Below, piece by piece: positions 1 to 64,000 of a DNA stretch of 64,000 nt. This DNA comes from Haliclona indistincta (taxonomy: Eukaryota > Porifera > Demospongiae > Haplosclerida > Chalinidae). The notes below the pieces were generated by a model that did no database searches, was not told the origin of the DNA, and saw nothing but the letters and a program-made list of their open reading frames with translations. A program made the translations under genes and the position numbers. The stretch lies in assembly GCA_964017065.1 (NCBI GenBank), contig OZ024784.1, positions 5,933,152 through 5,997,151 on the forward strand, read 5' to 3'. Numbering within the stretch: position 1 is the first letter of the stretch; each line of letters opens with the position of its first letter.

Positions 1-54
1 ATGATTCTAGCAATGATTAGCAGTAGTCCTTATCTCTCTTTCTTTCTACTCTAG

Positions 55-925
55 CTCAACATCCACCAGGAGAACCAAATCCTTCTACATGGATACACTC
101 CATATTTCAGGGCACACTGGTTAACGAGACACGTTGTCTCTGCTGTGAGACTGTAAGAAGCAAAGAGGAGGACTTTCTCGACCTATCATTAGACATAGAC
201 CAGAACACATCACTTACTCACTGCCTCAAGTATGCAGCCGCCTCCTCTATCACATTCCATGTCGTTGTTCTCCTCCTTCAGAACATTCAGTACTTTTGAA
301 ACTCTGTCAGCTCAGTACAAGTACTACTGTGAGGTATGCTGTAGCAAACAGGAAGCCACCAAGAGACTAAGAGTGAAGCAACTGCCTATGATACTTGCTC
401 TGCACCTCAAGAGATTCAAATTCATGGAGCATCTTCGCCGGCATACCAAACTGTCTCACAGAGTGGTGTTTCCATGGGAACTAAAACTATTCAACACGGT
501 GAGTCACTACAGTGCAAGTTTAGGTATAGTTTTCTCACTTTTCTGTAAAAGAAAGCTGTTTCAACACAAAACCCTCATCCTTTACACACACTTTCTCTCT
601 CTCTCTCTCACTAGTCTGATAGCACAGAGCAGGCTGATCGTATGTATGATCTTATAGCAGTAGTAGTACACTGTGGACAGGGACCAAACAGAGGCCACTA
701 CATTACAATAGTGAAGAGCTATGGCTACTGGCTACTGTTTGATGATCAGTACATGGAGGTGAGTGCTGTTTGGCAGAGAGCTATTGTGATAACATCAATT
801 CCCTACAACAGGAGATAGAGCCACACACTATAGAGCAATTTTTTGGTTTGACAGACTCTCAGACCACACAACCCAACGAGTCAGGTTATATACTGTTTTA
901 TCAGTCCAGAGACCAACAACACTAA
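55..925 (+). CDS. USP46: Ubiquitin carboxyl-terminal hydrolase USP12/USP46, C-terminal part (5' end outside window)
   Basis: Deubiquitinase of the USP12/46 family, a cysteine protease normally activated by WDR48/WDR20. The N-terminal Cys box lies upstream of the window. Four exons are visible: 55-229, 282-498, 615-758 and 812-925. They join in frame across GT-AG introns of 52, 116 and 53 bp. Encoded motifs include [13 protein letters not shown] (start of the zinc-binding region, CxxC), [12 protein letters not shown] (second CxxC), [25 protein letters not shown], and the catalytic His motif [12 protein letters not shown] with the downstream WLLFDD Asp region. It ends [13 protein letters not shown], as this family does. 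The intron ending at 614 has a CT-repeat polypyrimidine tract. USP12 and USP46 cannot be separated from this sequence. Confidence 0.92.
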
Positions 926-1113
926 CTTTATTATTGCCTTTTGTCATGTAATGTTTATCTGGTATTCAAATTCCTTCTGATTTCTTGTCAATAATAATAA
1001 TAATAAATTTATTGTTACTAAATAATAGTTACATTGTAGACTACAAAAAAACGCTGGATACGAGCTCGAGTGAGACGAAGAAGAAAAAGAAAAGGAGAAG
1101 GAGAGAGTAGACG

Positions 1114-1839
1114 TCATGCATTCATCCAACTCTCTTCCACAATTGCTTGTACTTTTTTCTCATACTCTCTCCTGTTCTCCTGATATAACTGAGCAGCAAG
1201 ACTGTTAGCAGGACTGTTTGGGTTAGGTTCATCAAGCAATGACTGGAGGACATTCCTCAATCATTCACTGAATGTGAAATCATTGACTCACTTGTATGGA
1301 TGTTAATATTGACGACACATCATATGTGGGACTCCACCTGTTCTGAAGAATGTCTAAACATATACTGCCATCTGCATATACTGAGAAACAGAAAGGAAGT
1401 GTGCAGAGCATGTTGTTGTTGTTTGACCACACCTACTACGTACCATTTGGATGAAACATTTTTGATACAAATCTGACAGTCGGTGGTTTGTTTGGATATT
1501 CCTCTGTGAACTCTATTGTCAGCTTAAATGTACCATCTTCAAATGGAGTGTCCTTGGGTCTGAACAAAACGAGGAGTCAATAAATAACCACAGAGCTGGT
1601 TTAACCACACCCCCTAACTAATAAACCACACAAGGTGACTCCAGTTCTCTGTTTACCCGAATATCACAGCGTTCCATAACATTATATTGTTGTCAGTAGG
1701 CGCTCCGTTGACTCCTGCTGGAGGGTCTTCTTGTAATCTGTGTATTTATGCGATCATAAACTCCCGATGAACACAAGACGAGTTCATATTCTCACCTTTT
1801 AAAATCTCTCATCAATCTTCTTCTTGCTGGCGTAGACAT
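1114..1839 (-). CDS. UBE2A/UBE2B: Ubiquitin-conjugating enzyme E2 A/B (RAD6)
   Basis: E2 enzyme that with RAD18/RNF20-type E3s ubiquitinates PCNA and histone H2B in the nucleus. The start ATG (1839-1837) gives [15 protein letters not shown]. Further exons encode [55 protein letters not shown], then [20 protein letters not shown] with the catalytic Cys in SICLDIL. The last exon encodes [18 protein letters not shown] and ends [10 protein letters not shown]. All the hallmark RAD6 motifs are present and full length (about 150 residues). It is tail to tail with the USP12/46 gene, with 188 bp between stops. The vertebrate A/B split postdates this lineage, so one symbol is not meaningful. Confidence 0.95.
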
Positions 1840-2035
1840 TACGATAAGAGAGGCAGTGGTGTATCTACAACTATTGACACTAAAAACGAACGAGACAAAG
1901 ATGATGACTCGAGATGACTCGACTGTACTGTGTGATTTTTAGACTTACAAGAATCACGTGATACACACGTCACGCCTACTACAGCAAAATTATTGCACTT
2001 GTGTAGTGATCTCACTACATATCCGGTGCAAAGTG

Positions 2036-5000
2036 TTACTGTCTGATATGATCATGCAACAAAGTCTTGACTTCATCGAGTTGAGCTGATACAGATTGCA
2101 TTTGAGCAGATAGTGCAGTCACAGTCTCTTTTAGCTCCTGCTGACCCTCGCTCTCTTCTCTCCATTGCTGTAGTGCTTGCTGCAGCAATCACAGTAACAA
2201 TTAAGTCATAGAAGAGACTACTTATTATTAAGCAACGCACATATATTTGATGACTGATCTTGAGCAGCGAAGCCTCTCGTTTGTACAGATTATTATCATC
2301 ATCATCGTCATAATACTCTGCTAGTGGAGAGCATGCAGTCTGCAGATGGTGCTGAAACTTTCTTTGAAAACAGCGAGGTATTTTGTCTTGCAGCAGCAAT
2401 AATAATCGTGCTCGTTGCAATTCAGCATTAGCTTGGGCATTGTCATACACTCTGTGTAAACACAACATAATATGTGTGGTATAATCATTTATGTTAAAGA
2501 GGTACCGTTGAAAAGTGTCTGACAATAAAGCAATGAACAAATTCAGACCAATTACAGCAGTGATCAATAGGAATGATATCACCAGGATTGTAGCCATCAA
2601 CTCATCTATGTCACGTAACTCCTTTAGCAAAGAAAGACAATCTTATTGGTAATGTACGACAATATTAGTGTTGCATTGTACATTGTATGGATAATCATCA
2701 ATCAGTGACATTCGAAACAACAGAACTGGTACACGATAGAATATTAACTCCTGTGCTGCTGTGCTGTTGGTGTTATTAGATGATAGTTGACTCAATCCAA
2801 ACAAGCTCCAGAAACTGAGAGCTATAGAAAATATGAATTGATTCATATGTTTGATTAAATTATTATGTCCACCACTCACTGTACGGAACAAAGAACACCG
2901 AGTAGATAACAAAATACTGGAAAATGTTGACACGCAATTCACCAAATATAGCCACTAGTGGTCCTGCACACAAACCCATTAATGGCAATGTACTGCAAAC
3001 ACACTCACCCAAAAGTGCAGAGACACGAGCAAACTTAAGCAAGCGTACCCAAACTAGGATGACACCAACTACTGCCACTCGCATTGTCCATCGTGCTAGT
3101 TCTTCTGTGTGAGTGACTACATCAGCAATATGAAGCACTATAGTCACTATCAGCAATGAATATGTGACCACATCAATGTAGTTCCTGCAGTTAGTACAAT
3201 GTAGAAAACTGTAGCTGTAAAAATTATTAAAATTACCACATGTCTTTGAAATAGGATATCTTGAGTATGCTACTTGAAGCTCTTATTTTCATCAAAAACT
3301 GTCGCTCCTATCAGGACATGCATTAATGCATAAGATATTTCTCTCGATTACTTCTTTGAATAGATCATTGTTCATGTGCTCAAGATCAGCCTTTACTTGA
3401 CTTTGAAGCCATTTGTTGTAGCGCTAATGCAGATAATTCACAGATTAATGCATAATTATAATCTCAATACTCACTAAGTGTTTTGCAACAGATAGTGCAA
3501 ATTCGTAAATCTCATCACCAGTTTGAATAATAAGTAATAAGACAGCTATAAACTGAAGGGAGAGAGAGAGTACAGTTTATCTATACCAACCACACCCCAC
3601 CTGAACCCCGACTCTCCATGCGTCATCAGGAAAGGTATATAAGTATTGATGCTGTATACTTGGATACACTATGACAGTTGACCAGCTCTAAATCCAGTGA
3701 CCATCTAAATCATGACTGTCAAAAATGTATCTACTTACCAAGAGGAATAGTATGTAGACACTGAAATATATCATGAAGTATCCTCTGAGTGATATGGTTA
3801 CACTTTTATGTGCAGTCTGTTAACTTCAAGTTACCTTATAAGTTTGGTCCATCGTACAGAGGTTAGTTTTTGCATAACAGTATGTGTTAGTATTTGATAA
3901 GCACGCTGCTCCACAGAGGCTTCAAACTATATTATACATAAAATAATAAATTATTTGTAGGTCGATCAGTTGAAAGGTGCATTTGTGGAGAACGTACCAC
4001 AGTTTTAACAGTGTGATTGGGTGACTCGAGCAATCCAAGTTGATAGACCTGAGTTCGCTTGGAGGGATATACCTTGTGAAGCTGACCTAGCGCTTCATGA
4101 GCCTAGAAGACAGTCAATGGTTGGTTATACAGTTGCTGTTTCATCTTTAGTAACCATTTTTGGCATGTTTAGGATCATGCTAACAAGTGCTGGGTGACCA
4201 GAGTAGTCAGTCACAGTGCAGCTAGCTGGTGTTTGGTGTTCCAATGTGAGGAGATACTGGGTAACTATGGTACAATCTGTGGTCAGATTTTATAGGTGGA
4301 TTAACATAGCTGTCATGTGCTCACCCAACTCAGCTGCAAGCTGAAGAGGTGTTCTACCCCTACTGTCTTTACTCTTGTGTGGATCATTACTGCTCACATC
4401 ATACTTACCTGGCCACAATTAGGTAACAGTATTTAGCACTATCAACTACTCTCACACCTCCTCTTTCAATCAATAGTCTCAGCGACTCCACTGCATCTCC
4501 TCGCACAGCGTAGTGTATAGCTGTCTGCTGTTGATCAGTCTTGGCTTCTAGTTCAGCTGAAAGAAAGTTAACTAGTACATCTCTTCTCACACACCATAGC
4601 TAACCGCCATGATCCAACAGCCATTCCGTCATCTCTGTATGATCAGTGTAAGCTGCATAATGCAATGGTGATCTACCATCACCATCTCTAATATTGACGT
4701 TTGCGCAATGCTCCACTAATAGTGCAGCTACAGCTACGTCCCATTGCGCAGCCACTTCGTGAAGGACTGTCTGTTGGCTGTGGCCATAAACTACATTCAC
4801 ATCAGCTCCTTCCTCCACTAGGCGACTCATATACTGCTGGTTGGCTGCAGCTGATCGATGAGTAGAAAGCCACTGGAAATACCGCACTAGTCTTAAATGA
4901 AGAGGTATATTCTGCATATCTGGCTCGCTCGGCCACTGCTGGTGCTTGCTGTTGATATGAGTCAACTCAATTTCTGAAGGTACACAAAATTGTGAAGAAG

Positions 5001-5162
5001 TCTGCCTAAGTTAGTACCATTTTCCTCTTCCTTGTGCTTTGTTAGAGACCATTCTGAGTAACGTGTATATCGTACACTCCAGCGATCGGCAGGTGCAGGA
5101 GCGACACGTGTCTTCCTCCGAAACATTGTCGAGTCGTGGATCGTTGCTGCAATGCACGGCAT
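2036..5162 (-). CDS. Ankyrin-repeat TRP-like cation channel with C-terminal coiled coil
   Basis: Predicted plasma-membrane channel in many short exons. The N-terminal exons (4405-4965) encode ankyrin repeats such as DGDGRSPLHYAAYTDHTEM and QQQTAIHYAVRGDA; another sits near 4320-4390 (RGRTPLQLAAELG). Hydrophobic segments follow: YFMIYFSVYILFLL (about 3740), FIAVLLLIIQ (3550), YSLLIVTIVLHIADVV (3130), an S4-like ARWTMRVAVVGVILVWVRLL (3060), and a pore-like SIALSFWSLFGLSQL (2790). The last helix carries ITAVIGLNLFIALLSDTF, the classic TRP S6 pattern. A final exon (about 2036-2180) encodes a heptad-like coiled coil ending KTLLHDHIRQ. Ankyrins plus S1-S6 plus coiled coil resemble TRPA/TRPV types; the exact subfamily is unresolved. 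The start at 5162 is the first ATG; an in-frame ATG about 36 bp downstream is an alternative. Confidence 0.75.
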
Positions 5163-5274
5163 GCAATGCAGCGCATGCAGCTAACGTTCAGCCACGCCTT
5201 TGTGCTCACGCCCACTGTAAGTTACACACGGAACTGTACTACACGTACGCTATTATTCTTCGCGGGCTTTCTCG
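5163..5274. promoter_or_regulatory. Head-to-head intergenic spacer, putative bidirectional promoter
   Basis: Only 112 bp separate the ATGs of the TRP-like gene (minus) and the CRAL-TRIO gene (plus). It contains CACGCC boxes (ccacgcctttgtgctcacgc) resembling Sp/KLF sites and no clear TATA box. The bidirectional role is inferred from spacing. Confidence 0.5.
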
Positions 5275-6317
5275 ATGGCTACTAGTTCAGTTTCAATGTT
5301 ATCAGGTGACGTGTTAGAAAAGGCGAGAAGAGAACTGAACGAACAGCCCGAACAGAGAGAGGAGTCCATTACCGAATTGAGACGCAAGATTGAGGAGGAA
5401 GAGGGTAAGACAATCAAAATCGATTTCTTTGTCTAAAAAATATTTCAGGTTCAGATAATCCTGAACTTGATGGAGTTGTGTTCCAGCGCAAAGATAGTTC
5501 GTTCCTGTTACGTTTTTTGCGTGCTCGAAAGTTTGATTTGTCTCGTGCACTGACGCTGTACATCAATTATTATCGAAACCGAGTGGAGTACAAGGAGGTA
5601 TTTGATATTCCACCTCACGAATGCCGTGAAGTGCTTCACAGTGGGCTCTTGCGTGTGCTGAAACACAGAATGAAGGATGGAGCAAAGGTATGCAGCCTTT
5701 CTCACCAACCAGCTACTAGCTGTGCCCTTCTTTAGGTTGTTGTGTTCAGTCCTGGAAAATGGGACATAGAGACTACACCCAATCAGGTAGTCCTCCGCTC
5801 AATGCTGCTAGTTATGGAGAAGCTGATGGAAGAAGAGGAGACCCAGGTGCATGGGATTGCAATATTTCAAGTGTACGAAGACCTCACATTCATGAAAGTG
5901 ATGCAGTTTACACAGACTGATCTTGCCAAGAAAGGAACTGGTCTAAAGATAATGCAGGCAAGCTAGAGGGCTAGTACATCCACTGACATCTCGGTACTAC
6001 TCTGCTGCAGGATGGTTTTCCAGCTCGACTGAAAGGGCTCCATATGATAGAGCCGCCATGGTACATTAGCCTCGTGCTCACACTTGTGAAACCATTTATG
6101 AAAGAAAAAATGAGACAGAGGGTGAGATCAGCACTAGTACACTTCGTGTGATTTTATTTTTCTGTAGCTAAACACCCACAGTGGTGATTGGGCAAGCCTT
6201 CATGAGATAATATCACCTGAGCACCTTCCCTGTGAGCTGGGCGGGTCTCAGCCATCATTGGACACACTTACAGCAGGCACTCTCTTCACTGAACAAGAGC
6301 TAGCACCAGAGCAGTAG
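5275..6317 (+). CDS. CRAL-TRIO (SEC14-like) lipid-binding protein, clavesin/alpha-TTP type
   Basis: Cytosolic lipid-transfer protein of the SEC14/CRAL-TRIO superfamily. The ATG at 5275 opens MATSSVSMLSGDVLEKARRE, followed by the CRAL-TRIO-N helix region (SFLLRFLRARKFDLSRAL, the canonical FLRARKFD motif). The lipid-binding lobe contains VVVFSPGKWDIETT, VHGIAIFQVYEDLTF, DGFPARLKGLHMIEPPWYIS (matching the family's xPxRxxxxHxINxPxxF gate-helix region) and LVKPFMKEKMRQR. It ends at 6315-6317 after ELAPEQ. About five or six exons join by short introns. Length (about 280 residues) fits the TTPA/RLBP1/CLVS group. The ligand (retinoid, tocopherol or phosphoinositide) cannot be told from the sequence. 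Confidence 0.88.
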
Positions 6318-6530
6318 TACACACTCATCAGTTTATAGTTTTGTATACAGTGAACCATTCATTACAGCTGGAAAAAATACTGACTCTATTGCAGATTGAA
6401 TGATAGATCATAATTTGAATAGAACATCTTTTCAGTATTGATATTGTGTGTTACATTCTTTGGGAAAATGTGACTTCCAGTATTGTCTATAGAGACCATC
6501 TGATAACCATGGCTTGCCTAGAACAGGGAA

Positions 6531-9500
6531 TCAGTGATCCTGTATTAGCATGCACTTGTTTGCCTTACGTCTACCACTCCAGTGTAGGATGAAGGCCTCA
6601 GTCAACAGGTGCTGTGAAAGGCTGGTCTTCCATCCTAGTCCATTAATATTCCATCTGTAGTCAACTGGTTTCCATCTACCATGAGCAACAATGAGAAGGA
6701 GAGGCTGTGTACCTAGCTGCCATAGTGACTTGTTCATATGCTGTGAGAGTTGATAGATCAAGAGAGTAGTTACACAATACTAATGCTGACCTGTTTCATC
6801 CAGTATAGTATCTCATCATGTACTCCTTCCTTCCTCCACATTGCTAAGTTAACACCATAAACCCCAGCATTGAATGTTGGGGCGTCTTGCTGTAATCTTG
6901 TTCTGTACCTTCACAATCGCACAAAACACAACCATTGATGATTCATCTATACATGTCTTGTCGGCAACCCACAAAACATTTCAAACCTTTGATAGTAAAG
7001 ACTGTCCACTTCAGAACGGAACATTTGTTTGTATGTCGGCTTGTTTCTGTGGACGGTGCATTCACTGAATGAATAGGTACAGTATAATTGGTGATACCTT
7101 GGAGCAGCAAGTACTAGCTGGTCTGATTGTATTAGCTGATCCCACAATGGTGTGACATCAGCTTGAACCACTGTGTCGGCATCAAGATACAGTATGTGTG
7201 ATAGTGATGGGAACAGCCTGTCACAATGTTCACTAGGTCTGCTTATACAATTTAAACTGTTCACTTACTCATGGAAGAAGAAACGAGCAAAATTAGCACC
7301 GCTAGCCAGATTACCAACCATCTCTTGCTTGGCTGTCACCTTCACTAGTCCCTGCAGCTTAAAGGATTCAAAATATACCACGTCCACCTGAAGAAAGATT
7401 GAGTTATGTCGACACCATCACTACTATACTAAGATTGTGAGTCACCTTGATGTTCCTTTGTAGTGTAATACAGTTTAGTAATTGTTGTACAGTTTCTGGA
7501 AGGTCATTGGTAATCACTACATGTACATGTACTTGCTGTGTGGTAGCAGTATACTCTTGTAGAGAACTAATGAGAACTAGAAGACCAGGAAAATGGTCGC
7601 TGTCAACTGATACTACGACATGAACAAGTGTTGCAGTGGTAGCAACAGTAGAAGTAGTGTGTGGTAGTACACAGCTGTCTGTTGCACTGTCCCACGATCG
7701 TGAAGGATGACAGGTGCAGCTGTAGTTAGCAGGAGCATGCTTCACACATGATGAGTGAGAGGGGCAGCGATCATTAGCCAAGGAGCAGTAGTCAACATCT
7801 TAATTGTAACAAACAAATGAAATATGGTGCATGGTCACTATATCATTCACCTATCACATAGAGCCCTTTGTGAGAGTTTTTAGTCCAATGGATCCATTTG
7901 TTGGGAGGCTGAACTGAGTGCTTCAGTAGTCCATTAGAGTTGAAAGCTGTTTAAGAGGGAGCATGTGATTGTGGCTGTGTCTATATACCTACCAATGCAT
8001 CTGTGAGTGCTCAAGCATGACTTAGTGAGTTTAGCGACATCATCCACTGCATTGGCAGCATAGAGGTAGTCCCCACCAGGAGTGTCCATACCCTGCAGTA
8101 TATTATAGGAAAATTAGTGAAACAACCATGACTAACTCACCTGAAAAAACACTAGCTGTGCACCGCTAACAATGCCTTTCCAGTCCACTCCATCCAACTG
8201 ATCAGCAAGCAGCTGTACTGATTCTGCCTCGCTACGTCTTTTTGGAGAATAGCTACAACAAACCAATCAGTTTGTTATTAAGACTGCCAAGACTCACATA
8301 TCAAGACATTGCTTGCCCAGTTTTACTTTATCTTCTTTACACAAACAGCTGTGCTGTGATGATCCTGCACAATAAAATATCATGTATAGTCACTCATCAC
8401 TCATTGTGATGACATGCCTGTCCTGAGGCAGGTGGCATCTAGAGGACACTCGTGTAGATCAGCAGCACACACATCAACATTAGCAATGTATAAACCATCA
8501 TCTCTGGACACATTGACCCATGCTGTCCTGGGTTGAATACGTGTCTTGATGTCTCCTCGACTGTTGAATGCCAGACACTGCTCAGTATCACGACATTTTG
8601 CCTCCAGCATCTAGAAGAGCTATCAAGCCAGTCAATACGCTGTTAATAGATTTACTGGAATTTTATGTGAGCCAGACAGACCAACTGCCTTCATGATGGT
8701 GCCACCCGGGGAGTCCACGCCTTGAGCAAACATGACATATTATCACATAATTATTATTATAATAATACCTGGATGGAATGTAAATGTCTTGTGACTAATA
8801 TCTGGCAATTGAATCTTCTTGCTGTTAGCAAATTCAATGTATCTTAATAATTCAAAGACAATGTTCATTTGCTATTCAAGAAAACTGAACTCACTTAGCT
8901 CGCATTGTTGCAATCCTCTTATTGTATGCTTGATTCATAGAAGATGTCCATTTCTGGTCCAGTGTCGATTGTATAGAGTGAGTTGACTTTAGAGACTTTC
9001 TGTAGTTATTATTATTATTGAATAATACTGCAAAAGGACTACGATTACTTACTGAAGTAAAGCTTCTCGCTTCTCATTCTCTTGCTTACTAGTTTGATTA
9101 TATTCTACAAACCATTCAGCAAACAATTTCACTCCTAATGAGGACAATAATGGTCAACACACAAGATAAGGCAATATTTAGCATTCACCGGTCTCCAGGT
9201 CAATCTTTGGTCGATAGCCGAGTATAGTCTTTGTGAGTGAGATATCAGCTTGAGTCAATGGCAGCTCGGATAGTGGAAGAGGCTGCACCTCCTACAGATG
9301 AAATACAAGGAGTCCAGTTGCTATAGGTTAGCTCACTTACTAGAGTTGCTTTTTGGGATAGCGCTTTCTCAAGGTAGTTCAGAAGAGTTTGCAGTTCTTC
9401 AGGCTGTCCTCTTCCGACATTGTATACTTCATTACAGGATACTGGAGTGTGGCTGAGAGCTAATATCACACAGTCCACTATATCACTAATGTATGTAAAA

Positions 9501-10597
9501 TCTCTTTGCACTGAATCAGACCTAAAATATATAATAAGGCACTATAGTTAATGAACAATGATGTACTCACTCATGCTTGTATAGTACTACAGTATCTCCA
9601 GCTCTTATCTTCTCAGCAAACTTGAAGACAGCCATGTCTGGTCGTCCCCATGGGCCATACACAGTAAAGAATCTGAGTCCAACTGCAAGTAGTCCATGAT
9701 CGCTACAGTAGCCAGACACTAACTCCTCTCCTGCTTGCTGGAGTATAGAGGGGAAGACTAGAAGCAAGACTACGTCGTGTCTATACCTTTAAAGCAGCAT
9801 ACATGTTAGTTGGAGGAGAGGGAGGAGCAAGTGGAGAGAATGGGAGGGCACTGCTTCGTCCATACACACTAGAAGATGATGCATAGACTAGTAAAGTGTC
9901 CTGAAATTGCAACAGATCATTGACAATGGTTCAAACCTAGCTAGACTGTTCCTTACCTTGTAATCTGTCAGTACATCTAGTAGTGTGGTTAGACATGCTA
10001 TATTGGCCTGCACATACACTAGCGGATTCAGTAGAGATTGACTAACACCAGCCTGAGCAGCCATGTGAACAACATCTGTGAACTTATGTGCAGCAAAGAG
10101 ATGATTAAGAAACCTCTCATCGCAAAGATCAGTACGATGCACAATGACTCCTATAGAAAGCAACATTTAAAACTACTAGTCTCTCTCTCCTTTGCTTGCC
10201 TTGCTGCAGCAGTATACTGGCTCTCTTCTCCTTCAGACCAACATCATAATAACTATTAAAGTTATCAATAACCACCACCTCCGTCCATTTTCTCATTGTC
10301 GCCAGTTGCAGAGCTGTGTGAAACCCAATAAATCCTGCACCTCCGGTGACTAGTACAGATCCGTGTGGTCTATGGTCATGATTTCTAATATGGTGATCCC
10401 TTTCTGAACAGTGGCAAATGAGGTACTGATCATTGTGACTGCAGAGAGAAGAACTGCACACACACACCTGCATTAATATCTTTCACTAGTGAGAATTTTC
10501 TCGCAGAGTAGAGAGAAAGAATGGAGATGGTGACGGCGATGATCAGGAAGAGCAGGAAAATGCAACACAACCTTCTTCGCACCCCTTTATCCGCCAT
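6531..10597 (-). CDS. Membrane-anchored fusion: UDP-glucuronate 4-epimerase-like domain + two PAN/EGF-like modules + GT8 glycosyltransferase
   Basis: A single minus-strand exon chain. The first exon encodes a type II anchor ([20 protein letters not shown]...). It is followed by a short-chain NDP-sugar epimerase: [17 protein letters not shown] (NAD Rossmann loop), [33 protein letters not shown], Tyr-xxx-Lys in [37 protein letters not shown] and [13 protein letters not shown]. This matches bacterial and plant UDP-GlcA 4-epimerases. The next exons join without a stop to a linker, then two repeats of a G[VM]D[ST]PGG...AFNS.G..K...QP...W module, each followed by an EGF-like Cys cluster. A GT8 domain completes it ([11 protein letters not shown] with the DxD motif, [26 protein letters not shown]). 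I followed intron phases through every later junction; only the anchor-to-epimerase junction (about 10430-10480) is ambiguous. Two introns use GC donors (10199/10198 and 8417/8416). An upstream in-frame ATG at 10642 is possible. Confidence 0.8.
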
Positions 10598-10717
10598 GCT
10601 CTCTGCAGCATGTGAGGGCGGGGCTGATAATATACCGCCCACTGCATTATGTACACACCCTCGTGGCGTGCGGCTCTGTAAACTGCAATGGTCAACTATG
10701 CAAATACTGTGTAGGCC
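10598..10717. promoter_or_regulatory. Head-to-head spacer, putative bidirectional promoter
   Basis: 120 bp lie between the ATGs of the epimerase-GT8 gene (minus) and the CAP-Gly gene (plus). It contains a GC box (gggcggggctg near 10617) and an octamer-like atgcaaat near 10698. The regulatory role is inferred from position and motifs. Confidence 0.5.
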
Positions 10718-13325
10718 ATGCCCGGTACCTCAGCAACAGACGTGATGGAGGAACAAACAAACAAAGAGCCAACTAGTGGTCCGAATGAATCAGAGCAGGT
10801 CACCAAAAATGTCCCAACAGAGACGGACTTGGGCAAGAGAGTGCTCTTCTACACAACCGACAATAAAGAACGACACGGGACATTGAGGTGACGGCAAGAT
10901 AGTTCAGTAGAGCATCAGGTTATAATTCCCTTCATTCTGCAGGTACTATGGTCGGCTAGAGTTCGCTGACGGCGTGTGGTGTGGAATTGAACTAGACGAG
11001 GCAACCGGACGCAACAATGGAAGCGCCAGGGGCATTCGCTACTTCTCCTGCGATCAAGATCATGGCATCTTCGTGCTGTTAAACAGAGTAGAGCTAAGCA
11101 GGCGGCCTTCAAAGTCAGGACTTACTCGTAGCAGCTCGTTCCATAATGTAATTGCTGGATTAATGCCAAGGAAGATGTCTGTTCCTGTAAATGGCAGCAA
11201 GCCCAGTAAAGCCATTCCACCACACCTGAGGAAACCAAAGGCGGGGCTGCTGAAGAAATCTCGCTCAGAGTGGGACCTTTTGAGTGGAGGGACCAATAAA
11301 ACAAACAAAGGAGCAGGCAGAGCGGGACTGTCACTAGATAGGAAGAAGGAGCTAGGCAGCTACTCGGACCTAAAATCAGTAGGCACGAGTAATGGAGAAA
11401 ATTTGGTAGCAATGAAGAGGAGAATGCTTCGATCAACAGCTAGTTGTGCCAACCTCATAACAATTAAAACAGTTAAAAGAGGAGATGACAAAGAGGAGAC
11501 AGACAGAGAGGAATGGAGTTTGAACACGAGGTCAAACAGTGTCGTTAACTGGCCACGCACATCCAGTCCCGTTGAGACACAAAGCAATGGTGCAGGAGAG
11601 AGAAGATACACTAGCAGCAGTAGTGACTCTGATCACACTCCTGTTTCCTCTCCAACTACTTCAACTACTTCAACTTCACTCAAAACACAATATCCCTCTT
11701 CACCAAATAACTCACCAACCTCACCAACCACTACCAAGCTAAACAAATTCAACCGCTTCACTGACGATGTGTTCACCAGTCATCCAGCAAGAGTACCAGC
11801 TCCTACTGGCCTAGCGACTCACTCTTCGTATATCATAGAGTCATTACGAGGCACAGACTCTAATGGTCCCATGTGGTCAGCTGCAAACAGGAGAACACAC
11901 CAACCTTCACGTAGTGCACCTACCACACCCAGCCACCATGCACTATTGAATGGAGGAACCACTACTAGAGATGGAGGAGGAAAGGTAGGATTAACTAGTT
12001 GCAAATTCTTTCGTCTTTGTGCAAGTTACATGTACTGTAGTTTATTGAATTATAATAATTAATTTTCCATTAGACAACACGCACAATATGTTGGCTTCTG
12101 TTGTTCACTACTCATGATCTACTCTGCTGTTTGTGATTTATTTCATTGTCCAGGTACTCACAAGATCACCTCCACCAGTAAGTGATGTGGCAACTCCTAC
12201 TACAGGTACTGCTGCTATCACTATCTCATCTCTTACAATAATCATTACCCACTCGCTTACAATCAACACCTTTAGTGTGTTTGGTCAGTAAACATGTCCT
12301 TAATACACACAGAGTCACTGTTGGCTAGGATAGTTCAACTAGAGCAGATCGTGAAGGGGACACAGTCAATGATGCAATCACAAGCTGAGGCATTTAAACA
12401 ACAGATCAACAATGGTACGTACGAGCATATAATTTATGTTGATATCAAGTTGATCATTTTGCATGAGACATTGTAAGATTAAACCTTTAGTAACAGAAAT
12501 GTAATACAGCAGTTAGTTTGGAAATATCTTACCAACTATTTCTTCTATTTCATTATCATTAGTTGAGAGCAGATTGCAAGCTAAGGTGAGTAGTGGTCAT
12601 GGTATGTATCTCATTACATAGCATGATGCAGCATACAACTGACCTGAGTATAGTATCTCGTATCTCTATTTAGCTTGATGAAGCAGCCAAGGAACACAAG
12701 GAGCAGCTCCAGAGACTAACTGTTGATCACGATGAAGAAATGAGAGTACTGCAAATGGCACATCAAGTCAACATGAGAGGTGAGAACAGACCATTCTATG
12801 ATATGAGCTCAGTTGTTAGTGGTCATTGATTGGCCGGTTGTGGAGTCTATAGTCAGTGACTGTAGTACAATAGACGACATGTGTGTGGTGATTGTTGTGG
12901 TCACACCATTGAACTACACACTATATTTAGTTTGTTTCCCATGTACTACTCTCTTGAGACTGCAGCTTGTCAATGAAACTTTCTTTCACCTGCAGATATG
13001 TTGAAGGAGGGACAACCGTGGGAGCATCTTGGTACAGAGTGTTAGCATTCTCACTACTTCACCATAATACTCTATAGAATAGTTGTGTTCAAGTGTATTT
13101 GCAGCGAATTCATTAATATTTTATTAACATCATATTTTATTAACATCAGTTAATATCACCAAGGAAGAGCTAGCTAGGCTGGTGGTAACACAAAAGAACC
13201 GGTATACCGTTATGCGCGTATACCACGGTACCAATAAGCAATTGCGCTGTGCGGATTGTATGTGCCTACTCGCGCATGCTCAGCTGTTGTCGCGCGCGCG
13301 CGCCAAAGTAAAAGAGATCAAGTAA
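10718..13325 (+). CDS. CAP-Gly domain microtubule-binding protein with coiled coil (CLIP-like)
   Basis: The ATG at 10718 starts MPGTSATDVMEEQTNKEP. A CAP-Gly domain spans two exons (GKRVLFYTTDNKERHGTLR, then YYGRLEFADGVWCGIELDE, GIRYFSCDQDHGIFV), though the usual GKNDG loop is replaced by GRNNGSARG. A single large exon to about 11983 encodes a Ser/Thr/Pro-rich, basic, low-complexity linker. Small exons after 12154 encode coiled-coil segments (SLLARIVQLEQIVKGTQ, LDEAAKEHKEQLQRLTVDH, EMRVLQMAHQVNMR). The last inferred exon begins after 13147 (VNITKEELARLVVTQKN) and runs to TAA at 13323-13325, only 78 bp before RRM1, so its 3' end overlaps the likely RRM1 promoter and is the least certain part. 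The role in microtubule plus-end binding follows from the CAP-Gly family. Confidence 0.78.
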
Positions 13326-13403
13326 CTGTTCTTCACAAGATACACAAGCTCTCTCCAGAGTCCTTGTTGCAAAACTTCAGTTCTTCATAATAATCCTGTC
13401 GTC

Positions 13404-16400
13404 ATGGCGTCACGTATGTACGTCATTAAGAGAGGTAAGTATTTATTTTTTATTTCTAACTTTCATTCGAAGTTTCATGTGTATCCCTTCGCTTTCTCAG
13501 ATGGACGTCAAGAGTTTGTTATGTTTGACAAGATAACCTCGCGCATCAGCAAACTATGTTATGGACTGAACGCAGACTTTGTTGACCCGGTATGTTCTCT
13601 CACACAAACACGCCCCTCTCATCTAGCTCACACCTTCAGGCTGCCATTACAATGAAGGTCATTAGTGGCATCTACTCTGGAGTCACCACGACTGAGCTAG
13701 ATACACTAGCAGCAGAGACTGCTGCCTCCATGACCACCAAGCACCCAGACTATGCCACTCTAGCAGCACGCATTGGTGTATCAAACCTGCATAAGCAAAC
13801 CAAGAAACAGTTCAGCGGTACGACAGATCCCATCTATGTAAAATACCATCAAATTGTTACATTTTAGTTGTAATTGATGACCTGTACGAGTATGTGAACA
13901 AGAAGAACCAGCGCCACAGTCCAATGGTATCTCAGACTACTCGAGACATTGTCAGACAGCATGCTGATGTGAGTCAGTTTTCATGTGCACTCATTCTCTG
14001 TGTTTTAACGTGACTCTCTTCTCAGCGTCTTAATTCAGCTATCATATATGATCGTGACTTCAACTACACCTACTTTGGATTCAAGGTTAGCTAGAGACAG
14101 TGACCATTCGTATGGTAGTGTTCGGCTGTTGTTCCTCATACCTACGCTGAGTATTGCTGGTATGATTTTATACAGCCATATAGTAGCATGTCGTTGAATT
14201 CACCCACTACTACTGTGCTCTAATTAGAGCCCACCACAGTAACAGTGGTTTTGCTCACTGATACATTTGCGTCTCACATTGTGCTGCATTATTAACTGTG
14301 TTTATGTTTTTGCAGACACTTGAGCGATCATATCTCCTCAAGATTGATGGGGAAGGTCAGTTGTACAACACTGTCTGATACTAATAATCATCGATCTCTC
14401 TGTTCAGTTGCTGAGCGTCCACAGCATATGCTAATGAGAGTGTCTGTTGGTATCCATGGCGAGAATATTGATGCTGCCATTAAGGTTAGCATCGTCCTTC
14501 TCTGCTGATTCTAGCTTTGTTCTCTTCCTCAGACTTACAATCTCATGTCAGAGCGTTGGTTCACTCATGCCTCTCCTACGCTGTTCAATGCTGGGACCTG
14601 TAGACCACAGCTGTCATCATGCTTCCTCATTTGTATGAAGGAGGACTCTATCGAGGTATAGTCTTACATTGTTGCATGCTTCATCAACTTCATGTTCTTT
14701 ACTCAGGGTATTTATGACACACTCAAGACTTGTGCTAATATTTCAAAGTCAGCTGGTGGTATTGGTATAGCAGCTCATTGCATCAGAGCTCAAGGAAGCT
14801 ACATTGCTGGGGTATGTTGAGAAGAGGGTGTACCTATGTGTGTGTGTGTGATGTTGCTGTCACTCACAGACCAATGGTATTTCCAATGGACTCGTTCCAA
14901 TGTTGAGAGTATACAATGCAACAGCACGTTATGTTGACCAGGGTGGAAACAAGGTAAGAATACAGCCATTACATAATAGTCTCGCTCACTGTCTACACAG
15001 CGTCCTGGAGCATTTGCTATTTATCTTGAACCTTGGCATGCTGACGTATTTGATTTTCTTGATTTGAGGAAAAACCATGGGAAAGAAGAACAGGTAAAAA
15101 CAACCACACACTCATAGTGCCATCATTGATCTTGTCTTGTTTATTCCAGCGAGCCAGAGACCTATTCTTTGCACTGTGGATACCCGACCTGTTCATGGAG
15201 CGTGTTAGTGCTGACGAGGAGTGGTCTCTGATGTGTCCTGATGAGTGTCCTGGTCTAGCTGACTGCTGGGGTGATGAGTTCAAGGCACTGTATGAAAGGT
15301 AAGCTACCTATCATTACCTACACAACAATATCCTTCTCATTTATTCTAGATATGAGCAGGAAGGTCGTGCTCGGACCAAGGTACGAGCACAGAAGCTGTG
15401 GTTTGCTATTCTTCAGGCACAGACTGAGACTGGCACTCCTTATATGGTATACAAGGATGCCTGCAACAGTAAAAGCAACCAGAAGGTTCGTGTGACCATA
15501 CTCACAATGCGCTGATTTTCATCACACTCCTCGTATAGAATCTTGGTACTATTAAGTGTAGCAACTTGTGTACAGAAATTGTTGAGTACACCAGTCCTGA
15601 TGAGGTATGCACACTAGCTGAGATCAATTTCTTCACTCACTCATTCATTCACAGGTTGCTGTGTGTAACCTAGCTTCTATTGCTCTTCCTCGATTTGTCT
15701 CCAACGAAGGACCTCTTAGTTTTGATTTCAAAAAACTCTTTGAAGTCTCCAAGGCAAGCTAGATTTTAGTATCTTCTGCTCATACCACTTCAATCGCTAC
15801 TGTTTTGTTCTTTAGGTGGTTACTCGTAATCTCAACAGAATCATCGACATCAACTACTATCCTGTCCCAGAGGCCAAGCGTTCTAACATGCGCCATCGTC
15901 CGATCGGGATTGGTGTTCAAGGTTTAGCGGATGTGTTCATTCTGATGAGATACCCTTTTGATGATGAAAAAGCTCAGGAACTGAACAAACAAATCTTTGA
16001 AACAATTTATTATGCTGCTCTGACTGCCTCGTGTGAAATGGCACAAGAGGATGGGCCCTATGAGACGTATGAAGGATCACCTGTCAGCAAGGGGGTTAGT
16101 GAGGCATGGAGTAACTAGTGTCCTTTTTATACTTTGCACCTCAGATACTACAGTACGACATGTGGGGAGTAACTCCGTCTGATCTGTGGGATTGGGCAGC
16201 ACTGAAGGCAAAGATAGCCAAGTATGTTGTTACTTATTGTATGTTTTATCATTTGTCATCTCTCTCTCTCTCTCTCTCTCTCATGCATGGTAGACATGGT
16301 GTTCGTAACAGCCTCCTGCTTGCTCCAATGCCGACTGCCTCTACTGCCCAGATACTGGGTAACAATGAGAGTATAGAGCCCTACACTAGTAACATATACA

Positions 16401-17051
16401 CACGCCGAGTGCTGTCGGGAGAATTTCAGGTTGTCAACCATCACTTGATGAAGGACCTTGTAGAGCATGGACTGTGGAATGATGCCATGAAGCAGAAACT
16501 CATTGCTCACAATGGATCGATACAGGTAGGCCTCTCTGCCTTCAAATCACATCTAATGTTGTTGTGTGACTTAGAACATCGATGAGATTCCGCCTGAGCT
16601 GAAGGACCTCTACAAGACTGTATGGGAGTTATCACAGAAGACATTGATTAACATGGCTGCAGATCGCGGCGCCTTTGTTGATCAGAGCCAGTCCTTCAAT
16701 GTTCACATCGCTGAGCCTAACTTTGGGAAACTGACCAGTATGCATTTCCATGCTTGGAAAAAGGTTTGTGTTAGCAAGACTGTGTTGCACAAATGACATC
16801 CATTAATTGACTGATTTATGGACCTGCAGGGCCTAAAAACGGGCATGTACTACCTGCGTACCCGACCAGCTGCTAATGCCATTCAGTTCACGGTAGACAC
16901 TAAAGCTGTGAAGGAGGCTCGTAGCAAGCAACAGCAACAAAACACAGCTGAAAATAAGGAGAATGTACGAGGGAAACAACAGGAGGAAGAAGAGGAAGCC
17001 ATGCTCTGCTCTCTCAACAACCGTGAAGCCTGCCTCATGTGCAGTTCTTAA
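13404..17051 (+). CDS. RRM1: Ribonucleoside-diphosphate reductase large subunit (class Ia)
   Basis: Catalytic subunit that reduces ribonucleoside diphosphates to dNDPs in the cytosol with RRM2. The ATG at 13404 gives [10 protein letters not shown]. An ATP-cone follows ([19 protein letters not shown]). Catalytic core motifs are [19 protein letters not shown] (active-site Cys), [52 protein letters not shown] (NxCxE radical site), [30 protein letters not shown] and [14 protein letters not shown]. The C-terminus ends REACLMCSS, the redox CxxC tail. About 18 short introns interrupt it; the one ending near 16292 has a pure CT-repeat tract. It is full length (about 790-800 residues) with all catalytic residues present. 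The Gln/Glu-rich stretch before the tail ([14 protein letters not shown]) is longer than in vertebrates. Confidence 0.97.
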
Positions 17052-17223
17052 CTATCCTTCTATCTCTCAATATGAGAGGCACCGTCTGCATACAAACATC
17101 ACATTGCATAATTTTTAGCTCTAAGATGATAAATTAAAAACAGTTGTATTTTCATTATACTACAGTTTTGTTATACAAGTTATTATACAAGAACACTAAG
17201 TCAGCCAAAAATAATTATTTAAT

Positions 17224-19073
17224 CTAACATTGGACTGTGCAGCTGGACAGTCCTACCATAATTAGTCCAGCGACAGAGACGGTAGCAGCCACAGCATATA
17301 TTATAATATTCTTCCAACCCTGTTAATTTTGTCATTACTTTTAGCAACAAACAATCCTCACTTACCTTGATTTCTCTGTACAAAAACAACCCATAAGCGA
17401 AGCTAATGAATCCAGGACCCTGCAGATTGTAGGTATTGCTGTGTTTATACACACAAGCTATGACATACCGCTGTCACGAAGGGAAAACTAACAGCAAGTG
17501 ACAAGTGCTGGTTAGCAAGGAACCATCCCACTGCAGTGGAAGAGATGATGTGATTCGTGTAGGAGAGAGTAAGGGCAGCATACACATAGCCACTCCCCAC
17601 ATGATGCCAGAGATTAGACCAGGCAAGATGAGCTTAGGATAGATCTGGGGTTTGTTACATTTGATGGCGCAATAGATGATAAAATACAGTGTGCTGGCTA
17701 TGAATATTCCAGTAAAGTGACTAAATGCATAGTCAAACACTACAACGAAAAAGAATAAAGAGCATCTAGGTACCCAACAATGCCTATCTATACTCACAGT
17801 CACATGAATGATCACTATCAGTGCACAGTCTCAAATACTGTATTGGAAGAAACTGAAATCCAAAGAAAAATCCAGCAATCAAAGACAGTGAAAACCCTCT
17901 TGATAGACAAATGGTACAAGCTAGGGAGTAAGTAATAATTCATGTACTTACAATACTCTTCGTGGCCATACTCCCAAACCATCTACCCAGGATACATCTT
18001 GGTCATTAGAATCAACTGGTACTCGAACTGAACTGAACGAAAGCTTTGTCTCTGATTGCACACTGCTGCTGGCACTATTACTAACCTAGATGAATGAGAA
18101 AAAATTGATAATGTTGAAAATGGACTTTTCTTACTAATTTATCCCTCAGATCTCCTATGATAGAGTCTCTGGTAGTGCCCTTTCCAGAATCAGTGTCTTG
18201 TGAAAGAAGTGGTTTAGTTTCATCAGTCTTGACTGCTTTACCCTCGCTCTTAACAAATGCCAAAATGAACGTACTAAAAACAGAAATGAAGCATGACAGT
18301 AAGACATGGGATTTGGTCACCTCAGTAGCACAGTGACAAGTCCACCATAATTGAGCCCTGGACAATTTATGTCTTGCTGCAGAATGAATCTGTAGTGTGT
18401 TCAAAACATGAACCATACAATGCAACACGAGTCAAACCCACTTTCCAGAGATCCATCCAGAAAGTAGATTAGTAGAACCCCACACTGTAAGGCCCATTGT
18501 GATACCGATCATCTTGATAACAGGTACAACAACAATGTTGCCTTAGTTAGAGAAAAGGGGAGTAAAAAAATACATCCTTGTTTTACCTGTTACCCAAGCA
18601 AAGCCACCAATTAGAGCAGGCAAGAAGAATGGTGGTTGCTGTCGTATGAGATTAACTACCATTCCCACCAGCCATATCCCAATGCACATTATCCACTGAA
18701 AAAACAATCCATCTCCGGTATCAAATTTTTTGACAGGAATGAAGTTGCTACCAAAGCCAACAACTGCCACTAAAGTTCCAATATACCCTAGCCACTGTAG
18801 AGCATCTCCTCCACCACTACCACCGCACGTTGTTCCACAATATGTGTAGTTAATGAAGCCTCCATGAGGATCAGCATCTGTGCAGCGAATATCGGTGAGT
18901 AGACATCCAGCAGTGATCATAGTCTTACCTCCACTGGATGGAAGACATATCCACGAATCGGTGCCGTTTGGTTGATTGATAGATCCTGCGTGAGTATGCG
19001 TAGTTACCGACAACAGCACTATCAGTTCAATGATCAGCACAAACAGCGAGTGACAGCTCGTCCTCTTCGCCAT
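17224..19073 (-). CDS. TMEM144: TMEM144-like multipass membrane protein (DMT-type carbohydrate transporter family)
   Basis: The ATG at 19073 starts MAKRTSCHSLFVLIIELIVLL, a signal-peptide-like segment. A Cys-rich luminal or extracellular stretch and paired hydrophobic helices follow. TMEM144-family motifs are ALQWLGYIGTLVAVVGFGSN, FIPVKKFDTGDGLFFQWIMC, FFLPALIGGFAWVTG, IKMIGITMGLTVWGSTNLL, GWISGKVGL, and near the end GPGFISFAYGLFLYREIKG. It ends TVQC with TAG at 17226-17224. Roughly ten transmembrane segments are expected. The extended Cys-rich N-terminal ectodomain is unusual for the family. It is convergent with RRM1 (172 bp between stops). The substrate is unknown. Confidence 0.85.
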
Positions 19074-19535
19074 TTGAAAGTCAGCTGACGTTTGTCAAGA
19101 AAATTTATTAGACACGCCCTAGGTAAGATTACAATTATGGTAGCAACTTCATAGAATCATAGGCGGAGCTGCCCACGTGTTCTCCGACTTCTCTCACGAC
19201 TTTAGTCGCCTGTGGGAAGCCTTCTTGAGTTTGAAGGAGGAGCAAAGTTGCCATGAAGTTTTCACAAGCGTGCCCGCATTGGCTCATCCTAAGGCCCTTT
19301 ATATAGCCACATCAATAACGCTGCATTAGTAAGTGAGCTGCGGTCGCTGTTCTGAAGATGAAACAATGATTCTTCGTGAAACTGATTTAGAGGAAATGTG
19401 TGCTAGCTTTATCGTTATGCGATTGAGCTTCCGATTTGTGTAACCAAAGATCTTGGACAGGTGTTTTTATTGAAAACCTCCCAACATTAAAACCACGATC
19501 AAAACAACCGCTTTACGAGCTGGAAGATTGGAAGA
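19074..19535. other. Intergenic region between TMEM144 and RhoGEF
   Basis: This 462-bp head-to-head spacer is longer than the window's other divergent spacers. It contains a CACGCCC box (about 19112) and cccacgtg (about 19171). I see no coding exon, RNA gene or repeat; the right part is probably 5' UTR of the RhoGEF gene. Confidence 0.5.
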
Positions 19536-22500
19536 ATGCAAGCGAGCAACGAATTGTTCCAGCGCAGAGAAAATGGTCGTAAAGTAGAACGTTCTCTGAG
19601 CGATTTGCACCTGCTGTTGAGACGAAGGAGAAAATTGAACGGTCTGTGGCGAAACAAACGGCACGGTGGCGAACTAAGCAGATTGGAGGAGCAAGGACGT
19701 GGTGAAGGCATGTTGGGTACAACGTGTGATAATGGTGACAGTGGTCGCAAGACAAAAGCGACAACTGTACAGTCTGGAGCCACATCCGTCGACACGACAG
19801 GGCGGAACGGTCGTCTTCCTAGGCCTCCAACTAAGAGACACACACTCGCATCGATGAACGGACTGGACGAAGACAAGATCAAGGTGTCTGGTGGCGAAGG
19901 TGGCGGGAAATGGTACTCTTCGTTTCTTGACAAGAAACGCAAAGCTTTGAATCTGCTCGGCAGCGTACGTAGAAGTACACGTGAACGAGACAAGGACCTC
20001 GGGAAGGTCTCGTACGTGGAGACTCTGCGGGATTCTGCTGCGAGCAGTCCAGTGTCTGGTCGACGATCCCGTAGCGGCAGTGACCCACACAATCATTTAA
20101 TGGCTGTGCGTCCTGGTGGCTTGCAGACCAGCACCGGGTTCACCCCACGTGATGAACTCTCTACTTCCCTGACAGTTCCTCCTACAACAGCAGCAGTAGC
20201 CTATCCTGTCAGTCAGTATGGGTCATGGACTAACTTGAGAACAGCAAACTATGATAAACTGGACGAGGAAGACCTTATCTTCAAAAAGCAAGTTAGATCA
20301 ATCCGTAAAGTCAAATCACTTCCTCGCTCTGTTCTCTGCTCTCCTGCTACGTCTCGAAGACGACCTCACAGTCAGTGGATCACAGACACTACAGACAACA
20401 TTTCACTTTCGACTAATTCATCTCCTCGATCAGTTGTCACACCAATAAGTGGCAGCAGGGAGAATTTCACCACGTCTCTCACCTGTGAATCCACTGAGGA
20501 GCAAACCCCATACCACAGTGCTAGTCTCACTCGCAGCTCTAGCCTGCCTGTTGATGGTGAAGACTCTCTTGATCAGCTTCGAGTAATGCCACTAGACAGT
20601 GAGGAAGATCCTAGATCGTTGAATAGTGGCAGCGTTAGACTCTCCCTCCGTTCTCAGTCCTTCAACACTCACATGCAGTCACTCAATGTCAAACACACTC
20701 ATGAGAAAGATATGGTAACTCCATCTCATTATCATTGTCACAATGATTTCCTCCTCATTTCCCTTGTAGTCTGCTATGAGAGAGCACGTAGCCAGATTTC
20801 TACTTGAGACTGAACAATCATACGTTAATTCTCTTCAGACTATTTCAGAGGTACTAACATCCTGTTATACAGACATACACAGTGCTACTCTACACCATCA
20901 TAATGTTCCTTTCCTGTGTTAGTCTTGTTTATAGCATTCCTCTCACACTGCACAACACATGAGAGTTGCTAACCTGGTGACTTCATCATTTCTTGTCCAA
21001 TCTAGTATTACAGTGAGGTGCTGTCTGCTCCTGATGCTGTGGACTGTGTTTCATTGTCTGTGGTGTTGCAACAAGTGCCTGCTATGATCTGTTTTCACAA
21101 GGGATTTGCAAGGGAGGTGGAGGAAAGGCTGAGAGAATGGAGCAATCACCAGTGTCTTGGTGATCTGTTCCTCAGTACAGTAAGCATCTGTTGTAAATTG
21201 TTCCCCACTTTACTCTCACTCCACAGTTCACTCAGAAGGCACTTGTCGATGCCTATAGCAACTTTATTCAACATTTCTTACGAGCCAAGGCAGCTATTGC
21301 TCTTGCCAAGCACACCAGTCCAGCTCTTGCAAAAGCTTTAGAAGTGAGTTGCTATGGAGATTAATAGCTCCACACAGTAGATGTTTATGTAGCAGTACAT
21401 TGTGTGTGGGAAATACATGAGTTTTTACCACAACACCAACTTAAAACTACTACATGTACATTGTATTTCTTGGATTTTTCTTATAGCAACAGGCAAGATT
21501 CTGCAGAGGGAGGTTGTCATTCAACGACCTCATTATTAAACCTGTTCAGCGTATTCCTCGTTATATGCTGTTTATCAAGGATATACTAAAGCACACAAGC
21601 CAAGCCCATCCGGATCACGCCCATCTTGAAGATGCGCTGGAAGAGCTGACAGCACTAGCAGATCGTGTTAATGAAGCCGAGCGCCAGTCCAGCTTGTTCA
21701 ACCTACAACAAGAGCTGCTGATTATGGTGGATGGACTTGCTGAGGTATGCAGTATTGCTGAATTTATTACACTCTTAACACTTAGCTTGAAAATTTGCAT
21801 TGCATAACATGTAGCTTAAATGCAAAATGTTAGACATCAACAAAACATTGGCAGAGTTATAAAGGATGTTGCATAATTTACACAATGTAATGCTCTTATA
21901 AGTGCTAACTAGTTTTGTGTTTTCTGTCTTCAGTGCCTGACTCCTAACAGTGTGTTAGTACGACATGACACCATCACAGAGATTGTGGTGAGCGGCTGGT
22001 CTATGTGTGTGTGTACAGTGTCATTACTGTATGCTGTGTAGCGTGGTAATCGTAAGGAAAGGGCACTAATGTTGTTCTCTGATGTTGTGGTATGTGCCTC
22101 AACTCGCAGGAAAAGTGGATCAGGATTCAAGAGAAACTCATTGATGTGAGCTAGTGCTTCTTAACCTGTTTACTAACACATGTATGTCTTGCTTCTGTCC
22201 AGAAACATAAACTCAGTTCAGCCGGATCACAGTCATCATCGTGTGAAGTGGTCCTGTTCACTCTCATCTGTTACCATCACACAGAGTCAAGGTCTATTCA
22301 GATGCTTGTGTCTCTATTCAATTTTATACTGTCTTCACTGCAGTTTCATTGTTCGAGCGACGACGCTACAATGCACTGGACAAGATAGTGGACAAGCTGC
22401 AAAAGGACGAGGAAGCTCTACAGCAGATGCTCTTGCTATCCTCCTCTCTTCACTCGCAGCACCATGAAGTGACTTCTTCTGTTCAAGAGCTGCTAGCTGT

Positions 22501-24849
22501 GGTGAGAGGTAACCTTGTCAGCAGGAAGCGAGAAATGGAAACCCTAGCGCAGGACTCTGCTCGTGTTGACCTTAACTGCCAGGAAGGGTTAGCTAGTGAG
22601 TTACTCTTTACTATTATCACACTATCTATAATATAGGCCTGTCTCAGTGAGGCATGTGCTGATATTTCCTGCACAAAAGAATAGACAGACGTGGGAACAA
22701 GATCTTTGCTCTTCTCAGCAAACACTCAAAGGGCACAAGTATCGTCAGCAAACGCCTACACCAGTTAACATGGAATCTTCACAATCTGGTTTAAGTGTAC
22801 CACGTGTGATGTGTCATGTTAATCTCCCTGGTCTTCGGTCTAACTGCCAGGTGTGTATATATTGAGTGTTATTCTGTGTGGGTGTTGTGTGTTTTGTTTC
22901 ATTGATTCCTATTAGTGTGTTTACCTGCTAAACATATGTACCTAATATAGTATGCGTAAATGACAAGATGACCTTTGCTGCCTTATCTTTCCTCTTCAGT
23001 TGTCTGCAATAGCTGTTAGCTCTGACAGTTTGCAGATGTACGTGTGTTCCAGCACCAGTAATAGTGGGCGTGTCACTATACTCAGATCTATGGCTCCTGG
23101 TTCTACTCCTAGGATGGTTGCTAATGTGCCTATTACTCACTCGAGCATCTTGTGCGCTGCCTGCATCTCTGTTGCTCCACCTTCTGTAGCAGATCACTGT
23201 GTTAACGGGAAAAATTCCAATGGCTCACTTGACGCTACTTTGCATGAAGCCGAGGAAGAGGAAGATGATCGAGAGAGGTTGTTTCTGTTCAGCACTGAGA
23301 CTCAAGCCCACAGCAATGCTCAGTCGTCACCACTGCTTCGGTCAGACAGTGCTCCACCCACAACAGCTGTCCCACACACGCCAACACAGCCTCCATCGAT
23401 TCTTCTCCATCTCCCGCCGTCTCCAGCACCAAGCACTCCCGAGTGTATGCCCATCATTTCTGAGACTGCTCCCTCTCATCAGTTGTGGCTATGGCTAGGT
23501 ACCGAGGGAGGAATCGTGTACATGGTACAGGTGACAGGAGGAGGGGCTCTACAGCTCACCACTATGATCACTGTTGACCTCGGCACACGTGTTTTGTTCA
23601 TCACTGATCACCATGACAGAGTGTTCGTTGGTCTTGCTGATGGTAGGATGGCTGTGTTCAATCCCAGCATTGGTATGTGCTGCATATTGTGCTGATACAT
23701 ACACTGCAAGTTTAGTATTGCAGAGGTTACCAAGGTTACCTCTGCAATACTGCAAGTTATCTACAGTGCATTATCAGTACCTCTCATTTATGTGCATGTA
23801 CAGGTGTGCATTCTCCTGAGCTGATGATTGTTGTGGACTCTGGTCCCATAACTTCATCAACATTGCTTCATGATCAGTTGCTGATAGCTTCTAAAACTAC
23901 AATCACACACTGCTCATCCTCTCTGACATGCAAGGTGAGTTAGTTTTCTTTTGCCCGTCACAATTTTAGCCTAGCTGCTTTGTCCTAGGAGTTGATTTCT
24001 CTACCTCCTCATCTTTGTATTGGTACAATGGTAGTAGTAGACAGTTTCATATTTGTTGCTGTGGAAGACTCTCTTACTGTGCTTGCATACTCTGCCAATG
24101 AAGCTGGAGAATACAATAGTGTAGCCTCCATCAACTGCTCTGAGTGTGTGACAACAGCTACACAAAGTAAGACTCTATTACTATAGTCTGTTTGAGCAAT
24201 CACAGAGTGTACTTATTACATCACTGAGGAAAGCATTTCTGAATGCAGCGTTACTGATAGTGCTAGTGAATGCCAATACATGCATGAATTTTAAGTTTAT
24301 GCATCACAGTAAGTGCATTACGTATTTGTACACTGAAGTACACACATAATTATGGCACAACAGCTATAATTTCTCCTATCAGCTAATGGTGGATATCACT
24401 GGAATCGGGTCACAATGACGAATTTAACTGTCCAAATTCACACGTTTTATTATACAAAAGTAATGATAGCGAACTTTTGTGACTCCTCAATTCAAACAGA
24501 CTATAATTAGGAGCTTAGCTATTATTTTTATAATGTTATTCATTGCACAGAAAATGATGCCTTTCGACAGCAGAAGTATAACCACGTCCATATTGTCACC
24601 ATGGCAGCTATTAACAAGATGCTTGTATTAGGCACCAGTATAGGATTGCTTGTGGCTGTTCCTCTACCTTCAGCTGCCCTCTCTCCTCTCCCTCTCGTCC
24701 TTCCTTGTAGTCATGCTGGCTCTGTACAGACATTGCTCTTTCTTCAGACGGAGAGTGGATCACTGTTGATTAGTGGTGGTAAGGGAATGGTGAGAGGAGG
24801 GGACCATAGATCCAGTGACAGCTGCTGTGTGGTAATGTGGTCTTCATAA
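19536..24849 (+). CDS. Rho guanine nucleotide exchange factor, ARHGEF10/ARHGEF17 family
   Basis: The ATG at 19536 begins a long basic, Ser-rich N-terminal exon (to about 20714) with no recognised domain. The DH domain follows over short exons: AMREHVARFLLETEQSYVNS, FTQKALVDAYSNFIQHF, and the CR3-type helix LSFNDLIIKPVQRIPRYMLF (KPVQRIPRY is diagnostic). A degenerate PH-like region comes next (RKERALMLFSDVVVCAST, VKWSCSLSSVTI), then a helical segment (RRRYNALDKIVDKLQKDEEA). From about 23000 a WD/beta-propeller-like C-terminus appears: LWLGTEGGIVYMVQV, DRVFVGLADGRMAVFN, LHDQLLIASKTTITHC, MVVVDSFIFVAVEDSLTVL and ISGGKGMVRGG, ending VVMWSS. This architecture (DH, cryptic PH, propeller) is ARHGEF10/17. 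It activates RhoA-type GTPases by family knowledge. An intron of about 380 bp (24168-24550) is the longest and shows no clear element. Confidence 0.88.
23714..23751. repeat. Short intronic hairpin
   Basis: Within an intron of the RhoGEF gene, agtattgcagaggt is followed after a near-palindromic 10-nt centre by its exact reverse complement. The arms are 14 bp. No function is evident; it could be a minimal foldback remnant. Confidence 0.6.
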
Positions 24850-25028
24850 CTATTATGTCACTTCTTAACTTTTATCTCAGTTATTATTATCAGTCTTGTT
24901 GTACTTAATAACATTGATTCTGTCACACAAATTATGTTTGAATTCAAATGAGACCAAGTTACTAATGTTAAGTTACTAATGTCATGTTATGATGCTGACT
25001 CTCTTATCTGACTTTGCTAGCTCGTGTT

Positions 25029-26628
25029 CTAATTTGCTTGAAGATTATTTAGTCGGTAGTAGATTCCTCTCTTTTCCATTAGCTCGTGGTGGTTTCCTAG
25101 CTCTTTCACATTTCCCTTGTGTAACACAGCAATGATGTTAGCACTGTGTATTGTGGATAGTCGGTGAGCAATGATGATGGTAGTCCTGCTTTCTCTGGCT
25201 TTGTCCAGTGCTTCCTGGACAACCCTTTCACTCTCTGTGTCTAGAGCAGATGTAGCCTCGTCCAACAGGAGTATCTTGGGATCTCTCACTAGAGCTCTAG
25301 CAATGGCTATCCTCTGCTTCTGTCCTCCACTCATCTGACCTCCTTTAGCACCAACATTAGTGGTGTAACCCTGAAGGAGTAGCTCATATGATCAACTATG
25401 CAACCAATCTGTCCATGCAACTCTCACATTAGGTAAAGTATCAATGAAGTTGTGAATGTTAGCAGCTTTGGCAGCTTCTACCACCTCCTCATCTGACACA
25501 TCTCTGAAATTAGCACCATATCTAATGTTGTCGGCAATGGAGGCATCAAACAGCACTGGTTCCTGAGAGACTAAGCCAATTTGAGTCCGCAGCCAGCGTA
25601 GGTTGAGATCCTTAATCTCCTTATCGTCCAAGGTGATACACCCACTTAGAGGACCATAAAATCGCTCAATGAGTGTTACAAGGGTGCTCTTTCCACTGCC
25701 TGAAGTACCCACTAGAGCCAGTGTCTGGCCTGGTTTCACAGACACGCTCAGCCCACACAGCACTGGTGCATTAGGTCTTGTTGGGTATGAGAATTGCACA
25801 TTTTTCAAGTCAATTTTACTGTTCACCTCTTCCTATAGGTAGGACAACAAGTCATGTTAGCTGCTAATAGCTAATGCTCACCAGTTTGTCCCCTGTATCT
25901 GAGCTGGCATCAATTTGTGACTGCTTGTCAATTAAAAAAAAATACGTCTGGCCGACAGCTTAGCACGATTGAAGTTTGGTATAAAGATACTAGTTTGACC
26001 AGCGACAAGACTACCAAATACTACAGCAACAAAGACAATGAAGAGGTTAACTACTTCAGCATATAAAATGCTGGTGGTGTCTTGTAGGAACTGGAATCCT
26101 CCTCCAAATCCAAAGGTTACAGCATAACCCAAGTAGAGGACAGCAAAGGTGAATCCATAGGAAAATCCCAGGAGTGGAGTGAGCAGCAAACTTTGTCTAC
26201 ATAATAACAAACACATCATTCTTAACTGTTCACAGTTCACAAGCAGCTTTTACCTGAATGGTTTTGTTAGCTGTTCCTGGTATTTTTTGAAGAAAATGTC
26301 CTCAAGAGAGAGAGAAGCTACCGCTCTGATATTGTCAAAGGAATCTACTGCAAGCTATTAGTATGGGCATCAAGCATATACTCGTACATGCAAACACATG
26401 CACACCTTGTTGGACTGCTCTAGAGCTTGTTTTGTGACTGACGTAGACCTGTTGTATGCTAGTGCTCTAAGAACTCCGGATACCACCATAAATGGAATGA
26501 GAGAAAGAGCTACAAAGCTGGTCAACCATGAGAACCCAAATGAGGCAAACACAAAGCACACCAGTCCAACTACAGTCTCAATGAGCTTTACTTCAACAAT
26601 CTGGAGAGAGAGCGAGAGAGAGAGAGAG

Positions 26629-26692
<64 letters not shown>

Positions 26693-29600
26693 AGATGCAT
26701 CAACTGATATGATGCGTGTGTCTCATGACTCACTCCTTGTACATTAGCAGCATCTTGAGACAGTCTTAGTGTCAGTATGCCCGTTGCATTCTCTTCATTA
26801 TCAAACCATCCAATCTCTTGCTTCAAAACACTCTTGAATGAATCCACTCGTAGACGTTTAGTTAATCTTTGACCGAACACACTTAATCCTAAACTCTACA
26901 AAGAATGGAATAATGTATCATCTGAGGCACCTAGCAGCTGTGGTACCTTGAAGAAGTTAGCAGTTCCCAATGCAACACCAATAGCTAGCATACCACCTGC
27001 TGCTTTATGCATCTCGTCAAAAATAGTACCATCGACATTGTCAAAAACTACATCAAGGCCCTCTCCAAACACAATACCAAATAATGGAAATGATGTGCCG
27101 ACTACTACTGCACCCACAACACCAATTGCTAACATCCGCCAGTCCTTTGCAAGATAGGAGAGAATACGTTTGAGAGGAACTTTGGGTATTTCACTGTCAT
27201 ACTTTGCTTGCTAATAGCAGAAAAAAGTATTAAGTCTAATAGAAAATTTATACCATCTCACCAAGTCTTCCATTCTGTCATATGACACTTCCTCGTCAAT
27301 TGTTATGTTATGCTTTGAGTACCCTCGTGAAATGCTCCGTCGTGTCTTGCATGTGAGTGATACATCACCATCTTGATCACTGGTTAGACTGGTGTCGCTA
27401 AATTTCTTACTGATTTGACGGGTCAATTGACGCACAAGTGTTGGTTTAACATCTTTAACGCCACCAGATGAGCGACGACGACGATAAATTGAACGACTTA
27501 TACGACGATGAAATGACTTATTGCTAGGAATCTTTTTGAGTGGATTGTTGAGCACAAACTCCTTGTCTGCATCTTCATGCGACTGCACAAAAGACAGTGA
27601 ACACAGTACAATCAAAGTAAGTCATTCACCTGAGCAGTCACCAGTTGATAATATAGTCCCTTGTTCTCCATCAGTTCAGAATGTGTTCCCATCTCCACTA
27701 TTCTACCTCCCTCGATTGATGCTATTGCATCAGCTGTCTTAATGGTGGATAGTCGGTGAGCAATGATGATGGTAGTCCTGCCCTCTCTGGCTTTGTCCAG
27801 TGCATCCTGGACAACCCTTTCACTCTCTGTGTCTAGAGCAGATGTAGCCTCGTCCAACAGGAGTATCTTGGGATCTCTCACTAGAGCTCTAGCAATGGCT
27901 ATCCTCTGCTTCTGTCCTCCACTCATCTGACCTCCTCTCTCCCCTACCTGAGTCTGGTAGCCGTTGGGGAACTGAGAAATAAAGTTGTGTGCATTTGCCT
28001 TCTTTGCCGCCCATTCAATATCCTCTTGAGTAGCATCTTCTCTTCCAAATCGAATGTTCTCAGCAATGGTAGTGTCAAACAAGATAGGTTCTTGTGATAC
28101 TACACCAATATTCTTACGCAACCATCCTAGATTGAGTGCACATATATCCTGGCCACCAATCAGCACCTGCAGACAAAACTATAACATTATCTTTCTCCTT
28201 TAGAACCATCCTACCTGTCCTCCTGCAATATCATAAAACCGTTGCAATATTTGCACTACAGTGCTCTTGCCACTACCACTAGGACCCACCAGGGCAACCG
28301 TTTTACCTACATCTATTTTCATATCAATGCCTTTCAAAATCTAATGAACATGGTAAAAACTGTATAAATATTATTTTGCAGTTTACCTGGATTTGAGGAT
28401 TAACAGGATAGGAGAAGCAAACATCTTTAAACTCGATACTTGGATTCATTTTATCATGTATGATACCATTGGTTGAGCTTGAGTCAATCAAAGGTGCCTG
28501 TATGATAGTTAATACTATAATCACTAGTAGCTAGCACATACCCTGTCAATTGTAGAATACACTACACTAGCTGATCCAAAGGCATCTGAAAAATTCTGCA
28601 GGTCTCCAGTAGCCACTCCAATAGCAAATGCTGCTATCAGCATTGAGAAAAACACCTGCATAACAGCAACTAGTATCAGCACAGTTACTGTATGAGTTAC
28701 TCACAGTGAGCATATCACCAAGCTCTAATAAGTCTTCATCATTAAGAAAGGAGCCAAACCTATGTGTGGTGAACATAATCATAGTATTCAATTCATGAGC
28801 ACGTGCTTACCAGAGAACTATTGCAAATGAGGTAAAGATAAGGAAGTAGACAAAGAAAAAGCTGATTCCTACTGACAAGCCCTTCTTGATCCCTAGTGAA
28901 CCTGCTGTTGCTAGACACTGCTGATATCTGTTTTATTAGATAATGATTTGCAGTAGTACTGCACACCTAATTGTACCTTTTGATCTCTTTCTCCTCGCCA
29001 CCAAATGCAGCCACAGTTTTTACTGCAGAGAGAACCTCTTCAGCAACACTACCAGCCTGTGCGTAGGCTGTCTGCTCATTGGAATTGAACCATGAGGTGA
29101 TCTGCATAGTTCACAGTAAGTAGAGCAAAATAATAGTGATGGGTAACTTACCAGTGATGATATTATCACTGAACCTGCCATTAAAGGTATCAGAACTATT
29201 AGTACCAAACTGAGCTGCCAACTATAAACGAATGCTACCACCAATCCAACAATGAAGGAGGAGATCCACTGCACAAGGATGGCAAATCCTTGCCCAATGC
29301 CTTTGTGAATTGAGTCAACATCACTACAAGTAGAGAAATAGTCAGTTGTGTAATGATAAAGGCACGAGGTACCTGTTTAGTCTACTTGCCAACTCTCCAC
29401 TAGCTGTTATATCAAACCATCCAATATTCTGCTTTAGCACTGACTTGTAAAAGAGTAGTCTGATCTTTTGTATTTGACGCTCACATGCAATTTGTATGAA
29501 AGATATCTGAAAGTACGAGATGATTAAAACTACAGTTGCAATCATGAGGGAAAAGTAGACATGCCACAGGATTCCATCGTTAGGAGGTACTCCATGTAAG

Positions 29601-30282
29601 AAATCATTTGATGATAAACAATTGATCGAAGGGGCAAAAACAAAAAATGCTGATACACAGTTACAGCGTTCAAAGGAGCTTGGTATAGTCAAATTACTAT
29701 TGACTATCATATCAAGAATCTCAAATGCGGTTTGGTTAGTGTCATTAGCATACTGGTATATTAAACAAGAAATATTGGTTGAAACACCTCTAGACACATT
29801 TGTCTGTGACAAAGCACCGAAAGTATCGAAAAAAATCGTCAACTTTTCTTGAGTGTTGACAATGGCCTCATCAATGACCATACCCTGAGCTGCTGTGATG
29901 GGAGTGAGAGCCAAGTCACCCTCAACAAACATGAATGACTCCAGCGGAATACTAATGTTGTCAGTAGAGATTGCAACAAACACTCGGTCTGAGATGAACA
30001 AGCTGCTAAATGAATTAATGGTACGACCAAACACGATGGTCGATAAAGGAATGGCTGCTCCATGAATGATAGCCATTATTAATGATATCACTATGAGAAA
30101 CCAGTCCAGCGCTGTAGCATAGCGAAACTGCAGTCATTGAGAGAGAAGTACAAGGTAATGAGAGTGAGAAGCACACTGACCAGTTGAAAGATATGACGGA
30201 CTGGCTTGATTACCTCTTCTTCTTCCTGTACCTTGTCATTGACTAAATGTCTAGCAATTTGAAGTGTCACATAATATACCAT
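25029..30282 (-). CDS. ABCB (P-glycoprotein-type) full ABC transporter, copy 1, with apparent frameshift
   Basis: ABCB1/MDR-type exporter, TMD-NBD-TMD-NBD, at the plasma membrane. The ATG at 30282 gives [20 protein letters not shown]1 includes [12 protein letters not shown] and [20 protein letters not shown]1 (27612-28340) has Walker [10 protein letters not shown], the signature MSGGQKQR, Walker B ILLLDEA, and the H-loop IIAHRLST. A linker is rich in Arg/Ser/Lys. TMD2 follows, then NBD2 (25029-25830) with Walker [18 protein letters not shown] and ILLLDEA; stop TAG at 25031-25029. Relative to copy 2, the A run at 25934-25942 is one base short. In frame this gives ARRIFF then a stop, cutting off NBD2. 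Copy 1 also has FYGP where copy 2 keeps the conserved FYDP. Either a young pseudogene or a homopolymer error. Confidence 0.85.
26603..26695. repeat. (GA)n microsatellite in ABCB copy 1 intron
   Basis: About 90 bp of GA dinucleotides, a few broken by GC or GG. On the transcribed (minus) strand it is a CT tract running directly into the 3' splice site of a TMD2 intron, so it doubles as the polypyrimidine tract. Confidence 0.9.
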
Positions 30283-30392
30283 TTACCACACAGCATAAAA
30301 GGACGTGAAAACTATTTAATTATGTATTTGAGGTCGTTGAAACAACCTCAAATACATAATACATACATGTATGAAGGTGGCTGTGCACATAG

Positions 30393-30969
30393 TTAACCCT
30401 TTAAGCCCCAATGACGCCATTTGGCGTCATACATACTTCAGACAGCATAACTTTATGAAAAAGTGCTGAAGTATCCCCAAATTAAGCCAAATTGAAGAAT
30501 ACAAATAACCGCAAAAATTGACCGGTTTTCGGCACGCCCCCTGCACCAAACACATTGGCATAGGCATTTCTATGGCTTCAATGCAAATTTCACAGGAAAA
30601 ACAAAATGGCAGTCAAGAAAATTTGGACAATTTATGGCTTCGGATGCTCAGAAAACACATTTTTGCAAATTCTCTATGATCAGGGCTACATTTTACATTC
30701 ACCAAAACCACTGCTATTTATATGTACTTTTCAGTAGCCAGCCCCAAAGTACTAACTTTGAGTAAAATTTGATGAGGTCGCTGCACTTTATCGAAGTGGG
30801 AGGGGCATATCGACCGACTTGAGTGTGGGCAATTGCGGCTACTCACTGGCGTAAAAGGACGCAAATTTGAGACCAGTAGCACAAAAGACACACGAGATAT
30901 TCACGATAGAAGTGGTCAGCATGTACGAGGTTAAAATTTCAGCAAGATAATTAGTAATTAAAGGGTTAA
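30393..30969. mobile_element. piggyBac-like MITE flanked by TTAA
   Basis: A 569-bp non-coding element bounded on both sides by TTAA (30393-30396 and 30966-30969). Terminal repeats are CCCTTTAAG... on the left and ...TTAAAGGG on the right. TTAA target sites with CCC...GGG termini are typical of piggyBac-superfamily elements. The left end has an inner palindrome (tgacgccatttggcgtca). An inverted relative lies at about 35774-36317. No transposase is present. Confidence 0.75.
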
Positions 30970-31081
30970 TATTCAACACCCACGCAATGTGCGTTTTATT
31001 AATAACTAGACTTTATAACTACAGCGATTTACGTAACAGTATGGAGGAAATAATACATGAAGCGTCTGTGGCTGCTATTTC

Positions 31082-31325
31082 TGTTCCGCGCAAACCGGGA
31101 ATTTGCGCAAAGTCAGGATTGCCCTGCGCAAACTAGGAATTCCAACTTTGCCGCGCAAAGCTGGAATTGCGCCGATCGAATTTCAGCATCGATGCGACGT
31201 ATGCGGCCAGGTGCAACCACGTGTACGGTAGTCACTAGTACTGTGCTTTGCGCGGCAAAAAAGTTGGAATTCCTAGTTTGCGCAGGGCAATTGACTTTGA
31301 GCAAATTCCCGGTTTGCGCGGAACA
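31082..31325. mobile_element. Foldback/MITE with about 80-bp near-perfect inverted arms
   Basis: The left arm (31082 to about 31165, starting tgttccgcgcaaaccggg) is nearly the exact reverse complement of the right arm (about 31240-31325). The spacer is about 75 bp. The arms are full of GCGCAAA/TTTGCGC motifs. It lies only in the left duplication unit. No coding capacity. Confidence 0.85.
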
Positions 31326-31643
31326 TAACCCTGGCTAGCGATGTGCGTGGGCATGGTCATGCGGCCGGAAACGTCTCCACCTTTTTCAATTCAAAAAGTG
31401 GAAATTGTCTTTCGCGACGTCTGAGTGCCGTTTCAGTGGCTAAAAACCACCCAAAGGTTTTCAGATACGCTGATTCCAACTAATTATGAAATTTAGCGGA
31501 TAATTCTGGAAACAATACTGTTTTGCTTTGATCAATCAATCAGTGCTAGGTAAAAAAAAGAGCAATTTGGTCAGCCGAATTTGGTAATCAAAAAATTATT
31601 TTCATAGCCAAACAGTTTGCAATGTTAGTTAAACTTGGACAAT

Positions 31644-32269
31644 ACCTCTGACTAGCCTCGTCCCCAGGCTCTCTGTTCCGTCAGAGAGCCTGGTCTCTAA
31701 TCTCACGTGAGCGCACCCAAAAAAGTGCAAATATTAATGAGCGTGGGTGTAATAAACCGCACGCCCACGAAGTGTGGCTGTTCCAGGCTTAGTTTCAATG
31801 CCTAAAACGTGTGTGTGTGTGTGTGTGGCGTAGCTTTCCAAGTCTCTTTGTGCTGGACATCGGAAAAGCTTCCTTGATGAAGCCTTTGACGACTTGGTCA
31901 TTGTACGTACGGTGAGGAAAGTGTAGCTCGATATCGTCCTACGGTCTTGGTACTTTACCTGTTTCGACGGAGTAGGAACATCCCCAGTAGCTGCTTCCTC
32001 ATAGTGGCTCTTTAGCCGTTTTAGATTCATCTGACGGCTCCGCGGCCATCCCGAACGTGATGCCACAGACCTTGATCGCCGCTGACAGCAAGACTGTGAC
32101 GAACGGTACGCATGTGCGTGGGCAGGTTGGGTCGAGAGCGTTGATCGTGCCCACGCACACTAATCACCTGTCTACCACCTGTCTACCCCACGTGAGATTA
32201 GAGACCAGGCTCCCTGACGGAACAAAATTCCGAGAGGGGTGGAGCCTGGGGACGAGGCTAACCTCTGAC
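31644..32269. mobile_element. TIR transposon remnant with 9-bp target-site duplication
   Basis: The element proper is 31653-32260. Terminal repeats start tagcctcgtccccaggct and end in its reverse complement, with extended sub-terminal similarity to about 70 bp, broken by an 18-bp gap. It is flanked by the perfect direct repeat acctctgac (31644-31652 and 32261-32269). A 9-bp duplication suits Mutator-like or related superfamilies; I cannot assign it. An internal minus-strand open frame (about 110 codons) resembles nothing I recognise. Confidence 0.82.
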
Positions 32270-32371
32270 CAGAATTTACAAAGATATTAGTAACAGTTTA
32301 GGTAAGTGCAAACGTGCTCCAAAGTCGCGCACAGCTGGAGTGTCATGCTAACTGGCCTGTTCGCCAATCCC

Positions 32372-32621
32372 ATATACTTGGTTTCGCGACAGAGGCGTGA
32401 TGGCTGTTCACGCTGAATATAATGAGAAATACGCGGTGACCGCCTACTGTTGGACAGGGTCGAATTTCGCAAGTATTCGAAGCTGTAGATCGGTATAATA
32501 TTCCCGCGAAATTCATCCGTGGACCATGTTCAACAGTAGGCGGTCAGCTCGTCATAGCGCGTTTTCCTCATTATAATCAGCGCGAACATTCCATCACGCC
32601 TCTGTCGTGAAACCAAGTATA
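32372..32621. mobile_element. Foldback element, about 110-bp arms
   Basis: The left arm (tatacttggtttcgcgacag...) at 32372-32477 pairs with the right arm at about 32507-32621 (ending ctgtcgtgaaaccaagtata), with scattered mismatches and a short centre. It is non-coding and absent from the right duplication unit. Confidence 0.8.
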
Positions 32622-33010
32622 CTGTAACAGGCAAATAGCTGGTCAAGCATCCGTTATAGCCATTGTCGTGGATCTGACTGGTCGTAGTTTGCTTCAATAG
32701 TATGCCGAACAGGTCAGCGTAGCCCAGGCTGTCGTGTCATACTCAAGATTACTGTTTTGCACCTATGCTACGAAGTGCGCAACAGCGCCGCTGTAACCAG
32801 GAAGCCGGCTTTGTAATGTAAATCAGTGGAGAACAAAATCACACAGTAACCGTCACAAAACCCGTTGTAACTCAGCCATTTTAGCACCGATTCTAATGAA
32901 ATTAAATTTGTGTGCTGGTAAAGGTTAGCAGAAGCTACCTAAAACGACTAGTAATCGATTCAGACAGTTTAAACTTTTTAGTGCACATCGCTACCCTGGC
33001 GCATACAGCG
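32622..33010. other. Unit-specific intergenic stretch
   Basis: About 390 bp with no counterpart in the right unit. I see no open frame of note, inverted repeat or RNA gene. It may be older sequence lost from the right unit, or a further insertion. Confidence 0.4.
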
Positions 33011-33619
33011 CACGGGTAATCATAGTTAGAACAATGATATAAACTCACTTTGAAATAGGCGCGCTTTCCAATTCCAGCGCCATATCGCTTTGCTCGCTCA
33101 TTCTCGCAAAGTTGTCCAGCGCAAGAACCGGTGTTAGAATTCAGGCGAAAGACTAAGACTACAATTGTTCCATACGCTGACGGTTACGGTCACTCTGGTC
33201 TACATTCAGCAAAATAGCACGCATCGGGCTTTATACTTGCCATAAGCTCTGTACAAGCCACACCCGGCGAGCTACCTTTCTAGCTACACGAGAGATAGCC
33301 ACGCCCAAGCGAGAGTGTCGTTGCTAACGTGAGATGGCGTTTGCAGTGGTAACGCTGTCGTGCATTCTCAAGCAATAGTAGCCACAAATAACCGTCAAAG
33401 AGAAAAATTATCGTGGTATACAGTTGTTTACAATGCTGTCTACCATCAGTACGACAATCATTCATGCAGGCCAGGCCCTGTGGGGCAGCTGAAAGCAATT
33501 ACCTATCAGACTACAAGTCCAACTACCGCCAATACAGTTCCTGTTCGCGGAAGCAAATTGTTCCACTTGCATGCATGTACGGAACAAGACACTATAACCC
33601 GCAACCACCAAGGCAAGGG

Positions 33620-34312
33620 AGCATGCAACTCTGTATACGGCGAAATCCAAACATGGCTGGCCATTCTATTTTTAGTAATATTCCTTATACGGTCATGCAC
33701 AAGGAATTGTATTTACATAGTGAAGGATCGCAGTCTACAGTAAAGCAAATACCTTCGTTAGACTGACAACGAGACAGCAGCAAAGTTCTAGCTATAGCAG
33801 ACAAACTGTCGCGTTGTGAGCGGCGGCGTAAAGTCGATCTACGACTACTGACTTCGGTAAGCTTAATCTATGGCTTAATGAAAAGATGTCGGAGTATTGT
33901 GGCGGTAGAAAAATAATACAAATTGCTTTCCACAGTGCTTCTTCGCTTTGGGGACTCTTCGAGCGCCTAGCCTTGCCGTCACATGAACGTTTCATGCTTG
34001 AGTACATACAGTGCGTTGGATCACGATGTGCACGCCCAGTTTCTCGAGGGTTAATCATAAGTTTAATTCTATAAAAGGAAACTACTATTTTAAACTTGTC
34101 AGCCATGTTTGGATTTCGCCGTATGCACTAGCATGTACGGAGTATTTTTGGCGGGAGGAATCTGGCGAATCGTCAAGCATTCGCCAAAATAAAATTCACC
34201 AAAATCTGCTTATTCTATTGTGGTAATACATGAGTCAGGCACTTGATGCCAAAATTAAATTCGCCAAAACGCAAGATCTGGGTCATTCGCCAAAATTACC
34301 CGCTATACGGTA
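33620..34312. mobile_element. Composite insertion in left unit: inverted-repeat element plus ATTCGCCAAAA-rich tail
   Basis: This block is missing at the equivalent point of the right unit (about 42555-42650). It contains a 26-bp inverted pair, 33634-33659 and 34100-34125 (cggcgaaatccaaacatggc and its complement, 25/26 matching). A tail with repeated ttcgccaaaa (about 34178-34300) follows, ending ccgctatacggtacc. It looks like one element nested in or beside another. No protein-coding exon is recognised. Confidence 0.65.
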
Positions 34313-34374
34313 CCATGGAAAAGTTAGTGTTGTATTATAAAATCATTATCATCATCATCATCTTGCCAGCTGAT

Positions 34375-34790
34375 ATGAACAAGTTGTGTTCTGGTAAGAA
34401 GCAAAATCATGAGAAGGTCATGTATGATTTCTTCGCGACAGACCTGCACACAACAGACCTATCAACAGCCATGTCTCACTGATAGACTAAGAGCACCTAC
34501 CACACGCTACGGCAGTAGTCCCATAGGGACTAAACCAGCACAGGGCACTCGTGACTTAAAATCATTATTGTTGAGACTCATTAACATTGAGACTCAATAT
34601 TCTTTTGTTTGTAGTCTAGTCCCCACTTTGACATGCAAGAGCAGTAGACGGCATACTCAATAGTCAATACACTGCAAACTATGGTTCATCAGCCGGTGAT
34701 TTTCATCTCCCTAAGCTAGATGGTTTGCTAGTATCACCAGTTAGCACATTATCCACTCTGGATCTCTCTCAGATTGTACAAACAGCTTGA
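34375..34790 (+). pseudogene. Degenerate copy of the small unrecognised gene at 42708-43101
   Basis: Homologous to the right-unit gene. It has a 4-bp insertion near 34421 (a later ATG at 34409 could still open the frame). The splice donor is weakened to gtgact. A 7-bp tandem insertion near 34662-34668 shifts the last exon. The AATAAA found downstream of the right copy reads AACAGA here. These changes suggest this copy no longer makes the same protein. Confidence 0.5.
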
Positions 34791-35014
34791 CTGGACTGGA
34801 TAGTAGCGAGTTCTCTAGGAAGGTCAGATTCCGACGGAAAAGAAACAGAGATCATGACTCAGGATGGGCTGGGCCCTGCTGAGTATTGATACTAATACAT
34901 TTTGTGAATCAGTCGTGCATTACATAGAATCATTCGGTCGCCATTTTGCCTTGTCCATTCTTTATAGTTGACTCTCAAATTTACTTCCGAACCTTCCTCC
35001 ACTCATGCACACAG

Positions 35015-35121
35015 GGTTGGGGTCAAGTACTTTCATATGTACTTAAGTACAATTACAAGTACCTAAACTTTAGTATAAGTACAAGTACAGTTACTGTAAA
35101 AGAAAGTACTTGACCCCAACC
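35015..35121. mobile_element. Short MITE with ggttggggtcaagtacttt TIRs
   Basis: The 107-bp element begins ggttggggtcaagtactttc and ends in the reverse complement. The interior is rich in AAGTAC/GTACTT repeats. Further AAGTAC-rich sequence continues to about 35280, perhaps a second decayed copy. Confidence 0.8.
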
Positions 35122-35307
35122 AGCTGATCTTAGCACATGCCCCTTGCTAACTTGTTAGTTTTGTAGTTTGCATGATTATGAGGAAGTTAGCCTGCAAGTG
35201 CTCATGATGTAGCTAAAATACTTTTAAGTACATGTACATTCAGCTAGAATTTTAAGTACAAGTACATTCTAACAAGTAATAAAAACATTTTAACAAAAAT
35301 GCAAGAG

Positions 35308-35546
35308 ATTTAGGGTTGGTACATGGAAAAAGTATGGAAACAAGATGTGACCTTAGGTAAGTAAACAAGATTTAAAATAAAAAGGACTATAACAATAGCA
35401 GTGTAATTGCTACCTCCCTATTAAATTAACCACAACTATCGAAAGCAGTTAATTAGGGAGGTAGCATTACACTGCTATTGTTACAATCCTTTTCATTTCA
35501 AAATCTTGTTTCCATTTTTTTTTCGATAAATGTACCAACCCTAAAT
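35308..35546. mobile_element. Foldback MITE, atttagggttggtaca termini
   Basis: 239 bp with terminal repeats atttagggttggtaca and complement. Inner arms pair strongly (agcagtgtaattgctacctc against gaggtagcattacactgct). It directly abuts the next element at 35547. Confidence 0.8.
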
Positions 35547-35752
35547 GGATCAATTGGAAAGAACGGCACCTCGTTAATTATGTGCGCAATTGAGTGGACG
35601 TGGTTTCGCAAAGAACTACTAAACCCAAGACCCTAAAACCTTTGCCGCTAACTGTGCATCGTCGGGAGGGTTGTCCTAACCCGGGCCTTCGGCCCTTGCT
35701 AAGCGTCAATTGCGCACATAATTAACGAGGTGCCTTTCTTTCCAATTGATCC
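35547..35752. mobile_element. MITE with about 45-bp TIRs (ggatcaattggaaaga...)
   Basis: 206 bp. The left arm, 35547 to about 35595, and the right arm, about 35706-35752, are near-perfect reverse complements. A small internal hairpin gggccttcggccc lies near 35690. Non-coding. Confidence 0.82.
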
Positions 35753-35773
35753 CTTATGATAGCCCCTAGGTAG

Positions 35774-36317
35774 TTAAAATACTCCTGATGTCGTCAACAG
35801 CCAAGATATACGTGAATTATTGCGTTTAGCCTAAGTGTAGCCGCCATCTTGTTTTCCTGGTCTCAAATTTCCGTCCTTTTACGCCAGTGAGTAGCCACAA
35901 TTGCCCACACTCAAGTCAGTCGATATGCCCCTCCCACTTCGAAAGTGAAGCCGATAAAGTGCAACGACCTCATCAAATTTTGCTCAAAGTTAGTACTTTG
36001 GGGCTGGATACTGAAAAGTACACACAAATAGCACTGGTTTTGGTGAGTGCAAAATGTAGCCCAGATCATAGAGAATGCACAAAAATGTGTTTCCGAGCAC
36101 CCTGAAGCCATAAAATGTCCAAATTTTCTTTGTGGCCTATTAGTTTTTCCTAAAATGTTGCGAAATTTGCACTGAAGCCATAGAAAAATGCTGGTCAATT
36201 TTTTGCGGTTATTTGTATTCTTCAATTTAGCTTAAATATTTTAACACTTTTTGATAAAGTTATGGTGTCTGAAGTAGGTATGTCGCCAAATGGCGACAAT
36301 AGGGGTTAGAGGGTTAA
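35774..36317. mobile_element. Second piggyBac-like MITE, inverted relative to 30393-30969
   Basis: The right end reads ...cgccaaatggcgacaataggggttagaGGGTTAA, mirroring the left end of the first MITE. The middle (35870-35960) is the reverse complement of 30780-30870 with mismatches. The left end is diverged or truncated, so 35774 is approximate. The terminal TTAA (36314-36317) is also the exact first base pairs of homology of the right ABCB unit. Confidence 0.7.
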
Positions 36318-36462
36318 CTTTTATCTCAGTTATTATTATCAGTCTTGTTGTACTTAATAACATTGATTCTGTCACACAAATTATGCTAGAAATTCTAATG
36401 AGACCAAGTTACTAATGTTAAGTTATGTTAATGATGCTTATCTGACTTTGCTAGCTAGTGTT

Positions 36463-38051
36463 CTAATTTGCTTGAAGATTGTTTAGTCGGTAGTAGATTC
36501 CTCTCTTTTCCATTAGCTCGTGGTGGTTTCCTAGCTCTTTCACATTTCCCTTGTGTAACACAGCAATGATGTTAGCACTGTGTATTGTGGATAGTCGGTG
36601 AGCAATGATGATGGTAGTCCTGCTTTCTCTGGCTTTGTCCAGTGCTTCCTGGACAACCCTTTCACTCTCTGTGTCTAGAGCAGATGTAGCCTCGTCCAAC
36701 AGGAGTATCTTGGGATCTCTCACTAGAGCTCTAGCAATGGCTATCCTCTGCTTCTGTCCTCCACTCATCTGACCTCCTTTAGCACCAACATTAGTGGTGT
36801 AACCCTGAAGGAGTAGCTCATATGATCAACTATGCAACCAATCTGTCCATGCAACTCTCACATTAGGTAAAGTATCAATGAAGTTGTGAATGTTAGCAGC
36901 TTTGGCAGCTTCTACCACCTCCTCATCTGACACATCTCTGAAATTAGCACCATATCTAATGTTGTCGGCAATGGAGGCATCAAACAGCACTGGTTCCTGA
37001 GAGACTAAGCCAATTTGAGTCCGCAGCCAGCGTAGGTTGAGATCCTTAATCTCCTTATCGTCCAAGGTGATACACCCACTTAGAGGATCATAAAATCGCT
37101 CAATGAGTGTTACAAGGGTGCTCTTTCCACTGCCTGAAGTACCCACTAGAGCCAGTGTCTGGCCTGGTTTCACAGACACACTCAGCCCACACAGCACTGG
37201 TGCATTAGGTCTTGTTGGGTATGAGAATTGCACATTTTTCAAGTCAATTTTACTGTTCACCTCTTCCTATAGGTAGGACAACAAGTCATGTTAGCTGCTA
37301 ATAGCTAATGCTCACCAGTTTGTCCCCTGTATCTGAGCTGGCATCAATTTGTGACTGCTTGTCAATTAGAAAGAAAATACGCCTGGCCGACAGCTTAGCG
37401 CGATTGAAGTTTGGTATAAAGATACTAGTTTGACCAGCGACAAGACTACCAAATACTACAGCAACAAAGACAATGAATAAGCCAACAATATCAGCATATA
37501 AAATGCTGGTGGTGTCTTGTAGAAACTGGAATCCTCCTCCAAATCCAAATGTTACAGCATAACCCAAGTAGAGGACAGCAAAAGTGAATCCATAGGAAAA
37601 TCCCAGGAGTGGAGTGAGCAGCAAACTTTGTCTACATAATAACAAACACATCATTCCTAACTGTTCACAGTTCACAAGCAGCTTTTACCTGAATGGTTTT
37701 GTTAGCTGTTCCTGGTATTTCTTGAAGAAAATGTCCTCAAGAGAGAGAGAAGCTACCGCTCTGATATTGTCAAAGGAATCTACTGCAAGCTGTGTAGTAT
37801 GGACATCAAGCATATACTCGTACATGCAAACACATGCACACCTTGTTGGACTGCTCTAGAGCTTGTTTTGTGACTGAGGTAGACCTGTTGTATGCTAGTG
37901 TTCTAAGAACTCCGGATACCACCATAAATGGAATGAGAGAAAGAGCTGCAAAGCTGGTCAACCATGAGAACCCAAATGAGGCAAACACAAAGCACACCAG
38001 TCCAACTACAGTCTCAATAAGCTTTACTTCAACAATCTGGAGAGAACAAGC

Positions 38052-38144
<93 letters not shown>

Positions 38145-41100
38145 GCAGCAACTGATATGAAGCATGTGTCTCATGACTCACTCCTTGTACATTAGCAGCA
38201 TCTTGAGACAGTCTTAGTGTCAGTATGCCTGTTGCATTCTCTTCATTATCAAACCATCCAATCTCTTGCTTCAAAACACTCTTGAATGAATCCACTCGTA
38301 GGCGTTTAGTTAATCTTTGACCGAATACACTTAATCCTAAACTCTACAAAGAATGGAATAATGTATCATCTGAGGCACCTAGCAGCTGTGGTACCTTGAA
38401 GAAGTTAGCAGTTCCCAATGCAACACCAATAGCCAGCATACCACCTGCTGCTTTATGCATCTTATCAAAAATACCATCGGCATAGTCAAAAACTACAGCG
38501 AGGGCCTCTCCAAACACAATACCAAATAATGGAAATGATGTGCCGACTACTACTGCACCCACAACACCAATTGCTAACATCCGCCAGTCCTTTGCAAGAT
38601 AGGAGAGAATACGTTTGAGAGGAACTTTGGGTATTTCACAGTCATACTTTACTTGCTAATAGCAGAATAAAATTAATATTAAGTCTAATAGAAAATTTAT
38701 ACCATCTCACCAAGTCTTCCATTCTGTCATATGACACTTCCTCGTCAATTGTTATGTTGTGCTTTGAGTACCCTCGTGAAATGCACCTTTGTGTCTTGCA
38801 TGTGAGTGATACCTCACCATCTTGATCACTGGTTAGACTGGTGTCGCTAAATTTCTTACTGATTTGACGGGTCAATTGACGCACAAATGTTGGTTTAACA
38901 TCTTTAACGCCACCAGATGAGCGACGACGATAAATTGAACGACTTGTACGACGATGGAATGACTTATTGCTAGGAATCTTTTTGAGTGGATTGCTGAGCA
39001 CAAACTCCTTGTCTGCATCTTCATGCGACTGCACAAAAGACAGTGAACACAGTACAATCAAAGTAAGTCATTCACCTGAGCAGTCACCAGTTGATAATAT
39101 AGTCCCTTGTTCTCCATCAGTTCAGAATGTGTTCCCATCTCCACTATTCTACCTCCCTCGATTGATGCTATTGCATCAGCTGTCCTAATGGTGGATAGTC
39201 GGTGAGCAATGATGATGGTAGTCCTGCCCTCTCTGGCTTTTTCCAGTGCATCCTGGACAACCCTTTCACTCTCTGTGTCTAGAGCAGATGTAGCCTCGTC
39301 CAACAGGAGTATCTTGGGATCTCTCACTAGAGCTCTAGCAATGGCTATCCTCTGCTTCTGTCCTCCACTCATCTGAGCTCCTCTCTCCCCTACCTGAGTC
39401 TGGTAGCCGTCGGGGAACTGAGAAATGAAGTTGTGTGCATTTGCCTTCTTTGCCGCCCATTCAATATCCTCTTGAGTAGCATCTTCTCTTCCAAATCGAA
39501 TGTTCTCAGCAATGGTAGTGTCAAACAAGATAGGTTCTTGTGATACTACACCAATATTCTTACGCAACCATCCTAGATTGAGTGCACGTATATCCTGGCC
39601 ACCAATCAGCACCTGCAGACAAAACTATAACATTATCTTTCTCCTTTAGAACCATCTTACCTGTCCTCCTGCAATATCATAAAACCGTTGCAATATTTGC
39701 ACTACAGTGCTCTTGCCACTACCACTAGGACCCACCAGGGCAACCGTTTTACCTACATCTATTTTCATATCAATGCCTTTCAAAATCTAATGAACATGGT
39801 AAAAACTGTATAAATATTATTTTGCAGTTTACCTGGATTTGAGGATTAACAGGATAGGAGAAGCAAACATCTTTAAACTCAATACTTGGATTCATTTTAT
39901 CAGGTATGATACCATTGGTTGAGCTTGAGTCAATCAAAGGTGCCTGTATGATAATTAATACTATAATCACTAGTAGCTAGCACATACCCTGTCAATTGTA
40001 GAATACACTACACTAGCTGATCCAAAGGCATCTGAAAAATTCTGCAGGTCTCCAGTAGCCACTCCAATAGCAAATGCTGCTATCAGCATTGAGAAAAACA
40101 CCTGCATAACAGCAACTAGTATCAGCACAGTTACTGTATGAGTTACTCACAGTGAGCATATCACCAAGCTCTAATAAGTCTTCATCATAAAGAAAGGAGC
40201 CAAACCTATGTTTGGTGAACATAATATTCATATTCAATTCATGAGCACATGCTTACCAGAGAACTATTGCAAATGAGGTAAAGATAAGGAAGTAGACAAA
40301 GAAAAAGCTGATTCCTACTGACAAGCCCTTCTTGATCCCTAGTGAACCTGCTGTTGTTAGACACTGTTGATATCTGTTTTATTAGATAATGATTAGCAGT
40401 AGTACTACACACCTAATTATACCTTTTGATCTCTTTCTCCTCACCACCAAATGCAGCCACAGTTTTTATTGCAGAGAGAACCTCTTCAGCAACACTACCA
40501 GCCTGTGCGTAGGCTGTCTGCTCATTGGAATTGAACCATGAGGTGATCTGCATAGTTCACAGTAAGTAGAGCAAAATAATAGTGATGGGTGACTTACCAG
40601 TGATGATATTATCACTGAACCTGCCATTAAAGGTATCAGAACTATTAGTACCAAACTAAGCTGCCAACTATAAACGAATGCTACCACCAATCCAACAATG
40701 AAGGAGGAGATCCACTGCACAAGGATGGCAAATCCTTGCCCAATACCTTTGTGAATTGAGTCAACATCACTACAAGTAGAGAAATAGTCAGTTGTGTAAT
40801 GATAAAGGCACGAGGTACCTGTTTAGTCTACTTGCCAACTCTCCACTAGCTGTTATATCAAACCATCCAATATTCTGCTTTAGCACTGACTTGTAAAAGA
40901 GTAGTCTGATCTTTTGTATTTGACGCTCACATGCAATTTGTATGAAAGATATCTGAAAGTACGAGATGATTAAAACTGCAGTTGCAATCATGAGGGAAAA
41001 GTAGACATGCCACAGGATTCCATCGTTAGGAGGTACTCCATGTAAGAAATCATTTGATGATAAACAATTGATCGAAGGGAAAAAAACAAAAAATGCTGAT

Positions 41101-41728
41101 ACACAGTTACAGCGTTCAAAGGAGCTTGGTATAGTCAAATTACTATTGACTATCATATCAAGAATCTCAAATGCGGTTTGGTTAGTGTCATTAGCATACT
41201 GGTATATTAAACAAGAAATATTGGTTGAAACGCCTCTAGACACATTCGTCTGTGACAAAGCACCAAGAGTATCGAAAAAAATTGTCAACTTTTCTTGAGT
41301 GTTGACAATGGCCTCATCAATGACCATACCCTGAGCTGCTGTGATGGGAGTGAGAGACAAGTCACCCTCAACAAACATGAATGACTCCAGTGGAATACTA
41401 ATGTTGTCAGTAGAGATTGTAACAAACACTTGGTCTGAGATAAACAAGCTGCTAAATGAATTAATGGTACGACCAAACACGATGGTCGATAAAGGAATGG
41501 CTGCTCCATGAATGATAGCCATTATTAATGATATCACTATGAGAAACCAGTCCAGCGCTGTAGCATAGCGAAACTGCAGTCATTGAGAGAGAAGTACAAG
41601 GTAATGAGAGTGAGAAGCACACTGACCAGTTGAAAGATATGACGGACTGGCTTGATTACCTCTTCTTCTTCCTGTACCTTGTCATTGACTAAATGTCTAG
41701 CAATTTGAAGTGTCACATAATATACCAT
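36463..41728 (-). CDS. ABCB (P-glycoprotein-type) full ABC transporter, copy 2 (frame intact)
   Basis: Same architecture and exon layout as copy 1. The start ATG at 41728 gives [20 protein letters not shown]1; NBD1 (39058-39780) with [17 protein letters not shown] and [12 protein letters not shown]; basic linker; TMD2; NBD2 (36463-37260) with GTSGSGKST and [10 protein letters not shown]. Here the exon upstream of NBD2 reads [20 protein letters not shown] in one frame, unlike copy 1. A notable substitution is [11 protein letters not shown] in NBD1, where copy 1 has [11 protein letters not shown]. By family it exports hydrophobic compounds or lipids with ATP; no substrate can be inferred. Tissue or stress regulation is not visible. 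Confidence 0.92.
38053..38141. repeat. (GA)n microsatellite in ABCB copy 2 intron
   Basis: About 89 bp of near-perfect GA, purer than the copy 1 tract. It sits at the same place, immediately upstream of the 3' splice site on the minus strand. Allelic length polymorphism is likely. Confidence 0.92.
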
Positions 41729-41767
41729 TTACTACACAGCATAAAAGGCCGTGAGACTATTATTTTA

Positions 41768-41851
41768 ATTAAGTTGTTACAACAACTTAATCAGGCAGTC
41801 ATTAGTCATGCAGTCAGGGCTCTTGTCATCAGAGCCCTGACTGCATGACTA
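41768..41851. repeat. Two perfect hairpins upstream of ABCB copy 2
   Basis: Hairpin 1 (41768-41791) is attaagttgtt/aacaacttaat with a 2-nt loop. Hairpin 2 (41803-41851) has 21-bp perfect arms and a 7-nt loop. The matching site of the left unit holds a different hairpin (about 30320-30361), so small palindromes have been placed independently in this promoter-proximal region. Confidence 0.8.
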
Positions 41852-42325
41852 GTGTCAGCGTGCGATTACCAGAACAAAACAAATACTATAAATCTATGGC
41901 GTAATGAAGTTAGAACATTGATATAAACTCACTTTGAATTAGGCGCGCTCTCCAATTCCAGCGCCATACCGTTTTGCTCGTTCATTCTCGCAAAGTTTAT
42001 TTTTTAGTCCAGTGCAGGAACCGGTGTTAGAATTCAGGCGACAGACTAAGAGACTAAGACTACAAACGATCCATACGCTGACGATTATGGTCACTCTGGT
42101 CTACTACATTCAGCAAAATAGCATGCTTTATAGTCCACGCACAATCCACACCCGGTACCGAGCGCGAGCTGGGATAGCCACGCCCAAGCGAGAGTGTCGA
42201 TATCGTTGCTAACGTGACTAGGTGAGATGGCGTTTGCAGTGGCAATACTGTCGTGCATTCTTTGAAGCAATAGTATCCACGGATTATGTTAACTGTCAAA
42301 AATTATCGTGGTAAGACAGTTGTAG
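41852..42325. other. Upstream flank of ABCB copy 2
   Basis: Homologous to about 33010-33415 of the left unit. Likely holds the ABCB promoter and perhaps the start of the divergent small gene. A CACGCCC box (agccacgcccaagcgagagt) is conserved between units at about 33298 and 42177. No firm coding exon. Confidence 0.4.
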
Positions 42326-42372
42326 CATAGATTTTTTACACAGGTGACCGTGTAATAAATCTATGGTTGTAG
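42326..42372. mobile_element. 47-bp miniature hairpin insertion with 7-bp direct repeat
   Basis: CATAGATTTTTTACAC (42326-42341) and GTGTAATAAATCTATG (42350-42365) form an imperfect hairpin. It is flanked by gttgtag at 42319-42325 and 42366-42372. The left unit has an uninterrupted site (cagttgtttacaatgc), so the insertion postdates the duplication. Confidence 0.7.
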
Positions 42373-42707
42373 ACAATGCTGTCTACCACCATAACCAGCA
42401 GTACGACAGTCAATCAAGCAGGCCCTGTGGGGCAGCTGAAAGCAATTACCTATCAGACTACAAATCTAGCTACCGCCAATACAGTTCCAGTTCGCGTATG
42501 CAAATTGTTCCACTTGCATGTGCGGAAGAAAGACACCATAACCCGCAACTACCAAAGGCAAGATGAAGAAATTTAATTATAAATGTATTTTTACTGACAA
42601 AACTAACAGATACAACGCAGGACAACTTACCAAGACACTTATTACATACCATGGAAAAGTGAGTGTTGTATTATAAAATCATTATCGTCATCATCTTGCC
42701 AGGTGAT

Positions 42708-43101
42708 ATGAACAAGTTGTGTTCTGTTAAGAAGCCAAAACATGAGAAGGTCATGATTTCTTCGCGACAGACCTGCACACAACAGACCTATCAACAGCCA
42801 TGTCTCACTGATAGACTAAGAGCACCTACCACACGCTACGGCAGTAGTCCCATAGGGACTAAACCAGCACAGGGCACTCGTGAGTTAAAGTTATTATCGT
42901 TGAGACTCATTATCATTGAGACTTGCAGTCCCCACTTTGACACACAAGGCAGACATGAGCAGTAGACGGCATACTCAATACACTGTAAACTATGGTTCAT
43001 CAGCCAGTGATTTTCATCTCCCTAAGCTAGATGGTTTGCTAGTATCACCAGTTAGCACATTATCCACTCTGGATCTCTCTCAGATTGTACAAACAGCTTG
43101 A
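42708..43101 (+). CDS. Small unrecognised gene (candidate), about 106 residues from first visible ATG
   Basis: Two exons, 42708-42879 and 42953-43101, join in frame across a GTGAGT...GCAG intron. They encode MNKLCSVKKPKHEKVM..., then LTDRLRAPTTRYGSSPIGTK, and after the junction RRHTQYTVNYGSSASDFHLP, ending LDLSQIVQTA. AATAAA lies at 43155-43160. An upstream Tyr/Ser-rich open stretch (about 42430-42555; AAESNYLSDYKSSYRQYSS) may be a further exon ending at a GC donor, so the true start is unknown. No family recognised; no domain or membrane segment. It lies divergent to ABCB copy 2 and convergent with CCDC103. The candidate rests on splice signals, open frame and polyA signal only. Confidence 0.42.
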
Positions 43102-43281
43102 CTGGACTGGATAGTAGCGAGTTCACTAGGAAGGTCAGATTCCGACGGAAAAGCAATAAAGATCATGAGTCAGGATGGGCTGGGCCCTGCTGAGTATTGA
43201 TACTGATACATTTTGTGAATCAGTTGTGGGACAAACATTGAGTTTACATCATAATTATTATTAATTTTTTTGCTTGTTGAA

Positions 43282-44453
43282 TCAAGGCTGTTGTCTGGGT
43301 ATTTTATATGTGTCATAAAGTGATGTGAGTACTGTTTGTTGGTCAGTAGTGAGTTGGTCCTTGCTGGCTGACAGCTGAGAAAACAGGAGATGAACCTAGA
43401 GGGAGGTGGATTAGTAACAAAGGAAGTGACCTAGTGAATGATTGAGCAAACGAGCACACTAGTAATGAATGAGCTAGCCAATGATCACTATTGGTGAGCT
43501 ATAGAGTTGATACTAATCAAGGAAGTGAGTGGGTTAGTATTGTTATGTACTTACTGATGTTTTTTCTTGAGTATTAAGGAAATCGACTGATAAAGCAAAT
43601 CTAGGAGTTGTGGCTAGAGCATTGAGTGTGTTTACTACATGAGTACAGTCCTCAGGTTGGTAGTGCTATGGAAGACGTTATCGACACATAAAACCACACA
43701 ATGTACTGACTAACCTTTTCCAATATAACTAGTAGCTCTCCTAGCAAGCTGATGAATGCAGGCAAGTAAAGGAAAGAAAAAAACCCCCTCACCTTGCATC
43801 GATAGCAACCATTGAATGGACTTGATCCGACACTAACGTCATCAAAAATCTTTTGTGTACAATAAAAAAATAATACTACCATGAAGCAATTTTAGTATTA
43901 ACTATAGAGGACAGACAAGACTAAACCCTAAACCATAAACATTAAATCTCCATTTTTGTCTATTCTTTATAGTGACTCTCACATTTTGCTTCTTATGAGC
44001 ACATAAGCTTCACATGCAACACGTCTTCTCTCACCTATACTGTTCTGTTACGTTTCCTCGAACCTTCCTCCACTCACGCACGAGTTTTTGAGGGTTGCAT
44101 GTCAGAATCTTACCACCATCACTCTCCACTTTCCCTTCACTTGTTCTAGAGACATGCCTGCCAGCAGCCACTGTGTTCCATGGCTGCTTGATTGGACCTC
44201 CTCCAGTTATATCTTTGTGTTCTAAAGGTGAGAGATGAGACGCCAGCACAATGTCTCTGCAGTAAAATGTCTTCAGTCAATAATCAGACCATGATGGTGA
44301 TACATGTGTAATTTACCTGAATTCTTCATAAGAAGCTACCTTTTGGTTAACTGCACGAAATTTAGCATTGTTCTCTCGCTCATATTTCTGGTCGGCTGCC
44401 AATGCAGCAGCCAGCTCGTGCTCTAGTCGCCCAAGATCGATTGTTCCCGCCAT
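43282..44453 (-). CDS. CCDC103: CCDC103, ciliary dynein arm assembly/attachment factor
   Basis: The ATG at 44453 gives [20 protein letters not shown], followed by the diagnostic [20 protein letters not shown] and VASYEEFR, then [15 protein letters not shown] and KQPWNT. Later short exons encode [30 protein letters not shown] and [12 protein letters not shown], ending [12 protein letters not shown] with TGA at 43284-43282. Motifs align throughout with vertebrate CCDC103 (coiled-coil start, RPAP3_C-like C-terminus). The protein is needed for outer dynein arm attachment in motile cilia. Its 5' end is head to head with LIAS. Confidence 0.9.
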
Positions 44454-44577
44454 TCCTAGTAGACGATTCTGCAATCAAGCCACACCTATTATTAACCACG
44501 CCTACACCACACCCAAAATTCTGTTAGCTCACAAAAAGCCTCGGATTCATCACAGTTTCGGTACAGTACAGAGCACT
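44454..44577. promoter_or_regulatory. Head-to-head spacer CCDC103/LIAS, putative bidirectional promoter
   Basis: 124 bp between start codons, with accacgcctacaccacaccc (CACC/KLF-like boxes) near 44500 and no TATA box. Function inferred from spacing. Confidence 0.5.
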
Positions 44578-46053
44578 ATGCAGAGTGTTTACTCTTCGTT
44601 ATTTCTCAAAGTATATACGTGAGTCTTACTGAAAGGCAATAAGTCACTGTTTGTTTCTTAGCGTGTGAGACCACGGTTGAATCATTGGACATGCTTCAAG
44701 TCTACTTTGTCACGTGACCAGTTAGAAGTGATTGCCAATGGACCTGGCCTTGAAGATTTTGTATCTGACTATGCTCCACCCACTCCTCAACACCTCAAGA
44801 GGAAGAAGGGAGAGAGAATGCGGTTACCAGAATGGCTCAAAACAGCCATACCACAGGGAAAGAACTACAATCGACTAAAACAAGACCTACGCCATCTCAA
44901 ACTACACACAGTGAGACTATTGCTCTTCTTAGATTCACTTTACACTCACTTATTAGGTATGTGAAGAGGCCAAATGTCCCAACATAGGAGAATGCTGGGG
45001 AGGAGGGGAAAATCACACTGCCACTGCTACTATCATGGTACAAAGGCACCTTACATATCATGTAACTTTACGTGACCTCAGATTCTTGGTGATGAGTGTA
45101 CTCGAGGATGTCGGTTCTGCTCTGTCAAGACATCTCGAGCTCCACCTCCTCTTGACCCCGTGGAGCCGGTAAACACAGCATCAGCTATTGCTCAATGGGG
45201 ACTAGACTATGTGGTACTGACCTCTGTTGATAGAGATGGTAAGAACCAGTAGCACTACTTGTTGCACTACTTGTTTCCAGACTTAGCTGATGGTGGATCA
45301 CATCATTTTACTCAAACTGTTCAGGAGATAAAGAAACGGTTTGTCTTGTTTCTTGTCAAAGGTGCTATGATCATTATTGTGTTTAGAGACTCTTCTATTC
45401 TCGTGGAGTGTCTCACTCCTGACTTCAGAGGAGATTTGCAGTGTGTCAGTCGTGTGGCTAACTCTGGAGTAGATGTGTATGCACACAATTTGGAGACTGT
45501 ACAGGAACTCCAATGGTATGATGAATGCACATGTGCTACCACCATTCCCTCTGGTCTAGGCTAGTGAGAGATCCTCGTGCTAACTACAAGCAGAGTCTGT
45601 CTGTATTGGAGCATGCTAGGAGTGTCAGCAGTGAGCTAGTCACCAAGAGCTCACTCATGCTAGGAGTTGGAGAGACAGATCAACAAGTCCTGCAAACACT
45701 CAGAGGTATGTGCTGCAGCAGATCACATGCTCAATGAGTGCGTTTGTGTTGTGATTGCAGATCTTCGCAATGCTGGTGTAGAATGTCTCACTCTTGGGCA
45801 GTACATGCAGCCAACAAAATGGCATCTCAAGGTAACCGTCACTTAATCCTGAATGAGAGAGATTGTGTTTGTGATTCAGGTAAAAGAGTACGTTACACCA
45901 GAAAAGTTCAAGTTCTGGGAGGAGATGGGTGCCCAACTTGGCTTTGCCTACACAGCAAGTGGTCCTCTTGTACGCTCGTCATACAAAGCTGGAGAGTATT
46001 TCATTAAGAACATACTGAAGCAACGAAGACAAGCCAACTCTATGTCCAGCTAG
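44578..46053 (+). CDS. LIAS: Lipoyl synthase, mitochondrial
   Basis: Radical SAM enzyme inserting two sulfurs into octanoyl groups of E2/H-protein subunits. The ATG at 44578 gives [11 protein letters not shown], a short presequence; joining at the GTATAT donor keeps frame with [16 protein letters not shown]. Auxiliary cluster cysteines occur in [13 protein letters not shown] and the radical-SAM CxxxCxxC in [12 protein letters not shown]. Also present: [70 protein letters not shown] and [13 protein letters not shown]. The family's final RSSY motif is present. Full length, with about eight short introns. Confidence 0.96.
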
Positions 46054-46154
46054 TGATCATTCTCTCGATTAATTTTTCATTGATGCAAACAATTTTCAGT
46101 TCATTGTTTGATTTTACCGCTATTATACACTGCATCAATTTTTATTTACAAGAG

Positions 46155-48113
46155 TCACACTCTCCTGAACTGATAGTGTGCGGTGTATGTAGCAGTAGAC
46201 ATGAGATTGGAGTAATGTGGAGAGGCATCCACTAGTCCGCCTGCAGTAACACGAGGTGCTCCACACCCTGGTCGCCCCCATAACTTATCAACTGTTTGCA
46301 AATGCTGCAGAAACACTGTAGTTACTAGAACAATAGCAATGTTGATAGAATTACCTGTCTTTCACTCTCTAACTCGCTTCTTTGTTCTGTCCGCTGGGTT
46401 TCTTGCTTCTCTTCTGTCATTTTTTGGAGTTCACTGTAATACTCCTTCTTCTACATTAATTTTGAAAAATTGCATTATTTTACCATCTTACACATCAGCT
46501 CAGCTATAATATTACAACACTACCTGTAAGTTTTTTAGATAGTGATTTGAACGAGGCCATAGCTGACCCATTCTCATGACATGCTGTTTGTCTTCATTTA
46601 TGTTTTCTTCTTTTTCTGCTCTTTGCTGTCTGTGTCTAAATTCTGCTTGTCTTTGTAGCTCTGTCCGGTAAGAATGCATTCCTCCCTCTACCTCATTCTG
46701 TAATAGTTGTATGTTATAACCTTGTCAATACAGCAGTCATGCGTACCTCAGTAACAGATGCATGGTATGGTTTGTCCTTATGTTGAGCGGTTTGTTTTCC
46801 CTTCCTCATGCACATTGCCAAACTCAGTCCCTACACAAAATCCATCATGTTATACATTCACTGCAACTGTAGCTATTCTTACATGTCCCCTTCTTTCATA
46901 CTCATACTCATTGGTTGCCAGACTCTAAAATAATACGGTCAAGGTGGTTCATCGGTCACTCTCAGCTCACCTCTTGTTTTTTCAGGTTTGCTTTATTAGT
47001 AATCAAGTGACCAGATTGGGTTAGTAATGGAGCTCCTCCCCCTGGTCTACCCCATGGATCATACCCTATAGTGCTATAATATCACTGCAATCCACTAAAA
47101 CATTATACCTTTATCGGATGGCTCTCTTTTCATCCTTTTTGCGTTCCTTTCCTCTTTCCACTTGTCCAATTGTCCCAACAGCTCTCCTGCTCCTTCTGCC
47201 TCACCCTACATTGTTATCTCTCAATTCTGTGATAATAGCAATAACCGTTTCTCACCACAAAACCTGTTTCATTGACGACTCTCTGTCTAGCAACTATCAT
47301 ACCACTATCATTGCGAACTGGTAGGTCTTTTTCCCATGGGTCATAAACAGAATCCTGTATGTGTTAATTATGACAATTACTCACTTATAAATTGAGTATT
47401 TACACCTTTTGAGATCTATCTTCCCTTCTTCTTTCTTCTGCTTCTCTTCTCTGTTCCTCTGCATACCCATTACATTATCAGTGTTGGTACTATTACTCGA
47501 GCTCACCAAGCCTCCTAGCATAGCGTTGCTTCCTTTCCATCTCTCTTATTTTTGATTCTATCTCAGGTGTGACAGGAGGCGGTTGTGGTGGTGTATAAAT
47601 TATGGGCTCAGGATTCTTACATCGCTGATAACATTATGCGAAGTTATCAACTCATTTCTAGTAAACCTACTTGCTGATAGTTAGTGTCAAGATTGGTAGG
47701 CTTGCTAGTTATTACATTTCCAGACTTTGTTCTGCGTGGAGCTCCAGCACCAGGTCTACCAAATGGAAAGTAGGCTTCTCGTTGCTGATCTTCTCTGCTC
47801 TGTGGTGCAGAATCTAGAGCTAGGCCTGCTTTGCGAACACAAAGTGTGCCAGATGGTGATTGCTACAAAAGAAGAGAATTAAAGTCCCCATATTATTGCA
47901 TCACAGTACCTACCCTAGGAACTCCAGCACCAGGCTTGCCCCATGGATGATACTGCTGAAGCATCTTAAGGTCCTGTATGGCGTGGAATTGAACATCACA
48001 CAAATTGCACAAGTGTACACCACCTTTTGCTTCTCTAATATTCTCTCTATATTTTCCATCTCTTTCCTATCACGGTGTCTTGATATATCAGCCTCTATTG
48101 AAGATAAGTACAT
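46155..48113 (-). CDS. CSPP1-like centrosomal/spindle protein with repeated PWGxPGxGAP motifs
   Basis: About a dozen small exons from the ATG at 48113 (MYLSSIEADISRHRDRKE) to TGA at 46157-46155. The protein is charged and coiled-coil rich (EIESKIREMERKQRYARRL, EEQRREAEERRREDRSQK). It contains at least four copies of a motif: HPWGKPGAGVPR, PFGRPGAGAPRRTKSGNVIT, YDPWGRPGGGAPLLTQSGHL and LWGRPGCGAPR. Vertebrate CSPP1 has one similar segment ([20 protein letters not shown]) beside coiled coils, hence the tentative assignment to a cilium/spindle-pole role. Orthology is not certain; another coiled-coil family sharing the motif is possible. Confidence 0.55.
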
Positions 48114-48582
48114 GTGGAGGTCTTAATAATACTATTACTGACCAGCATCAATTTTGTTGACGTTTAAGTTTTAGTTTTTCACTTGAACTGCAAGAGTATC
48201 AACAATTTAAATCCCATAATGCAATGTTTACTGACTTTCTATGGTCAATTCGTTTGCCTGTGGCATACGAGACACCGCTACCATACACAAGGCTCTGATG
48301 ATCTTTGCTCTTTTCTACTCCTTTGGTCACAAAGTGTCCTACTCGTTTATTCACAGGAGTCTCTTGCAAGGTGGCCGTCTCGTCGTCTTGGTATTGTAAC
48401 TTGTGATAGCACTTTAGACGGTGGCTGACAGGAGCAGGGTTGGTCTGGCTATATCTATACGACATCGCTGCGCTGTTTCCCTCCCTAACCACGTGTGTAC
48501 GCGGTTACTATGGCAACATAACCAATCACTACATGGATAGGGGCGGGGCTCGTCTGCAAAGGATCGGGACTGGTGTCGTACA
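48114..48582. other. Intergenic region between CSPP1-like and WD40 genes
   Basis: 469 bp, head to head. A ggggcggggctc GC box lies about 40 bp before the WD40 start. A 5' UTR exon of the CSPP1-like gene may end near 48141 (donor gtcagt on minus), but its frame hits a stop, so I treat it as non-coding. Nothing else seen. Confidence 0.45.
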
Positions 48583-49530
48583 ATGGGAGGAAAAGGATCG
48601 AAGAGTGCCAAACTAGTTCCTGGAGTACACCAGGGAGTTCTTTACAAATCATTAGAAGATCACACAGATACCGTAACATGCTGCTGCTATTCTCCAGATG
48701 GTAAATACTTTGCCACGTGCTCGGCTGACAAGAAAGTGATTTTGTGGGATGCAAAAAAGATGATTAGTCTGCTCCAGTTCACTGATCACGGTCATAGGAA
48801 GGAGGTTACAGCTGTGTGCTTCTCTCCTGACTCGACTAAGCTGCTTTCTTGTGGGAAAGACAGTAAACTATGTCTGTGGGATGTGAAGTCCGGTGTACGC
48901 ACATACTCAAATAGACTGCTTCGCGGGCCGTTCATGCATTGTGCTTTCGCCTTAGACACAAGCAACGTATGGGCCACAGCATCTGAGGCACGATGTGCAT
49001 GTCTCTGGGAGATTCAAGATGGACGCGTGAATAAAAACGTACTTGAAGGGCACAAAGGAATAGTGTTTCAAGTGTGCTTTTCTGTTGATAAAATTCTTCT
49101 GGCCTCGTGTTCTGACGACCAGAGTATTCGCATGTGGAATCGCTCCTCAGGCAAACTGGTCCGTAAGCTGAAGGATCGTTACAGCAGGATACTGACTTGC
49201 CAATTCAGTCCTGATGGCAGTTTGATTGCAGCAGTGGTGGACGGTGAGAGAGTTCGGATATGGAGTGTCCCATCAGGAGAGATAGTGAACGTGCTGGAGG
49301 GTCATCATTCTGATCCAGTGCTTTGCTGTGCTTTCTCTCCAGATGGAAATATGCTGGCTACAGGATCAGTTGATAAAACATACGCTTTGTGGAATGTGCA
49401 TCAGCTACATGGATTGCCCGAGTTTCACAAAAAGGCCCACGCAAGTGGAGTTCAAACAATTGTCTACTCTCCCTGTGGTAACTATATTGCTACAGGATCA
49501 ATTGATAGAAAGATTTACATTTGGTTATGA
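48583..49530 (+). CDS. Intronless WD40-repeat protein with possible N-myristoylation signal
   Basis: A single open frame of 315 residues, which is exceptional in this intron-rich window. It starts MGGKGSKSAKLVPGVHQG; Gly2 and Ser6 fit an N-myristoylation consensus. Seven WD repeats fill the protein, e.g. HTDTVTCCCYSPDGKYFATC, VILWDAKK, CLWDVKSG, IRMWNRSSGK, VRIWSVPSGE, YALWNVHQ, and last IYIWL. It forms a seven-bladed propeller scaffold by family knowledge; the partner is unknown. It resembles small WDR proteins (WDR5/WDR38-like), but I cannot name an ortholog. The lack of introns suggests a retrocopy. Confidence 0.85.
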   Translation: MGGKGSKSAKLVPGVHQGVLYKSLEDHTDTVTCCCYSPDGKYFATCSADKKVILWDAKKMISLLQFTDHGHRKEVTAVCFSPDSTKLLSCGKDSKLCLWDVKSGVRTYSNRLLRGPFMHCAFALDTSNVWATASEARCACLWEIQDGRVNKNVLEGHKGIVFQVCFSVDKILLASCSDDQSIRMWNRSSGKLVRKLKDRYSRILTCQFSPDGSLIAAVVDGERVRIWSVPSGEIVNVLEGHHSDPVLCCAFSPDGNMLATGSVDKTYALWNVHQLHGLPEFHKKAHASGVQTIVYSPCGNYIATGSIDRKIYIWL

Positions 49531-49723
49531 TGATTGGCTGTTTTTTTTTTGCTGTTTCACATGTGCATTGTTGTTATAATTACCATGAATAATAGTTAAC
49601 ACGTCATTATTGTCTCTAAAATTAGCGTAACCCGTGGAAGCGAGAAACAAACAAACTTCGTATCGGCATCGTCACTGCATCTATAAAAAGGAGAGGCTTA
49701 CGATACAATACAAGCAAGTCAAT

Positions 49724-51508
49724 ATGGCACACACTGCAAGAAAAACTAGCGAGAAGAAGGAGTTCTTTGACTCTCCAGAAGTTCTTGAGCAGAAAGTAGA
49801 ACAACTTGTCCAATGGATTCGCGAGAGCAAACACTGCGTCACTTTTACTGTGAGCATCTTATAGTTTGCTGTAACTTAATCTCCAATTTTGTTCCAGGGT
49901 GCAGGAGTTAGCACAGCAGCAGGGAGTAAGCAACCTTGTCAGCATTATAATTTATATTAACACTTATCTTTCATTAGTACCTGACTTTCGTAGTGGCATT
50001 GACACATCATTAAGCACAGGTAAACATCATAATAATGATTATAGTATACTCATACTGCATGTTAGGACCAGGCAAGTGGGAGCTGCAAGCACACAAAAAA
50101 GAACGCAGTGCAAAATGTAAAGTTACTAGCACATTAAAAGCAATTCCAACAGCAACACACATGGCATTTGTTAAACTACACCAGGTTGGTACTAAAGAGA
50201 TAATAGCACCAATAACAATATCTATAATTATTATAGGAGGGTATTCTGAAGTGTGTCATCAGTCAAAATACTGATGGTCTTCATCGTAGGAGTGGACTGC
50301 CAAGAATAGGTAAGTTAACTTGAATGCTTCTTTATTTACTCTTCCTCCATTTCCTAGCACTGTGTGAGCTCCACGGCAACACTAACCTAGAGGTGTGCAA
50401 TAAATGTGGACGAGAGTATCTTCGTGATGTCCGCACACGTACCAGCAAACGTGTACATGTCCACTTCACTGGTCAGCATCACACGACAGCAAATACTTTC
50501 AAATCTATTGGTTTTATCAACTAGGTCGTAACTGTGATAACCCAGCTTGCAATGGGCGACTAAAAGACACCATCATCAATTTTGGAGAGGATCTTCCAGA
50601 TGGTGAAAAAATTCAGAAAAACCCAATCCTTTTTTATGTCTAATAATTATTAATGTTAGGTGAATTTCAGAAGGCTAGTGACGAAGTGGAAAAGGCAGAT
50701 TTGTGTATTGCACTTGGGTCTAGCCTCACAGTCACTCCTGCAGCTGATCTTCCCTTGGTATGCACTAACATCATTGAATACTACCTTCTATACCTCTCTT
50801 GTTTCTGTAGAGGCTTGTCGAACGCAATCAACGTTTGGTCATTGTAAATCTGCAGAAAACACCACTTGATGTCTTAGCTGGACTGTGTATTAATGGGAAA
50901 TGTGATGATGTCATTAGAATGCTGATGAAGAAACTGGATCTGAAAATACCTGAGTTCAGACTGAGAAGGTATAATTTTGTGCCATCAACCATCCAGCTTA
51001 TTAAAAAATTTGTTCCAAAGGCAATTGGTACTGAAATGTAGCACACCTAAGAATCAAAAGAGTGAGTTGGTTATTGAAGGAAGAGACATTGAAGGACACC
51101 TTTTTACCTATATCAAAGAGGCAAGTTTAATACTGTAGTCTGAATTGTTGAGATTTTCTTTCTCTGACAATAATTAGGTAGAAGTTACTAGTGCGAGAAA
51201 GATAACAAAGAACAGGGAAGGCTTGTCATTCACTATTGTCTGGAGTGACGATGCTAAGACAGTACCAGTGAAAGTAAAGGTGCATACACATGGGCATTAC
51301 GGGGAACCACCATTGGACTGTGAAATTACAGCAAGCAAAGGGAAAGGTTGGTTGGTTGCATCTCAACGATTATTTTCAAGTTACTGTCTGTACCATCACA
51401 GCTACACAGGTTCAACTGCAGATTGAATACAATCCATTCAATGGTGAATGGACCACAACACCACTGGACCAGCTAGCAGAAAAGCTAGCTGCAACTACCC
51501 TCTCATGA
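49724..51508 (+). CDS. SIRT6/7-type (class IV) sirtuin, tandem copy A
   Basis: NAD+-dependent protein deacylase. The ATG at 49724 gives MAHTARKTSEKKEFFDSPEV. Rossmann motif GAGVSTAAGIPDFRSG; ISQNTDGLHRRSGLP; catalytic His in ELHGN; zinc ligands CNKC and CDNPAC; INFGEDLPD; LGSSLTVTPAADLPL; IVNLQKTPLD; and GKCDDVIRMLMKKLDLKIPE, as in SIRT6/7. Beyond the catalytic core is an extension of about 130 residues (IEGRDIEGHLFTYIKE, HGHYGEPPLDCEI, YNPFNGEWTTTPLDQL) not found in vertebrate SIRT6. One intron uses a GC donor (51121-51122). Copy B lies about 200 bp downstream in the same orientation. Confidence 0.9.
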
Positions 51509-51726
51509 ACTTTCTATTGAGCTGTATTATTTATTATCCAATACTCATAACGATATCCATTGTGTCGTAGAACAAGTTTTAAAAACGAGTTTTATTTTAA
51601 TTTGTGCAATGATAGACTATTATGATACCAGGTCAACACTCAACAGCCAAAAAAGGCACCGTCATCAACACACACAACGACAACATCCTTTGCCTCCTGC
51701 TCGCGTCAGCGTTTGGATCGATCGAT

Positions 51727-53550
51727 ATGGCGAGTACTGCCCGTACCGATGAGGAGAAGGTAGAGTTATTCGACTCTCCCGAAGTGTTAAAGAAGAAAGT
51801 GGATCTACTCGCGCAATGGATACGCGACAGCAAACACTGTATAGCTTTCACTGTAAGAGAAATTTACTGTTGAAAGACCATTGTCTGACCGACTTCCGCT
51901 TTGTCCTCCTTTCCAGGGTGCTGGTATCAGCACATCTGCTGGCAGTGAGTAGCTTGGCTTGTTTATTTAGTTCCAATTCCTTTTTCTTTCCCCTCACTCC
52001 TTCCTTCCTGCAGTTCCTGATTTCAGAAGTGGAATGAATACATCACTAAGCACAGGTTAGTTGACTATAGCTTGTGATAGAGCTACTAGTAGGTCATTTC
52101 TGTTATTCATACTCTAGGACCAGGTGTGTGGGAATTACAAGCCAAACGAGAGCTGAGAAATTCAAAATATCGCACGACTAGCTCATTGAAAGCAATCCCT
52201 ACAATCACACACATGTCATTTGTTAAGTTGCAAAAAGTCAGTCGGTAATGTGTAATATAGCTGTGACTACTGGTCTGTAGGAAGGTATCCTGAAGTGCGT
52301 CGTCAGTCAGAATACTGATGGTCTTCATCGTAGGAGTGGTCTGCCAAAAAATGGTGAGTATCCCTCTAGTGAGTGATAAGTGTCAGTTTCTCTCTTCTCA
52401 GCACTGTGTGAGCTCCACGGCAACACTAACCTAGAGACGTGTAACAAATGTGGACGAGAGTATCTCAGGGACTATCGTACACGTGCTGCTCAAGGCATCT
52501 TCCAACACTTGACTGGTTAGCAACAATGCAAGCATAATCGCTTACCTTTGCTACTCAATCGCAGGTCGCAACTGTGATGACCCAGAATGCCGCGGACGTC
52601 TCAGAGATACTATAATCAATTTTGGCGAGAATCTACCAGAAGGTATATAGTGCAAGTTTATTGTCATTATCACTCATCTTTCTGACTATAGGAGAACTAC
52701 AGAAGTCATTTGAAGAAGCTGAAGTAGCTGATCTGTGTCTAGCCATGGGATCTAGTCTCACCGTCACTCCAGCTGCCAACATCCCTGAGGTGAGCTACTA
52801 GTTCTGGTCAATCATCATTCTCATCTCATGCTCCTATAGAGAGTAGCGTTGCGGCATCAACTACTGGTCATTGTTAACCTACAGCGGACACCACTTGATG
52901 ACTTGGCTGCACTACGGATCAATGGAAAATGCGATGATGTTATTAGAATGCTCATGGAGACAATTCAAATGGAAATTCCTGAATTCAGGATGAGAAGGTA
53001 ATGCTATTGTGGTCCATGGACTGTAAATGCATAAACTGTGCTTCAATAGACAGTTAGTATTGAAAAGCATTTTGAACGGTAATACAAGTGGTGTGACTGT
53101 AGAAGGGAAGGACGCAGAGGGACATCCTTTCTCTTTTATCAAAGAGGTACGCATAATTGTGAGTGTAGAATATTTTGATTCACTGGTTTGTCATTTCAGA
53201 TTGAGTTGGTCAGTGTTGGTGGGAAGGAAATTCCCGAGGGAGCACTGTCTGTCAGCAAAGATGGCTTCACGTACTACATTCCTTGGAATGACGAGGAAGG
53301 CAAAGAGCCGGTAAAGCTACGAGTCCACTTTCTCGGTCACTATCGAGAACCACCTCTGGACTGTGAGATTGTGGTAGACAAGAAAAAATGTTAGCTGATG
53401 ATATCAATCTTTTGATTTAGTGTTACTGTCTGTACCATCACAGCTACACAGGTTCAACTGCAGATTGAATACAATCCATTCAATGGTGAATGGACCAAAA
53501 CACCATTGGACCAGCTAGCAGAACAACTAGCTGCAACTACCCTCTCATGA
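51727..53550 (+). CDS. SIRT6/7-type (class IV) sirtuin, tandem copy B
   Basis: Paralog of copy A with the same exon pattern. The ATG at 51727 gives MASTARTDEEKVELFDSPEV. Motifs: GAGISTSAGIPDFRSGMNTS, VSQNTDGLHRRSGLP, ELHGNTNLETCNKCGREYLR, CDDPECRGRLRDTIINFGEN, MGSSLTVTPAANIPE, NGKCDDVIRMLMETIQMEIP. The C-terminal extension includes VEGKDAEGHPFSFIKE, HFLGHYREPPLDCEI and YNPFNGEWTKTPLDQLAEQL. The homologous donor is GT here (53146). The stop is TGA at 53548-53550. All catalytic residues are retained, so both copies are probably active. Confidence 0.9.
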
Positions 53551-53752
53551 CTACCATATCAGTTGATCTCTGACAGTACATAATTCAGCATTCTATATAG
53601 TGTGTGTTTGCCGTGTTAGTGATATCATACAGATTAGTATTTTGACAACGAATTTTTATCATTTGCTTGTTATGTTCCACAATGTGTAGAACAAAAAATG
53701 ACTGTTTTGATATAGATAATAGATATGAATTTGAGTTTTTGGGTGGTTCTTG

Positions 53753-57411
<3,659 letters not shown>

Positions 57412-57539
57412 CTTGGGACCAAGCAGAACGCTCAGCTAGCTGGCAGGGTCGCTACGAGACAAGGAATGGCATCACCGACTGTACTGTGTACACTGTGCCC
57501 GCCCACACTACACCGACCACGCCTTCGATTGAGCCCCGC
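57412..57539. promoter_or_regulatory. Head-to-head spacer INTU/RBM41, putative bidirectional promoter
   Basis: 128 bp between start codons, with cccgcccacac (about 57498) and accacgcc (about 57516) boxes. Function inferred from position. Confidence 0.5.
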
Positions 57540-58636
57540 ATGGCTTCACATGCTCGCAGCCTCGATCAGTTTCTGGTCGAGCAAGCAAGGGAGGAACGAC
57601 GCGAAGATCTGAGAGCACGAGGACTAACAGAACAGGAGATTAGGTACACGTTCATAAATCAAAACAGAGCCGGAGATTGCTTTACCCAATGCTCCATCCT
57701 CGTTAATAGTTAATATTCATAGCGAATAGGAATTCACAGTCCTAAAGGTTGTATAAATTCTTACTCACTCTGCATAGTCCATAGTCTTACTCTACTGTCA
57801 GATGAATTGCATCAGAATCTGCCTAGCTAGATGGAATTGATCAACAACCATCACTCTCCAGGTTACTGGAAGAAGATAATGGAGATGAAGAGGAGCAGAT
57901 GAGAGACCGTTATGGCGCCCATCCTGATGCTAGTAAACACAGGATGCTGGCTATAAAACAAGTATGCAATTATGTGTACAACACAGCTGCAAACAGTTGT
58001 TGTTGTTGTGTTTGTAGAAGCTTGCTGAGCACCAAGAGGCTGCTGACACCTGTTTATCATCTAATATTAGTAAAGCTGTTGACAAGGTGATACTTGACTC
58101 ACTGAACACATCTGCTGTCTCGCATCAGACTGAGAAGAATAAAGCAGAAGGCATTGAACTTGGAGTAGGACAGGTTCAATTTGAAGGTGTACCTCTGCTG
58201 CCAATAGAAGTAATTAAACGCCATCGACTATCGTTGCAAGAAATTAAAGCCTTACCACGGTTTAGTGGTTATGATCTTGGTAAACCAAGTAAGGTTTGTT
58301 TTTTGTTGTTGTTTTACATGCATGCTTGATAAGAATCTTTTCAGGTGCTCTATGTAAAAAACATTCATCGACTAACAACCAGAGATGACCTAATGACTAT
58401 ATTTGGACATTTTAGGGAGAAAGAGGGAGGTATAAGTGTGCGACTGATGACAGGAGGTCGAATGAGAGGACAGGCATTCATAGAGCTACCGAGTTAGTAA
58501 GCTCTGCTTTGGACTAAAATGTTTTTATCACATTATTATACAGCTATATCTGCAGCTACTCAAGCCCTTGAGCTTGCCAACGGCTACCTCGTTCACGGCC
58601 AGCCACTTGTCATTACGTATAGTCGTGGCAGCTAAG
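57540..58636 (+). CDS. RBM41: RBM41-like RNA-binding protein (U11/U12-65K type RRM)
   Basis: The ATG at 57540 gives MASHARSLDQFLVEQAREER and GLTEQEIR, matching the N-terminal LSQF...GLNETEI pattern of RBM41. The region before the RRM (VIKRHRLSLQEIKALPRFSG, then YDLGKPSK) aligns with vertebrate RBM41 (IQRNRLSEEEIRKIPMFSSY). One C-terminal RRM: VLYVKNIHRLTTRDDLMTIF (RNP2) and GGRMRGQAFIELP (RNP1-like, MRGQAF), ending VITYSRGS. The RRM is of the minor-spliceosome U11/U12-65K class. It is shorter than the vertebrate protein (about 300 against about 410 residues). About six exons; stop TAA at 58634-58636. Confidence 0.85.
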
Positions 58637-58866
58637 ATTGCTTTACAGAGGAGGGATGGATTACAGGAAAACTTGTGATAGAATGAAGTGGAAACTGAAG
58701 ACTTATTTGTAGCACTACCTGTGCACTACTGTGTTGCGTGAATTTCGAAGTTGGCGCCATTAGCGCGCGCAAAACTTGAATTATTTAGCGCGCACCGGAC
58801 CACCTGTAACTATCTCGCCTGCCGGCCTGTGACGCTCGGCCTGTGATCACAAAATTTCTGTTCAAA

Positions 58867-59575
58867 ATGGAGCGTCTCGTAGAGAAATCTGTCCTCCAGG
58901 CAACCAAGGTGCTAGAAGAGCAAGTTGATGCTGAATTGGAACGTATGGAGCGACTGGATGAAGACGACATCGAGAGATTTAGAGAGAAGAGGCTACAGCA
59001 AGTGAGATTTTAAAATGGGCGGTTGCATGCATCATCTTGCTCCGCCTTCTCAGATGAAGCAAGCAGCAGCTCAAAGGCAAGAGTGGGTCAGTCAAGGTCA
59101 TGGGGTTTACCAAGAAATCCAGGGAGAAACTGAATTTTTTGAAGAATGCAAGAAGAACGAAAAGCTGGTTGTCCATTTCTACAGAGAATCAACTGTACGA
59201 TGTCAGATAGTGGACAAACACCTAGGCCTGTTAGCACCCAAACACCTCGAGACTCGCTTCATCAAACTTAGCGTAGAGAGAGCACCATTCCTCTGTGAAC
59301 GTCTGATTATTCGTATCCTGCCTACAGTAGCCTGTATTATCAACAACATCACTAAGGACTATATAAGAGGATTCGATGATTTGGGTGGAGTAGATGATTT
59401 CTCTACAGAGATGATGGAGTGGCGCTTGGGTTGTGCTGGTGTTATAAACTACTCGGGCAATCTATTAGAGCCTCCTGATAGCAGCAAAGCAAAAGAGAGA
59501 GGAAAAGGTGTGGCGAATAGAAGACGGAAGGCTATTAGAGGTGCTGGCCATGATAGCGATTCAGACGATGACTAA
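58867..59575 (+). CDS. TXNDC9: TXNDC9/PhLP-type thioredoxin-domain protein
   Basis: Phosducin-like co-chaperone of the CCT chaperonin. The ATG at 58867 gives MERLVEKSVLQATKVLEEQV. One 51-bp intron (about 59000-59053) separates it from a long second exon with GHGVYQEIQGETEFFEECKK, LVVHFYRESTVRCQIVDKHL, LAPKHLETRFIKL and IRILPTVACIINN. It ends in an acidic tail, HDSDSDDD. The thioredoxin-like fold has no CxxC, as expected for this family. Length is about 220 residues. Confidence 0.93.
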
Positions 59576-59735
59576 ACATTCCATGCATGGGCTGGAACAG
59601 AACCGTCGTTATAAGATATCAACAAAATAATTAATACCTTGTTGCATTACAATTTCCACTTTAATTTGCGCGCGCGCGGGGTGCAGTCCACTCCCATTAT
59701 TGTACGAAGGAGCCGGAGTCTATTAAAGTGCAATC

Positions 59736-62122
59736 ATGTCTGATCGATTGGATGCTGTGATTGTCGACGAAAGTTTTGTGAGTTCTGGCTTATACTATCT
59801 TTCATCAGGTTTCTCTTTACTGCTGCAGCTACACCATGTGAAGGGTCGTGGGCGTGGTCTACTCGTGGGAGCGAAGAGAGAAAGTGAAGCTATTGTTGTC
59901 GGGTATTGTGCTGAGGGTACACGTGATCCTGATAAGAGGACATGCATTTCTAGTGCATGCGACCTGTTTGTTCGACAGCACTATCCCGCGGGTTGTGGTG
60001 TGATTGGCTGGTGGGTCTGGAACACAGAACCTCGTCTTACTAACAAACAAGTTCTAGCAATCGGTGGATCGCATGCATCATGTGGCACCAGCTCAGTTGT
60101 GATGGTACTATCTAACAATGAAGAAGTAAAATGCTTCAAGTGTTGTGCAGACGAGCTTGTTGAGGTCCGTGTTACTCGTGAAGATGTGAGGATGTTAGTA
60201 ACCAAAGAGTTGGTGTGTCTGAGACTGTGTACAGCTGTTGACCTGTGTCAAGCATTAGATGGTGAGTGCTTGCTGTAATGCATGATACACTCACTGCAAT
60301 TATTCATAGGTGGACAAGATGCGTCAGTTGGTGTGACTGATCTGCAGAGGCGTGTCAGAGAAGGCATTCTATTCCTGCCAAGACTGAATAGACTGCTGCA
60401 TTCGAGGAAGAAGGAAGTGATTCTGGGCTCGATAAATGATCTAACGGTTAATGATTTAGAATTAGATCACTGGATACACTGCTTTGCCCTGCTCTCAGAC
60501 TCTATTTCCATTGTTTTGTATTATATCTGCTAGCAATAGTCTCTTTGCTGCTTCATGCATATCATTTCTCTATAGTCACCAGAAAGTCTGGAGATGGTCT
60601 ACTCACTAAAAGGAGAATCACCTACTGCTCCAGTGATAACCATCACTCCCACTACTTCCATCACTGTAACATTAGTTCTGGATGTCATTGGCATGTTCAG
60701 CAGTGACACACCAGTTGAACATGTGTGTGATCTTATGAGAGAGAAACTAGCAGACCAGTTAGATCTGATTGGTGAAGTAATGGTTAGGAATTCTGTTGCT
60801 CTCCGATGAGCAGACTGAGTTACTCTCTGTTCTTATTTAGGAGGGCAAGTTGTCCGGTGTAGGTATCCACCATTTTAGTGTTCCCTCACAGCAAGTCCCC
60901 ATCACTGTGGTCTATCCTCATACTCCACTCAACTCCTCCCCTCTCACTGATAGTGACCTTACGCAGATGCGTCAGTCTCTTCATGAACATCTTTGTCTGC
61001 CTCTTTCACGGCCGTTTCTGAGATCTCTAAATTTGCACTGGAACCAAGCAATTCCAGGTTGACATGCACACTCAACAAGTGATTTAAATCACTAATACAC
61101 TGTAGGTTCTCACTTGGTAAACCCTCATGTCGGAGTAAAAGCATCTAGAGGTATGTTGCATTGTACTGCATGTTGAACTTATTAATTTTATCCTCCACCA
61201 GTGCCAGGTGGTACACTAGCTACTGTACAGGGCTACTATGCTTACCATCATTACATGCAAGACAGCTTCAATGATGACGTAGGCAACTATTTCACCTGAT
61301 ACGATCATTGTGATTGGATTTAGGCTGTAAATTTATTCTTCTAGGGTTGGGGTTGTGCGTATCGATCTTTGCAAACATTGTGGTCATGGTTTAAACTGCA
61401 AGGGTACACTGCCTTGTCTCCTCCTTCTCATCACAAGATACAGCAGACGCTAGTTGAACTGCAAGACAAGGAAGCCTCATTTCTTGATTCAAAAGATTGG
61501 ATTGGTTCCTATGAGGTCAGCATGGTTCTCAACCATCACCTCAAGGTTAGCACTCAACATAGCGGCTCCACTGAGTTTTTTCTTTAGCTAGACAGTAAAC
61601 TCCATCATTGCTCTACCGGGGCAGACATGGCTACATCAGGTCGAGTGCTGTTGAGGCACTTCAATACACAAGGGACACCTGTCATGATTGGTACATTAGC
61701 TGTTTTACCACTCTAGACTCTTCATTCTCTATCTGTTCAGGTGGAGGAGTACTGGCTCATACAATTGTAGGCGTAGACTTCAATGAGCTAACTGGAGAAG
61801 TAAAGTAATGCAGTGCAGTATAATGTGACAAATTTTGTGCAAATGTTTGGTACAGAATTTATTTCAGTGATGCATACATGTAACTCGGTGCACATGCACT
61901 GTTGTTCCTATATCTCACTCTCTTAGGTTTCTCATTGTTGATCCTCATTATACTGGTCGCGATGATCTCAAACAAGTACAGGATAAAGGATGGTGCGGAT
62001 GGAAAACAATTCAATTCTGGGACAAGCAGGTATTAAATTTCTTCTAAATATTTTCACGGTTGCATTACCTTCTGCAGGCTCATTATAACATGTGTTTACC
62101 ACAAAGACCAGTGGAAATATAA
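59736..62122 (+). CDS. UFSP2: UFM1-specific protease 2
   Basis: Cysteine protease that matures UFM1 and removes it from ER-associated targets. The ATG at 59736 gives [14 protein letters not shown]; the first exon splices over 45 bp to [14 protein letters not shown]. An N-terminal MPN-like half ([21 protein letters not shown]) leads to the catalytic half: [20 protein letters not shown] (catalytic Cys in GWGCAYRS), [40 protein letters not shown], and the Asp-Pro-His triad motif IVDPHYTG, then GWCGWK and [11 protein letters not shown]. All catalytic residues are present; full length. The stop is TAA at 62120-62122. Confidence 0.94.
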
Positions 62123-62308
62123 TTAATAGTTGTATGTACAATTGGAAAAGTAATATTTGAAAAGATTGCTTCACCCTCGTGGTACTTTCTTTCTGGACAA
62201 TTCTGGTCGATCGCTGGCAGTCCTGGTGCTTTGCTATACTAGTGAGCATATGTTGTGTAGAGAAAAGATCGCGTGATTATAGCCGTGTGATTGTTATTTC
62301 TAACAGCT

Positions 62309-64000
62309 ATGCGATGTACCGTGATTATGAGACATTGCAGTGTTGCACTGTGTGGCGGCAGTAGACAGCGAGTGCTGCAGCATGCACAGGCTCAACACTT
62401 GTCAGCTACTCACAGGAGAGGTCCAGTGAGTTTCAGTAGGAGAGGAGGACACTGCAAACTGTTGCATTCAACAGGTGTGTTGAAGATGTAGGTCGGTGAT
62501 GAAAGTCTTGATGATGCAATTTTTCATCATCGTTAGCTAGTGTATGGAAGGAAGACTACTATAAGGTGCTGGGTGTACCACGAAATGCAGATCAGCAGGA
62601 GATAAAGAAAGCTTACTATGAGGTTTGAATTTCTTTACTTTTGACTGTTGTATTATTTTCTTGTAGTTAGCTAAGAAATATCATCCTGATCGCAACAGAG
62701 GAGACTCTGATACTGCTAAAAAATTTACTAAAATCGGAGAAGCATATGAGGTGATTGCAATGCAATGATCTAAAACAGAGCTAAACCTGTAATGCTTTAG
62801 GTACTCAGTGATACAGAGAAGAGAAAAGCGTATGACTACTCTGGTTTCTCAGATTATTCAAGTAATGGAGGGGCCAGTGGGTTCACCTCGTCCCAGGCTG
62901 AGGAAATATTCAGACAGTTTTTTAGAGGTGGTGATTTCGGAGGATTCAGCTCTTTTATCAATGGACAACAAAGTACCGGTAATCCCAACCAAGTGAGTGG
63001 TGACTTTATCTGGCTTGCACTGGTCTTTACTCTTTTGTTGTATTTTTTAGCTAATATCACTGACGCTAACATTCATGGAGGCAGTGAGAGGCTGCACAAA
63101 GGAGGTAGCACTGAGAGTACAGGGACTCTGTGATCGGTGTGGAGGAAATGGTGGAGAGCCAGGTACAAAACAACGAACCTGTCCCTACTGCAAAGGATCT
63201 GGACAGGTACACTACTCTGATTGTTATAATTCAACCTTTATCAACACTAATTTGCAGCATCCTCATGACATGCACTACATCCCAGGTTGAGGAAATATTC
63301 AGAATATTTCCTCGGCCTGGGATAGTCCAACAATAGTCTTTTGTCAGTATTTCATACGTCTCTCATCAATATTAACTGGCAAATGTACATCACACTGTTC
63401 ATAAAGCATAATGTGATTCTGTCATGTCACAAGCAATGTGTTGATACAGTCTTGAGTTCAATAGACAATTCTAGCAATGATTCTCATTCACTTTCAGGAA
63501 GTATTCAACACTGGATTGTTTCACATGCAGTCCACATGTAGGCACTGTCATGGTCAGGGCAAGATAATCTCTCGACCATGTAGTGCATGTCGAGGTACAG
63601 GCACCACTACACGTGTGCAGAAAGTCAATGTACAGGTGCCTGCTGGTGAGAAACCAACCAGTGCGTACAACTGTGTAACACTTTCTTTGTGTAGGTGTTT
63701 CGGACTCACAGACAATTCGTGTACCTGTCGGTCACACAGAGACCTATGTACAGCTGAAAGTGCAAGACAGTGAAACATTTACACGTGATGGATTTGATGT
63801 CCATTCAGACATATCAGTCAATTTCACCCAGGCAATTCTAGGAGGATCAATACGTGTGCGTGGTTTGACAGGAAACATTGATGTCAAAGTGAGGATTGCA
63901 AGCAACAGTTGGTGACTAGTATGTGTGTGCAGATCCCAGCAGGAATACAGAGCCATCATCGAATACGGTTATCCGGTCGCGGTATCCCTCGTCTTGATGG
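62309..64000 (+). CDS. DNAJA3: DNAJA3/Tid1 mitochondrial J-domain co-chaperone (3' end outside window)
   Basis: Type I Hsp40 for mitochondrial HSP70. The ATG at 62309 opens an Arg/His-rich presequence ([20 protein letters not shown]) ending LLHSTA, after which [20 protein letters not shown] begins the J domain with HPD in [10 protein letters not shown] Gly/Phe region follows ([12 protein letters not shown]). The zinc-finger region has [30 protein letters not shown] and CSACRGTGT (four CxxCxGxG-type units). The substrate-binding C-terminus starts [18 protein letters not shown] and is cut at 64000 in GRGIPRLDG. Several short introns; one of about 290 bp (63209-63496) holds a hairpin. Confidence 0.93.
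63280..63322. repeat. Intronic hairpin derived from DNAJA3 exon sequence
   Basis: A 43-bp near-perfect palindrome in an intron. Its left arm (tcccaggttgaggaaatatt) is almost identical to exonic 62891-62911 (tcccaggctgaggaaatatt, which encodes SQAEEIF). The right arm is its reverse complement. Confidence 0.8.

What the first reader, a model, noticed from the sequence alone, without database searches (positions are those of the whole stretch)
6531..10597. One gene fuses a UDP-glucuronate-epimerase domain to a GT8 glycosyltransferase in a membrane-anchored protein
The exon chain can be followed with compatible intron phases from the epimerase ([10 protein letters not shown] ... GPWGRPDMA ... ILGYRPKID) through the linker and modules to the GT8 DxD domain, with no stop, polyA signal or new start between. 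In plants, UDP-GlcA 4-epimerases are type II Golgi proteins making UDP-GalA, and GT8 GAUT enzymes use UDP-GalA. An animal protein with both parts after one anchor suggests a Golgi enzyme that makes and directly transfers a uronic acid (channelling), possibly for an extracellular or adhesion glycan. I know of no described enzyme with this architecture. The sugar specificity is inference.
Basis: partly seen in the sequence, partly recalled or inferred. Interest (0 to 1): 0.88.

Follow-up and report, generated by a model that had tools for sequence, protein, structure and literature searches.

The report
Sponge enzyme: sugar epimerase fused to transferase
One gene in a sponge-like animal genome encodes a membrane-anchored protein that joins a predicted UDP-glucuronate-to-galacturonate epimerase to a GT8 sugar transferase, and the same fusion occurs in other sponges, an annelid and unnamed sequences, so some animals may make and attach galacturonic acid, a sugar best known from plant pectin.

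Summary
The minus-strand gene runs from ATG 10597 to stop 6432: 23 exons, 22 introns of 45-84 nt, 1002 aa (a model, no cDNA). Order: membrane anchor, epimerase, coiled-coil and two Cys-rich repeats, GT8. Collinear single proteins exist in Geodia, Dysidea, Capitella, a EukProt transcript and two further records. Active-site residues fit UDP-glucuronate 4-epimerase, except Ser148 for a phosphate-binding Arg. Unnamed proteins join the same pair in reverse order, with epimerases from another branch. Best reading: a lumenal enzyme making UDP-GalA and transferring alpha-GalA. One gene is near certain; the epimerase reaction is likely; the transferred sugar and channelling are inference. Against: nine of 16 related records lack GT8, prokaryotic GT8 relatives rarely neighbour such an epimerase, and the sponge glycan passages I saw name glucuronic, not galacturonic, acid. 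Seven library searches aimed at the fusion showed no description in the listings.

The parts
6432..10597 (-). whole coding region, 23 exons, 1002 aa: exons 10597-10468, 10403-10200, 10150-9957, 9900-9787, 9737-9571, 9521-9341, 9291-9189, 9134-9053, 8999-8895, 8842-8769, 8720-8656, 8610-8418, 8364-8298, 8252-8141, 8092-7993, 7946-7851, 7798-7446, 7387-7269, 7217-7098, 7046-6987, 6902-6791, 6740-6569, 6517-6432
   Evidence: hand gene model, splice sites and phases checked by script; collinear with P0001-P0004
10468..10597 (-). exon 1: short basic tail and single membrane anchor (type II signal anchor)
   Evidence: hydropathy peak 2.94 (19-residue window) at residues 10-29; highest value after residue 60 is 1.49
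9095..10403 (-). UDP-glucuronate 4-epimerase-type SDR domain (residues about 58-378)
   Evidence: PF01370 2.1e-46; best PDB chain 5u4q 9.8e-69, BcUGAepi 6zl6 2.3e-29
10041..10043 (-). codon for Ser148, at the position of BcUGAepi Arg88 (Arg in 22 of 24 rows)
   Evidence: residue table over 24 rows
9799..9801 (-). codon for catalytic Tyr210 (BcUGAepi Tyr149)
   Evidence: alignment to 6zl6, residue table
7640..9094 (-). linker: coiled-coil helix plus two repeats of a Cys-rich module, each followed by an EGF-like segment (residues about 379-715, 16 Cys)
   Evidence: repeat 1 against repeat 2: 30% identity, E 3e-21; some relatives carry PF27506 and PF12947 in precomputed annotation; long helix in the models of two relatives; Cys count
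6432..7639 (-). GT8 glycosyltransferase domain (residues about 716-1002)
7175..7183 (-). DxD metal-binding motif D832-A-D834 in YLDADT
   Evidence: motif list
7047..7097 (-).
   Evidence: removes an insert absent from homologues

Best explanation
A single-chain bifunctional enzyme of the secretory pathway. An N-terminal anchor holds both domains in the lumen (inferred from the anchor and the Cys-rich modules). The epimerase domain, using bound NAD+, oxidises C4 of UDP-glucuronic acid, rotates the 4-keto intermediate and reduces it to UDP-galacturonic acid. The GT8 domain, a metal-dependent GT-A fold, takes that UDP-GalA and transfers alpha-galacturonic acid to an extracellular or matrix glycan. 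The Cys-rich linker spaces the two active sites or binds the acceptor. Shown from sequence: one frame, both domains complete, conserved architecture, conserved active-site residues. Inferred: location, substrate of each domain, coupling, acceptor.
For: One frame without stop or internal polyA signal. Six other records carry both domains in the same order: Geodia P0001, P0002, Dysidea P0003 (its record lacks the start of the epimerase), Capitella P0004, EukProt transcript P0005, P0007; Halichondria P0137 has the end of the epimerase plus linker and GT8. P0002 is a 970-aa frame on a 3059-base contig, almost no room for introns (inferred to be cDNA). BcUGAepi positions 127, 149, 153, 178, 185 and 280 are kept and 126 is Ser for Thr; the window has neither the Lys that UDP-galactose epimerases have at 85, nor their Tyr or the Val of UDP-xylose 4-epimerases at 280. 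GT8 has DxD, GTQP and HxxGxxKPW; the nearest solved fold moves a galacto-configured sugar. P0026 and P0028 join the same two domain types in reverse order; their epimerases are on another branch, and one clade with the 16 related rows is rejected (p-AU 7.1e-72, group named after seeing the tree). The Branchiostoma record that lacks GT8 has also lost the catalytic Tyr (one case).
Against: Ser148 replaces the phosphate-binding Arg; R88A in BcUGAepi lowers kcat about 21-fold (PMC11519531 Table 1, passages). Ala at position 85 is also what UDP-xylose 4-epimerases have, though the four plant rows share it. Of the 16 rows of the clade, 9 have no GT8 in their record: four lie on contigs of 1.9-7.6 kb, but Branchiostoma, Owenia (partial), two Lamellibrachia records and transcript P0034 do not. 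Of 80 prokaryotic GT8 loci (the best of 442), 6 had an epimerase match in the flanks with the animal queries (7 counting the plant query) and only 2 a close one; the nearest had none. No residue of GT8 was shown to read a carboxylate, and lone GT8 relatives share the GTQ motif. P0026 and P0028 carry another domain between the pair and KHW in place of KPW; P0088 has only a weak GT8 match. Passages on sponge glycans name glucuronic acid; 'galactur' occurs in neither text (PMC10971851, PMC7828597).
Confidence: 0.57

Rival explanations
1. Fused but not coupled by the same sugar: the epimerase makes UDP-GalA for the lumen in general, while GT8 uses another donor such as UDP-Gal or UDP-GlcA and the fusion only co-localises them.
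For: Nearest solved fold is LgtC, a UDP-Gal enzyme; LARGE1 and others follow. Several relatives' records keep epimerase and linker without GT8. Prokaryotic GT8 relatives rarely neighbour such an epimerase. Sponge glycan passages name glucuronic acid.
Against: A second fusion of the same two domain types in reverse order is hard to explain without a shared substrate.
Confidence: 0.28
2. In this species the epimerase half is weak or dead and serves as a scaffold or UDP-GlcA-binding regulator, with GT8 the working part.
For: Ser at the Arg88 position; its sister row P0006 has Ala there. The Branchiostoma relative has a clearly degenerate site.
Against: Of the nine positions in the table the other eight are the same as in the Geodia, Dysidea and plant rows; R88A in BcUGAepi still turns over, at about 5% of wild type.
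Confidence: 0.12
3. Two neighbouring genes wrongly joined.
For: No cDNA of this species was seen.
Against: Introns of 45-84 nt throughout, no internal polyA signal, a conserved linker, six collinear single-protein homologues, one of them a transcript.
Confidence: 0.03

Closest known systems
UDP-glucuronate 4-epimerase (BcUGAepi of Bacillus cereus; plant GAE)
   Same: SDR domain, catalytic Ser/Tyr/Lys, carboxylate-binding Ser, Thr and Arg; plant GAEs are type II Golgi proteins (recalled)
   Different: Fused to a linker and GT8; Ser replaces Arg88; plant rows fall on another branch of the tree
GT8 alpha-1,4-galactosyltransferase LgtC
   Same: GT-A fold, DxD, Gln at the LgtC Gln189 position by my reading of the alignment, HxxGxxKPW
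   Different: LgtC is a lone bacterial enzyme using UDP-Gal; by the same alignment its Asp188 is Thr here
Plant GAUT galacturonosyltransferases (GT8)
   Same: DxD and HxxGxxKPW (passages)
   Different: No fused epimerase known to me (recalled); subfamily membership untested
LARGE1
   Same: Animal enzyme with a GT8 domain among the nearest folds; membrane-anchored (recalled)
   Different: Its second domain is another glycosyltransferase (recalled), not a nucleotide-sugar epimerase
GAL10 fusion protein (mutarotase and UDP-galactose 4-epimerase)
   Same: Fused enzyme holding a related epimerase (row 1z45)
   Different: Cytosolic, galactose catabolism (recalled); no glycosyltransferase

Membership tests
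UDP-glucuronate 4-epimerase | complete extended-SDR domain with GxxGxxG | tested here: met
   PF01370 profile positions 1-240 of 240; TGGAGFIG in the translation
UDP-glucuronate 4-epimerase | catalytic Tyr149, Lys153 and Thr/Ser126 | tested here: met
   Y210, K214, S185
UDP-glucuronate 4-epimerase | carboxylate binding by Ser127, Thr178, Arg185 | tested here: met
   S186, T239, R246; roles: PMC12338863 (Thr/Ser network, Arg185) and PMC11519531 (S127), passages; that the Thr is Thr178 is recalled
UDP-glucuronate 4-epimerase | specificity positions 85, 211, 280 (Pro, Gln, Thr in BcUGAepi) | tested here: inconclusive
   Ala, Val (by my reading of the alignment) and Thr here; not the Lys, Gly/Ala, Tyr of UDP-galactose epimerases; Ala but not Cys or Val as in UDP-xylose 4-epimerases; plant rows also have Ala and Thr at 85 and 280
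UDP-glucuronate 4-epimerase | phosphate-binding Arg88 | tested here: not met
   Ser148; R88A lowers but does not abolish turnover, so taken as modifying rather than defining
UDP-glucuronate 4-epimerase | conversion of UDP-GlcA to UDP-GalA | not testable with these tools
   needs enzyme assay
GT8 glycosyltransferase | PF01501 over its cut-off | tested here: met
   146.5 bits, cut-off 24.3
GT8 glycosyltransferase | DxD and HxxGxxKPW | tested here: met
   YLDADT at 830, HWSGRRKPW at 970
GT8 glycosyltransferase | retaining transfer from a UDP-sugar | not testable with these tools
   needs enzyme assay
GAUT/GATL subfamily of GT8 | closer to plant GAUT than to other GT8 | not tested
   no plant GT8 sequence was at hand; the 37 PDB sequences of the profile search include none named GAUT
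type II Golgi glycosylation enzyme | one N-terminal anchor after a short basic tail | tested here: met
   hydropathy; RRR at residues 7-9 of the translation
type II Golgi glycosylation enzyme | Golgi residence | not testable with these tools
   needs localisation
EGF-like domain | PF12947 over its cut-off | tested here: inconclusive
   19.8 bits in the window against 28.5; over the cut-off in P0137 (28.6), P0008, P0010 and P0025, under it in P0005

The most novel reading that the evidence does not exclude
An undescribed family of animals and probably their unicellular relatives performs on-site galacturonosylation: a nucleotide-sugar epimerase and a transferase in one lumenal chain make and hand over UDP-GalA, giving some animals an acidic, pectin-like sugar on matrix or adhesion glycans; the same coupling arose a second time, in reverse order, in other organisms.
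Probability: 0.47. Interest if true: 0.85.

Novelty: new variant of a known kind. Interest (0 to 1): 0.65.

Why it matters
Galacturonic acid is usually regarded as a plant and bacterial sugar (recalled). A conserved enzyme that could make and attach it in sponges, annelids and their kin would add a donor sugar to animal glycobiology. It would also offer a candidate for part of the unusual acidic glycans of sponge cell adhesion: glyconectin's acidic glycans are described as holding significant amounts of fucose and uronic acids and as different from classical glycosaminoglycans (PMC7828597, passages), and a lectin of Halichondria panicea, whose genome has a member, is inhibited by galacturonic, polygalacturonic and also glucuronic acid, fucose and fetuin (PMC4557014, passages). 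The sponge passages I saw that name the uronic acid name glucuronic acid, so galacturonic acid there remains to be found. The opposite-order fusion makes substrate coupling directly testable.

Full report
Gene structure. The window lies in an unnamed 144-Mb assembly of 46 contigs. On the minus strand a single reading frame runs from ATG 10597. A first hand model gave 22 exons and 1019 aa. Alignment of its GT8 part with relatives exposed an insert that is a 51-nt in-frame intron with GT-AG ends. The final model has 23 exons, 22 introns of 45-84 nt (20 GT-AG, 2 GC-AG), and 1002 aa ending at 6432. The only AATAAA/ATTAAA on this strand between 10700 and 6100 is at 6158, past the stop. No cDNA of this species was seen.

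Domains. A hydrophobic anchor is at residues 10-29 and the highest value after residue 60 is half as large. Between the enzymes lie a long helix (seen in models of two relatives) and two repeats of a Cys-rich module, 30% identical to each other (E 3e-21), each followed by an EGF-like segment. The EGF match is under Pfam's cut-off in the window but over it in P0137, P0008, P0010 and P0025. Some relatives carry a recent Pfam entry, PF27506, in their precomputed annotation; its name was not available and the local Pfam copy did not report it. P0001-P0003 and P0137 end in a further Cys-rich tail, which in P0137 scores as EGF-like but below the cut-offs; the window lacks it.

Relatives. The database search with the whole protein found 677 hits among 7994 scored candidates and listed 120. 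Collinear relatives with both domains are P0001 Geodia barretti (43% identity, 94% covered), P0002 (42%, 95%; a 970-aa frame on a 3059-base contig, hence probably cDNA), P0003 Dysidea avara (41%, 92%; its record lacks the first part of the epimerase), P0004 Capitella teleta, P0005 (a EukProt transcript labelled complete; organism not shown) and P0007. A search with linker plus GT8 added P0137 of Halichondria panicea, a model that begins inside the epimerase and then holds linker, GT8 and a Cys-rich tail. P0005 and P0007 show a second GT8-like stretch at the C-terminus. Records with epimerase and linker but no GT8 also exist. Of the 16 rows of the clade around the window (called holozoan here by inference from its named members), 7 have GT8 and 9 do not; four of the 9 lie on contigs of 1.9-7.6 kb (P0006, P0009, P0014, P0023), while Branchiostoma P0008, Owenia P0010 (labelled partial), Lamellibrachia P0019 and P0027, and transcript P0034 are not so easily dismissed. 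Whether these are losses, split genes or incomplete models is open.

Second fusion. P0026 and P0028 have a GT8 domain (2.4e-39, 1.1e-36) N-terminal to the epimerase (2.9e-51, 6.3e-51), with another domain between; P0088 has only a weak GT8 match (4.1e-6). Their GT8 motif ends in KHW rather than KPW. In the tree their epimerases lie nearest to two proteins fused to PF01762 (94/71), away from the window's clade (92/84; deep branch 98/93), and forcing them together with it is rejected (p-AU 7.1e-72). The group was named after seeing the tree, so the p-value is optimistic. In the GT8 tree the reversed pair groups with the lone relatives (82/80), not with the fused set (82/89), and neither branch is starred. 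Other listed hits join the same type of epimerase to PF04765 or PF01762; an Arabidopsis DUF616 protein is described as co-expressed with pectin genes and predicted LgtC-like (PMC3522684, passages; that DUF616 is PF04765 is recalled).

Evidence against coupling. Of 80 prokaryotic GT8 loci (the best of 442; some on short contigs), 6 have an epimerase match at E 1e-15 within the flanks with the animal queries, 7 counting the plant query, and 2 (L084, L090) a close one (32-39% over more than 310 residues); L014, the nearest GT8, has none. So the GT8 lineage as a whole is not tied to UDP-GalA. On the glycan side, the Sarcotragus paper reports glucuronic acid and neither it nor the glyconectin review contains 'galactur' (PMC10971851, PMC7828597, passages).

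Novelty. Seven library searches aimed at the fusion or its product in animals listed no title or abstract start that describes it; several listings were capped (20 of 74, 20 of 28, 15 of 21, 15 of 128, 15 of 74) and the library holds open-licence papers only. Three more searches had other aims. A 2011 survey counted 10 metazoan UDP-glucuronate 4-epimerase-like sequences and placed a Monosiga one beside plants (PMC3220709, passages); no mention of a fusion appeared in the passages seen. The window gene is therefore a new member of an apparently undescribed family whose parts are known. The organism is inferred to be a sponge only from the gene tree: window, P0006, Geodia, P0002, Dysidea and P0009 form a starred set (95/89).

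Noticed in passing
window 10715-12062, + strand: CAP-Gly protein gene (PF01302, 4.7e-23), head to head with the fused gene; an ATG of its first exon lies about 120 bases from the fused gene's ATG, so the promoter may be shared.
   Followed up: partly
window about 5409-6317, + strand: CRAL-TRIO gene (PF00650, 3.2e-25), tail to tail with the fused gene; stop codons about 115 bases apart.
   Followed up: partly
G000:C2:5428861-5429532, L001: Another GT8 gene in the same contig, 680-aa open frame, very distant from the fused one.
   Followed up: partly
P0005 and P0007, C-terminus: Second GT8-like stretch after the first GT8 domain.
   Followed up: no
P0008 (Branchiostoma): Epimerase plus linker without GT8, with the catalytic Tyr replaced by Glu: probably a non-catalytic relative.
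   Followed up: partly
P0047, P0067, P0071, P0072, P0045, P0051: The same type of epimerase fused to PF04765 or PF01762 by precomputed annotation, hinting that fusion of this epimerase to glycosyltransferases happened several times.
   Followed up: partly
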